Positions 1-64,000 of a stretch of 64,000 nt of DNA are shown one piece after another. The notes under the pieces are model-generated. The model was not told where the DNA came from, made no database searches, and saw only the letters and a program-made list of their open reading frames with translations. Both the position numbers and the translations under genes were made by a program. Location of the stretch: assembly GCA_019637355.1 (NCBI GenBank), contig JAHBVT010000001.1, positions 2,387,192-2,451,191 on the forward strand, read 5' to 3'. The stretch is from Gemmatimonadaceae bacterium (GTDB taxonomy: Bacteria > Gemmatimonadota > Gemmatimonadetes > Gemmatimonadales > Gemmatimonadaceae). Every line of letters begins with the position of its first letter. Positions within the stretch are counted from its first letter, which is position 1.

Positions 1-106
1 GATGATCCTGCGCGCGGTCACGGGGCAGCCCGTCGACCATCCCGAGGTCCTGACGATTCCCGAGACGGGGTACCTCAGGGGCGCGCTGCTCGAAGCTGGC
101 GACTAG
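1..106 (+). CDS. C-terminal end of an unidentified protein (partial)
   Basis: A reading frame open from the window edge ends at the TAG at 104-106. It gives about 34 residues that include HPEVLTIPET. A short beta-rich tail of this kind (a proline-rich strand before the end) resembles the C-terminus of LacI-family regulators, but 34 residues cannot settle it. The stop codon lies inside the first unit of an 11-bp tandem repeat, so the exact 3' end of this gene could shift if the repeat number changes. The function is not assigned. Confidence 0.45.
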   Translation, partial: MILRAVTGQPVDHPEVLTIPETGYLRGALLEAGD

Positions 107-163
107 CCGGCGACTAGCCGGCGACGCGCCGGCGACGCGCCGGCGACGCGCCGGCGACGCGCC
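98..163. repeat. 11-bp tandem repeat (minisatellite), six copies
   Basis: Six head-to-tail 11-bp units: two copies of GGCGACTAGCC followed by four of GGCGACGCGCC, then a degenerate GGCGCGCGCG tail. The first unit carries the stop codon of the upstream gene, and the array runs up to the 3' end of the mutM-like gene on the other strand. The units are rich in self-complementary GC steps, so the array could also fold. The length is not a multiple of 3, so slippage would change frame. Confidence 0.9.
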
Positions 164-177
164 GGCGCGCGCGAGGT

Positions 178-963
178 TCAGCGCGGCTGGCAGCGGGCGC
201 AGAAGTAGGTGCTGCGCCCCGACTGCGTGATGCGGCGCAGCGCCTGTCCGCAACGACCGCAGGCGTCGCCTTCGCGGTCGTAGACCTTGAACGGGATCGC
301 CCGTTCGCCGCGATGGTAGCGCCCGGCGTTGACGTGGCCGTCGGCGAGCGCCGCGCGGAGACCCGCGAGCAGCCGCTGGACGCGCTCCGCCGACAGCGAC
401 GAGGCGACGGCGCGCGGCGAGATGCGGGCGCGCCACAGCGCCTCGGCGGCGTAGATGTTGCCGACGCCGGCCAGCACCGACTGGTCGAGCAGCGCCTGCT
501 TGATCGGCCCGCGCTTGCGCGCCAGCCGGGCGCGAAGTGCCGTCGGGGTCAGCGCAGGGTCCTCGGCGTCCGGACCGAGCCCAAGCTCGGGGTGCTCGCC
601 GGCCGGGTGATAGGTGAGGGTGCAGAGGGCGCGCGGGTCCACGAGGACGGCGCGGCGGCCGCCCGCGAGTTCCAGCGAGACGCGGGCGTGCGGCGGGAGC
701 GCGGTGTTGGCGCGGTCCAGCACCCAGTCGCCGTCCAGCCGGAAATGCACCACGAGCAGCGCGCCGTCGCCGAGGTGCAGGAATTGGAACTTGCCGCGGC
801 GCTCGACGCCGGCGATGAACGCGCCGGCGACGGCCGCCGAGACCGGTGCCGTCACGGTGCGGCGCTGGGAGGGATGATGGGCGCGAAGGCGGAGGATCTG
901 GCGCCCCTGCGCGGCACGGCGGAGGCGGCGCAGGGCGTACTCGACTTCCGGCAGCTCAGGCAT
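178..963 (-). CDS. mutM: Formamidopyrimidine-DNA glycosylase (Fpg/MutM)
   Basis: Base-excision repair glycosylase/AP-lyase for oxidised purines such as 8-oxoguanine. At 261 residues it is slightly shorter than the usual 270. It starts PELPEVE, so after Met removal Pro1 is the Schiff-base nucleophile and Glu2 the catalytic acid; Lys58 matches the beta-hairpin lysine. A helix-two-turn-helix follows (QALLDQSVLAGVGNIYAAEA). A C-terminal zinc finger uses Cys235, Cys238, Cys255 and Cys258 with GRSTYFC between the pairs. The start ATG at 963 lies 17 bp from the divergent cation-transporter gene, so the two probably share a short promoter region. Nei/endonuclease VIII is the alternative, but PELPEVE and the zinc finger favour Fpg. 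Confidence 0.93.
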   Translation of the reverse strand: MPELPEVEYALRRLRRAAQGRQILRLRAHHPSQRRTVTAPVSAAVAGAFIAGVERRGKFQFLHLGDGALLVVHFRLDGDWVLDRANTALPPHARVSLELAGGRRAVLVDPRALCTLTYHPAGEHPELGLGPDAEDPALTPTALRARLARKRGPIKQALLDQSVLAGVGNIYAAEALWRARISPRAVASSLSAERVQRLLAGLRAALADGHVNAGRYHRGERAIPFKVYDREGDACGRCGQALRRITQSGRSTYFCARCQPR

Positions 964-980
964 TCTACCAATGTTCAGGG

Positions 981-1841
981 ATGACGCGCACGACGCAGAT
1001 CCAGCGCACGCTCGGCGTGATCCTCGCGCTGAATCTCGTCGTCGTGGCCGTGAAGGTGGTGGTGGCGCTGCGCACGGGCAACCTCACGGTGCTCGGTGCG
1101 GCGTTCGAGAGCTTCCTGGACGCGGCCAACAACGTCGTCGCGATGGTCGTGGTCGCGCTGGCCGCGCGCGGCCCCGACGACGACCACCCCTACGGGCACG
1201 ACAAGTTCGAGACGATGGGCGCGCTGGGCATCGTCGTGTTCCTGTCGATCTCCTGCTACGAGTTGCTGCGTGGCGCGATCAGTCGCTGGCTGGGCGCGCC
1301 GGCACCCATCGCACCATCCGGCGGCGAAGTCCTGCTGCTGGCCTCGACCGCCGTCATCAACCTCGTGGTCGTGGCCTACGAACGGCGTGAAGCGCGCCGC
1401 TTGAAGTCACCCATCCTCGCGGCCGATGCGGCGCACACGACCGGCGACTTGTTCGTGACGGCGCTGGCGGTGGCATCGATGCTTGCGGCGCGGGCGGGGA
1501 TGTCGTGGGCGGACCCGCTGCTGGCGGTCGGCGTGGCCGGAATGATCGCCCGAAGCGGCTGGCTCATCCTGCGCGTCACGGTGCCCGTGCTCGTCGACGA
1601 GCGCGGGGCGGACGCCGAGCGGATCGCTGCCGCGACCCGACGCGTGGACGGCGTGCTCGACTGCCGCTCGGTGCGGAGCCGCACGACCAGCTCCGGACTG
1701 GTCTTCGCCGAAGTCACGGTCGCCGTCGCCGGCGACGTGCGCGTCTCCGATGGGCACGCGGTGGCGGACCGGGTCGAGGAGTCGGTGCGGGCCGCGCTGG
1801 GTGGGGCTGCGGACGTCCTGGTGCACGTGGAGCCGAGCTGA
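981..1841 (+). CDS. Cation diffusion facilitator (CDF) family transporter
   Basis: Inner-membrane proton-coupled exporter of divalent metals; 286 residues from the ATG at 981, chosen because the hydrophobic first helix (LGVILALNLVVVAVKVVVAL) follows at once. CDF hallmarks are visible: GHDKFE after helix 2, six hydrophobic segments in about 200 residues, and a C-terminal ferredoxin-like cytosolic domain. Metal-site residues are Glu43 and Asp47 in helix 2 (ESFLD) and His152 and Asp156 in helix 5 (HTTGD). The helix-2 Glu is unusual, since most members have His or Asp there, so the metal cannot be named. The stop overlaps the start of the next gene by 1 nt (TGATG), which suggests translational coupling. 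Confidence 0.88.
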   Translation: MTRTTQIQRTLGVILALNLVVVAVKVVVALRTGNLTVLGAAFESFLDAANNVVAMVVVALAARGPDDDHPYGHDKFETMGALGIVVFLSISCYELLRGAISRWLGAPAPIAPSGGEVLLLASTAVINLVVVAYERREARRLKSPILAADAAHTTGDLFVTALAVASMLAARAGMSWADPLLAVGVAGMIARSGWLILRVTVPVLVDERGADAERIAAATRRVDGVLDCRSVRSRTTSSGLVFAEVTVAVAGDVRVSDGHAVADRVEESVRAALGGAADVLVHVEPS

Positions 1842-2620
1842 TGGCGTCGCGCACGTCGCCCCGTTCGCTCCGCGCCGAGTATCAGGATTTCGTCGAGCGC
1901 GAGATCGAGGACTACAAGAACTCCGTCTCGCGCGACTTTCTGTACAGCATCGCGGCCGAGGCAGACGTGGCGCTTGGGGGCGGTGCGCAGATCGGGATGC
2001 GTGACGTGATGCTCGCGGACGAGGTGGACCGCATCATCGCCAAGCGGCTGCGCCTGCCGACGTACGACACCTGGCGGCGACGCCTGCTCAAGAACGCCAA
2101 TGAGCTGCGGAAGCCGGAACACTGGGGCCTTCGTCCCGACACGCCGCTCAAGCAGGCCATCCCGCCGCACACGGCGGCCGCTGCGGTGCTGGTGGCCGGC
2201 CCGCGCATCGAAGGCTCGGCGCTGTACCTGGCCGCCAATGGCTGCGAGGTGACGGCCGTGGAGAGCGAGGTGGCGGTGGTGAACAAGGTGCTGCAGTCGG
2301 CCAAGGATGCGGGACTGACGGAGAAGCTGCGTGGCTTTGTCGCGGACCTGGTGAGCTTCACGCCCGACGGTCCGTTGGCGGCGGTCGTGTGCACGCCGGC
2401 GGCCTTCGCCGGGCTCTCGGCCTTTGAGCGGGAGCGCGTCATCGAGATCCTGCAGCGCGCCACGACGGACGGCGGCGTGCACTTGATCGAGACGCTGGTC
2501 GCGGGCCAGGCGGTGCTGAGCGAGGAAGAACTGCGGACCCGCTACGACGGCTGGGAGATCAAGCTGGTACCGGAACCCGGGGCGACGACGACCTTCGTCG
2601 CGAAGAAGCAGGTCGCGTAG
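1841..2620 (+). CDS. Conserved protein with SAM-methyltransferase-like fold
   Basis: 259 residues. The N-terminal 100 residues are charged and helical. Residues about 116-240 look like a Rossmann-type methyltransferase fold: strand plus glycine motif VLVAGPRIEGSA, then CEVTAVES with an acidic end of strand 2, AKDAGLTEKLRGFVADL, and LAAVVCTPAAF. The glycine motif is AGPRIEG rather than the canonical GxGxG, so SAM binding and catalysis are uncertain. It starts within the stop codon of the CDF transporter gene, so the two are almost certainly co-transcribed. A role linked to metal homeostasis is only a guess. No exact family name is claimed. Confidence 0.75.
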   Translation: MASRTSPRSLRAEYQDFVEREIEDYKNSVSRDFLYSIAAEADVALGGGAQIGMRDVMLADEVDRIIAKRLRLPTYDTWRRRLLKNANELRKPEHWGLRPDTPLKQAIPPHTAAAAVLVAGPRIEGSALYLAANGCEVTAVESEVAVVNKVLQSAKDAGLTEKLRGFVADLVSFTPDGPLAAVVCTPAAFAGLSAFERERVIEILQRATTDGGVHLIETLVAGQAVLSEEELRTRYDGWEIKLVPEPGATTTFVAKKQVA

Positions 2621-2703
2621 CGGAGCGACACGGACGCGGGGTTGCAGCGAGTGTCGTTCTGCGACACCGCCTCGACGTGAACGCGCGTGGTGACGTGTAA
2701 CCC

Positions 2704-2716
2704 GTTATGACATAAC
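2704..2716. promoter_or_regulatory. Palindromic operator-like site
   Basis: A perfect 6-1-6 palindrome, GTTATG-A-CATAAC, AT-rich against a GC-rich background. It lies 20 bp upstream of a sigma-54-like promoter and 112 bp upstream of the 51-residue gene. The form suits a dimeric regulator binding site. No regulator is identified. Confidence 0.45.
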
Positions 2717-2735
2717 ACTTTGCCCTGACAGGAAA

Positions 2736-2751
2736 CTGGCATTATTCCTGC
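2736..2751 (+). promoter_or_regulatory. Sigma-54-like -24/-12 promoter
   Basis: The sequence CTGGCATTATTCCTGC matches the consensus YTGGCACG-N4-TTGC: the GG and GC dinucleotides are separated by exactly 10 bp, and TGGCA and TGC are kept. Transcription would start near 2763 and give a leader of about 65 nt before the 51-residue gene at 2828. At least one NtrC-type activator with an intact GAFTGA loop is encoded in the window (21392-22768). A sigma-70 reading (TTGCCC near 2720 with an imperfect -10) is also possible. Confidence 0.4.
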
Positions 2752-2803
2752 GACGTCTACCATATGAAGGCGCGCCGAGGGGCGGCGCCCGGCAGATGAC
2801 TTT

Positions 2804-2822
2804 GTCCCCATAGGGAGGGGAC
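2804..2822 (+). promoter_or_regulatory. Hairpin covering the ribosome-binding site
   Basis: GTCCCC and GGGGAC form a perfect 6-bp stem around the 7-nt loop ATAGGGA. The purine tract AGGGAGGGG (2812-2820), which should be the Shine-Dalgarno sequence for the ATG at 2828, is split between loop and 3' arm. Folding would hide it and limit translation unless the stem is opened by a factor, temperature or a ribosome upstream. A possible 11-codon leader reading frame lies at 2764-2799. Confidence 0.5.
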
Positions 2823-2827
2823 GCCAA

Positions 2828-2983
2828 ATGGTGGATATCGCAATGCAGGCAGAACTCGAGCAGGAACCGGTCGGGATCATCATCTCGCGTGGCAGCCGCG
2901 ACGAAGCGACGCCGCGGTTCAGCGCGTATGTGTGGGGGCCGGTACCGGAAGACACTGAGCCGGCTTCGGTCGAGGCGGCGTAG
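2828..2983 (+). CDS. Small protein of 51 residues, unknown function
   Basis: A short acidic protein (GIIISRGSRDEATPRFSAYV in its centre, acidic tail EDTEPASVEAA). It has no signal peptide or membrane segment. It is taken as real because a strong purine-rich Shine-Dalgarno AGGGAGGGG sits 7 nt before the ATG, a promoter-like and palindromic region lies upstream, and a strong hairpin follows the stop. The central beta-strand-like segment suggests a compact fold or a partner-binding peptide. Translation may be controlled by the hairpin at 2804-2822. I do not recognise a family. Confidence 0.6.
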   Translation: MVDIAMQAELEQEPVGIIISRGSRDEATPRFSAYVWGPVPEDTEPASVEAA

Positions 2984-2993
2984 ACTCGACGGA

Positions 2994-3066
2994 AGACGGA
3001 TGACGGACGCTTGATGGGGGCGCTGAGCGAAGCTCGGCGCCCCCATTTGGCATCCGTCATCCGTCT
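2994..3066. repeat. Heptad-repeat inverted element with terminator stem
   Basis: Outer arms of 14 nt (2994-3007 and 3053-3066) are perfect inverted copies of the AGACGGATGACGGA heptad pattern. Inside them, 3014-3028 pairs with 3032-3046 as a 15-bp GC-rich stem with a GAA loop and one G-U pair. It sits between the convergent 51- and 21-residue genes and probably ends transcription of the 51-residue gene. It is one member of the heptad family found throughout the window. Confidence 0.8.
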
Positions 3067-3067
3067 G

Positions 3068-3109
3068 GAAAAGCACACGGGGACCGCCGCAAGCGACGAT
3101 CCCCGTGTG
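3068..3109 (-). terminator. Rho-independent terminator of the lysine-rich gene
   Basis: On the minus strand, CACACGGGGA pairs perfectly with TCCCCGTGTG (10 bp, 3100-3109 with 3074-3083), followed by CTTTTC. This is the best canonical terminator in the window, placed 17 nt after the stop of the tiny lysine-rich gene. Confidence 0.8.
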
Positions 3110-3125
3110 TGTGAAGCTGGCCAGC

Positions 3126-3191
3126 TTACTTCTTCTTCGCGGCCTTCTTCTTGGTGGCCTTCTTCGCGGCCTTCTTCTTCTTGGCAGCCAT
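3126..3191 (-). CDS. 21-residue lysine/alanine-rich histone H1-like peptide
   Basis: A tiny gene whose product contains only Met, Ala, Lys and one Thr (for example AAKKATKKKAAKKK), like the C-terminal tails of bacterial histone H1-like proteins. Evidence that it is real: the Shine-Dalgarno AAGGAG lies 8 nt before the ATG at 3191, and a textbook terminator follows the stop. The peptide would be strongly basic and could bind DNA, RNA or acidic membrane lipid. A similar AKK/PAKK tail ends the NYN-LOTUS protein at 17879. The ribosome-binding site lies in the palindrome at 3200-3212. Confidence 0.65.
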   Translation of the reverse strand: MAAKKKKAAKKATKKKAAKKK

Positions 3192-3199
3192 TGTACTAT

Positions 3200-3212
3200 C
3201 TCCTTAAAGGAG
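3200..3212 (-). promoter_or_regulatory. Palindrome containing the Shine-Dalgarno of the 21-residue gene
   Basis: CTCCTT-A-AAGGAG on the plus strand is a perfect 13-nt palindrome. In the minus-strand mRNA it can fold as CUCC/GGAG with a UUUAA loop, which hides the AAGGAG ribosome-binding site. This is the same logic as the hairpin before the neighbouring 51-residue gene, but with unrelated sequence. The rest of 3213-3309 shows no gene. Confidence 0.5.
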
Positions 3213-3309
3213 TTGTGTTCCCGGCCGATCCCCCGGTGGATCGGTGGGGCGCTACGGCAGTGTCGCCACTACCGCAGTTCGTGCGTCCCGGTGCCCTGGG
3301 ACTTGATGC

Positions 3310-4686
3310 TCACACCGCCTCGGAGAGGCTGGTGAAGTTGAAATCGCGAACCTTCAAGGCCGGCATCACGACGCTGCCACCGGCTTCCGTCCCTGCGAGA
3401 CGCTCTGCGTTGCCGAGCATTTCGAGGTTGTTCAACATGAACAGCGGGGACTCATTGAACCGCAAATTCTGAATTGAGCGAGAAATTCTTCCCTGTTCGA
3501 TAAGGAAAGTTCCGTCGCGTGTCAAGCCCGTATAAAGAATGGTGCGCGGATCGACTTCGCGTAAGTACCACAAGCGGGTGACCAAAATGCCGCGTTCGGT
3601 GCTCCGGATCATCTCGTCCATCGAACTCGACCCGCCCTGCATCTTCAACGACGTAGCCCCCCCGGTCGCAACACGATTCTGCTTCTGCGCCCAGAAGCGC
3701 GAGGTCTGCAGCGTGTTCAATTGCCCGTTCTCCACCCACACTTGGCGAGCGAGGCGCATCCCTTCGCCGTCGAAGGGTTGGCCGAGGAGCTGCGGATCCT
3801 GCGGGTCGGAGAAGAGCGTCACGCGCTCGTCCACGATCTTCTCGCCGACCTTGTTGCCGCCACCCTGCTTGGAGAACGGCGAGCGACCTTCGTCGGCGAG
3901 GCGGGCGTCGGCGTAGAAGGCGATGAGCTGGACGAGGTCGCCGACGGCCTGCGGTTCAAGGATGACGGTGTAGCGGCCGGGCTCGACGGCGCGCGGCGTC
4001 CGCGACGCACGGGCCTTGTCGATGGCGCGCTGCGAGACGCGCGCGAAGTCGACCTGCCGCCAATCGGGGTGGTCGGCGGCCGCCCAGCCGGATCCGGTGC
4101 CGTCGGCCGTCCGCACGGTCAGCGTGTAGTTCGTGCTCGTCGCGCGGTGGTAGGCGAACATCCCCTTGGAGTTGGCCAGCGCGGTGCATCCCGCGCCGAC
4201 GACGAGATATCCCGCCGCCTTGAGGTCGCCGGAACTGCGGGCGGGTTGCAGCGCCGTCAGCGCAGCGCGGGCGCGCGCCGCGGCGTCGGTCGCCGCGGTG
4301 CTCTCGAAGTAGGCCTCCACCGGCAGATACTGCTGCGGCTCGAGCAGCGGCATTGCTTCCGGATCGTCCGGGGCGAGACGCGCCAGCACCTCCGACTGCT
4401 CTACGCAGCGGCGCAGGGAGTCCTCGGAGAGGTCGTTCGTGGTCACGATAGCGTGCTTGGGCCCGAACCAGCTCTGCACCACCAGTTGACTGTCGGTGAC
4501 GGCGCCGGCGGTGCTCATCTGGTTGTCGGCGAAGCGCACGTTGGTGGTGTGGTTCGAGCCGAGCTGCACATCGATGCCGTCGGCCTTGGAGAAGCGCATC
4601 GTGCGCTCGGCGATGGCCTGCGCATCCGCGCGCGAGAGCACCGCCCCCGCCGGGACGCCTTGCTTGAGCCGCTTGATCGCGCTCAT
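3310..4686 (-). CDS. TldE/PmbA-family metalloprotease partner, copy 1
   Basis: 458 residues, close to the usual 450. The TldD/PmbA fold is recognisable: N-terminal helical domain (RADAQAIAERTMRFSKADG), a central strand region, and the C-terminal barrel with GGGNKVGEKIVDERVTLFSD and DPRTILYTGLTRDGTFLIE. It lacks the HExxxH of TldD, as expected for TldE, which supports the metal-bearing TldD in a heterodimeric protease acting on unfolded or modified peptides. There is no signal peptide. The ATG at 4686 overlaps the TldD stop by 4 nt (ATGA), so the pair is translationally coupled. It is the last gene of a four-gene operon and parallels copy 2 at 6306. Confidence 0.88.
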   Translation of the reverse strand: MSAIKRLKQGVPAGAVLSRADAQAIAERTMRFSKADGIDVQLGSNHTTNVRFADNQMSTAGAVTDSQLVVQSWFGPKHAIVTTNDLSEDSLRRCVEQSEVLARLAPDDPEAMPLLEPQQYLPVEAYFESTAATDAAARARAALTALQPARSSGDLKAAGYLVVGAGCTALANSKGMFAYHRATSTNYTLTVRTADGTGSGWAAADHPDWRQVDFARVSQRAIDKARASRTPRAVEPGRYTVILEPQAVGDLVQLIAFYADARLADEGRSPFSKQGGGNKVGEKIVDERVTLFSDPQDPQLLGQPFDGEGMRLARQVWVENGQLNTLQTSRFWAQKQNRVATGGATSLKMQGGSSSMDEMIRSTERGILVTRLWYLREVDPRTILYTGLTRDGTFLIEQGRISRSIQNLRFNESPLFMLNNLEMLGNAERLAGTEAGGSVVMPALKVRDFNFTSLSEAV

Positions 4687-6305
4687 CCCTGCCTCCCGGT
4701 GTTGATCACGTTGACCTGGCGGAAGCGCGCCGGCGGCGAGCCGTGGCTCACGGCGTTCACCTGCGGCGGCTGGCCCTTGCCGTCGAAGAACGAGCCGCCG
4801 AGCTCGTAGCTGTCGCGCCCGCCGATGGCGTCCATCGAGTTCCAGAAGTCCGGCGTGCGGATCTGGTACGCGACGTCCTTGAGCATCCCCTCGAGCTTGC
4901 CGCCCCGGATCTCGTAGAAGACCTGGCCGCCGAACTGGGCGTTGTAGCGCTGCTGGTCGATCGAGAACGAGCCGTCGCCGACGATGGCGATGCCGCGGTC
5001 GACGCCGGCGATGAGGTCGTTCCAGCTCGTGTTGTCGTTGCCCGGCATCAACGAGACGTTGGGCATGCGCTGGAAGGCGACGCTACCCCAGCTGTCGGCG
5101 TACGAGCAGCCGTGCGAGCGCAGGGGCTGGCCGTTCTTGGCGTACCAGTCGCGCAGCCAGGGCGCCTGTTCGCGCGTGGTCTGGTAGTCGTTGAACATCC
5201 CGTCCTTGACGATCAGGAAGTCGTCCGGGCGCTCGCCGTCGTCGTCGTAGCCGATGGTCGAGAGGGCGCCTTCCTGCGAACGGTCGCCCTGCACGTTCAT
5301 AAAGCTCGGCCCGTACTTGAGCGTGCCCAACTGGCGCTCCGGCGGCGCGATGAAGCTGGTGCCGGCGTAGTTGGCCTCGTAGCCCATCGCGCGGTCGAGC
5401 TCGGTCGGGTGGCCGATGGACTCGTGGATGGTCAGCCACATATTGCTCGGTGCCAAAACCAGGTCGTAGCGGCCGACGTCCACGGGCTTGGCCGAGAGCT
5501 TCTCGTTGGCCTGCTCGGCCCACTTGCGCGCGTTGCCGGGCAGGTCGCACTGCTGCACGTACTCGTAGCCGCGGCCCATCGGGGCGGCCTCGGCGCCGGT
5601 GCGGCTCTGGAAGTCGGTGAAGTCCGGCTTGACTGCGGTCGCGGTGAACAGCGGCCAGCTGCGGATGAGGGTCTGGTCGCTGACGGTGCCCTCGGTGCTG
5701 GCGAAGAGCTTCTCCTGCTTGACGAAGAAGAGGATGCTGTTGACGAAGCGGACGTTGTCGACCTTCATCGCCTCGGCGTTGGCCGAGAGCAGGAGGTTGA
5801 CCTTCTCCTCCAGCGGCACCTCGAAGGGATCGCGGGTGTAGGCCGAGCGCCAGGTGGCGTTGGGATACGACTGCACCGGCGCGAGCTCGACGGAGCGGTC
5901 GCGGGCGATGCGGTTGGCGCGGGCGATGGCGACGGCCTCTCGGGCCGCGGCGGTGATGGCGTCGCGGGTGAGCGTGCGCGTGGCGGCGAAGCCCCAGCAG
6001 CCGTCGACGAGGGCGCGGACGCCGCAGCCGAGGGTGTCGGTGTCCACGACGTTCACGATCTGCTGTTCGCGGGTGACGACGAAGTTCTGGCGGATGCGCG
6101 CGATGCGGGCGTCGGCGTACGAGGCGCCCGCGGCCTTCGCCGCGTTGATCGCATCCATCAGGAGTTCCTTCGAGAGGCCGCTCTGGAAGCGGTCGAGGTC
6201 GTCCAGGGCCGGGGCGGCGCCTGCGCGTCGTGGGGTCGACGCGAAGGCGATGGCCGCGGCCGCAGCGGCTCCGGTGGTCCGGAGGAAGTCGCGGCGGTCC
6301 GTCAT
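4683..6305 (-). CDS. TldD-family metalloprotease with Tat signal, copy 1
   Basis: 540 residues, against about 480 for cytosolic TldD; the extra length is an N-terminal Tat signal (RRDFLRT, then an Ala-rich core and RRAGAAPAL). The zinc site HExxxH is present as HESIGH (His294, Glu295, His299) in WLTIHESIGHPTELDRA. TldD/TldE proteases degrade or trim peptides, for example microcin and RiPP leaders. Here the catalytic subunit appears to be exported folded through Tat. Its start is directly adjacent to the stop of the TldE copy-2 gene (6306), and it overlaps its own TldE by 4 nt. Confidence 0.9.
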   Translation of the reverse strand: MTDRRDFLRTTGAAAAAAIAFASTPRRAGAAPALDDLDRFQSGLSKELLMDAINAAKAAGASYADARIARIRQNFVVTREQQIVNVVDTDTLGCGVRALVDGCWGFAATRTLTRDAITAAAREAVAIARANRIARDRSVELAPVQSYPNATWRSAYTRDPFEVPLEEKVNLLLSANAEAMKVDNVRFVNSILFFVKQEKLFASTEGTVSDQTLIRSWPLFTATAVKPDFTDFQSRTGAEAAPMGRGYEYVQQCDLPGNARKWAEQANEKLSAKPVDVGRYDLVLAPSNMWLTIHESIGHPTELDRAMGYEANYAGTSFIAPPERQLGTLKYGPSFMNVQGDRSQEGALSTIGYDDDGERPDDFLIVKDGMFNDYQTTREQAPWLRDWYAKNGQPLRSHGCSYADSWGSVAFQRMPNVSLMPGNDNTSWNDLIAGVDRGIAIVGDGSFSIDQQRYNAQFGGQVFYEIRGGKLEGMLKDVAYQIRTPDFWNSMDAIGGRDSYELGGSFFDGKGQPPQVNAVSHGSPPARFRQVNVINTGRQG

Positions 6306-7676
6306 TTAGATGGCGTCACTGGTCGAGGTGAAGTTGAAGTCCCGGATCTTCATCGCCGGGATCATAATGGCCTGTCCGGGACCGCCGGACTCCGAGGCGC
6401 TCACGCGCTCGGGACGGCCCATCGCCATCAGGTTGTTCAGCATAAAGATTGGCGACTCGTTGTAGCGGAGGTTCTTGACCGGACGGGTGACGCGTCCGTT
6501 CTCGATCAAGAAGGTGCCGTCGCGGGTGAGTCCCGTAAAGAGGATGGTGCGCGGGTCCACCGAGCGGATGTACCAGAATCGCGTGACGAGCAGGCCGCGC
6601 TGGGTGGAGGCGATCATCGATTCGACGGTTTCGGTGCCGCCGTTCATCGCCAGCGTCCCGCCGGTGCTGGCCTGCGGCTTGCCCGTGCGCTGGGCCCAGA
6701 AGCGGTCGTAGGCGAGGTTCTTGACGACGCCGTTCTCGATCCAGGTGTTGGCGCGGTTCGGCGAGCCATCGCCGCTGACGGTGTTCGCGGGGACGCGCGG
6801 GTCGAGCGGATTGGAGTAGAGCGTCACGCGCTCGTCTACGACCTTGTCGCCGATCTTGTTTCCTCCGCCGGCCTTGGAGAAGAACGACCGGCCCTCGTCG
6901 GCGTTGCGCGCGTTCAGTGCGCCGCCGATGAGCTGGATGAGGTTGGCGGCGGCGGTGGGCTCGAGGACCACCGTGTAGCGGCCGGGCTCGATTGCCGCGG
7001 CATTGGTGGAGCGCCGCGCCTTCTCGATGGCGCGCTCAGCGAGCGCGCGCGGATCGATACGCGTGAAGTCGTTGTCGGAGGCACCGGCCCAGCCGGAACC
7101 CTGGCCGTCCTCGGTGCGCACGGTGGTGGTGAAGGCCACGCCGGTGCTGCGCTGGTAGGCGAAGAGGCCGGCGCTGTTGGCGATGGCGAAGGCCTGCGCC
7201 TGTGCCTCGAGGTAGCCGGTGCTGACGAGGCCCGCGGCGCGGGCACGCTCGGTAATCTGGCGGACAGCATCGGCACGCGCCTCCGGCTCGAGCGAGGCCG
7301 TGGCGTCGTTCCAGACGATGGACTCGTCGTACGACTGCGGGCCAAGCTCCGGCAGCAGCTCCGGATCGTCCGGCGCGAGGCGTGCAATGCGCTCGGCGTT
7401 CTGCACGGCCTCGCGCAGGGCGGCGTCATCGAGCCGGTTGACGGTGACGTTGGCGACCTTCTTGCCGAAGACGGCGCGGATGCTGACCGCGGCGTTGTAG
7501 TTGTCGCCGGCGGTGGAGATCTGGTTGACGGCGAAGCGGGTGTTGGCCCGCACGCCGGAGTTCACCGTCACGCGGCACTCGTCGGCAGTGGAGAGCTCGA
7601 GGACGCGCTTGGTGATCGCTTCGCACTCGGCCCGGGAGAGGTGGCGCGCGACGGCGCGCAGGGAGCGGGGCGCCAT
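6306..7676 (-). CDS. TldE/PmbA-family metalloprotease partner, copy 2
   Basis: 456 residues. It is clearly paralogous to the gene at 3310: GGGNKIGDKVVDERVTLYSN, DPRTILFTGLTRDGTFLIEN and the C-terminal KIRDFNFTSTSDAI align almost residue for residue with copy 1. It has no HExxxH, no signal peptide and no membrane span. The ATG overlaps the stop of the upstream TldD by 1 nt (TAATG). Presumed partner of the TldD at 7676. The two TldE copies differ mostly in the N-terminal half, which may set pairing or substrate choice. Confidence 0.88.
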   Translation of the reverse strand: MAPRSLRAVARHLSRAECEAITKRVLELSTADECRVTVNSGVRANTRFAVNQISTAGDNYNAAVSIRAVFGKKVANVTVNRLDDAALREAVQNAERIARLAPDDPELLPELGPQSYDESIVWNDATASLEPEARADAVRQITERARAAGLVSTGYLEAQAQAFAIANSAGLFAYQRSTGVAFTTTVRTEDGQGSGWAGASDNDFTRIDPRALAERAIEKARRSTNAAAIEPGRYTVVLEPTAAANLIQLIGGALNARNADEGRSFFSKAGGGNKIGDKVVDERVTLYSNPLDPRVPANTVSGDGSPNRANTWIENGVVKNLAYDRFWAQRTGKPQASTGGTLAMNGGTETVESMIASTQRGLLVTRFWYIRSVDPRTILFTGLTRDGTFLIENGRVTRPVKNLRYNESPIFMLNNLMAMGRPERVSASESGGPGQAIMIPAMKIRDFNFTSTSDAI

Positions 7677-9292
7677 TACGCGTTCCTCCCGGTGTTGATC
7701 ACGTTGACCTGCTTGTGGCGGGTGGGCGGGCAGCCGTGCGAGACGGCGTTGGACTGCGAGGGCTGGCCCTTGCCGTCGCCGAAGGCACCGCCGAGTTCAT
7801 AGCTGCGCTGGCCCCCGATCATATCCATCGCGTTCCAGAACTCCGGCGTGCGGATCTGGTAGGCCACGTCCTTGAGCATCCCGACGATCTTGCCGCCCTT
7901 CACTTCATAGAAGAGCTGGCCGCCGAACTGGGCGTTGTAGCGCTGCTGGTCGATCGAGAAGGAGCCGTCGCCGACGATGGCGATGCCGTTCTCGGTGGCG
8001 GCGATGAGGTCGTCCCACACGAGGTCGCGCTCGCCAGGCATCAGGTTGACGTTCGGCATCCGCTGGAACTGCACGTCGGCCCAGGTCTGCGCGTAGGAGC
8101 AGCCGTGGGACTGGGTGGGCATATTGCGCGACTTGTACCACCAGTCGAGCCACATCGCCTGTTCGCGCGTGGTCTGGTAGTCCACGAAGATGCCGTCCTT
8201 CACGATATGGAAGGTCTCGGGCGCGACGCCCTCGTCGTCCCAGCCGCAGGCCGAGAGCGAGCCGGGCGCGGAGCGGTCGGCGGTGACGTTCATAAAGTCC
8301 GGGCCGTAGCGGAACTTCCCGAGGAAGTTCTCCGGCGGCGCGAGGAAGCTGGTGCCGGCGTAGTTGGCCTCGAAGCCATACGCGCGGTCGAGCTCGGTCG
8401 GGTGCGCGATGGCTTCGTGGATCGTGAGCCAGAGGTGCGTCGGGTGCAGGATGAGGTCGTAGCGCCCGACCTCGACCGGCTTGGCGGTGAGCTTCTGGCG
8501 GGCTTCCTCGACCCAGCGCGCGGCGTGGCGCTTGAGGTCGGCGTCGAGCACGTGCTCGTAGCCGAGCCCGCGGGGTTGGATGTCGGTGCTCTGCCGAATC
8601 TGGAAGTCCCGGTTGTCGGCCGAGACCATCGTGACGGTCATCCCCGGCTGGGCGCGCATAATGGTCTGCTGCGTGACCGTGCCCTCGGTGCTCGCGAAGG
8701 TCTTCTCGTCCTTGAGGAAGAACATCTGCGAGTTGACGAAGCGCGCGCCGGCGGCCAGCGCCGCGGCGTTGGCCTCGAGCAGGTAGGCGGCCTTGTCCTC
8801 GATGGCGATGGTGAAGGGATCGATGCGCGCCGGCGAACGCCACTGGCCGTTGGGCACGGGCGGGTGGTGGATCGGTGCGAGGTCGATCGGCTTCACCATC
8901 GCGCGTCGGTTGGCGCGGGCCTGCGCGACGGCCTGCCGCGCGACGCGGACGACCTCGTCGCCCGAGAGTTCGCTGGACGCGGCGAAGCCCCAGGTGCCCT
9001 CGACCATCACGCGGACGCCGAAGCCGAAGGTCTCGTTGTCGCCGATGTTGGTGACGCGGCGCTCGCGCGTGCCGATGTTCTGCGAGCGTGCCGACGAAAT
9101 GCGACAGTCGGCGTAGGACGCGCCGGCCTGGCGGGCGGCATCGATGGCGCGCACAGCGAGCTCGCGGTGGTCGCTCTCGCCGCTGAAGGCGGGACGAGGG
9201 GCCTCGGCTTGGGCGCGGCCCGGTACGAGGAGACTGGCGGTGGCGGCAACGGCCGCGGAGGTCCGCAGGAACTCACGACGGGAAGTGCTCAC
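7676..9292 (-). CDS. TldD-family metalloprotease with Tat signal, copy 2
   Basis: 538 residues from the GTG at 9292. This start is preferred because GAGGG lies 7 nt upstream and the twin-arginine signal SRREFLRTSAAVAATASLL starts at once, ending near GRAQAEA. Frame remains open to 9364, but those residues would bury the signal. HEAIAH (His292, Glu293, His297) is the metal site. It is the first gene of the TldD2-TldE2-TldD1-TldE1 operon, and it diverges from the formate dehydrogenase gene across about 110 bp. The arrangement looks like a duplication of a two-gene unit. Confidence 0.88.
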   Translation of the reverse strand: MSTSRREFLRTSAAVAATASLLVPGRAQAEAPRPAFSGESDHRELAVRAIDAARQAGASYADCRISSARSQNIGTRERRVTNIGDNETFGFGVRVMVEGTWGFAASSELSGDEVVRVARQAVAQARANRRAMVKPIDLAPIHHPPVPNGQWRSPARIDPFTIAIEDKAAYLLEANAAALAAGARFVNSQMFFLKDEKTFASTEGTVTQQTIMRAQPGMTVTMVSADNRDFQIRQSTDIQPRGLGYEHVLDADLKRHAARWVEEARQKLTAKPVEVGRYDLILHPTHLWLTIHEAIAHPTELDRAYGFEANYAGTSFLAPPENFLGKFRYGPDFMNVTADRSAPGSLSACGWDDEGVAPETFHIVKDGIFVDYQTTREQAMWLDWWYKSRNMPTQSHGCSYAQTWADVQFQRMPNVNLMPGERDLVWDDLIAATENGIAIVGDGSFSIDQQRYNAQFGGQLFYEVKGGKIVGMLKDVAYQIRTPEFWNAMDMIGGQRSYELGGAFGDGKGQPSQSNAVSHGCPPTRHKQVNVINTGRNA

Positions 9293-9402
9293 GCTATGCC
9301 CTCGGGAAATGAGACATCCGAATATACGACGCGATGCATTGTGTACGCGCGGGTGGCGTGACAACGTTCAGACATCGGTTCCCCCCTCTGGAGTTTGCCG
9401 CG

Positions 9403-12357
9403 ATGCCCACGTTGACCATCGACGGCCGCGAATGCGCGGTCGCGGATGGCGCCACGATCCTCGATGCGGCGCGCCGCGCCGGCATCGACGTGCCGACGCT
9501 CTGCTGGTACCCCAAGCTCCCGACGGTGGGCAACTGCCGCATCTGCCTGGTCTCGGTGGACGGGACGGGCAAGCTGCTGCCGGCCTGCGCCACGCCCGCG
9601 TCCGATGGGATGGTCGTGCACACGGAGTCGCAGGCGGCGGTGAAGAACCGCCAGGGCGTGCTCTCGCTGCTGCTCGAGCGCTACCCGGTGGAGGACATCC
9701 CGGCTGATCGCGGGCGCAACGAGTTCGAGGCGATGGTGCATCGCTACGGGGTGCCGCTGCGTCGCTCCGCCGAGCTGCCGCTGCGCGGCGGCGACGAGCG
9801 CCCCAGCGACCACATCATCACGCACGATATGTCCACGTGCATCCTGTGCACGCGCTGCGTCCGCGCCTGCGAGGACATCCAGGTCGTGGGCGTGCTGGAC
9901 GTGGCCGAACGCGGCGAGCACACGGAGATCATCGTCGGGGCGGACGGCAACCCCGAGCACGCCGGCTGCACTTGGTGCGGCGAGTGCGTGCGCGTGTGTC
10001 CCACGGGCGCCATCCACGACATCCTGCCGCTGGCCAAGATGAGGCAGGGCACGATGGACGCTCCGGCCGAGTCGGTGCGTTCGGTGTGCCCGTACTGCGC
10101 GGTGGGCTGCCAGCTCGACCTCGAGGTGCGCGATGGCCAGGTGACGCGCGTGGTCTCGCCGTGGATCGAGGAAGACACGCCGAACGAGGGCAGCACCTGC
10201 GTGAAGGGCCGCTTCGGCACGGACTTCATCCTGCACCGCGACCGACTGACGACGCCGTTGATCCGGCGCGGCTGGCAGCGCGGAGCGGATGGGCAGTGGC
10301 GCTTCGACGCGTCCAGCGACCCGGCGGCGTCACGGTTCGCGCGCCGCGGCGGCCCCTGGGAGTCGGTGGAATCCGAAGGGCAGACGCCAAAGAACCGGCG
10401 TCCGCGCACGAACCCGTTCCGCCGTCGCGTGGACGCCGGCGCCGACGCCGCCCTGGCCGACCCGCGCGACCGCATCGCCACGCCGGCGAGCTGGTTTGAG
10501 CCGTTCCGCGAGGCGACCTGGGAGGAAGCGATGGAGCTGACCGCCCAGCGCCTCGCCGGACTACGCGACACGCACGGACCACACTCGCTCGCGACCTTCG
10601 CCAGCGCCAAGTGCGCGAACGAGGAGAACTACGTCCTGCAGAAGGTGTTCCGCGCCGGCCTCGGCACCAACAACGTGGATCACTGCACGCGGCTCTGCCA
10701 CTCGAGCTCGGTGAGCGCGATGCAGCGCGCCATCGCCACCTCGGCGGCCAGCGGCTCGATGCGCGAGGTGGAGCACGAGAGCGACGTCATCTTCATCCTC
10801 GGCGCCAATACAACCGAAAGCCATCCGGTGTTCGGCGCGGCGATCAAGCGGGCACTGAAGCGCGGCGCGACGCTGATGGTCGCCGACCCGCGCCGCATCG
10901 AGCTGGCGGCGCGCGCCCACGTGCACCTGCAGCTGTTGCCGGGCAGCGACGTCGCCCTGCTCAACGCGATGCTGCAGCACATCCTGGCCGAGGGGTTGGA
11001 GGACAAGGCGTTCATTGCGGCGCGCACGACGGGCTTCGAGGAAGTCCGTGCGGCCGTGCAGCGTTACACGCCGGAACTGGCCGAGAGCATCACCGGCGTT
11101 CCGGCCGCGACGATCCGACGCGCCGCCGAGCTCTACGCGAAGGGCCCGCGCTCGGCGACGCTCTGGGCGATGGGCCTCACGCAGCACCACACCGGCACCG
11201 ACATCGTCACGTCACTGCTCAACCTGATGCTGGCCTGCGGGATGATCGGCCGCTGGGGCGCGCCGATGATCCCCATCCGCGGGCAGAACAACGTGCAGGG
11301 CGCCTCGGATATGGGCGCGATCCCGTTCGCGTTCACCGACTACCGCCGCGTGGACGACCCGGCGGTGCGCACGCTGTACGCCGAGGCCTGGGGCGTGGAC
11401 CCGGCGACGCTGGATGCAAAGGTCGGGCGCAAGGTGACCGAGATCGTGGGGCAGGACACGCCGGTGCGCGGGATGTACGTGATGGGCGAGAACCCGATCA
11501 TCTCGGATCCGGACGTGGCCCACGCCGAGGACTGGTTCCTCGGACTGGAGTTCCTCGCGGTGCAGGACCTGTTCCTGACCGAGACGGCGCGCTGCGCCGA
11601 CGTGGTGCTGCCGGGCGCGTCGTTCGCCGAGAAGGACGGCACGTACGTCAACACCGAGCGCCGCATCCAACTGGCGCGGAAGGCCGTGGAGCCGCCGGGC
11701 AATGCCCGCGGCGACCTCGACATCGTGCTGGACCTGTCGCGGCGTCTCGGTGTGCCGACGCCCTACACGACGGCGGCGGACGTGTTCGACGAGATCGCGC
11801 GCGTGACGCCGAACTGGCAGGGCGTGTCGCACGCACGGCTGCGCGAGCGACCGGGTGGACTGCAGTATCCGGTGCCTGACGTCACGCACGAGGGGACGGC
11901 GTTTCTCTTCGCCGACCGCTTCCCGACCGTCGACGGCAAGGCGCGACTGGTGGCGACGGAGTATCTCCCGCCGGCCGAGCTGCCGGACGACGAGTACCCG
12001 TTCTTCCTGAACACCGGGCGCCAGATGTACCACTGGCACACGGGCACGATGACGCGGCGGTCGACGGCGCTCGATGCACGCGAAAGCACGGCGACGGTGG
12101 AGCTGAACCCGCTGGATGCCGAGGAGCTCGGCGTGCGCGACGGCGACGAGGTGAGCCTCACGTCGCGGCGGAACAGCATCCGCATCGCGGCGCGGCTGTC
12201 GGATCGCGTGGCGCGGCGGCAGGTGTTCGTCCCGATGCACTACCGGGAGGCGGCGGCGAACCTCCTGACGAACCCCGCACTGGACGGCCCGTCGGGGATT
12301 CCCGAGTTCAAGGTGTGCGCAGTGCGCGTGGAAGCGGTGAAGCCGGCGTTGGTGTAG
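9403..12357 (+). CDS. Formate dehydrogenase alpha subunit, Cys-type, with NuoG-like N-terminus
   Basis: Molybdopterin oxidoreductase, 984 residues from the ATG at 9403 (GGAG 11 nt upstream). Domain order: [2Fe-2S] ferredoxin domain (Cys34, 45, 48, 62); NADH-dehydrogenase-G-type 3Fe-4S region; two 4Fe-4S clusters (CILCTRCVRACE, CTWCGECVRVCP); a further 4Fe-4S site (CPYCAVGC, then GSTCVKGRFG); the molybdopterin domains; and the C-terminal pterin-binding barrel (NTGRQMYHWHTGTMT). The catalytic position, Sec in some enzymes, is Cys432 followed by His433 in CTRLCHSS. Residues about 290-372 form an Arg/Pro-rich insertion. No beta, gamma or FdhD gene is adjacent. An alternative upstream ATG at 9334 would add 23 residues. 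Confidence 0.85.
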   Translation: MPTLTIDGRECAVADGATILDAARRAGIDVPTLCWYPKLPTVGNCRICLVSVDGTGKLLPACATPASDGMVVHTESQAAVKNRQGVLSLLLERYPVEDIPADRGRNEFEAMVHRYGVPLRRSAELPLRGGDERPSDHIITHDMSTCILCTRCVRACEDIQVVGVLDVAERGEHTEIIVGADGNPEHAGCTWCGECVRVCPTGAIHDILPLAKMRQGTMDAPAESVRSVCPYCAVGCQLDLEVRDGQVTRVVSPWIEEDTPNEGSTCVKGRFGTDFILHRDRLTTPLIRRGWQRGADGQWRFDASSDPAASRFARRGGPWESVESEGQTPKNRRPRTNPFRRRVDAGADAALADPRDRIATPASWFEPFREATWEEAMELTAQRLAGLRDTHGPHSLATFASAKCANEENYVLQKVFRAGLGTNNVDHCTRLCHSSSVSAMQRAIATSAASGSMREVEHESDVIFILGANTTESHPVFGAAIKRALKRGATLMVADPRRIELAARAHVHLQLLPGSDVALLNAMLQHILAEGLEDKAFIAARTTGFEEVRAAVQRYTPELAESITGVPAATIRRAAELYAKGPRSATLWAMGLTQHHTGTDIVTSLLNLMLACGMIGRWGAPMIPIRGQNNVQGASDMGAIPFAFTDYRRVDDPAVRTLYAEAWGVDPATLDAKVGRKVTEIVGQDTPVRGMYVMGENPIISDPDVAHAEDWFLGLEFLAVQDLFLTETARCADVVLPGASFAEKDGTYVNTERRIQLARKAVEPPGNARGDLDIVLDLSRRLGVPTPYTTAADVFDEIARVTPNWQGVSHARLRERPGGLQYPVPDVTHEGTAFLFADRFPTVDGKARLVATEYLPPAELPDDEYPFFLNTGRQMYHWHTGTMTRRSTALDARESTATVELNPLDAEELGVRDGDEVSLTSRRNSIRIAARLSDRVARRQVFVPMHYREAAANLLTNPALDGPSGIPEFKVCAVRVEAVKPALV

Positions 12358-12376
12358 CGCGCCGGCGCGGCGCGCT
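12356..12376. terminator. Hairpin spanning two convergent stop codons
   Basis: AGCGCGCC and GGCGCGCT form a perfect 8-bp stem around the loop GGCGC. The left arm starts inside the formate dehydrogenase stop (12355-12357) and the right arm reaches the first base of the opposing kinase stop (12376-12378). There is no T-tract, so it may block or pause RNA polymerase in both directions rather than act as a classic terminator. Confidence 0.5.
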
Positions 12377-14379
12377 CAGGCGGTCGCGGCCGCCGGCAGC
12401 AGCACGTGGAACGTCGTCCCGGCACCCTCGGCGGACTCGACGCTGATTTCGCCGCCGGCCTGGTGCACGATGCCGTGCACCGTCGCAAGCCCGAGCCCCG
12501 TGCCGCGCCCCTGCGGCTTGGTGGTATAGAACGGCTCCCAAATGCGCGCCAGGGTCTCGGCGCTCATCCCGTGGCCGGTATCGCGGACCGAGAGACGTAC
12601 ACCATCGCCGCTGCGGTACTGCGTGGCGACGACCTCGACGGCGAGATCGCCGCCCACGGGCATCGCGTCGCGCGCGTTGATGGCGAGATTCATCAGAACC
12701 TGCTCGAACTGCACCGGATCGAGGCGCACCGTGGGCAGCGCGTCGCCGACGGCGACGGTGAGCCGCACGGTGGAGCCGAGGAGGGGCGCAAGGAGACGCG
12801 TGAACGAGCCGACGAGCTCACCGATGTCCACGAGCTTGGGTTCGATGATGCGCCGGCGCGCGAAGGCCAGCAGTTGCTGCGTGAGCTCGCCGGCGCGGGT
12901 GGCCGCCTTCTCAATCTCGGCGAGGTCGGCTTGGCGTGGGTCGTCGGCGGGCAGGGTGCCGGCGACGATGCCGGTGTAGCCCACGACCGCCGTCATCAGG
13001 TTGTTGAAGTCGTGCGCGACGCCGCCGGCAAGGCGACCGAGCGCCTCGAGGCGACGGGCATCGGCGGCCGCGGCCTCCTGTTTGCGGCGGTGCGAGACGT
13101 TGCGGACCACCTGGCTGGCGCCGACGATGTCGCCGCGTTCGTCGCGCACCGGGCTGTAGGCGATCTCGTACTCGTGGCGGGCGCGCTCGGGGTCGCCGAC
13201 TTTCCGGGTGACGGTGAACTGCTCGCCGGCCAGGGCGTGCCGCCAATGGCTCAGCGAGTCGGCTGCGTCGAGGGGCAGCGCGGCAACGGCTGCGGCCATC
13301 GGCATCCCGGCGCGCACCCGCACGCCGGAGACCTCCTCGAACTCACGCACCCAGGCCGGATTGACGGCGATGACGACGAGGTCGCGATCGACGGCGGCGA
13401 TGAGGTCGCCGGAACTTTCGATGATGGCGGCCAGCTGCGCGAACGCACCGCGGGCGCGGGCCTCGGCGGCCGCGCGCTCAGCGAGGGCGATGGGAAAGAG
13501 CATCGTCGGGCCGGCGAGCGACGCGATATAGATCCACGCGCGCTGGCCGCGGACCATCGGGTCGCGCCCGAAGTCTGAGAACGGCCCGACGTCGAGCAGG
13601 GTGGAGACGATGACGGCGGTGAAGAAGAGCAGCGCGAAGAAGGCGTAACCGCGTACACCGAAGCGCAGTCCCGCCCAGATGAGGAAGGGGATGCTCGCGA
13701 CCGCTGGCGGCAAGACGAAGACTTCGTTGCCCACCGCGAGGAAGGCGCTGAGCAGCGCCACGACGTACAACGAGGCGACGGCCGCAAACTCCGCCGGGCT
13801 GCCGCGGGCGCGTCGGACCTCGGGATGCACGGGCGCAGTGGGTGCCATCAGCAGCGGCGTGATGGCGGCAATGGACGTGACGGCCGCAACCCACCACAGG
13901 GCGAAGGTGTAGCCCGGGATGTACTGCGCACCGACGATCGTCCGCGCCAGCGTGACGAGCATCGTGGTGGGGAGGATGCCGAAGAGGACGGCCACCGCGA
14001 GCCAGGCGTACGACAGCACGCCCCGCAGCGGGTGGCGTCCGCGGGAGAGCCACTGGTGCAACAGCGTGATGACGATGCTCTGCGCCGTCATCTGCGCGCC
14101 GGCGGCGAAGGAACGCGGCCAGTCCTGGCTGTGCAATCCCGCCCCGAGCGCGACAGCCGTCCAGATGCCGAGGGCCAGGCCGATGCGGTCCTTGGGACGC
14201 GCGGCGAGGAGGATCGCGAGCGCGATCCCGTGCACCGGCCACGGAATGACGGCCTGCGGCATATGCCGCAGCACCGGCCCCGACACCCAGGTTACGACGA
14301 ACAGGGTGAGCGTGAGCGCGACGGCGACGGCGAGCGGGACGCCGTCTGGCGCGGAGAGGCGCGGACGAGCAGCAGACAT
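12376..14379 (-). CDS. MASE1-PAS sensor histidine kinase
   Basis: 667 residues from the ATG at 14379, chosen because the first hydrophobic helix follows at once. About the first 300 residues hold eight or so membrane segments with MASE1-like features (PVHGIALAILLAARP, AAVTSIAAITPLLMAP). A PAS domain (about 310-430) follows, then HisKA with GGVAHDFNNLMTAVVGYTG, where His456 is the phospho-acceptor, and an HATPase domain (DTGHGMSAE, GRGTGLGLATVHGI). The product is an inner-membrane sensor of unknown ligand. No response regulator adjoins it, so it is an orphan kinase. It converges with the formate dehydrogenase gene and diverges from tdh. Confidence 0.88.
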   Translation of the reverse strand: MSAARPRLSAPDGVPLAVAVALTLTLFVVTWVSGPVLRHMPQAVIPWPVHGIALAILLAARPKDRIGLALGIWTAVALGAGLHSQDWPRSFAAGAQMTAQSIVITLLHQWLSRGRHPLRGVLSYAWLAVAVLFGILPTTMLVTLARTIVGAQYIPGYTFALWWVAAVTSIAAITPLLMAPTAPVHPEVRRARGSPAEFAAVASLYVVALLSAFLAVGNEVFVLPPAVASIPFLIWAGLRFGVRGYAFFALLFFTAVIVSTLLDVGPFSDFGRDPMVRGQRAWIYIASLAGPTMLFPIALAERAAAEARARGAFAQLAAIIESSGDLIAAVDRDLVVIAVNPAWVREFEEVSGVRVRAGMPMAAAVAALPLDAADSLSHWRHALAGEQFTVTRKVGDPERARHEYEIAYSPVRDERGDIVGASQVVRNVSHRRKQEAAAADARRLEALGRLAGGVAHDFNNLMTAVVGYTGIVAGTLPADDPRQADLAEIEKAATRAGELTQQLLAFARRRIIEPKLVDIGELVGSFTRLLAPLLGSTVRLTVAVGDALPTVRLDPVQFEQVLMNLAINARDAMPVGGDLAVEVVATQYRSGDGVRLSVRDTGHGMSAETLARIWEPFYTTKPQGRGTGLGLATVHGIVHQAGGEISVESAEGAGTTFHVLLPAAATA

Positions 14380-14427
14380 TCGGTGCGTCTGGGGGGTAGC
14401 CCCTATATTTCCGGGAATGTACGGCGG

Positions 14428-14445
14428 CGTTTCTGAGAAGAAACG
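14428..14445. promoter_or_regulatory. Inverted repeat between divergent kinase and tdh genes
   Basis: A perfect 7-4-7 inverted repeat, CGTTTCT-GAGA-AGAAACG, in the 116-bp gap between the MASE1 kinase start (14379) and tdh (14496). An AT-rich TATATT lies at 14404. Position and symmetry suit a regulator site controlling one or both genes; it could also be an mRNA hairpin. Confidence 0.4.
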
Positions 14446-14495
14446 TAGCCAATCTTCCCTTTCAGTATCGGCTGTCGGCCCCTCTCCCCTGCCCC

Positions 14496-15524
14496 GTGCG
14501 CGCACTCGTCAAGGAAGCCCCATCAGCGGGATTCACGCTCAAGGACGTCCCGATCCCCTCCATCCGCGACGATGAGGTGCTGATTCGCGTCCGCCGAGCC
14601 GGCGTCTGCGGCACGGACGTGCATATCCACGAGTGGGACGCCTGGGCGCAGGGGCGGTGCAAGCCGCCGTTCGTGGTCGGGCACGAGTTCGCCGGCGAAG
14701 TGGAGAAGGTCGGAGCGCTGGTGACCGACGTGAAGGTTGGCGACCGCGTGACCGCCGAGGGCCACATCGTATGCGGGATGTGCCATCTCTGCCGCACCGG
14801 CAACGCGCACGTGTGCCCGAACACCAAGATCATCGGCGTGGACCGCGACGGCGCCTTCGCCGACTACATCGCGATGCCGGCCACCAACGTGTGGCAGCTG
14901 GACGCGAACATCCCGTTCGAGATCGGCGGCATCCACGATCCGATGGGCAACGCCTTCCACACGGCGCTGCACGGCACCGAGCTCTCAGGCAAGACGGTGC
15001 TGGTCACGGGCTGCGGCCCGATCGGCATCTTCGCCGTTGGCATCGCGAAGGCGGCCGGTGCATCGCACATCGTGGCGAGCGACGTGAACCCCAAGCGCTT
15101 GGGGCTCGCGACGCGGATGGGCGCGCACAGCGCGGTGCATCCCAAGGACGCCGACGCAACCGTGCAGCAAGCTACGCACGGGCTGGGCGTCGACGTCGTA
15201 CTCGAGATGAGCGGCGTGCCTGCGGCGATCCACCAGGCGTTCAAGCTCGTGCGCGTCGGCGGCCGCGTGCAGATGCTCGGCATCCCCGCCAAGCCGATGG
15301 ACGTGGACTTCGCGACGGAAGTCATCTTCAAGGGCATCACCGTGTACGGCGTCGTCGGCCGGCGGATGTACGACACCTGGATCCAGATGACGCAGTTCCT
15401 GCGCGCGGGGCAATTCGACCCGACACCGGTGATCACGCATCGGTTCAAGCTGGAAGATCACGCCGCTGCCATCGCCGCGATCAAGAGCGGAGAGGCGGGG
15501 AAGGTGGTATTCGAAATCAGCTGA
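14496..15524 (+). CDS. tdh: L-threonine 3-dehydrogenase
   Basis: Zinc- and NAD-dependent oxidation of L-threonine to 2-amino-3-ketobutyrate; 342 residues, the family length (E. coli 341). Catalytic-zinc residues lie in AGVCGTDVHIHEWD and GHEFAGEV; the structural-zinc cysteines are in CGMCHLCRTGNAHVC. The NAD-binding glycine motif is TGCGPIGIFAVGIAKAAGA. The start is a GTG preceded by a pyrimidine-rich stretch without a Shine-Dalgarno. The next gene, kbl, uses the product, so the pair makes the threonine-to-glycine plus acetyl-CoA route. A heptad inverted repeat separates the two genes. Confidence 0.94.
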   Translation: MRALVKEAPSAGFTLKDVPIPSIRDDEVLIRVRRAGVCGTDVHIHEWDAWAQGRCKPPFVVGHEFAGEVEKVGALVTDVKVGDRVTAEGHIVCGMCHLCRTGNAHVCPNTKIIGVDRDGAFADYIAMPATNVWQLDANIPFEIGGIHDPMGNAFHTALHGTELSGKTVLVTGCGPIGIFAVGIAKAAGASHIVASDVNPKRLGLATRMGAHSAVHPKDADATVQQATHGLGVDVVLEMSGVPAAIHQAFKLVRVGGRVQMLGIPAKPMDVDFATEVIFKGITVYGVVGRRMYDTWIQMTQFLRAGQFDPTPVITHRFKLEDHAAAIAAIKSGEAGKVVFEIS

Positions 15525-15530
15525 GTTTTC

Positions 15531-15594
15531 GACGGATGACGGATGACGGATGCCAACGACATCCGCCGTTCGCATCCGTCATCCGTCATCCGTC
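15531..15594. repeat. Heptad-repeat inverted element, 23-bp perfect arms
   Basis: Left arm 15531-15553 (three GACGGAT units and a GC end) and right arm 15572-15594 are exact reverse complements; the loop is 18 nt. It lies between tdh and kbl, with the right arm ending 11 nt before the kbl ATG. In mRNA it would form a very stable hairpin just before the start codon. It may set the ratio of the two products or act as an RNA-processing site. Confidence 0.9.
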
Positions 15595-15605
15595 CAGTCC
15601 TTACA

Positions 15606-16808
15606 ATGAATAAGAACTTCGTCGCCGAGCTTCAGGCCGGCATCGACCAACTCAAGTCCGCCGGCACCTACAAGAAACTCAACCATCTGGCGTCGCCCCA
15701 GTCCGCGCGCGTGCAGATGGAAGGCCGCGGCGAGGTGCTCATTCTCTCGTCCAACAACTACCTCGGGCTCTGTGATGAGCCGAGCGTGGTGCAGGCGGGC
15801 ATCGACGGGCTGAAGCAGTTCGGCGCGGGTACGGGATCGGTGCGCTTCATCTGCGGCACCTTCACGGTGCACCGCGAGCTGGAGACGGCGCTGGCGCGCT
15901 TCGTCGGCACGGAGGCCTCGATGAGCTACGTCTCGGCGTGGAACGCCAACGAAGGGCTTACCGCGAGCATCGTGCAGGAAGGTGACTTCGTCATCTCCGA
16001 TGCGCTGAACCACGCGTCGATCATCGACTCGATCCGCCTGGCGAAGGCGATCACGAAGTGCACGACCGCCGTGTACAAGCATTCGGACCTCGACGACCTG
16101 GTCGAGAAGCTCTCGGCGCACAAGGCAGCCAAGCGACGGCTCATCTGGACCGACGGCGTGTTCTCGATGGAAGGCAGCATCGCCAAGCTGCCGCAGCTGC
16201 TGCAGATCGCCAAGGATCACGACGCGATCCTGATTATGGACGACTCGCACGCCACCGGCGTGCTCGGCAAGACGGGGCGCGGCACGGCCGAGCACTTCGG
16301 CGTGCTCGGCGAGGTCGACGTGATCACCAGCACGCTGGGCAAGGCGCTGGGCGGCGCTGCGGGTGGCTTCGTCGCCGGTCCGGCGGCGCTCTGCGACACG
16401 CTGACGCAGCGCTCGCGGCCGCAGCTGTTCTCCAACGCCCTGCCGCCGACCGTGGCGGCGAGCGCGCTGGCGTCGGTGGAGTTCATCGAGAAGCACCCGG
16501 AGCGCGTGCAGTTGCTGCGCGACAACACGGCATTCTTCCGCAGCGTCATCATCGAGGCCGGCTTCAACCCGCTCGAAGGCGACACACCGATCGTGCCGAT
16601 CATCATCGGCGAGACGGCCGATGCCATCAAGATGAGCGAGATGCTGCTCGACGAAGGCATCTTCGTCACCGGCTTCGGCTTCCCGGTGGTGCCGCAGGGC
16701 ACGGCGCGCCTGCGCTGCCAGATCTCGGCGAGTCACAGCCGTGCGGACCTCGAGTTCGCGGTCTCGGCGATCCGTCGGGTGGGGCTGAAGACGGGAGTGA
16801 TCAAGTGA
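15606..16808 (+). CDS. kbl: Glycine C-acetyltransferase (2-amino-3-ketobutyrate CoA ligase)
   Basis: PLP enzyme of the alpha-oxoamine synthase family that splits 2-amino-3-ketobutyrate with CoA into glycine and acetyl-CoA. It has 400 residues from the ATG at 15606, against 398 in E. coli. The PLP lysine is Lys246 in TLGKALGGAAGGF; MDDSHATGVLGKTGRGT and SSNNYLGL are family signatures. An in-frame upstream start (15543) would only translate the heptad repeat, so the internal ATG is chosen. No Shine-Dalgarno is evident; the pyrimidine arm of the repeat occupies the leader. Confidence 0.94.
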   Translation: MNKNFVAELQAGIDQLKSAGTYKKLNHLASPQSARVQMEGRGEVLILSSNNYLGLCDEPSVVQAGIDGLKQFGAGTGSVRFICGTFTVHRELETALARFVGTEASMSYVSAWNANEGLTASIVQEGDFVISDALNHASIIDSIRLAKAITKCTTAVYKHSDLDDLVEKLSAHKAAKRRLIWTDGVFSMEGSIAKLPQLLQIAKDHDAILIMDDSHATGVLGKTGRGTAEHFGVLGEVDVITSTLGKALGGAAGGFVAGPAALCDTLTQRSRPQLFSNALPPTVAASALASVEFIEKHPERVQLLRDNTAFFRSVIIEAGFNPLEGDTPIVPIIIGETADAIKMSEMLLDEGIFVTGFGFPVVPQGTARLRCQISASHSRADLEFAVSAIRRVGLKTGVIK

Positions 16809-16809
16809 T

Positions 16810-17793
16810 TTGGGGACGGATGACGGATGGTCGATTCGTGCGAGCGAGGGAGTCAGTGCGCGGCCGAGGCGGGGCGTTGCCCGTTTCCTCCGAATCTGCA
16901 CGTTCGTGTTGTTCGCATCCGTCATCCGTCATCCGTCCCCACTCGAGGCCCAGTCCCCCACGCTCCCACCTGTCGTCAGCATCGACTGGCTGAGCGCCGA
17001 ACTCGCCCGCCCCGCCCTCGTCGTCCTGCAGCTGGGCAGCGATTTGTCCTTCCGCGCGACGCACGTGCCGGCGGCGCAGCGGCTGGACTTCGATGCCGTC
17101 GTGCTCGCGCCGCAGATGGAAGGCGGACTACGGATGGAGCTGCCGGCGCCGGATCGGCTCGAGGCGGGCCTGCGCGCGGTCGGCGTTCGTGAAGACTCAC
17201 GCGTCGTAATCGTCTTCGATACGCCGCAGGCGTTCACGCGCGCGAGCCGGGCGTTCTTCACGTTGGAGTGGGCCGGGATGCGGGGCCGCGTGGCGGTGCT
17301 GGACGGTGGCTTGCCGGCCTGGCGCGCGGCGTCGAAGGCGCTGAGCAGCGGCGGCGCGCTGCAGGTGGCCGCGGGCGACCTGCGTGTGCGGCCCGACGCC
17401 GATCGGCTCGCGACGCGCGAGGCGGTGCGGGCTTCGGCCGATGGGCGCGGACGCCGCTTGGTCGATGCGCGGACGCCGGAGTTCTACGAGAACCGCCGCG
17501 ACAACGGGATGCCGCGCGGCGGTCACATCGCCTCGGCGGTCAACCTGCCGTTCAACACCGCAGTGGGCAGCGATGGGCGGCTCAAGCCGATGGCCGAGCT
17601 GGAGCAGATGGTCGCGGCCGCGGGCATCAGCTCGGACGACGCGCTCACCACCTACTGCCACATCGGACTGCAGGCCTCGTGGATGTACCTGGCGCTGCGG
17701 CATCTCGGACGGGACGTCGCGCTGTATGACGGGTCGTTCGATGAGTGGAGCCGCGACGCGACGTTGCCGGTGGCGTTGCTCGGATCGCCGTAG
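16810..17793 (+). CDS. Secreted two-domain rhodanese (sulfurtransferase)
   Basis: Thiosulfate/mercaptopyruvate sulfurtransferase type with two rhodanese domains. The C-terminal one carries the active cysteine, Cys283, in TTYCHIGLQASW; the N-terminal one lacks it. The N-terminus looks like a signal peptide: basic RPRRGVARF, a hydrophobic stretch, then PLEAQSPT with a likely cut after LEA. The only in-frame start before the signal is the TTG at 16810; no ATG or GTG occurs until the hydrophobic core. The heptad repeat at 16812-16940 lies wholly inside this frame, and its right arm encodes the end of the signal segment (ASVIRHPSP). The start is therefore uncertain. Confidence 0.8.
   Translation: MGTDDGWSIRASEGVSARPRRGVARFLRICTFVLFASVIRHPSPLEAQSPTLPPVVSIDWLSAELARPALVVLQLGSDLSFRATHVPAAQRLDFDAVVLAPQMEGGLRMELPAPDRLEAGLRAVGVREDSRVVIVFDTPQAFTRASRAFFTLEWAGMRGRVAVLDGGLPAWRAASKALSSGGALQVAAGDLRVRPDADRLATREAVRASADGRGRRLVDARTPEFYENRRDNGMPRGGHIASAVNLPFNTAVGSDGRLKPMAELEQMVAAAGISSDDALTTYCHIGLQASWMYLALRHLGRDVALYDGSFDEWSRDATLPVALLGSP
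16812..16940. repeat. Heptad-repeat inverted element inside a coding region
   Basis: 18-nt arms at 16812-16829 and 16923-16940 are exact reverse complements, 93 nt apart. They are the same GACGGAT heptads as at 15531. The left arm follows the kbl stop. The right arm is in frame with the rhodanese and encodes part of its signal peptide region. Confidence 0.85.
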
Positions 17794-17815
17794 CGTCGCG
17801 GGGCGCAGCAGCGCG

Positions 17816-17863
17816 AAGACGGAAGGGGCGGTGCACAAGGATGTGCACCGCCCCTTCCGTCTT
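17816..17863. terminator. 21-bp perfect hairpin between convergent genes
   Basis: Arms 17816-17836 and 17843-17863 are perfect reverse complements around the loop AAGGAT. The outer part is the GACGGAA heptad; the inner part is a GC-rich stem. Extra heptads continue to about 17870. It lies between the convergent rhodanese and NYN-LOTUS genes and should stop transcription from both sides, though no strong T-tract is present. Confidence 0.75.
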
Positions 17864-17878
17864 CCGTCTTGCTCCGTC

Positions 17879-19501
17879 CTACGCCTTGGCGGCCTTCTTC
17901 TTGGCCGGCTTCTTGGCCTTGGGCGCCTCGCCGTTGGTCTCGGCCTTCACCGCCTTCTTCTTGGCAGCGGCCTTCTTCTTGGCTGGCTTGGTCTCGGCCT
18001 TCGCGTCGGCGACGCCGTCGGCCTGGGCCTCGACCGGCGCATCATCCTCGACCACACCGAGCAACAGCAGCGACGACGGCACGGGCTTGGCGCTGCGTGC
18101 CCCGCGCCCACCGCGTCCGGCCGGAATCCCGCGGATGCCCATCCCGCGCGGGGCGGGCGTGGCGGCCTTGGGTGCCGGCGTGTGCGCCGCCTCGGCGGCG
18201 CTGAGCTGGTCGGCGATCGTCGGGGCATCGGTGACCGCCGTGACCTCGAAGGCCTCGCCGCGCTTGCGCAGGTCGAGCAGGCCGGCATCGTGCGCGTCCT
18301 TGAGGATGCGCGCGAAGTTCTTGGCCGACAGCGACTCGGAGTCGCGGCCGAGCAATGCGTGGGCCTTGGCGCGCACGGTCTCGCTGGGCACCGGGTTGTC
18401 GCCGGCGGCGACGGCATTGACCGCATCGCGCACGAGGCCGAAGGCCTCGTCGCGGGTCAAGCGAATGCCGCTGACACCGATGGACTCGTCGATCTTGACG
18501 GGGGCCGGTGCGGCGGCGACGGCCTTCGCGCCCTGCTCCGGCGTCGCGCGATCCTCACGATCGCGCCCGCGCCCGCCACGGCCGCGACGGCCACGACGGA
18601 CACGGCCTTCGCGGTCCTCGCGCTCGCCTTCGGCGCGGGGCGCCGCTGCGGCGGCGGCCGGGGCGCCGCCCTCCTTGCGGGCCGGACCGACTTCGAGCTG
18701 CCCGTTCTCGAGCTTCGAGACGTGGAGCAGGCCCTTCTGCGCGGCTTCCATACAGAAGCGCGAGAACTTCGACATCCCGAGGTTCTTCTCGTCGAAGGTC
18801 GCATCGATCTCCTGCATCACCTGCTTGAGGCGGTCGGCGCGCATCACGTCGCCGTTCTTCTGCATCCGCTGGATGGACTCGGTCACGAGCTCCCAGGGGT
18901 CCCACTTCTTGGCCGCCCCGGCCTCGTCGCTGGACTTCACCAGGCCGGCGAGGGCGTTGTAGCTGTAGTACTCGTCGCAGTTCTGGACGAGCAGGTCACT
19001 CGACGACTCGCGGATGCCGACGCCGATGACGTACTTGCCGTACTCCTTGAGCTTGAGCACCAGCGAAGAGAAGTCGCTGTCGCCCGAGAGCAGGATGTAG
19101 GTGCCGATCTCGGGGCGGGTGAACACGAGCTCGATGGCGTCCACCGCGAGGCGGATGTCCGTGGCGTTCTTCTTCGACGAGCCGTAGGCCGGCGCGAAGA
19201 TGAGGTCGATGGACGACTCGCTGAGCGGGACGATGTACTGCGGGTAGCGGCGCCAGTCGGCGTAGGCGCGCTGGACGGCGACCTTGCCCGAAATGATGGA
19301 GCTGCTGAGGAGGTTGCGGAGCTCCGTCTGGAGATCGGAGCGGATGCCCATCGTGACGTTGTCGAAGTCGATGAGCAGTGCGGCATTGGGCGCGTGGGCG
19401 GAGGTGCCGCCGAGTGCGCTGGCCTGCGGGCCCCGGTGCAATGGGGCGACCGGGACGCGCGCTTGACGCGCGGCCACGGGTGAAGCGGAACGAGGGTGCA
19501 T
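17879..19501 (-). CDS. NYN-domain RNase-like protein with LOTUS domain and lysine-rich tail
   Basis: 540 residues from the ATG at 19501, with AGGA 8 nt upstream. Residues about 38-165 form a NYN (PIN-like) nuclease domain: LLIDFDNVT (Asp45, Asp47), TDIRLAVDAIE (Asp115, Asp121) and LLSGDSDFSSL (Asp141, Asp143) supply the acidic metal site. A linker rich in Arg, Gly and Glu follows (about 270-330). An OST-HTH/LOTUS-like winged helix covers about 345-421 (LTRDEAFGLVRDAVNAVA). The C-terminus is a histone H1-like AKK/PAKK tail. The combination suggests an RNA-binding endoribonuclease. Targets are unknown. It diverges from the NtrY-like gene. Confidence 0.82.
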   Translation of the reverse strand: MHPRSASPVAARQARVPVAPLHRGPQASALGGTSAHAPNAALLIDFDNVTMGIRSDLQTELRNLLSSSIISGKVAVQRAYADWRRYPQYIVPLSESSIDLIFAPAYGSSKKNATDIRLAVDAIELVFTRPEIGTYILLSGDSDFSSLVLKLKEYGKYVIGVGIRESSSDLLVQNCDEYYSYNALAGLVKSSDEAGAAKKWDPWELVTESIQRMQKNGDVMRADRLKQVMQEIDATFDEKNLGMSKFSRFCMEAAQKGLLHVSKLENGQLEVGPARKEGGAPAAAAAAPRAEGEREDREGRVRRGRRGRGGRGRDREDRATPEQGAKAVAAAPAPVKIDESIGVSGIRLTRDEAFGLVRDAVNAVAAGDNPVPSETVRAKAHALLGRDSESLSAKNFARILKDAHDAGLLDLRKRGEAFEVTAVTDAPTIADQLSAAEAAHTPAPKAATPAPRGMGIRGIPAGRGGRGARSAKPVPSSLLLLGVVEDDAPVEAQADGVADAKAETKPAKKKAAAKKKAVKAETNGEAPKAKKPAKKKAAKA

Positions 19502-19803
19502 CTGTTTTCCTGGCGTGGATCGCCGATTGAGTACCGGCGGGTGCGACCGAATTGGTCCGAGGGTCGCGCGCTCACAAACTCGTCCGGACCACTTGGGGTC
19601 ACCGGAAGACGCCTCTGGCGCGGACAACTCGCCCGCTGGGGTCCGCGGGCTCGACGTGCCGATGGTTGCGCGCCGAAGCGCTGCGAATCATCGACGCGCC
19701 GAGCGCGTCCCGAATGAGAAAGGTAGTCGGAAACGGTGCAAATGTCAGTGGGGAGGTCACTTCCGGCCCTGCGCGGGGGGCTAAAAGGCCCCAGATTTGG
19801 AGG
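19502..19803. other. 302-bp divergent intergenic region
   Basis: No gene is seen here between the NYN-LOTUS gene (minus) and the NtrY-like kinase (plus). It holds a GGTCCG/CGGACC inverted pair (about 19553 and 19592). A small hairpin GGGGC-TAAAAG-GCCCC (19777-19792) ends 11 nt before the chosen kinase start. An in-frame ATG at 19714 could be an alternative kinase start, adding 30 residues of no evident domain. Confidence 0.5.
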
Positions 19804-21021
19804 GTGCCTACCCCGCGGTTCCGGACTCGGCTGTTCGCCATCCTCGCACTGTTCACGTTCGTTCCGGCGGTCGTCTTGACCCTGACCTGGAGCGGACTGA
19901 CCGCGCGCATCCTCCCGCGGCTTTCCACCGTGGGTGCGTGGGAGCAGATCGCGAACAGCGGCGAGGCCGCCATCCGGGCGGCCCGCGAGGCCCCGGCCAG
20001 CCCGCGGACCTTCGAGCTGCTTGCCCGCCACGAGGAGGAGCTCGGCGAGTCGCGGGTGCAGGCCCGTCGCTTTCGGTTCCTCGTCGAGCGAATGGCGGTC
20101 CTGCTGCTCGGCCTCGGGCTCGTGATTGCGATGCTGCTCTCGTACATCGCCTCGCGGGTGGCCGGCCACCTGAGCCGGCAGCTTTCGCGGCCATTGGATG
20201 AACTGGTCGGCTGGACCGAACGCATCGCGCGTGGCGAATCGTTGCCGGCGCCCGCCATCAGCGACTCGCGCGGCGCGCCCGAGTTCGGCGTGCTGCGCGA
20301 ACGGATGCGGACGATGGCTGCGGACATCGAAGCAGGACGGCGTTCGGCGATCGAGGCCGAACGGCTGTCGGCATTCCGCGAGTCCGCGCGGCAGGTGGCG
20401 CACGAGCTCAAGAACCCGCTCACACCCATCCGTTTCGCCGTCGCGACACTGCGGCAGAAGGTGCCACCCGAGCTGCGCGAGACGGTGGAGGTATTGGACG
20501 CCGAGTCGTCGCGGCTGGAGGCGATGGCCCGCAACTTCGCACAGTTCGGCCGTCTCCCCGAAGGCCCCGTGGCCGAGGTGGACCTCGCCGACCTCGCGCG
20601 CGAGACCTTGCGCTCGAACGTCCCGCGCGGCGTGACGCAGGAAGTGCGCACCGACGGCGGGCCGTTCGTGGTCGTCGGGCAGCACGACGCCCTCCAGCGC
20701 GCGGTGGCGAACGTGTTGCTGAACGCGGTGGATGCCGTGCAGGGCAAGGGCGCGATCAGCGTGCGCGTGACGGGCCGAAACGGCCTCGTGACGCTGGCCG
20801 TACGGGACGACGGCGTCGGCATCCCGCCTGAGGCACTCGAGCGCATCTGGGAGCCGTACGTCACCAGCAAGACCGGCGGGACCGGCCTCGGCCTCGCCAT
20901 CGTGAAACAGACGGTCGCCTCGCACGGCGGCCGCGTGGAGGCCGAGAGCGTTCCCGGCGAGGGGACCGAGATCCGCCTCCATTTACCGGCCGCGCCCGCC
21001 GCCGCCAACCCGGAGAACTAA
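19804..21021 (+). CDS. NtrY-like sensor histidine kinase
   Basis: 405 residues from the GTG at 19804. Two membrane segments (about residues 8-30 and 98-122) flank a short extracytoplasmic loop, then comes a HAMP-like linker. The HisKA motif ARQVAHELKNPLTPIRF has His200 as phospho-acceptor, and HELKNPLTPI is typical of NtrY. The HATPase domain is complete (DDGVGIPPE, TGGTGLGLAIVKQT). It is shorter than proteobacterial NtrY and has no PAS domain. It runs with a small membrane protein and an NtrX-like regulator as an operon, so it probably phosphorylates that regulator. GGAGG directly abuts the GTG, so initiation may be non-canonical. Confidence 0.85.
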   Translation: MPTPRFRTRLFAILALFTFVPAVVLTLTWSGLTARILPRLSTVGAWEQIANSGEAAIRAAREAPASPRTFELLARHEEELGESRVQARRFRFLVERMAVLLLGLGLVIAMLLSYIASRVAGHLSRQLSRPLDELVGWTERIARGESLPAPAISDSRGAPEFGVLRERMRTMAADIEAGRRSAIEAERLSAFRESARQVAHELKNPLTPIRFAVATLRQKVPPELRETVEVLDAESSRLEAMARNFAQFGRLPEGPVAEVDLADLARETLRSNVPRGVTQEVRTDGGPFVVVGQHDALQRAVANVLLNAVDAVQGKGAISVRVTGRNGLVTLAVRDDGVGIPPEALERIWEPYVTSKTGGTGLGLAIVKQTVASHGGRVEAESVPGEGTEIRLHLPAAPAAANPEN

Positions 21022-21296
21022 TGGACGAGGACATTCTTGCCATCGGTGGCTTCTTCTTCACCGTCATCGTGCTCGCGCTCGGCCTGCCGCTGATCAAGGT
21101 CTGGGCCGACCGCAAGAAGCGCGAACCCAGCAAGAACGAACTGAAGACGGACGCCCGCCTCGAGCGGATGGAGCAGGCGATCGACGCGATGGCCGTGGAG
21201 ATCGAGCGCATCAGCGAGGGCCAGCGCTTCGTGACGAAGCTCCTGGCCGAGCGTGAGAAGGCTCCAGCGGTGCTCCCGCCAGGGGAACCACGTTAG
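21021..21296 (+). CDS. Small membrane protein with coiled-coil tail
   Basis: 91 residues: one N-terminal membrane helix (GGFFFTVIVLALGLPLI), a basic anchor (DRKKREPSK), then a charged heptad-like helix (RLERMEQAIDAMAVEIERIS) suited to a coiled coil. The topology is N-out or in the membrane with a cytosolic tail. It starts within the stop codon of the kinase gene (TAATG) and precedes the NtrX-like gene, so it may tune or scaffold the two-component pair. I do not recognise a named family. Confidence 0.75.
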   Translation: MDEDILAIGGFFFTVIVLALGLPLIKVWADRKKREPSKNELKTDARLERMEQAIDAMAVEIERISEGQRFVTKLLAEREKAPAVLPPGEPR

Positions 21297-21391
21297 TTCC
21301 GTCTCCCGTCACATCTCCCGTCTCCCGACCGTCTCGCATCTCCCCTCTCCCTGCCGTCACCCTCCTCCCTTCTCCCGTCTCCCACTCCCCA
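21297..21391. repeat. Pyrimidine-rich heptad tract before the NtrX-like gene
   Basis: About 95 nt made almost wholly of CTCCCGTCTCCC-like units. The motif CCGTCACCCTCCTCCC is shared with the tract at 51797-51876 before lgt. It ends 1-2 nt before the ATG at 21392 and leaves no Shine-Dalgarno. It resembles a one-armed, diverged form of the GACGGAD heptad family (reverse complement GACGGGAGA). Confidence 0.7.
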
Positions 21392-22768
21392 ATGTCCTCG
21401 GTACTGATCGTCGACGACGAACCCAACATCCGCCGGATGATCGGCGCCCTGTTGAGTAGCGAGGGCTATGAGGTCCACGAAGCGGCCGACGCCGCCGCGG
21501 GCCTGGCGAAAGCCATCGAGACGGCGCCCGACCTCGCGCTGCTCGACCTGATGATGCCGAACCCGACTGACGGGCTCGTGCTGCTCGAGCAGCTCCGCGA
21601 GAAGATCCCAGACCTGCCGGTGGTGATGATGTCCGGGCGCGCCGGGCTCGGCGACGCGGTGAAGGCCACGCGGCTGGGCGCGGTGAACTTCCTCGAGAAG
21701 CCACTCACGCCCGAAGGCGTGCTGCTGGCGATCTCGAGCGCGGTGGAGCTGCGCCAGGCGCGGCGCGAACGCACGGCGCTGCGCGCGGACCTGGGCCTCG
21801 CCGGCCAACTCGTGGGCACGAGTCCGGCGCTGGAGGCGGTGCGCGCGATGATCGCGCGGGTGGCGCCCAGCGATGCGCGGGTGCTCATCAGCGGCGAGTC
21901 GGGGACGGGCAAGGAGTTGGTCGCGGCCGCCATCCACGCGCAGAGCGCCCGGCGGGAGAAGCCGTTCGTGCGCGTGAACTGCGCGGCGATCCCGCGCGAC
22001 CTCGTCGAGAGCGAGATGTTCGGGCACGAGCGTGGCGCCTTCACCGGCGCGACGGAACGGCGCATCGGGCGCTTCGAGCTGGCGCACACCGGCACCCTGC
22101 TGCTCGACGAAGTCGGCGAACTCTCGGCGGAGGCGCAGGCCAAGCTGCTGCGCGCGATCGAGGCGAGAGAGATCGAGCGCGTGGGCGGCGGGCGGCACAT
22201 CAAGGTGGACGTGCGCGTCCTGGCGGCGACCAATCGCGACCTCGCGCGCGAAGTGCGCGAGGGCCGGTTCCGCGAGGACCTGTACTTCCGTCTCAACGTG
22301 ATCCCGATGTCGGTGCCGCCGCTGCGCGAGCACCCGGGGGACATCCCCGACCTCGTGCTGCACTTCGCGACGCTATACCGGCGGCGCAGCGGCCAGCCGG
22401 CCCCGACGTGGACAGACGAAGCCGTGCAAGCGATGGCCCGCTACCGCTGGCCGGGCAACGTGCGCGAACTGGCCAACATCGTGGAGCGCTTGGCCATCCT
22501 GCACGCCGGGCGCAGTATCTCGGCGGATGACGTGCGCGAGGTGCTGCCGGCGCTCGACGTCGCCACCGCCGCGCCAGCAGCACTGCCGGACGCCGAGCAG
22601 TTGGGGATGGGACTCAGCGACCAACTCGACGAGTACGAGCGCCTGTTGATCCAACGCGCGCTGCAGGCCGCGAACGGCGTGGTAGCCGAGGCGGCGCGGC
22701 GCCTGCAGACCGACCGGCCGAACCTGTATCGGAGGATGCGCCGGCTGGGCATCACCGGGGTAGAGTGA
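21392..22768 (+). CDS. NtrX-like sigma-54-dependent response regulator
   Basis: 458 residues. Receiver domain: Asp8, Asp9 and phospho-acceptor Asp52 in LLDLMMP. AAA+ domain: Walker A GESGTGKE, the sigma-54 contact loop GAFTGA at 215-220, Walker B LLLDEVGEL and the R-finger region. C-terminal Fis-type helix-turn-helix (AARRLQTDRPNLYRRMRRLG), whose DRPNLYRRM form is typical of NtrX. It is thus a complete activator of sigma-54 promoters, and could serve the sigma-54-like site at 2736. It is probably phosphorylated by the NtrY-like kinase two genes upstream. The start ATG follows the pyrimidine tract. Confidence 0.92.
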   Translation: MSSVLIVDDEPNIRRMIGALLSSEGYEVHEAADAAAGLAKAIETAPDLALLDLMMPNPTDGLVLLEQLREKIPDLPVVMMSGRAGLGDAVKATRLGAVNFLEKPLTPEGVLLAISSAVELRQARRERTALRADLGLAGQLVGTSPALEAVRAMIARVAPSDARVLISGESGTGKELVAAAIHAQSARREKPFVRVNCAAIPRDLVESEMFGHERGAFTGATERRIGRFELAHTGTLLLDEVGELSAEAQAKLLRAIEAREIERVGGGRHIKVDVRVLAATNRDLAREVREGRFREDLYFRLNVIPMSVPPLREHPGDIPDLVLHFATLYRRRSGQPAPTWTDEAVQAMARYRWPGNVRELANIVERLAILHAGRSISADDVREVLPALDVATAAPAALPDAEQLGMGLSDQLDEYERLLIQRALQAANGVVAEAARRLQTDRPNLYRRMRRLGITGVE

Positions 22769-22794
22769 CGGTGGAACCCACACTGGAGCGAGTG

Positions 22795-24492
22795 ATGCGA
22801 CACGCGGTGGCGGCCTTTGCGGCCGTGATGATGGTGGCGCCGGCCGTGGCGTCCCAGGGGCGCGAGACGCGCGGCGTCGCGTCGGCGGCGGTGGCGCTGT
22901 GGAACGACGGCGCGACGACGCGCGTGATGGGCAGCTACGACATCCCCGCGGGGCGAGAGGTCATCGGCAACGTCGGCGTCCTGAACGGGCCGGCGGTCAT
23001 CGCCGGTCGCGTGACGGGCTCGCTGGTGATCATCAACGCCGACGTGCGCCTGCTCAGCGGTGCGTCCGTCGGCGGCGACCTGCTCGTGGTGGGTGGCGTG
23101 GTGGACCGCGCCGAGGACGTGCGGATCGGCGGCAACGTGCGCACGCAGCTGGAGCTGTTGCGCTACAGTATGGACGGCGACCGCATCGAGCCCGAGGACT
23201 TCTTCGCGGCGGAATGGCGACCGCGCATCGCCAGCCGCGATGATGCGGGGCGCGATGCCTACACCGATCTGTTCTTCGTCGCCGCGCGCACCTACAACCG
23301 CGTCGAGGGCCTGCCGATCCTCATCGGGCCGCGTTTCCGGCGCACCACCGACTGGGGTCGCGTGCAGGTCGAGGCGCTGGGCGTCGTGCGCTCGGCCGAG
23401 CCGTACCGTTGGGACCGTGGGTCGATCGGGCACGACGGACGTGCCGAGCTGCGCGTGGGAAAGAAGGCCGGCGTGGTGCTGAGTGGACGGCTGTTTGACG
23501 TGATCGAGCCGGTGGAGGCCTGGCAGCTCTCCAACACCGAGGCCGGCCTGGCGACGTTCGTGTTGCACCGCGACCTGCGCGACCACTACGGCCGCCACGG
23601 TGCGGAGGGCAGCATCGGCGGACGCATCGGCGAGGAAGTCGCCCTGACCGTCGCGGTGGGCTCGGAGCGCTGGCGATCCGTGGATGCGCGACGTCCGGCA
23701 ACCCTGCTGCGCGATACGGACCCGTGGCGCGTGAACCCGAACGTGGACAAGGGCACGGTGGACCTGCTGAGCCTGCGGCTAAACGTCGACACCCGGCAGC
23801 GCCTGCGCGCGCCGTGGCTCGGAGGCTGGTTCATCGCGGCCAGCCTCGAGCGTGGGAACGGGACGATCGGCCGCTCGCTGCAGACCGTGCTCGACCCGAC
23901 ACTCGGCGCCGACATATGGGAAGCGGTGACGTACACACGCGGCTTCGTGGATGCGCGACGGTACACGAACCTTTCGCCCGGCACGCAGCTCAACCTGCGC
24001 GTCGTGGCCGGTGGGCAGCTGGGCGGCGACGAGCTGCCGTTGCAGCGGAAGCTCTCGGTGGGCGGGCCCGGCACGATCGAGGGCTACGACTTCCGTCGCA
24101 ATCCGTACGACGACGACGTGTTCACCTGCGGCGGCATCGCCACGAAGCCGGGGCGCGCGACGCTCTGCGACCGTATCGCGCTGACGCAGGTGGAGCTGCG
24201 GCAGGACTTCCACGTGAACTGGGTGCGGACGGACCGCGGCGACGAGTGGTGGCGCCCGGGCTTCAATGGGCGCGGGCAGTGGGTGCTGTTCGCCGATGCG
24301 GGCCGCGGCTGGACGGTGGGCGACGGCGACCCGGCGATCCGCCAGGACCGCGGACTGCCGGCGCTGAACACCTTCCGCACCTCGCTCGGCTTGGGCGTGG
24401 ACCTTGGCGGGCTCGGCGTGTACTTCGCCAAGTCGGTGACGACGGCGAAGGAGCCGGTGAACTTCCTGGTGCGCTTGGGGCGCCGCTTCTGA
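22795..24492 (+). CDS. Bactofilin-like repeat fused to an Omp85-type outer-membrane barrel
   Basis: 565 residues from the ATG at 22795 (GGAG 8 nt upstream), with signal peptide MRHAVAAFAAVMMVAPAVAS. Residues about 45-110 are short beta-helix repeats like bactofilin (NGPAVIAGRVTGSLVI, GASVGGDLLVVGG). The remainder is rich in alternating beta strands and carries LSVGGPGTIEGYDFR, matching the Omp85/BamA-type FxGG-xxRGY region near the barrel end. The last residues NFLVRLGRRF end in Phe, as outer-membrane proteins do. A cysteine pair occurs in FTCGGIATKPGRATLC. A role in outer-membrane assembly or surface display is inferred. Confidence 0.75.
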   Translation: MRHAVAAFAAVMMVAPAVASQGRETRGVASAAVALWNDGATTRVMGSYDIPAGREVIGNVGVLNGPAVIAGRVTGSLVIINADVRLLSGASVGGDLLVVGGVVDRAEDVRIGGNVRTQLELLRYSMDGDRIEPEDFFAAEWRPRIASRDDAGRDAYTDLFFVAARTYNRVEGLPILIGPRFRRTTDWGRVQVEALGVVRSAEPYRWDRGSIGHDGRAELRVGKKAGVVLSGRLFDVIEPVEAWQLSNTEAGLATFVLHRDLRDHYGRHGAEGSIGGRIGEEVALTVAVGSERWRSVDARRPATLLRDTDPWRVNPNVDKGTVDLLSLRLNVDTRQRLRAPWLGGWFIAASLERGNGTIGRSLQTVLDPTLGADIWEAVTYTRGFVDARRYTNLSPGTQLNLRVVAGGQLGGDELPLQRKLSVGGPGTIEGYDFRRNPYDDDVFTCGGIATKPGRATLCDRIALTQVELRQDFHVNWVRTDRGDEWWRPGFNGRGQWVLFADAGRGWTVGDGDPAIRQDRGLPALNTFRTSLGLGVDLGGLGVYFAKSVTTAKEPVNFLVRLGRRF

Positions 24493-24496
24493 CGTG

Positions 24497-25147
24497 ATGC
24501 GTCGGCGCGCCCTTCTGCTCGCGATCGCCGCGGCGGCCCTCGGGTCGCCGCTGGAGGCGCAGCGCGGGCCGGGACTGGAGATCCAGCTCCCGACCGCGTC
24601 GCGCGTGACCGAGGAGGGCCCGCTGGTGCGCGCCCGCGGGGTGCTGGCGGACAAGCGGATGCGCGAGCTGCTCGAGAGCGGCTTCCCGGCGCGGCTGCGC
24701 TACCGGGTGGAGCTGTGGTCGAGCGCGCGCTTCGCCGACGAGCTGCACCGCGCGGTGGAGTGGGAAGTGTTGGTGCGCTGGCGCGGCACGGACCAGCGTT
24801 ACGAGGTGAGCCAGCGCGTCGGTGAGCGGGTGCTCTCGCTGGGCAGCTTCGTGCGACTCGACGATGCGCTGGCGGCGGTGGGGCGTCCGCTGCGCGTGCC
24901 CGTCGCGGCGCCGACGCGGAATCGCCTCTACTACTATCAGGCCTCGCTCGAGGTGCGGACGCTGAGCGTCTCCGACCTCGACGAGGTGAACGCGTGGCTG
25001 CGCGGCGAGCTTACGCCGGCGATGCGCGGCGAGCGGAACCCGGGGACGGCGTTCACGCGCGGCCTGCGGAACCTGACCACCCGGTTGCTGGGTGGCGAGC
25101 GGCGCGAATACGCCGCCCGTACCAGCACCTTCCGCCCGCCGCGTTAG
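24497..25147 (+). CDS. DUF4390-like secreted protein
   Basis: 216 residues from the ATG at 24497, 2 nt downstream of the previous stop; a GTG directly before it is an alternative. Signal peptide RRRALLLAIAAAALGSPLEA is followed by a beta-rich domain (RVTEEGPLVRARGVLADKRM, LRYRVELWSSARF, LYYYQASLEVRTLS) typical of DUF4390. In Betaproteobacteria such genes sit beside ntrY-ntrX, and here it is downstream of the same pair, which supports the call and suggests a periplasmic input to that system. The 3' end overlaps the opposing HNH gene by 4 nt. Confidence 0.72.
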   Translation: MRRRALLLAIAAAALGSPLEAQRGPGLEIQLPTASRVTEEGPLVRARGVLADKRMRELLESGFPARLRYRVELWSSARFADELHRAVEWEVLVRWRGTDQRYEVSQRVGERVLSLGSFVRLDDALAAVGRPLRVPVAAPTRNRLYYYQASLEVRTLSVSDLDEVNAWLRGELTPAMRGERNPGTAFTRGLRNLTTRLLGGERREYAARTSTFRPPR

Positions 25148-25746
25148 AGCGCCTGGGCCTCGGGCGGCAACTTGCCGCCGTGTCGGCGCTCCAGCGCCTC
25201 GAGCTGCCGCACGACATCGCCACCATAGAAGAGCTTGATGTAGCGCGCCTGCGTGGGCGTGAGCCGCCGCACGGCCCAGGAGAGGTGCACGAAGTGCGGC
25301 TCCACCGGGGCGTGCGCGAGGTGCATCCCGATCTCAGCGCAGAGGTGGTTGGCCTTGCGCGTGTTGCAGCTCGAGCAGGCGGTGACGACGTTGGTCCAGA
25401 CGTTGAGGCCGCCGCGCGAAATGGGCACCACGTGGTCGCGGGTGAGCGACTCGCGCGGCCGCAGCTCATAGCTGGCGCGGTTGCAGTACTGGCAGCGGTA
25501 GCCGTCGCGGGCGAAGAGGAAGGTGTTCGTGACCTGGCGACGGAAGCGCCGCGGCACGTGCACGAACTTGCGCAGGCGGATGACCACCGGGCGCGGCAAC
25601 GCGAGGCGCTCCGAGCGCACCGCCTTGCCGCGGTCCGACTCGACGATCTCGGCCTTGCCATCGATGACCAGACGCAGGGCGCGCTTGAGCGGCACCATCG
25701 TCAGGGGTTCGAAGGATGCGTTGAGCGCGAGACAGCCGACGGTCAC
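25144..25746 (-). CDS. HNH endonuclease
   Basis: 200 residues from the GTG at 25746, with a perfect Shine-Dalgarno AGGAGG about 6 nt upstream. The HNH core is CQYCNRAS, then LTRDHVVPISRGG (His of the HNH motif) and NVVTACSSCNTRKAN, with two CxxC pairs for structural zinc. The N-terminal VGCLALNASFEPLTM is shared by a large family of housekeeping-like bacterial HNH proteins, so a role in DNA metabolism or defence cannot be separated. No modification methylase is adjacent, so it is not a recognisable restriction system. It converges with the DUF4390 gene. Confidence 0.85.
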   Translation of the reverse strand: MTVGCLALNASFEPLTMVPLKRALRLVIDGKAEIVESDRGKAVRSERLALPRPVVIRLRKFVHVPRRFRRQVTNTFLFARDGYRCQYCNRASYELRPRESLTRDHVVPISRGGLNVWTNVVTACSSCNTRKANHLCAEIGMHLAHAPVEPHFVHLSWAVRRLTPTQARYIKLFYGGDVVRQLEALERRHGGKLPPEAQAL

Positions 25747-25797
25747 ACCTACCTCCTCAAGTCGAGGGCTTCGAGGGGACGACCGTCGGCGTGACGG

Positions 25798-26742
25798 TCA
25801 ACTCCTCTTGGCCGGGGGCACCGGGGTCAGCCAGCCTCTGGTATCGGGCGACTGGCCGGTGGCAATCGCGAGGAATCGCTCTTGGATCACCTTGGTCACG
25901 GGGCCTCGCTTCCCCGCGCCGATCGGACTCTTGTCGATGCTGCGAATCGGCGTGATCTCGGCCGCCGTGCCGGTGAAGAAGACCTCGTCCGCGATGAGCA
26001 GGAACTCCCGCGGCATCAACAGCTCCCGGACCTCATACCCCAAGTCGCGGGCAATCGTGACCACCGCATCGCGCGTGATGCCATTGAGGATACTGGCCGC
26101 GAGGGGCGCCGTGTAGAGCACCCCGTCGCGCACGACGAAGAGGTTCTCCCCGCTGCCTTCCGACACGTGGCCGTGCACGTCGAGCATTATGCCCTCGACG
26201 TACCCATCGCCGCGTGCCTCCATCTTGGAGAGCTGCGAGCTGAGATAGTTGCCGCCGGCCTTGGCCATCGCCGGGAAGGTCCCCGGCGCGGCGCGCCGCC
26301 AGCTGCTCACCGTCACATCCACGCCTTCCTCGAGCGCATCCTGCCCGAGGTAGGCGCCCCACTTCCAGCAAATCACGAAGGTTTCCACCGGCGCGTTCGT
26401 CGGCAGCACCCCCATCTCCTGCCCTGCCCGCACGGCCAACGGCCGGATGTAGCAGGTGTCGAGCCCGTTCGCCTCAATCGTCTCTGTCACCGCGGCGCAG
26501 AGCTGGTCCAGCGAATACGCCATCGGCATCCGGTAGATCTTGGCCGAGTCCTGGAAGCGGCGCATATGCTCGCGCAGCCGGAAGACCGCTCCACCGGTGG
26601 GCGTCTTGTAGGCACGGATGCCTTCAAAGATGCTCGATCCGTAATGCACGACGTGGCTCATCACGTGCAGCTTGGCGTCGTCCCAAGGGACGAGGGCGCC
26701 ATCGCGCCAGATGAGGTCGGTAGCCCCGGAGCCCTTGGACAA
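25798..26742 (-). CDS. ilvE: Branched-chain amino acid aminotransferase
   Basis: Fold-type IV PLP transaminase for Leu, Ile and Val; 314 residues from the TTG at 26742, against 309 in E. coli. Lys161 in MAKAGGNYLSSQ is the PLP lysine; EGSGENLF and SGTAAEITP-like FTGTAAEITPI are family motifs. The TTG start is chosen because homologues begin just before the DLIWRDGALVPW strand. An in-frame ATG at 26823 would translate the heptad repeat (SVLRLPSS) and overlap the upstream amidohydrolase gene. The leader between is a heptad arm without a Shine-Dalgarno, so the true start needs testing. Confidence 0.9.
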   Translation of the reverse strand: MSKGSGATDLIWRDGALVPWDDAKLHVMSHVVHYGSSIFEGIRAYKTPTGGAVFRLREHMRRFQDSAKIYRMPMAYSLDQLCAAVTETIEANGLDTCYIRPLAVRAGQEMGVLPTNAPVETFVICWKWGAYLGQDALEEGVDVTVSSWRRAAPGTFPAMAKAGGNYLSSQLSKMEARGDGYVEGIMLDVHGHVSEGSGENLFVVRDGVLYTAPLAASILNGITRDAVVTIARDLGYEVRELLMPREFLLIADEVFFTGTAAEITPIRSIDKSPIGAGKRGPVTKVIQERFLAIATGQSPDTRGWLTPVPPAKRS

Positions 26743-26772
26743 GATCGAAGACGGAAGACGGAGGACGGAAGG
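26743..26772. repeat. Single heptad-repeat arm before ilvE
   Basis: GAAGACGGAAGACGGAGG-type heptads on the plus strand, so the minus-strand ilvE leader is the pyrimidine form (CCGTCCTCCGTCTTCCGTC). No partner arm is seen nearby. It touches the proposed TTG start of ilvE. It is the same placement as in yajC, yebC, fmt and kbl. Confidence 0.8.
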
Positions 26773-26795
26773 AACTGCCGAAAGACCTTCGCAAG

Positions 26796-28142
26796 CTAAA
26801 CTGACTGTTGGGAGCGGCGCCACCGCTGGAGGCGCTCTGTGGCGGCGTCGGTACGGGCGCGTTGCGCAGGGGTGAGGGCGGACACCTGGCCGTCCCGCTG
26901 GAGTTCGCGCCCGGCCACGACGGTGCGCAGCGTGCGTGGGCGTGGGCCGAACACGAGCGCCTCGTACACGTCGCCAATCTCTGCGCTCGGCGCAGCGAAA
27001 ACGGCGAAGTCGGCCGCTTTGCCCGCCTCGAGCGAGCCGACCTCGGCGTCCAGCCCCAGCGCCTCGGCGCCGCCGAGCGTGGCGAGGCGGAAGGCCTGCT
27101 GCGCACTGACGGCCTCGGGCTGTCCGCTGGCCGTGCGTTGGGCGAGGCTGGCGAAACGCGCTTCCTCCAGGATGTCCATTCGGTCGTTGGACGCCATCGA
27201 GTCCGAGCCAAGGCCGACCTTCACGCCGGCGCGCAGCATCGCGAGCAGCGGGGCCACACCGTTGCCGAGCCAGGCGTTCGAAGCCGGGCAGTGCGCCACA
27301 CCGCAGCCGGCGTCGGCAATGCGTGCGACGCCGGCGGCGGAGACCTCCACGCAGTGGACCAGCAGCGTGTCGCGGCGCAGGAGGCTGGCGTTCGCGATGA
27401 CGTCCAGCGCTTCGCCGCCGCGGGGCGGCGTGGCGATGCCGCGGCCCTGCAGGAAGGTGGCGAAGGCCCCGGCGCCGCGCGTGACCAAGGATGTCTCGTC
27501 CGCGCTCTCAGCGATGTGCACCGCGACCGGCAGCCGCTCGGCCGCGGCCCACTGCGCGACGGCGGCATAGAGCGCGTCGCTCACGGAGTACGGCGCGTGG
27601 GGCGAGACGCCGACGCGCACGAGATCCGTCGCACGCTGGCGCATCGCGGCGACCTGGTCCTGCAGGAGCGCGAGCGACTTGCCGGCGTCGCCCGGATCGG
27701 GGCCGAAGACTTCGCGGTACGCGATGCCGCGCACGCCCATCGCACGCATCGCGTTGAACGGCGCGTCGTTGGGCGCGGTGTCGGCGTAGGTCGTGACACC
27801 CGCGAGCAGTCCTTCGGCAATTCCGAGTGCCGCCGACGCCTCGCGATCGACGTCATCGAGCACCTCGCCGGAGGCGCGCACCAGCGTGCGCACCCAGTCG
27901 AAGAACGGCAGGCCCGCGAGCAGGCCGCGCAGCACCGTGAGGTCGAGGTGCGTGTGCGTGTTGACGAGGCCCGGCGTGAGAATGGCGTCACCGAGATCCT
28001 CGTCGCGCCCGCCGGCGGGTGCCTGCGCGCGCGGGCCGACCCATTCGATGCGCTCGCCGTCCGTGATGACCGTGCCCTGCTCGATCGGCGGCGTGGCCAC
28101 CGGTACCACCCAGCGCGCGTGCCAGCGGACGCGCGCCGCCAT
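26796..28142 (-). CDS. Amidohydrolase (MtaD/SsnA-type deaminase family)
   Basis: 448 residues from the ATG at 28142, which overlaps the stop of the PBP gene (TGATG); an upstream ATG at 28166 would lie inside that gene. Metal-dependent hydrolase fold: NTHTHLDLTV supplies the first two metal histidines; later metal or catalytic sites are GVSPHAPYSV, AVHIAESADE, LLVHCVEVS, AHCPASNAW and LGSDSMASND. The closest type is the S-adenosylhomocysteine/methylthioadenosine/chlorohydrolase-like deaminases, including aminofutalosine deaminases of menaquinone synthesis, but the substrate is not decided by sequence alone. It is probably co-transcribed with the PBP gene. Confidence 0.8.
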   Translation of the reverse strand: MAARVRWHARWVVPVATPPIEQGTVITDGERIEWVGPRAQAPAGGRDEDLGDAILTPGLVNTHTHLDLTVLRGLLAGLPFFDWVRTLVRASGEVLDDVDREASAALGIAEGLLAGVTTYADTAPNDAPFNAMRAMGVRGIAYREVFGPDPGDAGKSLALLQDQVAAMRQRATDLVRVGVSPHAPYSVSDALYAAVAQWAAAERLPVAVHIAESADETSLVTRGAGAFATFLQGRGIATPPRGGEALDVIANASLLRRDTLLVHCVEVSAAGVARIADAGCGVAHCPASNAWLGNGVAPLLAMLRAGVKVGLGSDSMASNDRMDILEEARFASLAQRTASGQPEAVSAQQAFRLATLGGAEALGLDAEVGSLEAGKAADFAVFAAPSAEIGDVYEALVFGPRPRTLRTVVAGRELQRDGQVSALTPAQRARTDAATERLQRWRRSQQSV

Positions 28143-30259
28143 CAGGGGAAGAGCCTGCGCGGGCACTCCTGCTGCGGCTCAGTCCCGAGGATGAAGTACT
28201 CGGTGCGCACGGAATCGGAGAGGCAACCGAGTCCGGCGCGCAGGCCGGTGGCGGGATCGATCGGCATCGCGACGATGCCGGCGGGCCGCGGCCAGTCGGG
28301 CGGGGCCGGCTTGCGCTCGTACACCTCGCGCATAAACGCCGTCCACGCCGGAGCGGCGAGACGACCGCCCTGCGCGTTGCCCATAATCTCCTTCGGATTG
28401 TCGAAACCGATCCACACGCCGGCGACGAGGTCGGCGGTGTAGCCGATGAACCACACGTCGGTGTAATCGTTGGTCGTGCCGGTCTTGCCGCCTGCGGGGA
28501 TGCGGAAGCCTTCGTTCCACACGCGGATGCCCGAGCCCGCGCGGATCACGTCGCGGAGCATATCGGTCATGATCCACGCTTCCTCGCGCGAGAGCACCTG
28601 GATGCGTTCGGGTTCGGCCTCGTAGAGCCTGCGGCCGTCGAGGGTCTCGACGCGGAGGATCGGATTGGGCGCGACGCGCCAGCCGAGGTTGGCGAAGGTG
28701 GAGTACGCCGCGATCATCTCGAGCGGGTACACGTCGGCCGAGCCCAGTGCGATGGACGGATACGGCGGCACCCGCGTGCTGATGCCGAAGTTCTTGGCCA
28801 TCTCGGCGACGTTGGCCTCGCCGATCTCCATCGCCAGGCGAATGGCGGGGAGGTTGCGCGAGTGCTGCAGGGCGCGGCGCATCGTGACGCGGCCCTCGAA
28901 GCGCAGGTCGTAGTTGTTCGGCGACCACACCGTACCGTCGAGCTGCGGGACCTCGATGGGCTCGTCGTCGAGGAAGTAGCTCGGCGGGCGGCCGGTCTGC
29001 ACCGCGGTGGCGTAGACGATGGGCTTGAAGCTCGAGCCCGGCTGGCGCAGTGCGCGGGTGGCGCGGTCGAACTTGGAGTCGTCGAAGTCGCGGCCGCCCA
29101 CCAGCGCGCGCACGGCCCCGGTCCGTGGGTCCACTGCCACGAAGCTCGCCTGCAGGTAGGGCGAGTTGTTGCCGCTGCCGGCGACATCGCCGCTGGCGGT
29201 GCGGGCGAGGTAGCCCTCGTACGTCAGGTGCGGGTACTCGCCCCAGGTCCCGGCCTCGATGGTGCGGAGCTGGCGCTCCACGGCGCGCTCGGCGGCACCC
29301 TGCATATCGAGGTCCAGCGTGGTGAGCACGCGCAGGCCGTTCTCGTAGACCTGCCGACCGAAGCGCCGCTCGAGCTCGGTGCGCACCCACTCGACGAAGT
29401 ACGGAGCTGGATCCCCAGCACCGCGGGCCGCGCGGTTGAGACGCAGCGGGTAGGCCTTGGCGATGCTCGCGTCGGCGTCCGAGAGGGCGTTCTCGCGGCG
29501 CATCAACTCAAGGATCGTGTTGCGGCGCTGGATGGCGCGGTCGGGAAAGCGGCGGGGGTTGTAGCGCGAGGGCGCCTTGGGCAGGGCCGCAAGCAAGGCG
29601 CCTTCGGCCACCGTGATCTCGCTGACCGGGCGACCGAAGTAGCGCTGGCTGGCGGCCTCGACGCCATAGGCACCGGCGCCGAGCGCGATCTGGTTCAGGT
29701 ACAGCTCGAGGATGCGCTCCTTGGGATAGCGCGCCTCGATGCGCCGCGCGACCTTGGCCTCGCGGAACTTGCGGACGAGGTTGTCCACCGCACTCTTGGC
29801 CTTGGAGCGCGACGGCAACTGCGCCGGGAAGATGTTGCGGGCCAACTGCATCGTGATGGTCGAGAAGCCCTCGGCGAAGCTTCCGGCCTTGAGGTTGGCG
29901 ATGACCGCGCCGACGACGCGGGTGTAGTCGATGCCGCGATGGCGGTAGTAACGCTTGTCCTCGGTGATGACGAAGGCGTCGACCACGTGGCGAGGGATCT
30001 GGTCCAGCGACACGACCGAGCGGCGCTCGAGGCCGACCTCGCCGATGAAGCGGCCGTCGGCGGCGTAGAGCCGGGCCGGCTCGGCCGGCTTGTACTCACC
30101 GAACTGCTCGATGCTCGGGCAGGTCTCGGCGGAGCAGAGGAACCAGGTCCACCAGACGCTGAAGACGAGGGCACCGACGAGGGCGAGGCCGGCGGCGGCG
30201 AGGGCGCCGATAAGGGCAAACCGGCGCAGCCGGGGATTCCTGCGGATGTAGGCGAGCAC
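28142..30259 (-). CDS. Class A penicillin-binding protein (PBP1A type)
   Basis: Bifunctional peptidoglycan synthase of the inner membrane, 705 residues. A membrane anchor lies at about 14-40. The GT51 glycosyltransferase has ITEDKRYYRHRGIDY (catalytic Glu), EGFSTITMQLARNIF and RKFREAKVARRIE. The transpeptidase motifs are complete: PGSSFKP (active serine), HSRN and GGKTGTTND. The GTG start at 30259 lies exactly 6 nt after a TAACTT box, which suggests a leaderless mRNA. It diverges from tyrS. Confidence 0.93.
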   Translation of the reverse strand: MLAYIRRNPRLRRFALIGALAAAGLALVGALVFSVWWTWFLCSAETCPSIEQFGEYKPAEPARLYAADGRFIGEVGLERRSVVSLDQIPRHVVDAFVITEDKRYYRHRGIDYTRVVGAVIANLKAGSFAEGFSTITMQLARNIFPAQLPSRSKAKSAVDNLVRKFREAKVARRIEARYPKERILELYLNQIALGAGAYGVEAASQRYFGRPVSEITVAEGALLAALPKAPSRYNPRRFPDRAIQRRNTILELMRRENALSDADASIAKAYPLRLNRAARGAGDPAPYFVEWVRTELERRFGRQVYENGLRVLTTLDLDMQGAAERAVERQLRTIEAGTWGEYPHLTYEGYLARTASGDVAGSGNNSPYLQASFVAVDPRTGAVRALVGGRDFDDSKFDRATRALRQPGSSFKPIVYATAVQTGRPPSYFLDDEPIEVPQLDGTVWSPNNYDLRFEGRVTMRRALQHSRNLPAIRLAMEIGEANVAEMAKNFGISTRVPPYPSIALGSADVYPLEMIAAYSTFANLGWRVAPNPILRVETLDGRRLYEAEPERIQVLSREEAWIMTDMLRDVIRAGSGIRVWNEGFRIPAGGKTGTTNDYTDVWFIGYTADLVAGVWIGFDNPKEIMGNAQGGRLAAPAWTAFMREVYERKPAPPDWPRPAGIVAMPIDPATGLRAGLGCLSDSVRTEYFILGTEPQQECPRRLFP

Positions 30260-30265
30260 GAACGA

Positions 30266-30271
30266 AAGTTA
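30266..30271 (-). promoter_or_regulatory. TANNNT -10 box of a possible leaderless PBP mRNA
   Basis: On the minus strand TAACTT is followed by 6 nt and then the GTG start (30259). If transcription begins 6-7 nt after a -10 box, the first base of the mRNA would be the start codon. No good -35 is seen. Confidence 0.35.
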
Positions 30272-30276
30272 GTGGA

Positions 30277-30305
30277 GTGACTTCCTCTCCCGCGAGCGGT
30301 ATTTT
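30277..30305 (+). promoter_or_regulatory. Promoter of tyrS, probably leaderless
   Basis: A -35-like GTGACT (30277-30282), 17-bp spacer and -10 TATTTT (30300-30305) are followed by 6 nt and the ATG of tyrS. This geometry puts the transcription start at the A of the start codon. No Shine-Dalgarno is present in the few bases between. Confidence 0.5.
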
Positions 30306-30311
30306 CGGGGG

Positions 30312-31598
30312 ATGACGCCGTCCCTCACTTCCCTGCACGACGACCTCCGCTGGCGCGGCCTCCTCTTCCAGGAGACCGAGGGCTGCGAGGCGCATCTCAG
30401 CAAGGGCCCGGCGACCGGCTACTGCGGCTTCGATCCGACCGCCGAGAGCCTGCACGTGGGCAACTTGGTCTCGCTGATGGGGCTGGTGCGGCTGGCGCAG
30501 GCCGGCCATCGCGCGGTGGCCTTGGTGGGCGGCGGGACGGCGATGATCGGCGACCCCTCGGGCAAGAGCGAGGAGCGGCCGATGCGCTCGGCCGACGAGA
30601 TCGCCGCCAACGCCGAGCTGATCTGGCAGCAGATCCAGCGGGTGGCCTCGAATGCACTGGGCGCCGAGGCGCTACCGCGCTTCGTCGTGCGGAACAACGC
30701 CGAGTGGCTGGGCGGCCTCGCGCTGATCGAGTTCCTGCGCGACACCGGCAAGCACTTCACGGTGAACTGGATGATGCAGAAGGACTCGGTGAAGTCGCGG
30801 ATGGAGACCGGCATCAGCTTCACCGAGTTCAGCTATATGCTGCTGCAGGCCTACGACTTCGCGCGGCTCTTCGCGAAGGACGGCGTGACGCTGCAGTTGG
30901 GCGGCAGCGACCAGTGGGGCAACATCACGGCCGGGACGGAGCTGGTGCGGCGCACGCAGCGTGGCGAGGCGCACGGGCTGACATTCCCGCTGCTCACTGA
31001 CGCGCAAGGCAAGAAGTTCGGCAAGACCGAAGCCGGCGCGGTGTACCTCGATGCCAGGCTGACCAGCGTCTACAAGTTCTACCAGTTCTGGATCAACACC
31101 GAGGACGCCGACGTCGGGCGGCTGCTGCGGACGTTCACGCTGCTGGGCCAGGCGGAGATCGCGGCGGTGGAGGCGACGCACACGGCGGCACCACACGAAC
31201 GCGGGGCGCAGAAGCGGCTGGCGCGCGAGGTGACGGCGCTGATCCACGGCGCGGCGGCGGCGGAACTCGCCGAGACCGTGTCGCGGACGGTGTTCGACAA
31301 AAAGGTGGACGCGCAGGCGCTCAGCGACGCGGTGTTCACGACGCTGGCGGCGGAGATGCCGTCGGTGCAGGTGACGGTCGAGGGCGCCGGGGTGAACGTG
31401 GTGGACGCACTGGCTGCCGTCTTCGAGTTGTCGAAGACGGCCGCGCGGAAGCTGGTGCAGCAGGGGGCGGTGAGCGTGAACGGTGCGAAGCTCGCGGGCG
31501 ATGCGACGCACGTCGCGACGGACGCGGCCGTGCGCGGCCGCTGGTTGCTGCTCAGAAAAGGCGCGCGCGAGATCGCCGTGCTCGACCTCGCGCGCTGA
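30312..31598 (+). CDS. tyrS: Tyrosyl-tRNA synthetase
   Basis: Class I aminoacyl-tRNA synthetase, 428 residues, the usual size of bacterial TyrRS. The HIGH-type motif is LHVGNLVSLMG in the N-terminal Rossmann domain (GYCGFDPTAESLHVGN). The substrate-binding FTEFSYMLLQAYDF and QLGGSDQWGNI are intact. The second signature is KFGKTEAGAVYLD, equivalent to KMSKS. The C-terminal S4-like domain (about 355-425: TAARKLVQQGAVSVNGAKL) binds tRNA. It appears as a single gene under its own promoter, diverging from the PBP gene. Confidence 0.96.
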   Translation: MTPSLTSLHDDLRWRGLLFQETEGCEAHLSKGPATGYCGFDPTAESLHVGNLVSLMGLVRLAQAGHRAVALVGGGTAMIGDPSGKSEERPMRSADEIAANAELIWQQIQRVASNALGAEALPRFVVRNNAEWLGGLALIEFLRDTGKHFTVNWMMQKDSVKSRMETGISFTEFSYMLLQAYDFARLFAKDGVTLQLGGSDQWGNITAGTELVRRTQRGEAHGLTFPLLTDAQGKKFGKTEAGAVYLDARLTSVYKFYQFWINTEDADVGRLLRTFTLLGQAEIAAVEATHTAAPHERGAQKRLAREVTALIHGAAAAELAETVSRTVFDKKVDAQALSDAVFTTLAAEMPSVQVTVEGAGVNVVDALAAVFELSKTAARKLVQQGAVSVNGAKLAGDATHVATDAAVRGRWLLLRKGAREIAVLDLAR

Positions 31599-31631
31599 CC
31601 CTGTCCTGATCCCGCGACGCGCCTAGCGCGC
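31590..31631. terminator. Inverted repeat spanning convergent stops of tyrS and DUF1080 gene
   Basis: GCGCGCT (31590-31596) and AGCGCGC (31625-31631) form a 7-bp stem whose arms include bases of both stop codons (tyrS TGA and the opposing TAG). The loop is 28 nt. It resembles the arrangement at 12356-12376. No T-tract is seen, so efficiency is uncertain. Confidence 0.4.
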
Positions 31632-32297
31632 CGTCATCCGCAGTCCGCTGACCGTCAATTCCAGGTTGTGGCTGACGCGGATGCCGTAGTTGCCATCCAG
31701 CGACTTCAGCTTGTCGGCGGCGACGGCCTGTGCGCGGGTCACGGTGTGGACCGCCGTGCCGTTGATGACGCAGGAGGCATTGCCGCCCTGCACGCGCCAG
31801 CCGATGGTGTTGGTGGCTTCGCCGTTGGCGTCGGCCTTCACGAGGGCGTCGGAGGCGGCGCGATCCACGAGCGTCTGCACGTTGGCGCCGTGGAAGGTCT
31901 TGATCGAGTAGGTGCCGTTGCCGTAGGCGATGCAGTACATCAGCGTCTCGGTGTCGCTCTCGAGGTCGTTCCCGCCGATGAAGATGCCGTAGGAGTGCGG
32001 GTGCGACGCGGCCATCCGGTGTTCCTTGAAGGTCGCGCTGACCTCGTAGTTGCCGTGGGCGTGGTGCGACGGGTTCCAGAAGTTGCCGGCAGGCCCGACG
32101 GAGAGGCGCAGCGCGCCGCTTTCCATCCGCATTCGCGAGTCGTTCACGGTCCGGCCCTGCGAGGCGGGACGGCGGTCCACGCGGCCCTTCCACCCGTCGA
32201 CCTGAATTCCGCCACCGACCACTCGATCGGGATCGTCTTGGGCCTGGGCGGGCACGGCGATGAGTGCCGCCGTGGCGAGCAATGCAATCGTGCGCAT
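31623..32297 (-). CDS. Secreted DUF1080-like (concanavalin-fold) protein
   Basis: 224 residues with signal peptide RTIALLATAALIAVPAQAQ and Shine-Dalgarno AGGAG before the ATG at 32297. The mature part is a beta-sandwich candidate: GNYEVSATFKEH, SYGIFIGGNDLESDTETLMY, TNTIGWRVQGGNASCVINGTAV. This order matches DUF1080/3-keto-disaccharide hydrolase-like domains that bind or cleave sugars, but no catalytic residues can be assigned. A minus-strand TATTTT about 30 nt upstream may be its promoter. It sits alone between the convergent tyrS and the prfC operon. Confidence 0.65.
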   Translation of the reverse strand: MRTIALLATAALIAVPAQAQDDPDRVVGGGIQVDGWKGRVDRRPASQGRTVNDSRMRMESGALRLSVGPAGNFWNPSHHAHGNYEVSATFKEHRMAASHPHSYGIFIGGNDLESDTETLMYCIAYGNGTYSIKTFHGANVQTLVDRAASDALVKADANGEATNTIGWRVQGGNASCVINGTAVHTVTRAQAVAADKLKSLDGNYGIRVSHNLELTVSGLRMTAR

Positions 32298-32343
32298 CTG
32301 GAGCTCCTGGGGAGAGTGACCCCCTAAAATACCCCGATGCGGC

Positions 32344-34020
32344 TCAAGGTGCCTCGGTGTGGAACGTGAGCCCCTGCTCCGCCCCCTTCTCCAGCGCCCA
32401 GCGCAACCGCCACTCGTCGCGGAAGACCAGCACCTGCTGGCCCTTGGAATCGGTGAGCAGCGTGAGGTCCTGGGCCTCGCCGAGCCGGCGGATGGCGGCC
32501 TCGGGCCCGGTGACCCAGCGCGGGAAGCGGTACGGCATCATCTCCAGCGTGCAGGGCGCGCCGTACTCGTTCTCGAGCCGGTGGACCATCACATCGAACT
32601 GCAGCATACCGACGGCGCCGACGATCGGCACCGGTCCCATCTGTGACTCGGCGAAGAAGGCCTGCGCCGCGCCTTCATCCGAGAGTTCGCGCAGGCCTTT
32701 GTCGAGCGCCTTGCGGCGCAGCGGGTCCTTGGAGAGGATGCGTGCGAAGTGCTGCGGCGCGAATCGCGGGATGCCGACGTACTCGAGCAGCTTGCCGTTC
32801 TCGGCCTTCGGGGCTCCCGGCGCGGCGAGCGTGTCGCCGATGCGGAGGTTGCCGCGGTCGTGCACGCCGACGACGTCGCCCGGCAGCGCTTCCTCGGCGA
32901 AGGCGCGCTCGCGGCCGAGGAACTGCTGGGGCGGCGCGAGCTTGAAGCTCTTGCCGGTGCGGACGTGCGTGACCTCGAGGCCGGCGGCGTAGCGACCGCT
33001 GCAGACGCGGAGGAAGGCGACGCGATCGCGATGCCGCGGATCCATATTGGCCTGCACCTTGAAGACGAAGCCGGTGAAGGCCTCGCCGCTGGGCTCGATG
33101 CGGCCGGCGTTGCTGTCGCGGCCCACCGGCGCGGGTGCGAGGGGCAGGAAGTCCTCGAGGAAGGGCTCGACGCCGAAGTTGGTGAGGGCCGAGGCGAAGT
33201 ACACGGGCGTCATCTCGCCGCTGATGATCGCGGCGGGATCGAACTCGTGGCCGGCCATGTCGAGCAGCTCGATGTCGTGGGCGAGCTTCTCGACGGCCTG
33301 CAGCGCCTCGTCGGTGTTGCCAAGTACCTCGAGGAGCTTCGGGTCGTTCGGGCCGTCGAGTTCGATGGCCGTCGTCTCGACCTTATCCGCGCCGTGACGG
33401 TCGTCGCGCTCGAAGAGGAACGCGCGCTTCTGGCGGCGGTCGTAGACGCCGCGGAAGACGGTGCCGTGCACCGGGTCCGAGATGTGGATGGGCCAGTGTG
33501 CGGCGACGGCGATGATGCCGAGCTCGGCCTCGACGTCCGACACCAGCTTGAGCGGATCCTCGCCGACGCGGTCGCACTTGTTGACGACCGTGAAGATCGG
33601 CATCCGCCGGCGGCGGCAGACCTCGAAGAGCTGTCGCGTCCGCTCTTCGACGCCCTTGCGGTTGTCGAGGAGCATCACGACCGAGTCTGCGGCGACGAGC
33701 GTGCGGAAGGTGTCCTCGCCGAAGTCGGCGTGGCCGGGCGTGTCGAGCAGGTTGACGTTGTAGCCGTGATACTCGAACTGCAGCACCGAGCTCGTGACCG
33801 AGATGCCGCGCTCTTGCTCGAGCGCCATCCAGTCGGAGGTGGCGTGCTTCTGCGCCTTGCGGGCCTTCACCGAACCGGCCTGGTGGATGGCGCCGCCGTA
33901 GAGCAGCAGCTTCTCCGTCAAGGTGGTCTTGCCAGCGTCGGGATGCGAGATGATGGCGAAGGTGCGGCGTCGCGCGATCTGGTCGGCGAGGGCGGCAGCG
34001 GAAATGGCGGGAGCGGTCAC
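32344..34020 (-). CDS. prfC: Peptide chain release factor 3
   Basis: GTPase that recycles RF1/RF2 from the ribosome; 558 residues, slightly longer than E. coli (529). G1 SHPDAGKTT, G2 region QERGISVTSS, G3 DTPGHADFGEDTF, G4 NKCDR. RF3-specific features are DWMALEQERGISV and the C-terminal domain (VGAVGMLQFDVMVHRLENEY). The GTG start overlaps the stop of the class V aminotransferase by 4 nt (GTGA). It is the last gene of the msbA-lpxL-aminotransferase-prfC run on the minus strand. Confidence 0.95.
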   Translation of the reverse strand: MTAPAISAAALADQIARRRTFAIISHPDAGKTTLTEKLLLYGGAIHQAGSVKARKAQKHATSDWMALEQERGISVTSSVLQFEYHGYNVNLLDTPGHADFGEDTFRTLVAADSVVMLLDNRKGVEERTRQLFEVCRRRRMPIFTVVNKCDRVGEDPLKLVSDVEAELGIIAVAAHWPIHISDPVHGTVFRGVYDRRQKRAFLFERDDRHGADKVETTAIELDGPNDPKLLEVLGNTDEALQAVEKLAHDIELLDMAGHEFDPAAIISGEMTPVYFASALTNFGVEPFLEDFLPLAPAPVGRDSNAGRIEPSGEAFTGFVFKVQANMDPRHRDRVAFLRVCSGRYAAGLEVTHVRTGKSFKLAPPQQFLGRERAFAEEALPGDVVGVHDRGNLRIGDTLAAPGAPKAENGKLLEYVGIPRFAPQHFARILSKDPLRRKALDKGLRELSDEGAAQAFFAESQMGPVPIVGAVGMLQFDVMVHRLENEYGAPCTLEMMPYRFPRWVTGPEAAIRRLGEAQDLTLLTDSKGQQVLVFRDEWRLRWALEKGAEQGLTFHTEAP

Positions 34021-35183
34021 GGATGGAATCTAAGTGCATCCATCACAGGCATCAGATCGTCCGGCAGGTTGTGAAAATGCGGCGCAAGCCGAATGGCACC
34101 CTCGCGCACCGAATGCACCACCCCGGCCTGGCGCAGCCGCGCCGAGTCGCCCGCCACGTCGCGCGTCCGAAACGCGACGATGCCCGCGCGACGTTCGCGC
34201 TCCGGCGGCGTCAGCACCGTGGCCCCATCGAGCGAGGACGCGAGGTTCCACAGCTCGCCGGTGAGGCCGCCGAGATAGTCCTCGATGGCCGCCGGGCCGA
34301 TCGCGAGCAACAACTCCAGCGTCGCATTCATTCCGACGAAGTCCTGAATCGGCAGCGAGCCCACCTCAAATCGCTGCGCGTCGTCGCGCCAGGCGGGATC
34401 GTAATCGAGGAACTTCGCGAAATCGCCGGCAGTCGCCTGCGAGAGCCACCCGGCGGCGGGCGGCTCCAATTGCGCGATCAACTCGCGCCGCACATACGCG
34501 AACGCCGCACCCCAGGGCGAGCACAGCCACTTCTGCGCGCCGTTGGACACGATGTCCACCGGTACGTCGCGTACGTCGAGCGCGCAGGCGCCGAGTCCTT
34601 GGATGGAGTCCATCGCGAACCAGACGCCGCGCTTCCGGCACGCCGTGCCGATGGCCTTCGCGTCGATGCGATACCCAGTCCAGAACGACACCCAACTGAG
34701 CGCCACGCCCTTGACGCGCGCATCGGTCTCGATGCGCCGGAGGATCTCGGATTCGTCCACCGCGAAGCCCTGCATCGGCACGAGTTCGAACGTGAACCCG
34801 CGCTGCTTGGCGGCGGCCATCCACGGGTACACATTCGCGGGGAACTCGCCTTCGCTCCCCAGCACGGTGTCGCCGGGGCCGAGGGGGAGCGCATAGGCCG
34901 CGAGGTTCACGCCCCAACTGGTGTTGGTCGTGAGCGCGATCTCGTCGGCGCTGGCCCCGATCAGCTGCGCGACGAGCGCGCGCGAACGGTCCAACTGCGG
35001 AAAGAAGTCCTCGGCGCGCATCGCGTGCATCTCGGCGCGCTTGTCGTTGTACGCGGCGACGGCGTCGCGGGCGCGTTGCGGGATCACGCCGATGCTGGCG
35101 TGATCGAAGTGCACGGCCTCGCCACGCGCCTCCCAGGGATACTCGCGGGCGCGGATGGACGCGACGTCGTACGGGTAGCTCAC
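34017..35183 (-). CDS. Class V aminotransferase (cysteine desulfurase/epimerase-like)
   Basis: 388 residues from the GTG at 35183, which overlaps the acyltransferase stop by 4 nt. Fold-type I PLP enzyme: TTNTSWGVNLAAYAL (phosphate-binding), WVSFWTGYRID, DSIQGLGACALDV (Asp contacting PLP) and NGAQKWLCSPWG, in which Lys218 is the PLP lysine. The closest relatives by pattern are isopenicillin N epimerase-like or kynureninase-like class V enzymes. No catalytic cysteine loop typical of IscS is visible, so cysteine desulfurase activity is unlikely. The substrate is unknown. Confidence 0.85.
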   Translation of the reverse strand: MSYPYDVASIRAREYPWEARGEAVHFDHASIGVIPQRARDAVAAYNDKRAEMHAMRAEDFFPQLDRSRALVAQLIGASADEIALTTNTSWGVNLAAYALPLGPGDTVLGSEGEFPANVYPWMAAAKQRGFTFELVPMQGFAVDESEILRRIETDARVKGVALSWVSFWTGYRIDAKAIGTACRKRGVWFAMDSIQGLGACALDVRDVPVDIVSNGAQKWLCSPWGAAFAYVRRELIAQLEPPAAGWLSQATAGDFAKFLDYDPAWRDDAQRFEVGSLPIQDFVGMNATLELLLAIGPAAIEDYLGGLTGELWNLASSLDGATVLTPPERERRAGIVAFRTRDVAGDSARLRQAGVVHSVREGAIRLAPHFHNLPDDLMPVMDALRFHP

Positions 35184-36118
35184 GGCTCTCGGAGGTGCGG
35201 GGGCGTGTCGGGCGGCTGGCGCTTCCAGCGGCGATGCTGCCAGAAGTACTGCTCGGGATGCTCGCGCACGCAGTCCTCGATGGCTTTCGTATAGTTGCGC
35301 ACGGTGTCGTCTACGGCCTGGTCGCGGTCCTCGTGCTCGGCCAGCGTCACCTCGCGCACGATGAAGCGGTACGACTGGTCCGGCTGCCGGAGCGCGGCGA
35401 TGAACAGGATCGGGAGCTTGCTGCGGATGGCGAACACGGCGGCACCGCGCGGGGTCTTGGCGGGGCGCCCGAAGAAGTCCACGTAGGTGGACGCGAGGCC
35501 CTTGGCCCCTTGATCGGAGAGGAAGCCGACGGCGCGTCCGTCGCGGAACGAGCGCGGGATGGCGCGCACGGCCTCGTCGTCGAAGAGCACGCGCACGCCG
35601 AAGCGCTCGCGCGTGCGCTTGAAGAACGCATCGCTGAGCGGGTTGGCCATATGCATCGCGATGGCGTCCACGGGGATGCCGCGCGCGGCCATATACGCGG
35701 CGGAAAGCTCCCAACTCCCGATGTGTCCGCTGACGAGGACGACGCCGCGTCCCTGGGCGACGGCCGCCTCGAGCAGCTCCCAGCGATCGGTGCCGGAGAA
35801 CGCGGCGAGCACGGCTTCCTTGGGCTCGCGCGAAAGCAGGATGCTCTCGATGGTTACGCGACCGAGCCCGCGGTAGCTCTCGCGGGCGACGGCGCGGACA
35901 CGGGCTTCGTCGAACTCCGGGAACGCGGCGCGGATGTAGCGCTCCACCTGGCCGGCGCGCACGCGGAAGGGCGAGTACCCGAGCCCACCGATGAAGGCGC
36001 CGATACCCGAGGCCGTCTTCCAACTGAACGGGCGCAGCGCCGCGGCGACGAGCCGCAGGATGCCGTACTCGAGGCGCTGCGTGAGCGTGGGGGCGGCGGC
36101 GCGCTCAGGCGTCGCCAT
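35180..36118 (-). CDS. Lipid A-type lauroyl/myristoyl acyltransferase (LpxL/HtrB family)
   Basis: 312 residues from the ATG at 36118, which overlaps the ABC transporter gene by 14 nt. The acyltransferase catalytic motif HX4E is present as VSGHIGSWE. Further LpxL-family marks: DRWELLEAAVAQGRGVVL, FLSDQGAKGLASTYVDFFG and EHPEQYFWQHRRWKRQP near the end. It should add secondary acyl chains to lipid A or a related lipid at the inner membrane. Coupling to an MsbA-like exporter supports that role. The N-terminal membrane segment is weak. Confidence 0.88.
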   Translation of the reverse strand: MATPERAAAPTLTQRLEYGILRLVAAALRPFSWKTASGIGAFIGGLGYSPFRVRAGQVERYIRAAFPEFDEARVRAVARESYRGLGRVTIESILLSREPKEAVLAAFSGTDRWELLEAAVAQGRGVVLVSGHIGSWELSAAYMAARGIPVDAIAMHMANPLSDAFFKRTRERFGVRVLFDDEAVRAIPRSFRDGRAVGFLSDQGAKGLASTYVDFFGRPAKTPRGAAVFAIRSKLPILFIAALRQPDQSYRFIVREVTLAEHEDRDQAVDDTVRNYTKAIEDCVREHPEQYFWQHRRWKRQPPDTPPHLREP

Positions 36119-37925
36119 CGCCACCGCCCCGCTGCTGCAGCGCGTGCAGACGCGCGTAGGCCCCGCCGCGCGCGAGCAGCGCATCGTGCGTCCCGCGCTC
36201 GACGATGCGGCCTTCGTCCATCACGAGGATCTGCGTGGCGTGCACGATGGTGCTCAGCCGATGTGCGATCACGAACGTCGTGCGGCCGGCGAGCAAACGG
36301 TCCAGCGCTTCCTGCACGAGGCGTTCGCTCTCGGTGTCGAGCGCGCTCGTCGCTTCATCGAGGATCAAGATCGGCGGGTCGGTGAGCAGTGCGCGCGCGA
36401 TGGCGAGGCGCTGGCGCTGGCCGCCGGAGAGGCGCGTGCCGCGCTCGCCGAGCACGGTCTCGTAGCCCTCGGGCAGCGCGGCGATGAACTCGTGCGCGTT
36501 GGCGGCGCGGGCCGCCGCCTCGACCTGCTGCTGCGTGTACTGCTCGGCCGCACCGTAGGCGATGTTGGCGCGCACGCTGTCGTTGAAGAGCACGGTGTCC
36601 TGCGAGACGATGCCGGTGAGCTGGCGCAGCGAGGTGAGCGTGATCTCCCGCGTGTCGACGCCGTCGAGGAGGATGCGGCCGGCGGTGGGCTCGATGAAGC
36701 GCGGGATGAGGTCCACCAGCGTGCTCTTGCCCGCCCCGCTGGCGCCCACGAGCGCGATGACCTCGCCGCGCGCGGCAGTGAAGGAGACGTCGCTGAGCAC
36801 GGGACGGTCGCCGTAGGCGAAACCCACCGCGTCAAACACCAAGTCGCGCTCCAGCGTCTGAACGCTGCGCGTCCCGCGATCCGACTGCGCTTCGGTGGGC
36901 TGGTCGAGCACGTCGAAGAGCCGCTCGGCCGCCGCCAGCGACTGCTGCGCGGTGGTGGGCGCCTGCGAGAGCTGCTTGAGCGGCTGCAAGAGGCGCATCA
37001 CCAGCACCATAAACGTGATGAGCGTGCCGCCGTCCATCGCGCCGCCACCGAGGACCTCGCGTGCGCCGAGCCAGAGAATGGCCACGGCCACGATGGTGCC
37101 CAGCACCTCGGTCATCGGGCCGCTCAGCAGGGCGATGCGCTGGATGCGCGTCATCCCCTTGGAGTAGCGGGCCGAGGCGCCGAGGAAGCGGCCGTCCTCG
37201 TAGCGCTCGCCGCGGAAGGACTTCACCAGGCGGATGCCGCTGACGACCTCCTGCAGCACGCTGGTGATCTCACCGTACTCGGCGCGCAGGCGGCGATGCC
37301 CCTTGCGCAACTTGCGGAGGATCGGCTGCAGCAGGCCGATGATGAGCGGGGCGACCACCAACGCGTAGAGCGTGAGCCGCGGCGACATCCGGTAGAGGAT
37401 GACCACCGTGACCGCGAGTTGCGCCGCGTTCTGGATGGTGCGCGTGGCGACCTCGGCGAGGATGGCCTTGGTCTGCTCGGTGTCGGTGAGGATGCGGGCG
37501 ATGATCTGGCCCGTCTTGGTGCGCGAGAACCAGCCCAAGGGCAGGCGCTGCATATGCGAGAACACCGCCGCGCGCAGGTCGCGCGTGATGTACTCCTGCA
37601 GCGAGGCGCCGAGTTGGCCGCCGGCCCAGAGGAACACGTTCTTGAGCGCGACCATCGCGATGATCACGAGGATCACGCCCTGCAGCGAGCCGAGCGGGTC
37701 GTCGGGGACGAGGAAGGCGCCGATGAGCCGCTCCTGGATGACCGTCAGCCAGCCCATATCCTGGGCGATGGCGTTGGGCAGGCCGAAGAGCGTGTTGAGG
37801 AACGGGATGAGCAGGGTGAACGCGATGCCGTCGAGTGCGGCGGCGATCACGTTGAAGAGCACGTTCCCGGCGAGCCGCCAGGAGTGGGGGCGCAGGAAGG
37901 TGAGCAGGCGGCGGTAGAGCCGCAT
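36105..37925 (-). CDS. msbA: ABC exporter of MsbA type (lipid flippase)
   Basis: 606 residues from the ATG at 37925: six-helix membrane domain (about 15-330) and ATP-binding domain (about 345-590). Walker [11 protein letters not shown]-loop [10 protein letters not shown], signature [15 protein letters not shown], Walker [13 protein letters not shown] and H-loop IAHRLSTI are intact. Half-transporters of this type flip lipid A precursors; the overlapping LpxL-type gene supports this, though other lipids or drugs are possible. A minus-strand TATCTT near 37969 may be the promoter. Frame upstream of the chosen start is open but not domain-like. Confidence 0.87.
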
Positions 37926-38015
37926 CAGGAAGTGCCCAGGGCCGGGATCATCTGCGACATAGATGTGGCAAGATAGCCCCTTCCACGGGGAGGGAGAGAG
38001 CGGCAACTTGGGGTT

Positions 38016-38441
38016 ATGGCCCACGCTCCGACCCCGTATGCGCCGCCGCGCGCGCTGTTTGCGTTCCCGGGGCTGGCGGCGGCGGCGGCCCGCGCACCGC
38101 TGGGCGGCGGGCGAGAGGCGCTCACGGGGGCGTTGATGGTGGCGCGGTTGGCCGCCGGAATGCGCCTGCCTCATCCGCTGACGGTCGACGCCCGTCGCGC
38201 GCGCGCCGAGCAGGCCAAAGGGTGGCTGAGCGCCCTCGCGCTGCCGGCCAAGACGCGCACGGCCCTGCTCAAGGGCATCGCGGCCAGCGCCCAAGGGGAC
38301 CGGACGGTGATGGCCGAGGCCCTTGCCGGGGTGACCGACGTCACCGCGTCGCAGCTCGACAAAGTGGCACGTTCAGAGCTCAGCGCCCTGGCGGACCGGC
38401 TGCGCCAGGATGCCCTCGTGCTTGCCGGAGGCGTGGACTGA
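38016..38441 (+). CDS. Hypothetical helical protein, 141 residues
   Basis: It starts at the ATG at 38016, 90 bp from the divergent msbA start. The protein is Ala/Leu-rich and mostly helical, with a basic centre (VDARRARAEQAKGWLSALAL) and no signal peptide or clear transmembrane span. Codon usage fits its neighbours. No motif is recognised. The promoter of the next gene appears to lie in its 3' end. It may be linked to that gene functionally, but that is not shown. Confidence 0.55.
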   Translation: MAHAPTPYAPPRALFAFPGLAAAAARAPLGGGREALTGALMVARLAAGMRLPHPLTVDARRARAEQAKGWLSALALPAKTRTALLKGIAASAQGDRTVMAEALAGVTDVTASQLDKVARSELSALADRLRQDALVLAGGVD

Positions 38442-38451
38442 CCCGTAGAAT
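38422..38451 (+). promoter_or_regulatory. Promoter upstream of the DnaB-C-like gene
   Basis: TTGCCG (38422-38427), 18-bp spacer, TAGAAT (38446-38451). It overlaps the end of the 141-residue gene and would start transcription near 38458, about 60 nt before the DnaB-C-like start. Confidence 0.4.
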
Positions 38452-38519
38452 AGGTCGCCCGCGCTTCCTTATTTCGTGAGGCTCCTCTGCGCCCCAACGA
38501 CATCTCCCCGATCAGCCGC

Positions 38520-39335
38520 GTGATGCGGCGTGTGGACTTGGCCACCGACGGACAGCCGTCGGGGGACACGGTGCGCACGGGCTTCCCGAGCCTGGACCGG
38601 GCGCTGGGCGGCGGCCTGCGGCGCGGTGACGTGGTGGTGATCGGTGGCGACGTGGGCAGTGGCAAGTCGGCGCTGGCGCTGGCGATGGCGGTGCGGGTGG
38701 CGCAGGGCGGGGTGCCGGTGGCGTTCCTGACCGGCGAAATGACGACGGAGCGGGTGATGGAGCGCGCCCTGGCGCTCGAGGGTCGCGTGCGCGTGGACGA
38801 CCTTCGCAGCGGCAAGCTCGATGACCTGACCCGCGCCAACGTGGGCGCGGCAGCGGTGCGCCTCCGCGACCGCTCGCCGCGCGTCGAGCCGTTGCCGAGC
38901 GCCTCGCTGGACGCGTTGCGCACGCGCATCCGCGAGCTGGCGTGCGATTTGATTGTCGTGGATTCGCTTCAGGCGCTGGCGTTGGGCGAGGGACCGCAGG
39001 ACGAGCTGCTCGCCAGCGCAATGCGGGCGTTGAAGGCCGCGGCACTGGACCTCGACGTGAGCGTGCTGGTGACGGCACAGTTGCCCAAGTGGGAGCGGGC
39101 GCGCGCCGACGCGCGCCCGACGCTGGATGACTTCGGTGCCCTCGGCGCGGTGAAGCAGCACGCCGACGTGGTGCTAGCGCTGTATCGCGAGGAGATGTAC
39201 GCGCCGGGCTACGGCGTGGAGGGTGCGACGGAACTGCTGGTGCGCAAGAACCGCAACGGCACGACCGGATATGTCGACCTGTATTTCTACAAGCAGTGGT
39301 TGCGCTTTGAGGATATGCTGGACCCCGACCGCTAG
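38520..39335 (+). CDS. DnaB C-terminal/KaiC-like RecA-fold ATPase
   Basis: At least 271 residues, from the GTG (38520) or the following ATG (38523); frame remains open upstream as far as a CTG. RecA-fold ATPase: Walker A GGDVGSGKSALALA, a catalytic Glu in FLTGEMTTERV, Walker B CDLIVVDSLQAL. The order GFPSLDRALGGGLRRGDVVV to RKNRNGTTGYVDLYFYKQWLRFED matches the DnaB helicase C-terminal domain, but the N-terminal DnaB domain is missing. It is therefore not the replicative helicase. It may serve DNA repair, replication loading or signalling. The TPR gene follows after 8 nt. Confidence 0.82.
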   Translation: MMRRVDLATDGQPSGDTVRTGFPSLDRALGGGLRRGDVVVIGGDVGSGKSALALAMAVRVAQGGVPVAFLTGEMTTERVMERALALEGRVRVDDLRSGKLDDLTRANVGAAAVRLRDRSPRVEPLPSASLDALRTRIRELACDLIVVDSLQALALGEGPQDELLASAMRALKAAALDLDVSVLVTAQLPKWERARADARPTLDDFGALGAVKQHADVVLALYREEMYAPGYGVEGATELLVRKNRNGTTGYVDLYFYKQWLRFEDMLDPDR

Positions 39336-39343
39336 GAGAAGTG

Positions 39344-40687
39344 ATGCGTCATTCCCGTCTGCTACTCGCCTGCGCCCTGCTCGCCCTCGCCGCCCCGGCA
39401 GCCGAGGCACAGCAGCGCGACCCCGTCGCCCGACTCGAGGCGGCGCGCGCGGCCAACCCGCGTAGCGTCGCGGCGCTGCGCGCGCTGGGCGTCGCGTACT
39501 ACAAGGCCGATCGCTTCGCCGAGGCGCGCACCGTGCTGGATCAGGCACGCCAGCTTGATCCGCGCGACGGCGTGAGCGCGCTGTACGCCGGGCTCGCGGC
39601 GGAGGGCACGCAGGACTACGCGGGTGCGAAGGCGGCCTACGAGGATTACCTCAAGGTCGGCCGCTCGCGCCGCACGCGCAGGGACATCCAGCAGCGCCTT
39701 GTCGCGATTGCGCGGCTCGAGGTGGTGGCATCGGCGCGGGCGGCCGTCGCCAACGAGGCCACGCTCTCGCAGACGCCGGGTGACCGCCGCACGATCGCCG
39801 TGCCGCCGTTCAAGTTCTCCGGGCCGGATGCGGAGACGCTGCAACCGCTGGAGCGCGGCTTCGCCGAGCTGATGATCACCGACCTCTCGCGCTCAGCGCA
39901 GCTGACGGTCGTGGAGCGCGACCGGATGCAGGCGATCGCGGATGAAATCCGGCTGGGCGAGAGCGACCGCGTGGACGCGGCGACGGCGGTGCGGGCCGGC
40001 AAGCTGATTCGCGCCGGACGCCTGGTGAACGGCTCGATGGTGCAGACCACCGGCAGCGAGCTCACGATCGAATCGAACGTGATCGACGTGAGCACGTCCG
40101 AACTGGCGGCGCCGGTGTCGGTGTCGAACAACCTCGACAACCTGTTCGCGATGCAGAAGCAGTTGGTGCTGCGCGTGTTCGAGCAGCTCGGCGTGACGCT
40201 GACGCCGGCCGAGCGGCAGTTGGTGGACCGGCAGGCGACGACGAACCTGAACGCGTTCCTGGCGTACAGCCGCGGCCTGATGGCGGCGGACGACGGCCGC
40301 TTCGAGGACGCGTCGCGGTACTTCCAGGAAGCGCGGTCGCTGGACCCGGGCTTCGGCGCGGCGGGCGTCCGGCTGCAGGCGGCGCAGGCGGCGGCCGTGG
40401 GCACTCAGGTGACCGCAGCGACGATTGAAGGGGGACTGCAGGGGACGGAGTCGCAGACCGTGAGCAGCGCGCAGCGCGGCGAGACGGTCACGCCGGGCAC
40501 GTCGAACACGCTCAACACGGTGTCGCAGAACGTGAACCCGCCGTCGGTGACACCGATCTCCAACTCGGACCGCAACGGCAACTCGCAACCGCCGCCGCCG
40601 AACGTGGACCAATCCACGAACGGCACCGGCCTTGACCAACCGACGCCGCGCACAGGCACGGTCACCTTCATTCTTCGCCGGCCGTAA
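39344..40687 (+). CDS. Secreted TPR protein with CsgG-like domain
   Basis: 447 residues; AGGAGAAGTG precedes the ATG at 39344. Signal peptide RHSRLLLACALLALAAPAAEA. Residues about 30-110 hold TPR-like helices (RALGVAYYKADRFAEARTV). Residues about 140-280 resemble the CsgG/FlgO-type periplasmic domain (TIAVPPFKFSG, MITDLSRSAQLTVVERDRMQ, GRLVNGSMVQTTGSELTIES). More TPR follows (about 290-350), then a low-complexity Thr/Asn/Pro tail. It lacks an obvious lipobox cysteine. It probably forms an envelope complex with the barrel gene 3 nt downstream. Confidence 0.75.
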   Translation: MRHSRLLLACALLALAAPAAEAQQRDPVARLEAARAANPRSVAALRALGVAYYKADRFAEARTVLDQARQLDPRDGVSALYAGLAAEGTQDYAGAKAAYEDYLKVGRSRRTRRDIQQRLVAIARLEVVASARAAVANEATLSQTPGDRRTIAVPPFKFSGPDAETLQPLERGFAELMITDLSRSAQLTVVERDRMQAIADEIRLGESDRVDAATAVRAGKLIRAGRLVNGSMVQTTGSELTIESNVIDVSTSELAAPVSVSNNLDNLFAMQKQLVLRVFEQLGVTLTPAERQLVDRQATTNLNAFLAYSRGLMAADDGRFEDASRYFQEARSLDPGFGAAGVRLQAAQAAAVGTQVTAATIEGGLQGTESQTVSSAQRGETVTPGTSNTLNTVSQNVNPPSVTPISNSDRNGNSQPPPPNVDQSTNGTGLDQPTPRTGTVTFILRRP

Positions 40688-40690
40688 CCG

Positions 40691-41776
40691 ATGCGCTCGC
40701 TCTCGCGGATCGCTCCGCTCCTGGTCGTCCTCGCCGGCAGCCCGCTCTCGGCGCAGCTGCTGGAGAACTCGTCGGTGCTCACGGCGCCGACCTTCACCTC
40801 GCTCACCTTCGGCTCGGGGCCGGGCAAGCGCAGCGTCTCGCAACTCGCGCTGCCGGTGGTGGTGATCCTGCCGTTCGGCGAGAAGGTGTCCGTCGACGTC
40901 TCCACCGCCTTCGCCAACTCGCGCGTCACCGTGGACGACTCCACGGCGAGCGAGATCAGCGGCCTCACCGACACGCAGATCCGCGGCAACTTCCGGATTG
41001 GCGCAGACAACCTGCTCGTCACGGTCGGCCTGAACCTGCCGACGGGTCAATACTCGGTGCCGGAGAACCAGCAGGAGGCGGCCGGTCAGATCGGCAATGA
41101 CTTCCTGTACTACCCGATTTCGTCGATGGGCAACGGCCTGGCGATGACGGGCGGCGTCGCCTACGCGCGGCCGATGGGCAGCTGGAACGTCGGCGGCGGC
41201 GCCAGCGCACGAAAGAGCACCGAGTTCGCGGCTTTCGAGGTCGCGTCGTCGGACTTCCGCTTCACCCCGGCTGACGAATACCGCGTGACCTTCAACGCCG
41301 ACCGTCCGGTGGGTGACGGCGCGCTGTCGCTGGGCCTCACGTACTCGATCTTCGGTGAGGACATCGCCGACACCACGACGTACAGCACCGGCGATCGCCT
41401 CATCGCCACGGCGGGCTGGAACTTCCCGATGAAGGGCGCGGACGTGTTCCTCAGCGCCTGGAACCTCTACCGTCTCGAAGGCGAGATCCTCGGCGCCGAC
41501 GCGCCGGCCGAGAATGTGTTCAACATCGCCGGCGCGGTGAGCATCCCGATGGGTCAGTTGCTGCTGCAGCCGAACGTCGAGACGCGCCTGTGGCAGGTGG
41601 GTGGCGCCCGCGCCGGTAACCTCGTGAATCTCGGACTGCGCCTGCGCGTCCCCGTCGGCCGCGTCGGCCTGTTCCCCTCGGTGGGATATAGCCTCGGCAA
41701 CCTGTACTCGGTCGTCGACGGGTCGGCGACGTCGGTGAGCGGGCTGCGAACGAGCGTGACGCTACGGGTGAACTGA
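40691..41776 (+). CDS. Outer-membrane beta-barrel protein
   Basis: 361 residues with signal peptide RSLSRIAPLLVVLAGSPLSAQ. The mature chain alternates polar and hydrophobic residues in repeated strands with turn motifs (LALPVVVILPFGEKVSVDVS, NLLVTVGLNLPTGQYS, LSLGLTYSIFGEDIAD, VGLFPSVGYSLGNLYS), as in transporter-like outer-membrane proteins. The final residue is Asn, not the common Phe. It follows the CsgG-like gene by 3 nt and is probably co-transcribed and assembled with it. A terminator hairpin at 41805-41836 follows. Confidence 0.72.
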   Translation: MRSLSRIAPLLVVLAGSPLSAQLLENSSVLTAPTFTSLTFGSGPGKRSVSQLALPVVVILPFGEKVSVDVSTAFANSRVTVDDSTASEISGLTDTQIRGNFRIGADNLLVTVGLNLPTGQYSVPENQQEAAGQIGNDFLYYPISSMGNGLAMTGGVAYARPMGSWNVGGGASARKSTEFAAFEVASSDFRFTPADEYRVTFNADRPVGDGALSLGLTYSIFGEDIADTTTYSTGDRLIATAGWNFPMKGADVFLSAWNLYRLEGEILGADAPAENVFNIAGAVSIPMGQLLLQPNVETRLWQVGGARAGNLVNLGLRLRVPVGRVGLFPSVGYSLGNLYSVVDGSATSVSGLRTSVTLRVN

Positions 41777-41782
41777 GGTCAA

Positions 41783-41889
41783 GACGGAGGACGGAAGATT
41801 GAAGCGGCCGCGGGGGGACAAGTCCTCTCGCGGCCGTTAGATTCTCTGTGGTCTCCGGAGCCCTCGGCTCCCACCATCCGTCCTCCGTC
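41783..41889. repeat. Heptad-repeat element enclosing a terminator, before yebC
   Basis: 13-nt arms GACGGAGGACGGA (41783-41795) and its exact reverse complement (41877-41889). Within them CGGCCGCG pairs with CGCGGCCG (41805-41812 with 41829-41836), extended by G-U pairs and followed by T-rich TTAGATTCTCT. This hairpin likely ends the barrel transcript. The right arm leads to the yebC ATG at 41903 through CCCCAGT. Confidence 0.85.
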
Positions 41890-41902
41890 ATCCGTCCCCA
41901 GT

Positions 41903-42643
41903 ATGGCCGGCCACAGTAAGTGGAAACAGATCAAGCACTACAAGGCCGCCACGGACAAGAAGCGTGGCGCGCTGTTCACCAAGCTGCTGCGGGAAATCAC
42001 CGTCGCGGCGAAGGCCGGTGGCGGCGACCCTGACGGCAATCCGCGGCTGCGCACGGCGATCGAGAACGCCAAGGCGCAGTCCTGTCCCAAGGAGAACATC
42101 GAGCGCGCCGTCAAGAAGGGCACCGGCGAGCTCGAGGGCGTGGAGTATCAGGAAGTGCTGTACGAGGCCTACGGGCCGGGCGGCGTGGCCCTGATGATCC
42201 AGGCGCTGACCGACAACCCGACGCGCACGGTGGCGGAAGTCCGCGCCAAGCTCTCGCGCGGCGGCGGCAACCTCGGCGCGGTGAACTCGGTGGCATTTAT
42301 GTTCGACCGCAAGGGCCAGATCTTCATTCCCGTCGAGGGCCGTGACGAGGACGGCGTGATGGAGCAGGCGCTGGAGGCCGGCGCCGAGGACTTCGTGCGC
42401 GAGGACGAGCAGTTCGTGGTGTCCACTGCGCCGGCCGACCTGCACGCGGTGAAGCAGGCGCTCGAGGCTGCGGGGCTGGTCGCGTCGGAAGCAGAGCTGA
42501 CCTGGGTGCCGAAGAGCAACGTGCGCGTGGAAGGCGAGAACGCGTCACAGTTGATCAAGCTGATGGAGCAGCTCGAGGACCTCGACGACGTGCAGAAGGT
42601 GGACGCCAACTTCGATATGGATATGTCGGAGATGTCGGCGTGA
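41903..42643 (+). CDS. yebC: YebC/PmpR-family protein
   Basis: 246 residues, the family length. It starts with the near-universal GHSKWKQIKHYKAATDKKR and contains AKAGGGDPDGNPRLRTAIE and ALTDNPTRTVAEVR. Members act as transcription regulators or help ribosomes through polyproline stretches. The gene before ruvC is a common bacterial arrangement. There is no Shine-Dalgarno; the heptad pyrimidine arm forms the leader. Confidence 0.95.
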   Translation: MAGHSKWKQIKHYKAATDKKRGALFTKLLREITVAAKAGGGDPDGNPRLRTAIENAKAQSCPKENIERAVKKGTGELEGVEYQEVLYEAYGPGGVALMIQALTDNPTRTVAEVRAKLSRGGGNLGAVNSVAFMFDRKGQIFIPVEGRDEDGVMEQALEAGAEDFVREDEQFVVSTAPADLHAVKQALEAAGLVASEAELTWVPKSNVRVEGENASQLIKLMEQLEDLDDVQKVDANFDMDMSEMSA

Positions 42644-42662
42644 AGCGGCGCGCCGGCGCGTC

Positions 42663-43238
42663 GTGCTGATCCTCGGCATTGACCCCGGCACCGCCGTGAC
42701 CGGCTACGGCGTGGTGCGCGCAGGCGCGACGCCCGTGCTCGTGGAATGCGGCGTGATTCGCACCAAGGCCGAATGGCCACTGCCGCGGCGCCTGAAGGAC
42801 ATCGCCGACGGTGTGCGTGAGCTTCTGGCGCGCCACAAGCCGCAGGCGATGGCGGTGGAAGCGGCGTTCTACGCCAAGAACGTGCGCACGACGCTGGTGC
42901 TCGGTCACGCCCGCGGCGTCATCCTGCTCGCGGGCGAGGAGGCCGGCGTGGAGATTCACGAATATCCGCCGGCCGAGATCAAGAAGGCCGTGGTCGGCGC
43001 CGGTGCCGCCACCAAGCTCCAGGTGCAACTGATGATCGCGCAGCATCTCCGTCTGAAGACGCCCCCGCAACCGAGCGACGCTGCCGACGGCGTCGCCGCC
43101 GCGCTCACCTGTGCGATGCGGATTGGCACGCAGCGGGCGCTGGCGGGCGCTCGCGGAATCGGGCCGCTGCTGCGCAGGGTGTCCGCAGCGCGCACTGGGA
43201 CCGGCGCGACCGCCGCGACGGGACGGAGGTCCAAGTGA
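42663..43238 (+). CDS. ruvC: Holliday junction resolvase RuvC
   Basis: 191 residues from the GTG at 42663. The four catalytic acids are visible: Asp7 (GIDPGT), Glu66 (VEAAFY), Asp139 and Asp142 (SDAADGVAAA). The final 25 residues are a basic extension (RRVSAARTGTGATAATGRR) beyond the usual 173. It overlaps ruvA by 4 nt. Confidence 0.95.
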   Translation: MLILGIDPGTAVTGYGVVRAGATPVLVECGVIRTKAEWPLPRRLKDIADGVRELLARHKPQAMAVEAAFYAKNVRTTLVLGHARGVILLAGEEAGVEIHEYPPAEIKKAVVGAGAATKLQVQLMIAQHLRLKTPPQPSDAADGVAAALTCAMRIGTQRALAGARGIGPLLRRVSAARTGTGATAATGRRSK

Positions 43239-43831
43239 TCGCCCGCCTCGACGGCACGCTGGCCTCGCACGGACTGGATCGCATCGAGCTGCGCACCAGC
43301 GGTGGCGTCACCTACGAGGTGATGGTGCCGCTGAGCGTGCTCGAATCCCTGCCCCGCGCGGGCGGTGAGATTGCGCTGCACACGGCGATGGTCGTGCGCG
43401 AGGATGCGTGGACGCTGTACGGCTTCGCCAGCGCCGACGAGCGCAAGCTGTTCCAGCGGCTGATGGGCACCACGGGCGTGGGGCCGGCGCTGGCGATGAA
43501 TCTCCTGAGCACGCTCACCGGCGAGCGGTTGGTGCGCGCCGTGCGCGAGGGCGATTTGGCGACGCTCACGCGCGTGCCGCGGGTGGGCAAGAAGTTGGCC
43601 GAGCGCCTGGTGCTGGAGCTGCGCGACAAGCTCGAGGGCCCGGTGGAGGCCGGCGCGGGCAAGGCGGCGCCGAGCGGCGGCGCCAGCGCCGACGCGGTCC
43701 GTGCGCTCGTGGCCCTGGGCTATCAGGCCGCCGACGCCGAGCGCGCCGTGCGCAGTGCGCTGGACGGGGCACCGAGCGGCGAGACGACGGCCGACCTGAT
43801 CCGCCGTTCGCTGGCCGCCCTCGCGAAGTAG
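43235..43831 (+). CDS. ruvA: Holliday junction branch-migration protein RuvA
   Basis: 198 residues from the GTG at 43235, overlapping ruvC by 4 nt (GTGA). The N-terminal OB fold (IARLDGTLASHGLDRIEL) is followed by tandem HhH motifs (LMGTTGVGPALAMNLL, LTRVPRVGKKLAERLVLEL) and the C-terminal UBA-like domain (ADAVRALVALGYQAADAERAV) that contacts RuvB. Its stop codon forms the first bases of a TAGCTT box placed 6 nt before the ruvB ATG. Confidence 0.95.
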   Translation: MIARLDGTLASHGLDRIELRTSGGVTYEVMVPLSVLESLPRAGGEIALHTAMVVREDAWTLYGFASADERKLFQRLMGTTGVGPALAMNLLSTLTGERLVRAVREGDLATLTRVPRVGKKLAERLVLELRDKLEGPVEAGAGKAAPSGGASADAVRALVALGYQAADAERAVRSALDGAPSGETTADLIRRSLAALAK

Positions 43832-43834
43832 CTT
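43829..43834 (+). promoter_or_regulatory. TANNNT box 6 nt before ruvB
   Basis: TAGCTT at 43829-43834 overlaps the ruvA stop (TAG) and lies exactly 6 nt before the ruvB ATG. If used as a -10 it would give a leaderless ruvB mRNA in addition to operon read-through. Confidence 0.3.
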
Positions 43835-43840
43835 TCCGGA

Positions 43841-44872
43841 ATGTCGCGCCCCGAGATCACCACGCCCGAGGCCCTCACCGACGAGTCGGTGGTGGAGCTG
43901 TCGCTGCGCCCGCAGCGGCTGGCTGAGTTCATCGGGCAGGGCAAGGTGAAGGACGCGCTGCGCATTTACATCGACGCGGCGACGGCGCGGCAGGAGCCGC
44001 TGGATCACACGCTGCTCTTCGGCCCGCCGGGGCTGGGCAAGACGACGCTGGCCGAGCTGATCGCGCGCGAGATGGGCGTGAACATCCACACCACCAGCGG
44101 GCCGGCGCTGGAGAAGCCGGGGGACCTGGTGGGCACGCTGACGAACCTGCGCGCCGGCGACATCCTGTTCATCGACGAGATCCATCGCCTGCGGCCGGTG
44201 ATCGACGAGTTCCTGTATCCGGCGATGGAAGACTCGAAGATCGACATCCGGCTCAGCGAGGGCCCGAAGGCGCAGACGATCACGATGCCGATCGAGCGCT
44301 TCACGCTCATCGGCGCGACGACGCGCCTCGGGATGCTGACGGCGCCGCTGCGCGCGCGCTTCGGCATCGAGCTGCGGCTCAACTACTATCCGGCCGAAGA
44401 AGTGGAGGAGATCGTGCATCGCACGGCGGCCGTGATTGGCTCCCAGGTGGACGCGGCCGGGGCCAGCGAGCTGGCGCGGCGGGCACGTGGGACACCGCGT
44501 GTGGCCAACCGCTTGCTGCGCCGGGTGCGCGACTATGCACAGGTGAAGGCCGACGGCCACATCACGCGCGAGGTGGCGCGCGAGGCGCTGGCGATGCTCG
44601 ACGTGGACGAGTTCGGCCTCGACGAGATGGACACGCGGCTGCTGCGTGCCATCATCGAGAAGTTCGATGGCGGCCCGGTCGGCGTGGGGACAATCGCCGC
44701 AGCGGTAGGCGAGGACGCCGAGACGCTGGAGGAGGTGTACGAGCCCTTCCTCGTGCAGAACGGCCTGCTGCAGCGCAGCCCGCGCGGCCGGATGGCCACG
44801 GCGCAGGCATACCGGCACCTGGGGTACCCGCCGCCGAACAGACCGGCGGACGCGCAGCCCGAGCTGTTCTGA
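43841..44872 (+). CDS. ruvB: Holliday junction helicase RuvB
   Basis: AAA+ motor of the RuvAB complex, 343 residues. Walker [13 protein letters not shown], Walker [11 protein letters not shown], sensor 1 [20 protein letters not shown], arginine finger in that segment, and the C-terminal winged helix ([22 protein letters not shown]). Full length. With ruvC and ruvA it completes the Holliday-junction set. Confidence 0.96.
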
Positions 44873-44916
44873 GGCGCTTGGGCGCTCGCAGGATGGCGCG
44901 CCCGCCTTTCGATCCG

Positions 44917-45975
44917 ATGCCCCGCGGTCTCCTCACCTCCGACTACGACTTCGCGTTGCCGCTGGACCGCATCGCGCAGGCGCCGGCCGCGCGTCGCGAC
45001 GAGAGCCGCCTGATGGTGCTGGACCGTGCTGGCGGCACAATCGCGCATCACCGCTTCCGTGAGCTTCCCAAGTTTCTGCGCGAGGGCGACACGCTCACGC
45101 TCAACACGACGCGCGTCTTCAAGGCGCGGCTGCTCGGCACTCGCGACTCTGGCGCACCGGCGGAAGTGTTGTTGCTCAAGGAGGCCCCGCAGGCGCGCTG
45201 GGAAGCGATGGTGCAGCCGGGCAACAAGCTGAAGCCGGGTCGAGTGGTGACGTTTTCGGAGGGATTCACCGCCGAGATGGGCGAGCCGACGGAGCGCGGC
45301 ACGCGGCTCGTGCGGCTGCGCGTCGAGGGCGCGCGGGCGGGCGATCGGGCCGCCGAGCGCGTGGCGATCGCGGCGCACGGCCACGTGCCGCTGCCGCCGT
45401 ACATCGAGCGCGGCGACACCGCCAGCGACCTCGAGCGCTACCAGACCGTGTATGCGCGGCAGGAGGGTTCGGTGGCCGCGCCGACGGCCGGCCTGCACTT
45501 CACGCCGGAACTGCTCGCCGCGCTGGAGACGCAGGGCGTGAGGCGGGCGGAGGTGCTGCTGCACGTCGGCGCCGGAACGTTCAAGCCGGTGGAGGTGGAG
45601 GATCCGTCGCAGCACGAGATGCACGAGGAGTGGTACGACGTGAGCGAGGAGACCGCGTCCGCGCTCACGGCGACGCGCCGTGCGGGGCACCGCGTGGGCG
45701 CCGTGGGCACTACGGCGCTGCGCACGCTTGAGACCGTGTGGCGGGAGGATGGGCACTACGCCGCGGGCAGCGGCGAGACGCGGATCTTCATCCGCCCGCC
45801 GGCGGTGGTGCGCTCGGCGGATGTGCTGATCACCAACTTCCACCTGCCCCGCTCCACCCTGCTGATGCTGGTGGCGGCCTTCGCCGGTTACGAGTTCACG
45901 ATGGAGGCCTACGCGACCGCCGTGCGCGAGGGCTACCGGTTCTACTCCTACGGCGATGCGATGCTGATTCTGTAG
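44917..45975 (+). CDS. queA: S-adenosylmethionine:tRNA ribosyltransferase-isomerase
   Basis: Makes epoxyqueuosine in tRNA from preQ1; 352 residues from the ATG at 44917. This start puts LLTSDYDFALPLDRIAQAP near the N-terminus as in homologues; an in-frame ATG at 44893 would add 8 residues. Family motifs: ESRLMVLDR, NTTRVFKARLLG, PPYIERGD, SVAAPTAGLHFTPELL, HVGAGTFKPVEVEDP, ITNFHLPRSTLLMLV and GYRFYSYGDAMLIL. The next gene, yajC, follows the queA stop as in many genomes. Confidence 0.94.
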   Translation: MPRGLLTSDYDFALPLDRIAQAPAARRDESRLMVLDRAGGTIAHHRFRELPKFLREGDTLTLNTTRVFKARLLGTRDSGAPAEVLLLKEAPQARWEAMVQPGNKLKPGRVVTFSEGFTAEMGEPTERGTRLVRLRVEGARAGDRAAERVAIAAHGHVPLPPYIERGDTASDLERYQTVYARQEGSVAAPTAGLHFTPELLAALETQGVRRAEVLLHVGAGTFKPVEVEDPSQHEMHEEWYDVSEETASALTATRRAGHRVGAVGTTALRTLETVWREDGHYAAGSGETRIFIRPPAVVRSADVLITNFHLPRSTLLMLVAAFAGYEFTMEAYATAVREGYRFYSYGDAMLIL

Positions 45976-45996
45976 TTAGATTTCCCAGTTGCCACT

Positions 45997-46020
45997 CCTT
46001 CCGTCTTCAGTCTTCCGTCC
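45997..46020. repeat. Single heptad arm before yajC
   Basis: CCTTCCGTCTTCAGTCTTCCGTCC, the pyrimidine form of three heptads, ends 2 nt before the yajC ATG. No inverted partner is seen within 50 nt. Another case of the heptad leader without a Shine-Dalgarno. Confidence 0.8.
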
Positions 46021-46022
46021 CA

Positions 46023-46379
46023 ATGCCCATTTCGATTTTCCTGCAGGCCACTCCAGCTGCCCCGACTGGCGGCTCCGCGCTCGCGCCGTTCCTGTTCCAG
46101 ATCGGCGCCATCTTCGCGATCTTCTACTTCCTGATGATCCGTCCGCAGCAGAAGCAGCGGAAGGCGCACGAAGCGGCGATCCTCGCGATGAAGAAGGGTG
46201 ACCAGGTGGTCACCGCCGGCGGCATCGTCGGTGAAGTGGTGCACATCAAAGACAACGCACGCGACGGCAAGCCGGGCCCGTCGCTGCAGGACCACATCAC
46301 CGTGCGCAGCGGCGAGTCCAAGCTGATCGTCGTGCGCAGCCGCATCGCTTCCGTGGGCGGCAGCGAGCCCGCCGCGTAG
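46023..46379 (+). CDS. yajC: Preprotein translocase accessory subunit YajC
   Basis: 118 residues: one membrane helix (FLFQIGAIFAIFYFLMI) followed by RPQQKQRKAHEAAILAMKKGDQVVTAGGIVG, the family signature. It joins SecDF at the Sec translocon, though secD and secF are not in this window. The C-terminal part carries a 10-residue insertion (DNARDGKPGP) relative to short members. def starts 5 nt after its stop. Confidence 0.94.
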   Translation: MPISIFLQATPAAPTGGSALAPFLFQIGAIFAIFYFLMIRPQQKQRKAHEAAILAMKKGDQVVTAGGIVGEVVHIKDNARDGKPGPSLQDHITVRSGESKLIVVRSRIASVGGSEPAA

Positions 46380-46384
46380 CTCCG

Positions 46385-46972
46385 ATGGCCGTCCTCCCGA
46401 TCACCGTCCTCGGCAGCCCCGTCCTGCGCGAAGTCACCACGCCGGTGACGGAGGTGACGGACGAGCTGCGCAGGCTCGCCGCCGATATGCTCGAGACGAT
46501 GCGCGCCGCCGACGGCGTCGGCCTCGCCGCGCCGCAGGTCGGCCGCAGCGAGCGCCTGTGCGTCGTCGAGGTCGGCGAGGTAACGGCGGTGCTGTTCAAC
46601 CCCGAGATCATCGCGCGCGAGGGGAAGATCAAGTGGGAGGAAGGTTGCCTCTCGATCCCCGACGTGTTCGGTTGGGTGGAGCGCTCGGCTTACGTGAAGG
46701 TCCGCGCGCTGGGTCTCGATGGACAGCCCTTTGAACTCGAAGGCCGCGAGCTGCTTGCGGTGTGCATCCAGCACGAGCTCGACCACTTGGACGGCAAGCT
46801 CTTCCTCGACCATCTCAGCTTCTTGAACCGCCGCCGCGCGATGAGTGCCTGGGACGAGGAGAAGGTGAAGTATCCGAAGTTGGTCAGGGTGCTTCCGGCG
46901 AAGGCGCCGGGACGGAAGACTGAAGACGAAAGGAGTGCGGCCGCAGGCGCGGAGCATCACGACGCGTTATAG
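46385..46972 (+). CDS. def: Peptide deformylase with repeat-derived C-terminal tail
   Basis: Removes formyl from N-terminal Met; 195 residues against about 170. Three family motifs are present: GVGLAAPQ, EGCLS and HELDH (metal Cys and two His). The last 22 residues or so (GRKTEDERSAAAGAEHHDAL) do not look like deformylase; their first part is translated from a heptad repeat arm (GGGACGGAAGAC), so the reading frame appears to have been extended by the element. fmt follows, the usual partner. Confidence 0.93.
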   Translation: MAVLPITVLGSPVLREVTTPVTEVTDELRRLAADMLETMRAADGVGLAAPQVGRSERLCVVEVGEVTAVLFNPEIIAREGKIKWEEGCLSIPDVFGWVERSAYVKVRALGLDGQPFELEGRELLAVCIQHELDHLDGKLFLDHLSFLNRRRAMSAWDEEKVKYPKLVRVLPAKAPGRKTEDERSAAAGAEHHDAL

Positions 46973-47062
46973 GTGGTCGGTGGGCGCTGGAACCGAGAGC
47001 GCCCACCGTGTTGTATCCTTTCCAGCAGTTGCCGTTGGCTTCCGTCCTCCGTCTTCCGTCCC
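46909..47062. repeat. Heptad-repeat element enclosing a terminator, def-fmt junction
   Basis: 12-nt arms GGGACGGAAGAC (46909-46920) and GTCTTCCGTCCC (47051-47062), exact reverse complements. Inside, CGGTGGGCGCT (46978-46988) pairs with AGCGCCCACCG (46998-47008), loop 9 nt, followed by TGTTGTATCCTTTCC. The left arm is coding (the end of def); the right arm lies 11 nt before the fmt GTG. Same plan as 41783-41889. Confidence 0.85.
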
Positions 47063-47073
47063 AAGTCTGTCCC

Positions 47074-48012
47074 GTGCGCCTCGCCTTCTTCGGCACCCCC
47101 GACTTCGCCGTCCCCACCCTGCGCGCCTTGCTTGGCGAAGGGCACGACGTCGTCTGTGTGGTGACGCAGCCGGATCGCCCGCAGGGCCGCTCGCGGTCCA
47201 CGCTGGTGCCGCCGCCGGTGAAGGCGGTCGCGCTGGAGGAAGACATCCCCGTGCTGCAGCCAGAGCGTCCGCGCGGCGCGGAGTTCCTCGCGCAGCTGCG
47301 TAGCTTCGCGCCGGACCTGAGCGTGGTGGTCGCCTACGGGCACATCCTGCGGCAGGACGTCATCGACCTGCCCACGCGCGGAACGGTGAACATCCACGCG
47401 TCGCTGCTGCCGCGCTGGCGCGGCGCGGCACCGATCCAAGCTGCCATCCTCGCCGGCGACGCCGAGACCGGCGTGAGCATCCAGCGGATGGTGCTGCAGC
47501 TCGACGCCGGGCCGGTGCTGCACGAGCTGCGCGTACCGCTGAGCGACGGCATCACGGGCGGCGAACTCACGGAGGCGCTGTCGGAGCTCGGCGCGGAAGC
47601 CATCATCGGCTACCTCGCGCTGGAGGAGCTCGGCGGCATCAACGAGCGCGTGCAGGACGAGTCGCTGGTGACGTATGCGCCGAAGATCGATCGCGCGATG
47701 GCGCAGCTGGATTTCCGTCGGCCGGCAGCGGAAGTGGCACGGGCGGTGCGGGCCTTCGATCCGCGGCCCGGCGCCTGGGGCGTGGTGCGCGATGGCGAGG
47801 TTCGGCTCTTCGGCGTGCGCGTGTTGCCGGACCGTCGCGGCGAACCCAGCGAGGTGCTCGAGGTGGGCGAGATGGGAATGGTCGTGGCCTGCGGCAGCGG
47901 CGCCATCGCCGTGGAGACAGTGCACCCGGCAGGCCGGCGGCGCGTGGCCGCGCTGGACTGGTACCAGGGACGCGGCATCGCCGTGGGCGACTGCTGGGAA
48001 CTGCCCGCGTAG
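47074..48012 (+). CDS. fmt: Methionyl-tRNA formyltransferase
   Basis: 312 residues from the GTG at 47074, near the E. coli length of 315. This start is chosen because the fold begins VRLAFFGTPDFAVP. Formyl-THF-binding signature NIHASLLPRWRGAAPIQ and SIQRMVLQLDAGPVL. The C-terminal OB domain binds tRNA (GVRVLPDRRGEP onward). An in-frame ATG at 47008 would translate the repeat arm and terminator and is rejected. Works with def to start and finish N-formylation. Confidence 0.95.
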   Translation: MRLAFFGTPDFAVPTLRALLGEGHDVVCVVTQPDRPQGRSRSTLVPPPVKAVALEEDIPVLQPERPRGAEFLAQLRSFAPDLSVVVAYGHILRQDVIDLPTRGTVNIHASLLPRWRGAAPIQAAILAGDAETGVSIQRMVLQLDAGPVLHELRVPLSDGITGGELTEALSELGAEAIIGYLALEELGGINERVQDESLVTYAPKIDRAMAQLDFRRPAAEVARAVRAFDPRPGAWGVVRDGEVRLFGVRVLPDRRGEPSEVLEVGEMGMVVACGSGAIAVETVHPAGRRRVAALDWYQGRGIAVGDCWELPA

Positions 48013-48047
48013 GGCAGGCCTCCGCTGACCGACTATCTTTGGAGGGT

Positions 48048-49373
48048 ATGCCCAGCACCCTCCCGCTCGTGACTGACGCCCGCATCGCCGCCGCCGAGAC
48101 GCTCGCTGACCTGCGCAGCGGCTTCTTGCTCGACGCTGCCTTCGACCGCCGCACCGCGGCGCTCGACGCGCGCGACCGGCGCTGGACGCAGGAGCTGGTC
48201 TGGGGAATGCTGCGCCGCCGCGGGTGGATCGATCACCTGCTGGCCCCGCGCGTGCGCGGGGGCATCGCGCGGCTGGAGGCGGACCTCGCCGACCTGCTGC
48301 GGCTCGGGGTGTACCAACTGCTGTATATGGGCAGCGTGCCTGCCTACGCCGCCATCGCGCAGACGGTGGAGTTGGCCAAGACGCGCCACGGACTCGGCGC
48401 GAGCAAGCTGGCCAACGCGGTGCTGCGCCGAATCGAGCGCGAGCGCGACGCGCTGGACGCCGAGTTGCCGGCCGATCCCGTGGAAGCGCTGGCGGTGGAA
48501 CACTCGCACCCGCGCTGGTTGGTGGCGCGCTGGGTGGCGCGTTGGGGCGCCGAAGAGACGCGCGCGTTGCTCGAGGCGAACAACCGCGAGGCGCCGCTGA
48601 TCGTGCGGCCCTGGGGCGTGGTGCGCGAGCAGCTCGAGACGATGCTCGAGGAATCGGGCGTCGGCACCGGCGATGCGCCGCTCGTCGAGGATTCGCTGCT
48701 GCTCGCGCCGGGCACGGTGCTCACGGCACTCGGCGCGTTCCAGCAGGGACGCTGCTTCGTGCAGGATCCCGCGGCCACGCTGGTGACGCGCTACGCGGCG
48801 TTGCCGCCGGGATTGCAGGTGGCCGACCTCTGCGCCGCACCCGGCGGCAAGTCGGTGGAGTTGGCGCGCCACGCGGCGCACGTGACGGCGGCCGACAGCA
48901 ACGAGAATCGCATCGGGCGCGTGATCGACACCATCGGCCGCCTCGAGCTCGAGAACGTGGACGCCGTGGTCGCCGATGCGCGGGACGGCACGCTGGGCGA
49001 GTTCGATGCCGTGTTGGTGGACGCGCCCTGCACGGGCACGGGCACCTTCCGGCGCCATCCGGATGCCCGCTGGCGCCTGCGCACCTCAGACCTCGCCGTG
49101 ATGGCGGCGGCCCAGCGCGCCGTGCTGCGCGGCGCCGCGAAGTGCGTGAAGCCCGGCGGCCTGCTCATCTACTCCACCTGCTCGCTGGAACCGGAAGAGA
49201 ACGACGCGCAGGTGGAGGCCTTCCTGGCCGACCATCCGGGCTGGACGCTGGAGCCGCCGCCGGCCGGCACCGTGCCCGACTCCGTGCTCGACGCCGGTCG
49301 CCTGCGCGTGCTGCCGCAGCGCCACGGCAGCGATGGATCATTCGCGGCGCGCCTGCGCCGAGGGAACGCCTGA
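48048..49373 (+). CDS. rsmB: 16S rRNA m5C967 methyltransferase RsmB (Sun/Fmu)
   Basis: 441 residues from the ATG at 48048. The N-terminal NusB-like domain (DRRWTQELVWGMLRRRG, LGVYQLLYM) precedes the RNA m5C methyltransferase domain: SAM site VADLCAAPGGKSVELA, DAPCTGTGTFRRHPDARW (helper Cys) and STCSLEPEENDAQVEAF (catalytic Cys). GGAGGG is only 1-2 nt before the ATG and a TATCTT lies 8 nt before it, so the transcript may begin very near the start. The order def-fmt-rsmB is widely conserved. Confidence 0.92.
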   Translation: MPSTLPLVTDARIAAAETLADLRSGFLLDAAFDRRTAALDARDRRWTQELVWGMLRRRGWIDHLLAPRVRGGIARLEADLADLLRLGVYQLLYMGSVPAYAAIAQTVELAKTRHGLGASKLANAVLRRIERERDALDAELPADPVEALAVEHSHPRWLVARWVARWGAEETRALLEANNREAPLIVRPWGVVREQLETMLEESGVGTGDAPLVEDSLLLAPGTVLTALGAFQQGRCFVQDPAATLVTRYAALPPGLQVADLCAAPGGKSVELARHAAHVTAADSNENRIGRVIDTIGRLELENVDAVVADARDGTLGEFDAVLVDAPCTGTGTFRRHPDARWRLRTSDLAVMAAAQRAVLRGAAKCVKPGGLLIYSTCSLEPEENDAQVEAFLADHPGWTLEPPPAGTVPDSVLDAGRLRVLPQRHGSDGSFAARLRRGNA

Positions 49374-50047
49374 TGCCGTCCAAGACCGTGCGCATCGCGC
49401 CGTCGCTACTGTCTGCTGACTTCGGCAAGCTGGCCGAGGACCTCGCGATGCTCGAGGCCGGCGGCGCCGATTGGCTGCACGTGGATGTGATGGACGGCGT
49501 GTTCGTGCCGAACCTGACCTTCGGCGCCAAGGTGATCGAGACCTGCAAGAAGCTCACGGCGCTGCCGCTGGACTGCCACCTGATGGTGGTGGAGCCGGAG
49601 AAGTACTTCGAGAGCTTCATCAAGGCCGGCGCCGACACGGTGACGATTCACGTCGAGGCGGCGCCGCATCTGCATCGCCAGGTGATGCGCATCAAGGAAC
49701 TCGGCGCCAAGGCCGGCGCGACGCTCAACCCCAGCACGTCGCTCGAGACGCTGCGCGAGGTAGCCGCCGACCTCGACCTGCTGCTGGTGATGAGCGTGAA
49801 CCCCGGCTTCGGCGGGCAGCGGTTCATCCCCGGCTCGGTGGAGAAGATCGCGCGAGCGCGGCAACTGCTCGACGAGACGCGTTCGCGCGCCGTGCTGGAA
49901 GTGGACGGCGGCATCGCGCGCGAGACCATCGCCGCGTGCTGGCGCGCCGGCGCGGACACCTTCGTGGCCGGAAACGCGATCTTCTCGGCCAAGGACCCGC
50001 AGGCGGAGATCGCGGCGCTGCGCACGCGTTGCACGGAGACCGCGTGA
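49373..50047 (+). CDS. rpe: Ribulose-phosphate 3-epimerase
   Basis: 224-residue TIM barrel of the pentose phosphate pathway. Family marks: IAPSLLSADFG, WLHVDVMDGVFVPNLTFG, CHLMVVEPEKY, VMSVNPGFGGQRFI, LEVDGGI and GNAIF. The metal and acid/base residues (His and Asp in HVDVMD, His in CHLMV, Asp in EVDGG) are intact. It begins inside the rsmB stop (TGATG) and its own stop overlaps the next gene. Confidence 0.95.
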   Translation: MPSKTVRIAPSLLSADFGKLAEDLAMLEAGGADWLHVDVMDGVFVPNLTFGAKVIETCKKLTALPLDCHLMVVEPEKYFESFIKAGADTVTIHVEAAPHLHRQVMRIKELGAKAGATLNPSTSLETLREVAADLDLLLVMSVNPGFGGQRFIPGSVEKIARARQLLDETRSRAVLEVDGGIARETIAACWRAGADTFVAGNAIFSAKDPQAEIAALRTRCTETA

Positions 50048-50613
50048 ACAGCCGGCAGGCGCAGTGGGTGATCGTTGGCGCGCTGGTGGCGCTGGTCGGC
50101 ATCGGGCTCTGGTCGGCGCGGACGCAGCTGGCGGCGGAGCTGTTCCCGGTGCGGATCGGGAAGGAAGCACCGAGCTTCCGCGCGAATCCGATGGTGCCGG
50201 GCAGTGCGGCCAAGACCATCGCTGACTACAAGGGCGACGTGGTGCTGCTGAACATCTGGGCCACCTGGTGCGGACCCTGCCGCATCGAGATGCCGGCTAT
50301 CCAGCGCCTCGAGGAGCAACTGGGCCCCAAGGGCCTGCGGGTCGTGGCGGTAAGCGTGGACGTCGCGGGGATGGAGGACGCCATCAAGGCGTTCACCGAG
50401 GAGATGAAGCTGAGCTTCGAGATCCTGCACAACCCCGCGGGCGATATCCAGCGCAGCTACCAGACCACCGGCGTGCCGGAGACGTTCATCATCGGACGCG
50501 ACGGGCGCCTACGGCGTCGGGTGATCGGGGCGCCGATGGGTGCGGACGCCTGGGACGCGCCGGCGAGCGTCGCCTACCTCGAGCGCCTGCTGGCCGAACC
50601 GCGGCCGCAGTGA
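50044..50613 (+). CDS. TlpA-like membrane-anchored thiol-disulfide oxidoreductase
   Basis: 189 residues from the GTG at 50044 (GTGA overlap with rpe). N-terminal membrane anchor (WVIVGALVALVGIGLWSA), then an AhpC/TSA-type thioredoxin fold with the active site WATWCGPCRIEMP, catalytic cysteines three residues apart, and cis-Pro region TTGVPETFIIG. It probably reduces disulfides of periplasmic proteins or of apocytochrome c, on the outer face of the inner membrane. ResA/TlpA/CcmG cannot be separated by sequence alone. Confidence 0.88.
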   Translation: MNSRQAQWVIVGALVALVGIGLWSARTQLAAELFPVRIGKEAPSFRANPMVPGSAAKTIADYKGDVVLLNIWATWCGPCRIEMPAIQRLEEQLGPKGLRVVAVSVDVAGMEDAIKAFTEEMKLSFEILHNPAGDIQRSYQTTGVPETFIIGRDGRLRRRVIGAPMGADAWDAPASVAYLERLLAEPRPQ

Positions 50614-50657
50614 GCGAGACGCGCCGCGTGCCAATCCCGCGCGCCGCCGCCTGACCG

Positions 50658-51707
50658 ATGCGCATCCTCGGCATCGAGACGTCCTGCGACGAGACGTCGG
50701 CCGCCGTGCTCAGCGGCAACGCCGCCGCGCCACAGCTGGACTCGCTGGTGATCCTCTCACAGGACGTGCACAGCGTGTTCGGCGGCGTGGTGCCCGAGAT
50801 CGCCTCGCGCGAGCACCTCACGGCCATCGTGCCGGTGACGGAGCGCGCGCTGGCCGACGCCGGCACGACACTCGCCGACGTCGACGCCATCGCCGTCACG
50901 CACGCGCCAGGGCTCGTCGGTGCGCTGCTGGTGGGCGTGAGCTACGCCAAGGCCTTGGGCGCGGCGGCTGGCAAGCCGGTGATCGGCGTGCATCATATGG
51001 AAGGGCACCTCTTCGCGACGGCGCTGGAGCATCCCGACGCCACGCCGCCCTTCACGGCGCTCTTGGTCTCCGGCGGACACACCTTGCTGCTCGACGTCGC
51101 TGAATGGGGCGCGTACCGCCTCTTGGGCCGCACCCGCGACGACGCCGCCGGCGAGGCCTTCGACAAAGCCGCCAAGCTGCTCGGCCTGCCATATCCCGGC
51201 GGCCGCCACCTCGAAGCCCTCGCGCGCGACGGCGACCCCAAGCGCCATCGCTTCACCAAGCCGATGCTCAACGCCGGCCAGAAGCCCGGCGACGCCGATT
51301 ACTACGACGTCTCGTTCAGCGGACTCAAGACCGCCGTACTGCTCGCCACGCAGCAGGCCTCGGACCTCGAGGCCGAGAAGCCGCACATCGCGCGCGGGTT
51401 CCAGGACGCACTCATCGGCACGCTGGTCGCCAAGACCATCCGCGCCGCCAAGGCGCAGCGCCGCAAGAAGATCGTGCTCGGCGGCGGCGTCGCCTGCAAC
51501 GCCGCCGTGGTGGACGCGATGCGCAGCACAGCCAAAGAACTCGGCGCCGAAGTCTTCGCTCCCACACCGCGCCTCGCCACCGACAACGCCGCAATGATCG
51601 CCGCCGCGGGCTTGTTTCGGTTCGCACGCGGCGAACGCTCGGATGCGACACTGAACGCACACAGTGCGCTACCAATCCCAGGGGTACGCTCAATGACGGA
51701 TGACTGA
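50658..51707 (+). CDS. tsaD: tRNA N6-threonylcarbamoyladenosine transferase TsaD
   Basis: 349 residues. ASKHA fold with N-terminal ILGIETSCDETSAAVL, metal-binding HHMEGHLFA, SGGHTLLL, ASP/Gly loop GRTRDDAAGEAFDKAAKLLGLPYPGG and C-terminal GGGVACN. It transfers threonylcarbamoyl to A37 of ANN-decoding tRNAs with TsaB/TsaE (not in window). The final residues SMTDD are encoded by the start of the heptad repeat at 51694, another coding end that runs into the element. Confidence 0.95.
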   Translation: MRILGIETSCDETSAAVLSGNAAAPQLDSLVILSQDVHSVFGGVVPEIASREHLTAIVPVTERALADAGTTLADVDAIAVTHAPGLVGALLVGVSYAKALGAAAGKPVIGVHHMEGHLFATALEHPDATPPFTALLVSGGHTLLLDVAEWGAYRLLGRTRDDAAGEAFDKAAKLLGLPYPGGRHLEALARDGDPKRHRFTKPMLNAGQKPGDADYYDVSFSGLKTAVLLATQQASDLEAEKPHIARGFQDALIGTLVAKTIRAAKAQRRKKIVLGGGVACNAAVVDAMRSTAKELGAEVFAPTPRLATDNAAMIAAAGLFRFARGERSDATLNAHSALPIPGVRSMTDD

Positions 51708-51744
51708 AGACGGATGACGGATGACGGAAGACGGAGGACGGAAG
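51694..51744. repeat. Purine-form heptad array at the tsaD 3' end
   Basis: Seven or so tandem heptads of GACGGAT, GACGGAA and GACGGAG type. The first overlaps the tsaD stop codon region. A pyrimidine tract at 51797-51876 follows but pairs only imperfectly with it. Between them (51745-51796) nothing else is recognised. Confidence 0.8.
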
Positions 51745-51796
51745 CCGTAAGGCGCCTACTCAGCTCCCGCCGCCCACCGTACATTGCTGGACCAGA

Positions 51797-51876
51797 GATT
51801 CGCCTCCCCTCTCCCAGCCCTCTCTCCTCTCCCGTCTCCCCGCCGTCACCCCCCTCCCCCCTCCCATCTCCCGCTG
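51797..51876. repeat. Pyrimidine-rich tract before lgt
   Basis: About 80 nt of CTCCC-type units. It shares CCGTCACCC and CTCCC-repeat wording with 21297-21391 before the NtrX-like gene, and ends directly at the lgt ATG. No Shine-Dalgarno is present. It looks like a related second family of heptad leaders. Confidence 0.65.
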
Positions 51877-52701
51877 ATGTACACCCACATCCCTTTCGCC
51901 TACGACCTCGGCCCCCTCCAGCTGACCGGCTTCGGCATCGCGATGCTGCTGGCCTTCGTCATCGGGCAGATGGTGGCGAGCGAGAACCTCGAGGCCCGCG
52001 GCCACGATGCGGAGATTATGGGAGACGTCACCATCGCGGCGGTGGTGGGCGGCTTGCTCGGGGCCAAGCTCTACTACGCCGTCCTCGTCGGGGACCTCGG
52101 CGCCGTGTTCAGCCGCGCGGGCTTCGTGTTCTGGGGCGGACTCATCGGCGGCATCGCGGCCACGGCCGGCGTGATCCTCTACAAGAAGGCGAGCTTCGCG
52201 CAGATCTCCGACGCGGCGGCGCCGGGGCTGGCGGCGGCGTACAGCGTGGGCCGCTCGGGCTGCTGGGCCGTGGGCGACGACTACGGCACGCCGTGGAACG
52301 GCCCGCTGTCGGTGGCCTTCCCCGAGGGCGCGCCGCCGAGCACCGTGGCGAACCTCGTGCAGCAGTTCGGTGCGGCCGACTACGCGCAGCTGCCGCCGGA
52401 CCAGGTGCTGGCGGTACATCCGACGCAGCTCTACGAGACGGCGATGGGCCTCGTGATGTTCTTCATCCTGTGGCGGATGCGCAATCACGCGCGGGCGGCG
52501 GGCTGGCTCTTCGGCGCCTACTGCGTGCTGGCGGGACTGGAGCGCTTCATCGTCGAGTTCTTCCGCGCCAAAGACGACCGCTTCTTCGGGATGCTGACGA
52601 TGGCGCAGGTGATCGCGATCGGTTTCGTGCTGCTGGGTACGGCGTGGATGGCGATGCGCGCGAGGACCGGCCCCGGACGCCCGGGCGTGCGCGCCGCCTG
52701 A
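51877..52701 (+). CDS. lgt: Prolipoprotein diacylglyceryl transferase
   Basis: 274-residue inner-membrane enzyme that adds diacylglycerol to the lipobox cysteine. About seven membrane segments. Motifs: FVFWGGLIGGIAA, SVGRSGCWAVGDDYGTPW (in place of the usual GRxGNFxN-E-G region), HPTQLYETAMG and GLERFIVEFFRAKDDR. The middle motif departs from the proteobacterial form, with Cys and Asp-Asp where Asn and Glu-Gly are common. The start ATG follows the pyrimidine tract. TGATCA at 52699-52704 holds both this stop and that of the opposing acpS. Confidence 0.9.
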   Translation: MYTHIPFAYDLGPLQLTGFGIAMLLAFVIGQMVASENLEARGHDAEIMGDVTIAAVVGGLLGAKLYYAVLVGDLGAVFSRAGFVFWGGLIGGIAATAGVILYKKASFAQISDAAAPGLAAAYSVGRSGCWAVGDDYGTPWNGPLSVAFPEGAPPSTVANLVQQFGAADYAQLPPDQVLAVHPTQLYETAMGLVMFFILWRMRNHARAAGWLFGAYCVLAGLERFIVEFFRAKDDRFFGMLTMAQVIAIGFVLLGTAWMAMRARTGPGRPGVRAA

Positions 52702-53082
52702 TCAGCGCTCGAGGATGACCACCGCGCCGGCGGTGTCATCCGTGTGACTGAGCGTGAGGTGCACGCGCTGGACGCCGAGCTCGGCGGCACGCGCCGCCGC
52801 ACGGCCGGTGAACTTGAGCACCGGTGGTCCTTCGCTGCCGCGCTGCACCTCGGCTTCCTTCCACCCGATCAGCTTGGCGTCGTCGGAGCCGGTGAGCGCC
52901 TTGAACACCGCCTCCTTGGCGGCGAGGCGCGCGGCGAGGTGCATCGCCGGGCGCGGACGCGAGAGCGAGTACTCCTGCTCGTGCGTCGTGAACAGGCGGT
53001 TGAGCGCCCGCTGCTCCTTGCGCGCGAGCATTCCCTCGACGCGCGCGATGGCGACGATGTCGAACCCGATGCCGACGATCAC
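52702..53082 (-). CDS. acpS: Holo-[acyl-carrier-protein] synthase
   Basis: 126 residues from the GTG at 53082, matching the E. coli length of 126. Transfers phosphopantetheine from CoA to ACP. Motifs: IVGIGFDIVAIARVE (Asp8 for Mg) and RLAAKEAVFKALTG (Glu and Lys); C-terminal HLTLSHTDDTAGAVVILE. The start overlaps the stop of the upstream gene by 4 nt. It is the last gene in the minus-strand run from 55728. Confidence 0.94.
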   Translation of the reverse strand: MIVGIGFDIVAIARVEGMLARKEQRALNRLFTTHEQEYSLSRPRPAMHLAARLAAKEAVFKALTGSDDAKLIGWKEAEVQRGSEGPPVLKFTGRAAARAAELGVQRVHLTLSHTDDTAGAVVILER

Positions 53083-53579
53083 GAGGACCTCCGCAGCACG
53101 CGCCGCCAGAATCCGCCCTGTCGGCCACGGGAGTCGGCGAGCACGGGCAGGGCGCGCTCCCACCAGGCATCGGCGGCGCGGAAGACCCCCTGCACGGCCG
53201 TGACCCACTGCGCCCAAGCCGCGGCGCGCTGATCGGCCTTCGCGAGCTTGAGGCGTTCGGCCTCGGACTTGAGTTCCGCCAGCGACGTCCACACCGGCGC
53301 GGCCAGCAGTTCGAGCTCCGCACCCAGCGCACGGCGGTCGGGCAGCGACTTGCCGTGCCGCCGTTCGGCCAGCGAGGCGATGGCGCCCCGCCAGGCCCGC
53401 TCCAGCTTGCCCGCCTCGAAGGCCGCGACCTGCTGCTCCACCGAGCTCGCGCGATGCGCCGCGCGGCGCGCCTCGAGCAAGGGCGCGAAGATCACGTCGT
53501 GATCCGAACCCGGCGCCGAGGGCACGGCGAGCGCGCGCAGGGAGCGCGTGAACTCCGGCAGGGTGAACTCAGGCGTCAT
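53079..53579 (-). CDS. Hypothetical helical protein, 166 residues
   Basis: It starts at the ATG at 53579, inside the end of the CYTH gene (11-nt overlap), and its stop overlaps acpS. It is strongly helical and charged (ERLKLAKADQRAAAWAQWV), with a Trp-rich C-terminal half (ADAWWERALPVLADSRGRQGG) and no signal peptide. No family is recognised. Its place between a CYTH phosphatase-like gene and acpS, with overlaps on both sides, implies tight co-expression. Confidence 0.65.
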   Translation of the reverse strand: MTPEFTLPEFTRSLRALAVPSAPGSDHDVIFAPLLEARRAAHRASSVEQQVAAFEAGKLERAWRGAIASLAERRHGKSLPDRRALGAELELLAAPVWTSLAELKSEAERLKLAKADQRAAAWAQWVTAVQGVFRAADAWWERALPVLADSRGRQGGFWRRVLRRSS

Positions 53580-54168
53580 TCGGGGAGTACCGGTACTCGC
53601 CGTCGAGTTCTCGATCGCAGAGCGCGGCGCGTTGGCCCGTGCGCGATTCATACGCGAGCACGAAGTCCGGCAGGCGCTGGGCCGTGAAGCGTTCGCGCGG
53701 CAAGCCGAGGGCGACGATGGCCTGTTCGATGGCGGCGGTTTCGCCCTCGACCTCGATGAGCACGTCCATACGGGGATATCGCTCAAAGCGCACCGTCGCG
53801 CCAGCGTAGCTGAACTGCGCGATATGGCGATCGATCTCGCGGGTGATCACGTAGCCCAACGCCTCGAGGATCTGCGCAAGCGCCACCGGATCGCCGGCAT
53901 TGACGGTGTACTCATCGCGGACCTTGAAGCCCTCGGCGTAGCCGGTGGGACCCTTGAAGTCGAGCGAGGTGACGACGCTTGCCCCGCGGTACACGCGCAG
54001 GCGCAGCACGTGGTCGCGCAGCGCCAGCGCCCGGTCTGGCGTGTCGTAGCGGCGGTCTTCGAGTCGGCCTTCGTAGCTGAGCGTGGCGCCGGCCGCCTCG
54101 AGCCCGGCGCGCGCGGCGGCGGCCTCGGACTCGGTGTAGGCGATGCCCTTGAGCTCGACCTCACGCAT
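53569..54168 (-). CDS. CYTH-domain protein (class IV cyclase/thiamine triphosphatase family)
   Basis: 199 residues. The N-terminal ExExK signature is present: Glu3, Glu5, Lys7 in REVELKG. Strand pattern RLRVYRGASVVTSLDFKGP, FKVRDEYTV, TVRFERYPRMDVLIEVEG fits the triphosphate tunnel fold. Members hydrolyse triphosphates (thiamine triphosphate, tripolyphosphate) or cyclise ATP; which one is not decided here. It overlaps the upstream HAD phosphatase gene by 8 nt and the downstream hypothetical by 11 nt. Confidence 0.85.
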   Translation of the reverse strand: MREVELKGIAYTESEAAAARAGLEAAGATLSYEGRLEDRRYDTPDRALALRDHVLRLRVYRGASVVTSLDFKGPTGYAEGFKVRDEYTVNAGDPVALAQILEALGYVITREIDRHIAQFSYAGATVRFERYPRMDVLIEVEGETAAIEQAIVALGLPRERFTAQRLPDFVLAYESRTGQRAALCDRELDGEYRYSPNDA

Positions 54169-54853
54169 CGAGGATGGCCTCCATCACGCGCGCGGTGTCG
54201 CCGAGGTCGTCGAAGACGGCGGACGGCGACTCGGCGGCCAGTTCCTCGCGCGGCACGCCGCCGGTGGCCACACCGATCGCCCGCGCGCCGACGCCCTTGC
54301 CGCAGGTCATATCGTGCACCGTGTCGCCGATGATGACGAGGCGATTGCCGGGCACCTCGCGGCCGAGCAATTCGCTGGCGCGACGCTGCGCGATGGGCGG
54401 CAGCATCGGACGGTCTTCGTGGTCGCTGCCGAAGGCCCCGACGCGGAAACGCGCGGGGTCGAACCGTACGGCGCGGAGCTTGAGGTCGGCTCCCTCGACG
54501 ATGTTGCCGGTGAGCAGGCCGAGCACGAGCTCGTCGTGGGCCTCGACGGCGTCGAGCAGTGCGCCGACGCCGCGCAGTGCGCGTGCCGGATGCTCGTCTC
54601 CGGCGAGCTCGCTGCGCAGGCAGGTCAGATAGCGGGCGAGCACCTGCGGCATCCGGGCGTCGATGGTGGCGTCGTCGAAGCCTTCGAGGCGCATCGTCTC
54701 GCGGACGATGAGTCGGTCCGTCTTGCCGCCGTAACGGTGGCTGCGCGGCCCACGCGTGCCGAAGATCTCGTGCAAGGCGCGCTCCATCGAGCGGCGTCCG
54801 GCGCCGTCGCTGAGCAGGAGCGTACCGTCGATGTCAAAGAGGACGATCTTCAT
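54161..54853 (-). CDS. HAD-family phosphatase (phosphoglycolate phosphatase-like)
   Basis: 230 residues from the ATG at 54853. HAD motif I DIDGTLL with nucleophile Asp7 and Asp9; motif II in LGLLTGNIVEGA; motif III Lys in AQRRASELLGR region; motif IV VIIGDTVHDMTCGKGVG. A cap domain of the C1 type lies at about 15-85. The substrate is probably a small phosphate ester. The start overlaps the EamA gene stop by 4 nt (ATGA), within a run of overlapping genes. Confidence 0.85.
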   Translation of the reverse strand: MKIVLFDIDGTLLLSDGAGRRSMERALHEIFGTRGPRSHRYGGKTDRLIVRETMRLEGFDDATIDARMPQVLARYLTCLRSELAGDEHPARALRGVGALLDAVEAHDELVLGLLTGNIVEGADLKLRAVRFDPARFRVGAFGSDHEDRPMLPPIAQRRASELLGREVPGNRLVIIGDTVHDMTCGKGVGARAIGVATGGVPREELAAESPSAVFDDLGDTARVMEAILDA

Positions 54854-55728
54854 CGGCGCGCGAGATAGAGGCCAGAAAGCACCGCACCCGCGCCCGCCGC
54901 CTGGAACATCGTCGGCACTTCGCCGAGGATCGCCCACGCCACCAACACCGCCACCAGCGGCTGTAGGTTGGCGAACATTGCCGTGCGCGTGGGGCCGATG
55001 GCGCGCACGCCGTGGTACCACACGAGGTAGGCGACGACCATCGCGAGGATGCCGGCGTAGGCCACGGCCGCCCAGGACAGCGGCGTCACCGCGGCCCACT
55101 CGGTGCGCAGCAGCGCCGGCGAGGCGAACAGGGCCAGCGGCACGACGCCACCGATCAGCGTCCACGCCGCCACCTGCGCCGGCTCCACGTGTTGCGCCAG
55201 CGGCACGAGGCCGGTGGTGTAGAAGGCCCAGACCACCACGGCGCCGAGGATGAGCAGGTCGCCGAGCAGGTGACTGGTGCCGTCCGACTGCACGCTGCCG
55301 CCCACGACGAGCATCACGCCGGCGATCGAGAGCACGATGCCGACGACGGCGCGCAGCGGCAGCCGCTCCTGCCCGAAGGAGCGCGCGACGATGGCCACCG
55401 CGGCCGGGCTGGCCGCGACGACGAGCGCGGCGGTGCCGGCGCGCGTCAGCGAGAGCCCCTGCAGGAACAGCATCTGATACACGAAGTGCCCCAGCACGCC
55501 AAGGGCCAGCAGGCGGTTGCGGTCCGCCACCGAGGGGCGAAGGCCCGGCCGACCGTAGGCGATGGCGAAGAGGATGACGCAGGCGATGCTCATCCGCAGC
55601 GCGTTGAACACGACCGGCGCCATCACCTGCGTGCCGTACTTCATCACGCTGAAATTCACGCCCCAGATCACCGCCATCACGACGAGACTGAGTTCGGTGG
55701 CGCGCGAGGCGCGCGTGAGGGCGGTCAT
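54850..55728 (-). CDS. EamA/DMT-family transporter
   Basis: 292 residues with ten predicted membrane helices arranged as two EamA repeats (SLVVMAVIWGVNFSVMKYG and LGDLLILGAVVVWAFYT start the halves). Drug/metabolite exporter family, usually for amino acids, nucleosides or metabolites; the substrate is unknown. The start at 55728 is chosen for its ATG just before the first helix. Frame is open upstream but would not add a domain. First gene of the minus run EamA-HAD-CYTH-hypothetical-acpS. Confidence 0.87.
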   Translation of the reverse strand: MTALTRASRATELSLVVMAVIWGVNFSVMKYGTQVMAPVVFNALRMSIACVILFAIAYGRPGLRPSVADRNRLLALGVLGHFVYQMLFLQGLSLTRAGTAALVVAASPAAVAIVARSFGQERLPLRAVVGIVLSIAGVMLVVGGSVQSDGTSHLLGDLLILGAVVVWAFYTTGLVPLAQHVEPAQVAAWTLIGGVVPLALFASPALLRTEWAAVTPLSWAAVAYAGILAMVVAYLVWYHGVRAIGPTRTAMFANLQPLVAVLVAWAILGEVPTMFQAAGAGAVLSGLYLARR

Positions 55729-55791
55729 ATCAGGGAGAAATCTAGCGCAGTGTCCCAGACGAACCCGGATGCGCCGCCGAAGGTGCCGCGC

Positions 55792-55797
55792 TAGCTT
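55792..55797 (+). promoter_or_regulatory. TANNNT box 6 nt before the DUF6941-like gene
   Basis: TAGCTT at 55792-55797, then six nt and the ATG at 55804. It is the same hexamer and spacing as in front of ruvB, and the same spacing as tyrS and the PBP gene. The spacing would give a leaderless mRNA. It sits in a 75-bp divergent gap with the EamA gene. Confidence 0.4.
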
Positions 55798-55803
55798 CCC
55801 GCG

Positions 55804-56226
55804 ATGCACGTCTCCTTCGCGCTTTTCGCCGATTCGGCCAACATCTCCCAGGAAGGCAAGCTGAACATCCTCGGGGTGTTCGACGCCCTGCAGGTGGCCA
55901 GCCTTCCGGCCGTCCATCCCCGCGCCACGATGGTCGTGCGCCTCAAAGCGCTGCCCGACGACGTCGGCAGGCACACGCTGGGCTTCCACTGGCTGAGCCC
56001 CGAGGGCGACGAGATGTGGTCCTCGTCCGGGCAACTGGACGTGGGCTCGCCGCCGCCGGGCGCCACTGAGCTGGATGTGCCGGTGATCGCGGCCATCGAC
56101 CTGCCGATCCAAGTCTCGGGTACGCACGTGATGCGCATCGTGCTCGACGGCGACGTCTGCGCCGAGCTGCTGTTGCACGTGCGGGCGGGCGCGCCGGTGA
56201 TGCCCACCGGCGGGCTGGTCAGCTAG
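55804..56226 (+). CDS. DUF6941-like conserved protein
   Basis: 140 residues with a beta-rich profile: HVSFALFADSANISQEGKLN, then HTLGFHWLSPEGDEMW and THVMRIVLDGDVCAELLL. The opening ADSANISQEGKLNILGVFD is the pattern I associate with the DUF6941 family; the function of that family is unknown to me. No signal peptide. Single plus-strand gene in a minus-strand block, under its own TANNNT box. Its stop overlaps the opposing peptidase stop (CTAG). Confidence 0.65.
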   Translation: MHVSFALFADSANISQEGKLNILGVFDALQVASLPAVHPRATMVVRLKALPDDVGRHTLGFHWLSPEGDEMWSSSGQLDVGSPPPGATELDVPVIAAIDLPIQVSGTHVMRIVLDGDVCAELLLHVRAGAPVMPTGGLVS

Positions 56227-57182
56227 CCGGCGAGTCCAGGAATGCCGTCGCGCGAGTGGGCCAGGCGCACGGCCCGTTCGATGGCGGCTTCGAGGGCCTG
56301 ACGGGCGAGTCGTTCGCCGAGGTCCTGTGGTGCGGCAGGGCCATCCATCGGCGCCAACGCGAAGACGATGTCCCCATCGGCGTGCGTGCCGGCCGGCGTG
56401 ATGCGATGCAGCAGGCCCGCACCGGCGGCCTGCGCGATGGCCTTGAGCTCGGCCCGCGAATACGCAGCGTCGAGCGCGACGACGCCGAGCGTGGTGTTGG
56501 TGCCGGCCACGAATCCGCCGGGCTTGGCGCCGCCAGCGAGGGCGCGGGCCGTGTCCACGAAGCTGCCGTCCTCGAGCCGCGCGCCGGCGATGATCGCGCC
56601 ATTGGCATCGCGCACGTCACCGAAGGCATTGACCACGGCGATGGCCACCGCCGCCCGCCCCGCTTCTTCGGCCACGGCGATGCCGAGGCCGCCCTTCATC
56701 GCGCCGTCGCGCCCGCGGAACTTGCCCACCGTGGCGCCGGTGCCGGCGCCCACGTCGCCCTCGGCGATGCCGGACGACGACGCCCGCTCGCAGGCGTCGT
56801 AGGCCATCTGCGGCGTGGGCCGCGTGTCGAAGCGCCCCAGCGGCTGGAGGTCGAAGATCACCGCGCTGGGCACGATGGGCACGACGCCGCCGCTCACGGG
56901 GAAGCCGCGGCCGCGCTCTTCCATCCAGCGCATCACGCCGGCGGCGGCGTCGAGGCCGTACGCCGAGCCGCCGGTGAGCAGGATGGCGTCCACGCGCTCC
57001 ACGAGATGTCCGGGTTCGAGCAGGGCCAGCTCTCGCGAGCCGGTGGCGCGACCGATGACGACGCCAGCGGCGCGGTGCGGCGCATCGAGGCCGCGGACGA
57101 CGGTGCAGCCAGTAGCGGCCTCGCGGTCGGTGGCGTGGCCGACGGCCAGGCCGAATCGGGCGAGCGAGACGCCGTCGCTCAC
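56223..57182 (-). CDS. P1-family (DmpA/NylC-type) self-processing peptidase
   Basis: 319 residues from the GTG at 57182, which has GAGG 6 nt upstream. The Ntn-type fold has the self-cleavage site in GTNTTLGVVALD; cleavage before Thr230 (after Asn229) would free the nucleophile, as in NylC. Other marks: VVIGRATGSRELAL, LTGGSAYGLDAAAGVMRWM, GAGTGATVGKFRG. Members cleave N-terminal amino acids, beta-peptides or nylon oligomers; the natural substrate here is unknown. No signal peptide. The zinc-ribbon gene lies just upstream in the same direction. Confidence 0.87.
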   Translation of the reverse strand: MSDGVSLARFGLAVGHATDREAATGCTVVRGLDAPHRAAGVVIGRATGSRELALLEPGHLVERVDAILLTGGSAYGLDAAAGVMRWMEERGRGFPVSGGVVPIVPSAVIFDLQPLGRFDTRPTPQMAYDACERASSSGIAEGDVGAGTGATVGKFRGRDGAMKGGLGIAVAEEAGRAAVAIAVVNAFGDVRDANGAIIAGARLEDGSFVDTARALAGGAKPGGFVAGTNTTLGVVALDAAYSRAELKAIAQAAGAGLLHRITPAGTHADGDIVFALAPMDGPAAPQDLGERLARQALEAAIERAVRLAHSRDGIPGLAG

Positions 57183-57189
57183 GCCGACC

Positions 57190-57372
57190 TCAGGTGTCCG
57201 AACCGTCGTCGTCGGACGCGTCCTCAGCCGCCTGGCAGGACGCACAGAGCGTCACGCCGCGCAGGACGCAGATCTGGCAGATGAACGTCCCGCAGTTCTC
57301 GCAGGGGTAGCCTTCGCTGGCCCGCTCTTCCTTGCCGCAGGCCCGGCAGACCATCACGTCGCGCTCGGACAT
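57190..57372 (-). CDS. 60-residue zinc-ribbon protein
   Basis: Four CxxC pairs (CRAC, CENC, CQIC, CASC) in 47 residues give two zinc sites in a B-box or treble-clef-like fold. The C-terminus is acidic (EDASDDDGSD). Shine-Dalgarno GGAGG before the ATG. It lies between the peptidase gene and the degenerate response regulator, all on the minus strand, so a regulatory partner role is plausible but not shown. Confidence 0.75.
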   Translation of the reverse strand: MSERDVMVCRACGKEERASEGYPCENCGTFICQICVLRGVTLCASCQAAEDASDDDGSDT

Positions 57373-57381
57373 CGGGGCCTC

Positions 57382-58728
<1,347 letters not shown>

Positions 58729-60672
58729 TTACTCGGTCGCAGGGAGAGTCGGTGGTGCCACGACTGGAAGAACGATATCGAACTGGGCGCCGTGCCCGAG
58801 CTCCGACTGCACACGCAGGGAGCCACCGTGCTCCCGAGTGATTCCGTCGGCAATGGAGAGGCCTAGGCCAGTCCCGCTGCCACGCGGCCTCGTCGTGTAG
58901 AACGGGTTGAAGATGTGCGGCAGATGCTCCGGCGCAATCCCCGGGCCCGTGTCGGCGATTTCCACCACGATGTTATCACCTTCGCTGCGGGTCCGCACCT
59001 TGATCCGCCGCTCGCCCTGGTGCCGCGCCACCGCCTGCTCGGCGTTGCCGAGCACGTTGATGAACACCTGCTGGAGCTGGAAGGGGTCGGCCCAGGTCGT
59101 CGGCAGGCTGCGGTCCAGCGAGATGTCGAGGGCGATCTCCTGCACGGCCAGCGGATAGCGCCGCAGTTCGAGGGTGTCCTCGAGCACGCGGTTCACATCC
59201 GTCGCCATCCGGTCGGCGGTGTTCTGGTGCGAGAAGGTCTGCAGCTTGACCACCACGCGGGCGGCGCGGCGGGCCTCGTTGGCCACGCGGTCCAGCACCT
59301 CGGCATCGGCGCCGGGAAGGGTCTTCAGCTTCGCCACCTGCGCGAGAATCTCCTGCAGCGGTGCGGAGATTTCGTTCGTCACGCCGCTCATCAGCTCACC
59401 GAGCGCGGCCAGCTTGTCCTGCCGTACCAGCGAGTCCTGCATCCGGCGCTCGTCGGTGACGTCGCGGGCGACGGCAAGCACGCCGGTGACCTGCCCCTCC
59501 TCGATGATGGGCGTCGCGAGCACCGTAGCCACGCGCTGCGCGCCGTCAGGGCGCGTGAAGTTCACCTCGCGGCGTTGCCGCTCGCCGCCGAGCGTGGCAG
59601 CGAAGACGCGCCAGAGCTCGGCGCGCTCGGCCGGGCGCAGCAGCTCGACGAAGTGCGTGCCGATCAGTGCCGCGCGTGGCCGCCCGCTGACCTTCTCCAA
59701 GGCCCGGTTCACCGAGGTGAAGTGGCCGTGTTCGTCCATCGTCGCGATCGCATCCTCGGCGGAGTCCACGAGCCGAGCCCAGCGCGCCTCGAGGCGCTCG
59801 ATGGCCACGCTGCGGGCGCGCTCCTCGGTGATGTCGCGGACCACACCAAGAATGCCGCTGACGACGCCGTGCATCAGCACCGGGCTATTGGCGACACTGA
59901 TCAAGCGCCGCGAGCCGTCCTTGCGCACGAGGTGGCACTCGTAGCGCTGGCGCTTGCCCCCGAGCACGGCGCGGAAGTGGCCGGCCACCGCCTGCTGGTC
60001 CTCCGGCGCGATGAGCGGAATCGCGCTGCGGCCGAGCAGTTCGCCCCGCGCATAGCCGGTGAGCTCGAGCGTGGCGGGGTTGATTGACGTAAACAGCCCG
60101 CGCCGGTCCACCATCCAGATGGCGTCGGCGGCGACCTCGGCGAGGTCGCGGAAGCGCGTATTCGCCGCGGCGACTTCGTCGCGGGCACGGGCCTCGTCAG
60201 TGAAGTCGGTGAACGACGCCACGAGGCCGCTCACGATGCCGTGCTCACGCACCGGGCTCAGCCCCACGTTCACGCGACGGCGATCGCCATCGGACCGCGT
60301 GATGCTCAGTTGCGCGCGCACGGCATCGCCGGCCAGCGCGCGCTGCACATAGCCCCGCATCAACTCCTGCTCCTCGGAGGCCACCAGTTCGTGTAGCCGC
60401 GCGCCGCGCAGCGACTTGCGCGTGCTGAAGAGCAGCGTTGAGGCGTCGTTGGCGTACTCCACCACGCCGCCGACCGAGGTTACGAGGATGGCGTCGGTGG
60501 CCGATTGCAGGACCAGCCGGTGGTGCTCAGCGAGCGCCAGCAGCCGCTCACGCTCGCGCCAGAGCTCCTCGAGCACCGCCGCCTGCGGGGGCGGCAGCTC
60601 AGCGAGGAGCGCGCGGAGCCGGGGCTCCAGCGAGGCGTCGGGCGCGAGCCCGGCGAGCGAAGGGTCCTGCAT
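58729..60672 (-). CDS. Triple-PAS sensor kinase with Asn in place of the phospho-acceptor His
   Basis: 647 residues from the ATG at 60672, which overlaps the lipid-kinase stop. There are no membrane helices, so it is cytosolic. Three PAS domains (about 45-160, 165-285, 290-410) lead to a HisKA-like region KLAALGELMSGVTNEISAPL, where the usual GVAHEI histidine is Asn433 (codon AAC at 59374-59376). The HATPase domain is complete (NVLGNAEQAV, ADTGPGIAPEHLPHIF, GSGTGLGLS). It cannot autophosphorylate in the normal way; it may act as phosphatase, as dimer partner of another kinase, or by ATP-driven signalling. The adjacent regulator is also atypical. Confidence 0.88.
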   Translation of the reverse strand: MQDPSLAGLAPDASLEPRLRALLAELPPPQAAVLEELWRERERLLALAEHHRLVLQSATDAILVTSVGGVVEYANDASTLLFSTRKSLRGARLHELVASEEQELMRGYVQRALAGDAVRAQLSITRSDGDRRRVNVGLSPVREHGIVSGLVASFTDFTDEARARDEVAAANTRFRDLAEVAADAIWMVDRRGLFTSINPATLELTGYARGELLGRSAIPLIAPEDQQAVAGHFRAVLGGKRQRYECHLVRKDGSRRLISVANSPVLMHGVVSGILGVVRDITEERARSVAIERLEARWARLVDSAEDAIATMDEHGHFTSVNRALEKVSGRPRAALIGTHFVELLRPAERAELWRVFAATLGGERQRREVNFTRPDGAQRVATVLATPIIEEGQVTGVLAVARDVTDERRMQDSLVRQDKLAALGELMSGVTNEISAPLQEILAQVAKLKTLPGADAEVLDRVANEARRAARVVVKLQTFSHQNTADRMATDVNRVLEDTLELRRYPLAVQEIALDISLDRSLPTTWADPFQLQQVFINVLGNAEQAVARHQGERRIKVRTRSEGDNIVVEIADTGPGIAPEHLPHIFNPFYTTRPRGSGTGLGLSIADGITREHGGSLRVQSELGHGAQFDIVLPVVAPPTLPATE

Positions 60673-61610
60673 CAACGGTCCAGCGTGGGGGTGGGGACCG
60701 AGGGAACGTATGACCCGTTCGCAGACGGGGCAAACGACCCGCCAGGGGCCAGAAAGTGCCCTGCCCCCGGTACCACGGCTGCATCGAGTATCGGCGCCGT
60801 CAGCAACTCCCCGTCAGCCTGTACCGGCACGCCGGCCGGCGCCGTGAGGCGCACCTGGCGGGCCCGCACGAAGAGCATCCGGGGATCGGCCCGGAAGTCG
60901 CGTCGGGCCATCCTCCAGGCCAGCGTTAGGCCATCGCGAAGCCCAGCCGCCGAGAGCACGCAGACATCGAGCCAGCCGTCGTCCGGCGCTACGCCAGGGC
61001 CCAGCCCAAAACGCCCGTCCATCACCGCACCCACATTGGCGATCATCGCCAAGGCCGCCTCCCGCTCGTAGACCTGCCCGTCGGCCTCGACCCGCACGGC
61101 GAACGACTGCACGCTCGGCAGGGCCTTCGCGGCGCTCCACACGTAGGCCGCCACGCCGAAGCGCCGCTTGGCGCGCGGATCGGCTCCGGCGATCATCGCC
61201 GCATCGAGCCCGAAGCCCGCCGTCAGCGAGAAGTAGCGACCGTCGTGCAGGCGCCCGAGGTCCAGCGGTGTCGTGCCGGCACCGACCAAGCGGCGCACCG
61301 CGCGGCCGACCTGCAGCGGAATCCCGAAGTGCCGCGCCAACTGGTTGCCAGTGCCACCCGGCAGGATGCCCACGGCGGTGCCGCGGCCCACCAAGGCACC
61401 CACCACCTCCATCACCGTGCCGTCGCCCCCGAGCACGAAGACGGGTTCCTCGCCCGCCTCGGCTGCGGCGATGCGGGCAGCATCGCCCGGCGCGGTGGTG
61501 CGGCGCAGGTCGGGTTCGATGCCGACCGACGCGAACGCCATCAGCGCCTCGGCCTCGGCCGAGCGGCCCCCGCGCGCGGCGGGGTTCACGATCAGCAGCG
61601 CTCGGCGCAC
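60672..61610 (-). CDS. Diacylglycerol/lipid kinase (YegS/DgkB type)
   Basis: 312 residues from the GTG at 61610, just before VRRALLIVNPAARGG, the typical opening. ATP site VLGGDGTVMEVVGAL (GGDGT) and GILPGGTGNQLARHFG are family hallmarks; the C-terminal part is a beta-sandwich. It phosphorylates diacylglycerol or related lipids at the inner face of the inner membrane. Overlaps the PAS kinase start by 1 nt and follows tamB closely. Confidence 0.9.
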   Translation of the reverse strand: MRRALLIVNPAARGGRSAEAEALMAFASVGIEPDLRRTTAPGDAARIAAAEAGEEPVFVLGGDGTVMEVVGALVGRGTAVGILPGGTGNQLARHFGIPLQVGRAVRRLVGAGTTPLDLGRLHDGRYFSLTAGFGLDAAMIAGADPRAKRRFGVAAYVWSAAKALPSVQSFAVRVEADGQVYEREAALAMIANVGAVMDGRFGLGPGVAPDDGWLDVCVLSAAGLRDGLTLAWRMARRDFRADPRMLFVRARQVRLTAPAGVPVQADGELLTAPILDAAVVPGAGHFLAPGGSFAPSANGSYVPSVPTPTLDR

Positions 61611-61611
61611 G

Positions 61612-64000
61612 TCAGAACCGCCAGGCGCGGAAGAGGTCCACGCCGATCTGCCGCGGCGTGGGAACGAATCCTCGAGCGGAGTTAGTCGCGTTGCCCGCGC
61701 AGAGCGTGGCGCTGGTCGGCGGCTCCACACCCACCGAGGCCGAGAACCCGCGACCGAGCAGGTAGTCGAACTTCAGGCCCAGCGCGTCGCCGAACGAGAG
61801 CGGGCTGCCGCCATCGTTCTGCGAGACGAGCTGGCCCACGCCGCAGAGGCCTGCGTCGAGGCGCACGAATGCGCGGTCACCGACCTGCTTGGCGCAGTTG
61901 AAGCGCGAGCCCGAGAGGATGCCACCGCCGATGTCGCGCGCGCCGCCCTGATAGGCCTCGAGTCCAGCGGTGGTCACCTGCGCATCGTCGCAGAGGCCGC
62001 CGGCCATCTTGCCGCCGAGCACCGAGCCCAGCGAGCCGAGCACCACGCGCGCGGCCGTGCTCGACACGTTGCCGTCGCGCCCGATCTCATAGCTCGGCCC
62101 GCCGGTCACGAGGTAGGAGATGAGGTCGGCGTTGGTGACGCGCATCGAGTCCGGCGTCGAGAGCTCGACCGCCGGCTGGCGCAGCGTGCCGCCGAGGTGC
62201 ACGCGCACGCGCACATCGGGGCGCACGCCCTGCTCGCTGTACTGCCGCACCGTGTGCAGCGCCGAGACGTTGAGGGAGGGATTGAGGTCCGGGTCGCCGA
62301 AGAAGCGGATCTCGCCCTGCTCCACGGTGAAGGTGCGCTGCACCGGCCCGAGGTTGAGTCGGTAGGTGCCACGCACCGTCTGCAGCGGACCGGTCACGGC
62401 TAACTGCACCTGCCCGGTGTTCGGGCCGCGGGTGATGCGCCCGCGCGTGACGTTCACCTGCCCGCCGAGGTTGATGTTGGCTTCGGAGGAGCGGATCCAG
62501 ACGTCGCGGCCCATCGTGATCGGTACGTTGGCGACGGTGAGGTTCTCGATGAACGCCGGCGGCGCGCGCGTGATGGCGGCCGCGTCCACCGCCACCAGCG
62601 TGTCCGACACACCGAAGCGGTCCGGGCCTTCGAGCGAGATGACGTCCTTGGTCGCGAGTTCCGGGATGCCGATGATGGCGCGATCGGCGGTCATCGCGCC
62701 GCTGAGCGTAGCGGCGTTCCACGGGCCGCGCAGGCGCAGGTCGCCGGAGAGGTCGATCTCGGCCGTGCCGGGCTGGTTGTAGACGTTGAACTCGCGGCTG
62801 TTGAGGCGGAGGTCGAGCCGCGGGTTCTCGCGGTCGGCGAGCGCCAGCCAGCCGGTGAGCGAGGCGCGCCCGCTGCGGCCCAGCGTCGTGGACGTCGCGC
62901 TGAGCGAGCGCAACGCGATGGAATCCCCGAGAAAGGCGACATCGGCCTCGACGCCACGCCAGCGCACGCCGCCCAGCGCCGGCGGCGCCAGCACGCCGTT
63001 GCTCACGACGATCGTGCCGTCGGCGCGCGGCCGTCCCCAGGTGCCGCCGAGTTCCAGCGCCACGCGCATCGCACCGCGCGCGCTTCCGACGCCGCGCGTG
63101 TACGCTTCGAAGATGCCGAGGTCCATCGAATCCGCGGTGATGCTGCCCCGCAGCGGACCGTCGGCGAGCATCGTCGTGCGGCCGCCGCTGAGGTCGAGTC
63201 GCAGCGGCAGCTCGGCGTCCACGGTGAGCGCGGGGTTCGTCGCGCGCCCCAAGGCGAGGCGGGCATCGAGCCGGTCACTCACGGCACGCAGCCGCAGACG
63301 CAGCGTGTCGAGCCGGATGCCGCGCACGAGTCCGTCACGCAACACCGCGTCGCCGGTGAACTCCGGCGCGGCGCGCGTGCCGGTGAAACGCGCATCGAGG
63401 TCGGCGCGTCCCGCCGCCAGATCCTGCAGTTGCAGCAACTCGGCCACGTCGGCCATCGGCACGTCGCGGCCGTTGAGCCGCAGGTCCAGCGCACCGCGCT
63501 GGGGTAGGCCACCGCTGAGCACGAGGCGCGAGCTGCCGCCGGCGGCCAGGTGCACGCTGTCGGCGCGGAATCCGTCGCGCACGAAGGTCAGGCTCGCCGG
63601 GCGGATCAGGCGCCAAGGATGCAGTTCGGTGATCAGCGCCAGCGTGTCGGCGCGCACTTCGGTGGTATCGCCACGTCGCGCGAGCGCCCCGCGGAAGTCC
63701 AGCGACGTGCCCGCGCTGCCCAGGGCGCTGAGCGCCAGCGCCGCGGGCGCACTACCGTCGAGCGTGGCGACGCTGCGCGCGCGGCGGATGGAGAGGCCGC
63801 CGATGCCCAGCGTGTCGCCGTCGAGCCGGAACTCACCGCTGGGCAGCGCCGGGAAGCCGCGTAGCGCCGCCGTCGCCCGCAGCTCGGCGGCCGAACTCCC
63901 CGCGTAGAACCACCCGTTCACGGTGGCAGAAGCATCCACCGCGAAGTCGCGCAGCCAACCCTTCAGTTCCGTATCCAGCAGCGCCGCGCCGCCGAGCGAA
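61612..64000 (-). CDS. TamB-like translocation/lipid-transport protein (partial, 5' end beyond window)
   Basis: About 796 residues are in the window; the frame is open to the edge at 64000 and the N-terminus is missing. The chain is made of repeated beta-strand segments, as in the TamB/DUF490 and AsmA-like groove proteins that pass lipids or assist barrel assembly between the membranes. C-terminal DUF490 marks: GQVNVTRGRITRGPN, LNLGPVQRTFTVEQGEIRFF, RVHLGGTLRQPAVELSTPD and SYLVTGGPSYEIG. It contains four or so late cysteines (GGLCDDAQ, SRFNCAKQ, AGLCGVGQ, ATLCAGN). The last residue is Phe, consistent with an outer-membrane contact. Confidence 0.87.
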   Translation of the reverse strand, partial: SLGGAALLDTELKGWLRDFAVDASATVNGWFYAGSSAAELRATAALRGFPALPSGEFRLDGDTLGIGGLSIRRARSVATLDGSAPAALALSALGSAGTSLDFRGALARRGDTTEVRADTLALITELHPWRLIRPASLTFVRDGFRADSVHLAAGGSSRLVLSGGLPQRGALDLRLNGRDVPMADVAELLQLQDLAAGRADLDARFTGTRAAPEFTGDAVLRDGLVRGIRLDTLRLRLRAVSDRLDARLALGRATNPALTVDAELPLRLDLSGGRTTMLADGPLRGSITADSMDLGIFEAYTRGVGSARGAMRVALELGGTWGRPRADGTIVVSNGVLAPPALGGVRWRGVEADVAFLGDSIALRSLSATSTTLGRSGRASLTGWLALADRENPRLDLRLNSREFNVYNQPGTAEIDLSGDLRLRGPWNAATLSGAMTADRAIIGIPELATKDVISLEGPDRFGVSDTLVAVDAAAITRAPPAFIENLTVANVPITMGRDVWIRSSEANINLGGQVNVTRGRITRGPNTGQVQLAVTGPLQTVRGTYRLNLGPVQRTFTVEQGEIRFFGDPDLNPSLNVSALHTVRQYSEQGVRPDVRVRVHLGGTLRQPAVELSTPDSMRVTNADLISYLVTGGPSYEIGRDGNVSSTAARVVLGSLGSVLGGKMAGGLCDDAQVTTAGLEAYQGGARDIGGGILSGSRFNCAKQVGDRAFVRLDAGLCGVGQLVSQNDGGSPLSFGDALGLKFDYLLGRGFSASVGVEPPTSATLCAGNATNSARGFVPTPRQIGVDLFRAWRF

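Follow-up and report, generated by a model that had tools for sequence, protein, structure and literature searches.

Heptameric gene-edge repeats in a Gemmatimonadaceae genome: arrays in the same gaps, with different words, in sister species

The window, a stretch of 64,000 nucleotides from the 3.15-Mb genome of a Gemmatimonadaceae bacterium (G000), carries tandem arrays of the 7-nt unit GACGGAD at the edges of tdh-, kbl- and yajC-like genes, of yebC, def, fmt and tsaD, and of several other genes. A preliminary description, made from the letters alone, had placed such arrays at nine sites. All nine were recovered to within a few bases, and they resolve into the following features:

2988-3008, plus strand: left arm GACGGAA GACGGAT GACGGAC, 4 nt 3' of a called plus-strand gene, in a convergent gap
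3016-3044, no strand assigned: gap-specific G+C hairpin, terminator-like, between the arms; the whole element folds at -64.1 kcal/mol
3052-3065, minus strand: right arm, two GACGGAT units
15531-15551, plus strand: left arm, three GACGGAT units, 6 nt past the stop codon of the tdh-like gene (14496-15524)
15574-15594, minus strand: right arm, three GACGGAT units, 11 nt upstream of the start of the kbl-like gene (15606-16808)
16815-16828, plus strand: left arm, two GACGGAT units, 6 nt past the kbl stop codon
16917-16937, minus strand: right arm, three GACGGAT units, within the part of the rhodanese-like gene after kbl that encodes the signal peptide
17818-17868, no strand assigned: one left unit, a 20-bp stem and two minus-strand GACGGAA units, in a convergent gap
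26750-26770, plus strand: single array GACGGAA GACGGAG GACGGAA, antisense, 7 nt upstream of a minus-strand gene start
41783-41796, plus strand: left arm GACGGAG GACGGAA, 6 nt past a stop codon
41805-41846, no strand assigned: terminator-like hairpin and TTAGATT promoter-like sequence
41876-41896, minus strand: right arm GACGGAT GACGGAG GACGGAT, 6 nt before the yebC start
45999-46019, minus strand: single array GACGGAA GACTGAA GACGGAA, 3 nt before a yajC-like start
46911-46930, plus strand: degenerate left arm, overlapping the end of def
47040-47060, minus strand: right arm GACGGAA GACGGAG GACGGAA, 13 nt before the fmt start
51695-51743, plus strand: seven-unit array, overlapping the tsaD stop codon

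The element at 15531-15594 forms an exact, perfect 23-bp stem with a 22-nt loop between the arrays (-52.5 kcal/mol as RNA, z -10.65). Exact reverse complements had been proposed for five or six of the sites. The arms are exact here, at 16815/16937 and at 17818/17868, where the left arm is one unit, and nearly so at 2988/3065 (13/14 in register), but they are imperfect at 41783/41896 (13/14) and 46911/47060, and the arrays at 26750, 45999 and 51695 have one detectable arm each. Single arms do not fold alone (-0.8 to 0 kcal/mol); paired arms do. The sites had also been taken as intergenic, which holds for most of the family, but several arrays run into coding sequence, at the ends of tsaD (51695) and def (46911) and in the signal-peptide region at 16917-16937. 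Within 16810-17793 of the window the right arm is apparently translated as part of the signal peptide; in the sister species G011 the signal peptide at this place is an ordinary one and the gap is almost absent. The middle unit of the array at 45999-46019 sits in sequence shared with G011 and with another relative, G002.

GACGGAD arrays are confirmed as a dispersed, genome-wide family of mainly intergenic elements. Tandem units are far from rare: exact 14-mers number 404 in G000 (211 forward and 193 reverse), against none on either strand for the reversed-pattern control, and the window alone holds 28 tandem matches with up to one mismatch, compared with 0.44 expected in shuffles. We studied their anatomy in 864 kb of G000, comprising 40 spaced 20-kb stretches and the window. 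This sample contains 66 arrays forming 41 elements. Exactly three units, the mode, are present in 46 of the 66 arrays, and 56 arrays are wholly intergenic (the intergenic share of the sequence is 11%). Simple convergent pairs (GACGGA...TCCGTC) make up 18 elements, and the reverse arrangement none; one detectable array only is found in 20 of the 41. The seventh base is D in nearly all units, as had been noted, but C also occurs (6 of ~205 units, each in the third, innermost position), and single GACGGAN units show no D bias at this base. The inner end of the arrays is fixed: it is always G, followed by C in most T-type arms (GATGC). A doubled 21-nt arm occurs at L054 5205. A search of the window against Rfam at the gathering threshold gave no match. 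The earlier verdict that this is neither a CRISPR array nor a coding repeat stands: unspaced, dispersed 7-nt units are unlike CRISPR repeats of ~20-50 nt with unique spacers of similar size, and unit length and dispersion likewise argue against a coding repeat.

The arrays are placed with respect to genes. When measured on genes called with a dicodon model, whose predicted starts may be displaced by some codons, 43 of 61 arrays begin no more than 15 nt from a gene edge (~8.6 expected). The distance past a stop codon is often exactly 6 or 0 nt, with 9 of 33 arrays at 6 nt. The purine-rich strand points away from the nearer gene edge, into the gap (51:10 in G000; 41:2 in relatives, that is 41 of 43 clear cases), so that the messenger would present GACGGAD just past stop codons and its reverse complement just ahead of start codons. 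In G000, arrays are present in 29 of the 186 tandem gaps, in 7 of the 30 convergent ones and in 2 of the 87 divergent ones, and divergent gaps differ from all others (36/216; p = 2e-4). The same contrast is seen for start edges, which carry an array in 17 of 186 tandem but 1 of 174 divergent cases in G000, and in 15 of 241 versus 0 of 272 in relatives. The start-proximal array thus depends on a gene reading into the gap and not on the leader as such. We therefore rejected a leader-only function of the C/U-rich right arm, which is missing from start edges in divergent gaps.

Heptads of a similar kind have been described by Rehm et al. 2015 (PMC4692102) in Xanthomonas (GGGAATC) and Nostoc (GGGGA(C/T)T). 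They are present as hundreds of intergenic units, are context-conserved, lie in sense just past stop codons and antisense just ahead of start codons, and are under-represented between divergent genes; the Xanthomonas heptad forms 70-75 convergent inverted pairs (PMC4692102). GACGGAD resembles them in its 7-nt tandem units at many, mainly intergenic sites, in its sense and antisense placement close to the gene edge, in its convergent pairs and in its scarcity in divergent gaps. The arm-stem-arm build, which the preliminary description did not recognize from any known system, has thus been reported before for the Xanthomonas repeats (PMC4692102). The same authors favoured G-quadruplexes, found four units to be preferred and did not settle the function (PMC4692102). 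GACGGAD differs in coming from another phylum, in containing GG only and in its mode of three units. Because it has no three-G runs and no four-unit preference, we file it with gene-edge heptads and not with G-quadruplex repeats, and regard a G-quadruplex as unsupported. These comparisons show that GACGGAD arrays are lineage-specific heptameric gene-edge repeats of the Xanthomonas/Nostoc kind, with a new heptad and in another phylum. The Beggiatoaceae heptamer TAACTGA (MacGregor 2015; PMC4679880) is likewise intergenic and forms short arrays close to start codons, but it has a different sequence and occurs almost only as direct repeats (169 sets, one indirect).

The family had further been called REP-like. 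REP/REPIN elements are dispersed and extragenic, form inverted pairs with short loops and are associated with RAYT transposases. GACGGAD elements share the dispersal, the extragenic location and the inverted pairs with short loops, but their arms are tandem and not palindromic. The label does not hold in the strict sense: single arms are unfolded, about half of the elements are one-armed, and a RAYT-type Y1 transposase (PF01797) was found in 0 of 14 genomes of the genus, with a control search positive in 5 of 14 known genomes. REP transposition driven by RAYT was rejected on the last ground. The uptake sequences (DUS) of Neisseriaceae are short single motifs that occur as species dialects and as inverted pairs at terminators and are also spread through coding DNA. 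GACGGAD-type arrays likewise have their own wording in each species at the same sites, and inverted pairs associated with terminators; the tandem units and the largely intergenic location are not shared.

We compared G000 with nine sister species. The relatives are mostly draft genomes, and G002 is a bin that is 71% complete and may be mixed. The closest relative among the nine is G011 (85% amino-acid identity), and the tree is ((G000,G011),G007),G015. Exact GACGGAD pairs are patchy in the genus: in addition to the 404 in G000 there are 237 in G007, 36 in G015, 28 in G002 and 4 in G011; the remaining genomes have one at most. The gaps themselves are shared. Between tdh and kbl, G007 carries GACGGAA, G011 GAGTTGG-type units, G003 GTGGGAG, G009 GATGGGA and G014 GGATGAA/GGATGGA, and G015 has an octamer array with the core CACAGAG. 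The def-fmt gap holds arrays in G014, G016 and G007, each species with its own word on both arms, and the yebC gap has a right arm in G007, G003 and G016 and a weaker one in G010 and G014. Where a non-divergent gap of G000 has arrays, relatives have them as well in 16 of 40 comparisons; for gaps that are empty in G000 the figure is 0 of 25 (p = 2e-4). These counts were made in a single syntenic block and lack phylogenetic independence. Two small G002 contigs, C172 and C243, contain GACGGAT arrays, while the orthologous gaps of G002 carry other words. The comparison shows turnover of the word at fixed gaps between sister species. The comparison itself (same gaps, different heptads, matching arms) is the part of this work that looks new; the earlier Xanthomonas study did not offer such a contrast.

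The sister species also bear on the composition of the elements. Arms of G000 (GACGGAT) and of G011 (GTTGTGA) bracket the same terminator-like hairpin at L045 5453, and in the yebC gap of G011 the terminator-like hairpin and the promoter are retained and the arrays absent. Because the inner hairpin survives armless, it is not part of a modular cassette: the arm-stem-arm module of the preliminary description is rejected, and its inner hairpins are resident terminator-like or promoter sequences.

Because arms cannot be aligned between species, we used an arm-swap permutation instead of a MAFFT covariation count. In relatives with varied words, left and right arms match within a gap with a summed score of 167.5, compared with a permutation mean of 90.1 and a maximum of 160 (0 of 5000 permutations reached the observed value). 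Within G000, seventh bases and odd units agree more within elements than between them (7 of 2000 shuffles), as at L049 6790, where GACGGAA GACTGAA GACGGAA is present in both arms. The preliminary description had expected a folded element to keep its pairing as heptads change; in the relatives the heptads differ, yet the arms still pair. This suggests that pairing, and not spelling, may be the conserved property. Arm matching fits selection for a stem and is equally expected from functionless copying of one arm from the other, two causes that it does not separate.

Neither pure insertion nor pure rewriting explains how all sites came to be occupied. Occupied and empty gaps are nearly equal in length at yebC (126 versus 127 nt) and queA-yajC (47 versus 49 nt). 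In the latter the array resembles a rewriting of the shared leader, and at 45976 an array seemingly grows over a pre-existing CGTCTTCAGTC with length almost unchanged. Elsewhere, the occupied gap is longer by 50-100 nt (for example 99 versus 47 nt at L049 14026). A clean insertion with target-site duplication was not seen by eye at L049 14026 or after kbl.

Our preferred reading, to which we assign a probability of about 0.35, is that the conserved property is arm-to-arm pairing in read-through RNA, with the stem acting on the next start codon. In a transcript from the upstream gene, the stop-proximal arm would pair with the start-proximal arm, and the stem of ~21-23 bp would end next to the start codon of the downstream gene. 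Ribosomes that finish translating the upstream gene would open this stem (coupling), and without them the downstream start would be masked in read-through RNA (insulation); in RNA begun at the gap's own promoter the downstream start would stay free. Where the gap is convergent, a two-way terminator or 3'-end structure would be lengthened by the same stem. Each species would owe its own heptad to copying from site to site within its genome. Placement, polarity, the contrast between tandem and divergent gaps, arm matching, shared gap occupancy and the folding of paired arms are all in favour of this mechanism. The main point against it are the one-armed elements, nearly half of the total, which cannot form a stem. 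In addition, both arms may rarely lie in one RNA in gaps that hold a terminator-like hairpin and a promoter.

Nearly as likely as pairing in read-through RNA is a neutral or selfish copying process. Its neutral form, itself possible at well short of even odds, is the main rival: short seeds at gene edges would expand by 7-nt replication slippage, template switching across the gap would make the inverted copy, and turnover would be so quick that every species comes to have a heptad of its own. Such seeds are visible in coding ends of tdh (GAGGTG in G003, GTGTCAG in G001), odd variants are exactly common to both arms, and the doubled arm at L054 5205 and the array seemingly grown over CGTCTTCAGTC fit the same process. 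Period 7 is moreover enriched in nearly every genome sampled, and periods 5, 6, 8 and 10 mostly are not; codon multiples and a period-8 family in G015 are the exceptions. The strict polarity and the avoidance of divergent gaps remain unexplained by slippage, as does the recurrence of a single heptad at hundreds of sites, where the inner end is fixed as GATGC. The uniform heptad and conserved inner end would instead be expected of a mobile or selfish MITE- or REPIN-like repeat, in which a trans-acting enzyme copies a 23-nt arm, (GACGGAT)3GC, to new gene edges, either singly or as an inverted pair. The patchy distribution in the genus, the longer occupied sites and a second family, CACAGAGNN, in patchy phylum-wide bursts point the same way, but we consider such a repeat unlikely given that the Y1 transposase was found in none of the 14 genomes, internal sequence is not shared, clear target-site duplications are lacking and some occupied sites are close to empty-site length.

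Readings in which the heptad sequence itself is recognized fare worse. Arrays could be the sites of a binding protein (nucleoid, ribbon-helix-helix type, or CsrA-like on GGA), since three units are the mode and 21 bp correspond to two turns of B-DNA; other heptad arrays are known binding sites, such as those of the omega protein of pSM19035. Several heptads coexist per genome, and the heptad differs between sister species at the same gap, so that a binding protein would need repeated change; we regard it as improbable. Most improbable is a molecular drive like that of Neisseria uptake sequences, which the species-specific wording and the terminator-associated inverted pairs recall, but for which the tandem arrays, their intergenic location and the unbiased seventh base of single units would be out of character. 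The genus amounts to a natural experiment, in which gaps, architecture and arm pairing are the same and words differ. Such a pattern speaks against a function that reads the sequence, and against G-quadruplexes as a general explanation of such repeats; it favours pairing or copying. Since tandem and divergent start edges differ, one can test directly which of the two applies. Among the longer simple repeats of bacteria, heptamers have for years been recorded as the most over-represented, with no function assigned to them. At less than even odds, they might represent a widespread bacterial gene-edge bracket that keeps a period of ~7, polarity and arm pairing while the word is rewritten in place between sister species, and that would serve as a sequence-independent read-through-RNA switch or insulator on the next start.

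Additional array families accompany GACGGAD. G000 also holds GRGGGAG-type and GACKTGA-type families, the latter forming gene-edge heptad arrays of the same polarity (L054 2566-2624 and 3158-3192). GAGGGGA/GATGGGA-like heptads, which resemble the main family of sister species, are found at 21297-21391 and 51819-51876 of the window, at L043 12689-12817 and at L040 256. A period-9 family of inverted CACAGAGNN arrays lies mostly in convergent gaps of G000 (L036 16714-16837, L041 13594-13714, L047 18496-18786, L049 6204-6325 and L060 5062-5181); it is present in 14 of 298 genomes of the phylum, with up to 105 exact matches per genome, and G015 carries its core with period 8 at tdh-kbl. About eight GACGGTG-like units occur in a related lake Gemmatimonadetes genome (L073 4707-4769). 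Other Gemmatimonadota contain period-7 or period-8 arrays, mostly with inverted partners (GGAACGC, GGGATGC, AATGCGG, GGGACGG and others). Among ~1.2 Mb surveyed from other phyla, arrays were found at two Firmicutes loci, which suggests that the phenomenon crosses phyla. The Firmicutes contigs (L078 8126 and 12595; L110 2961 and 20764) carry GCGGAAT and ACGAAGC-like heptads, with their reverse-complement partners several kb apart.
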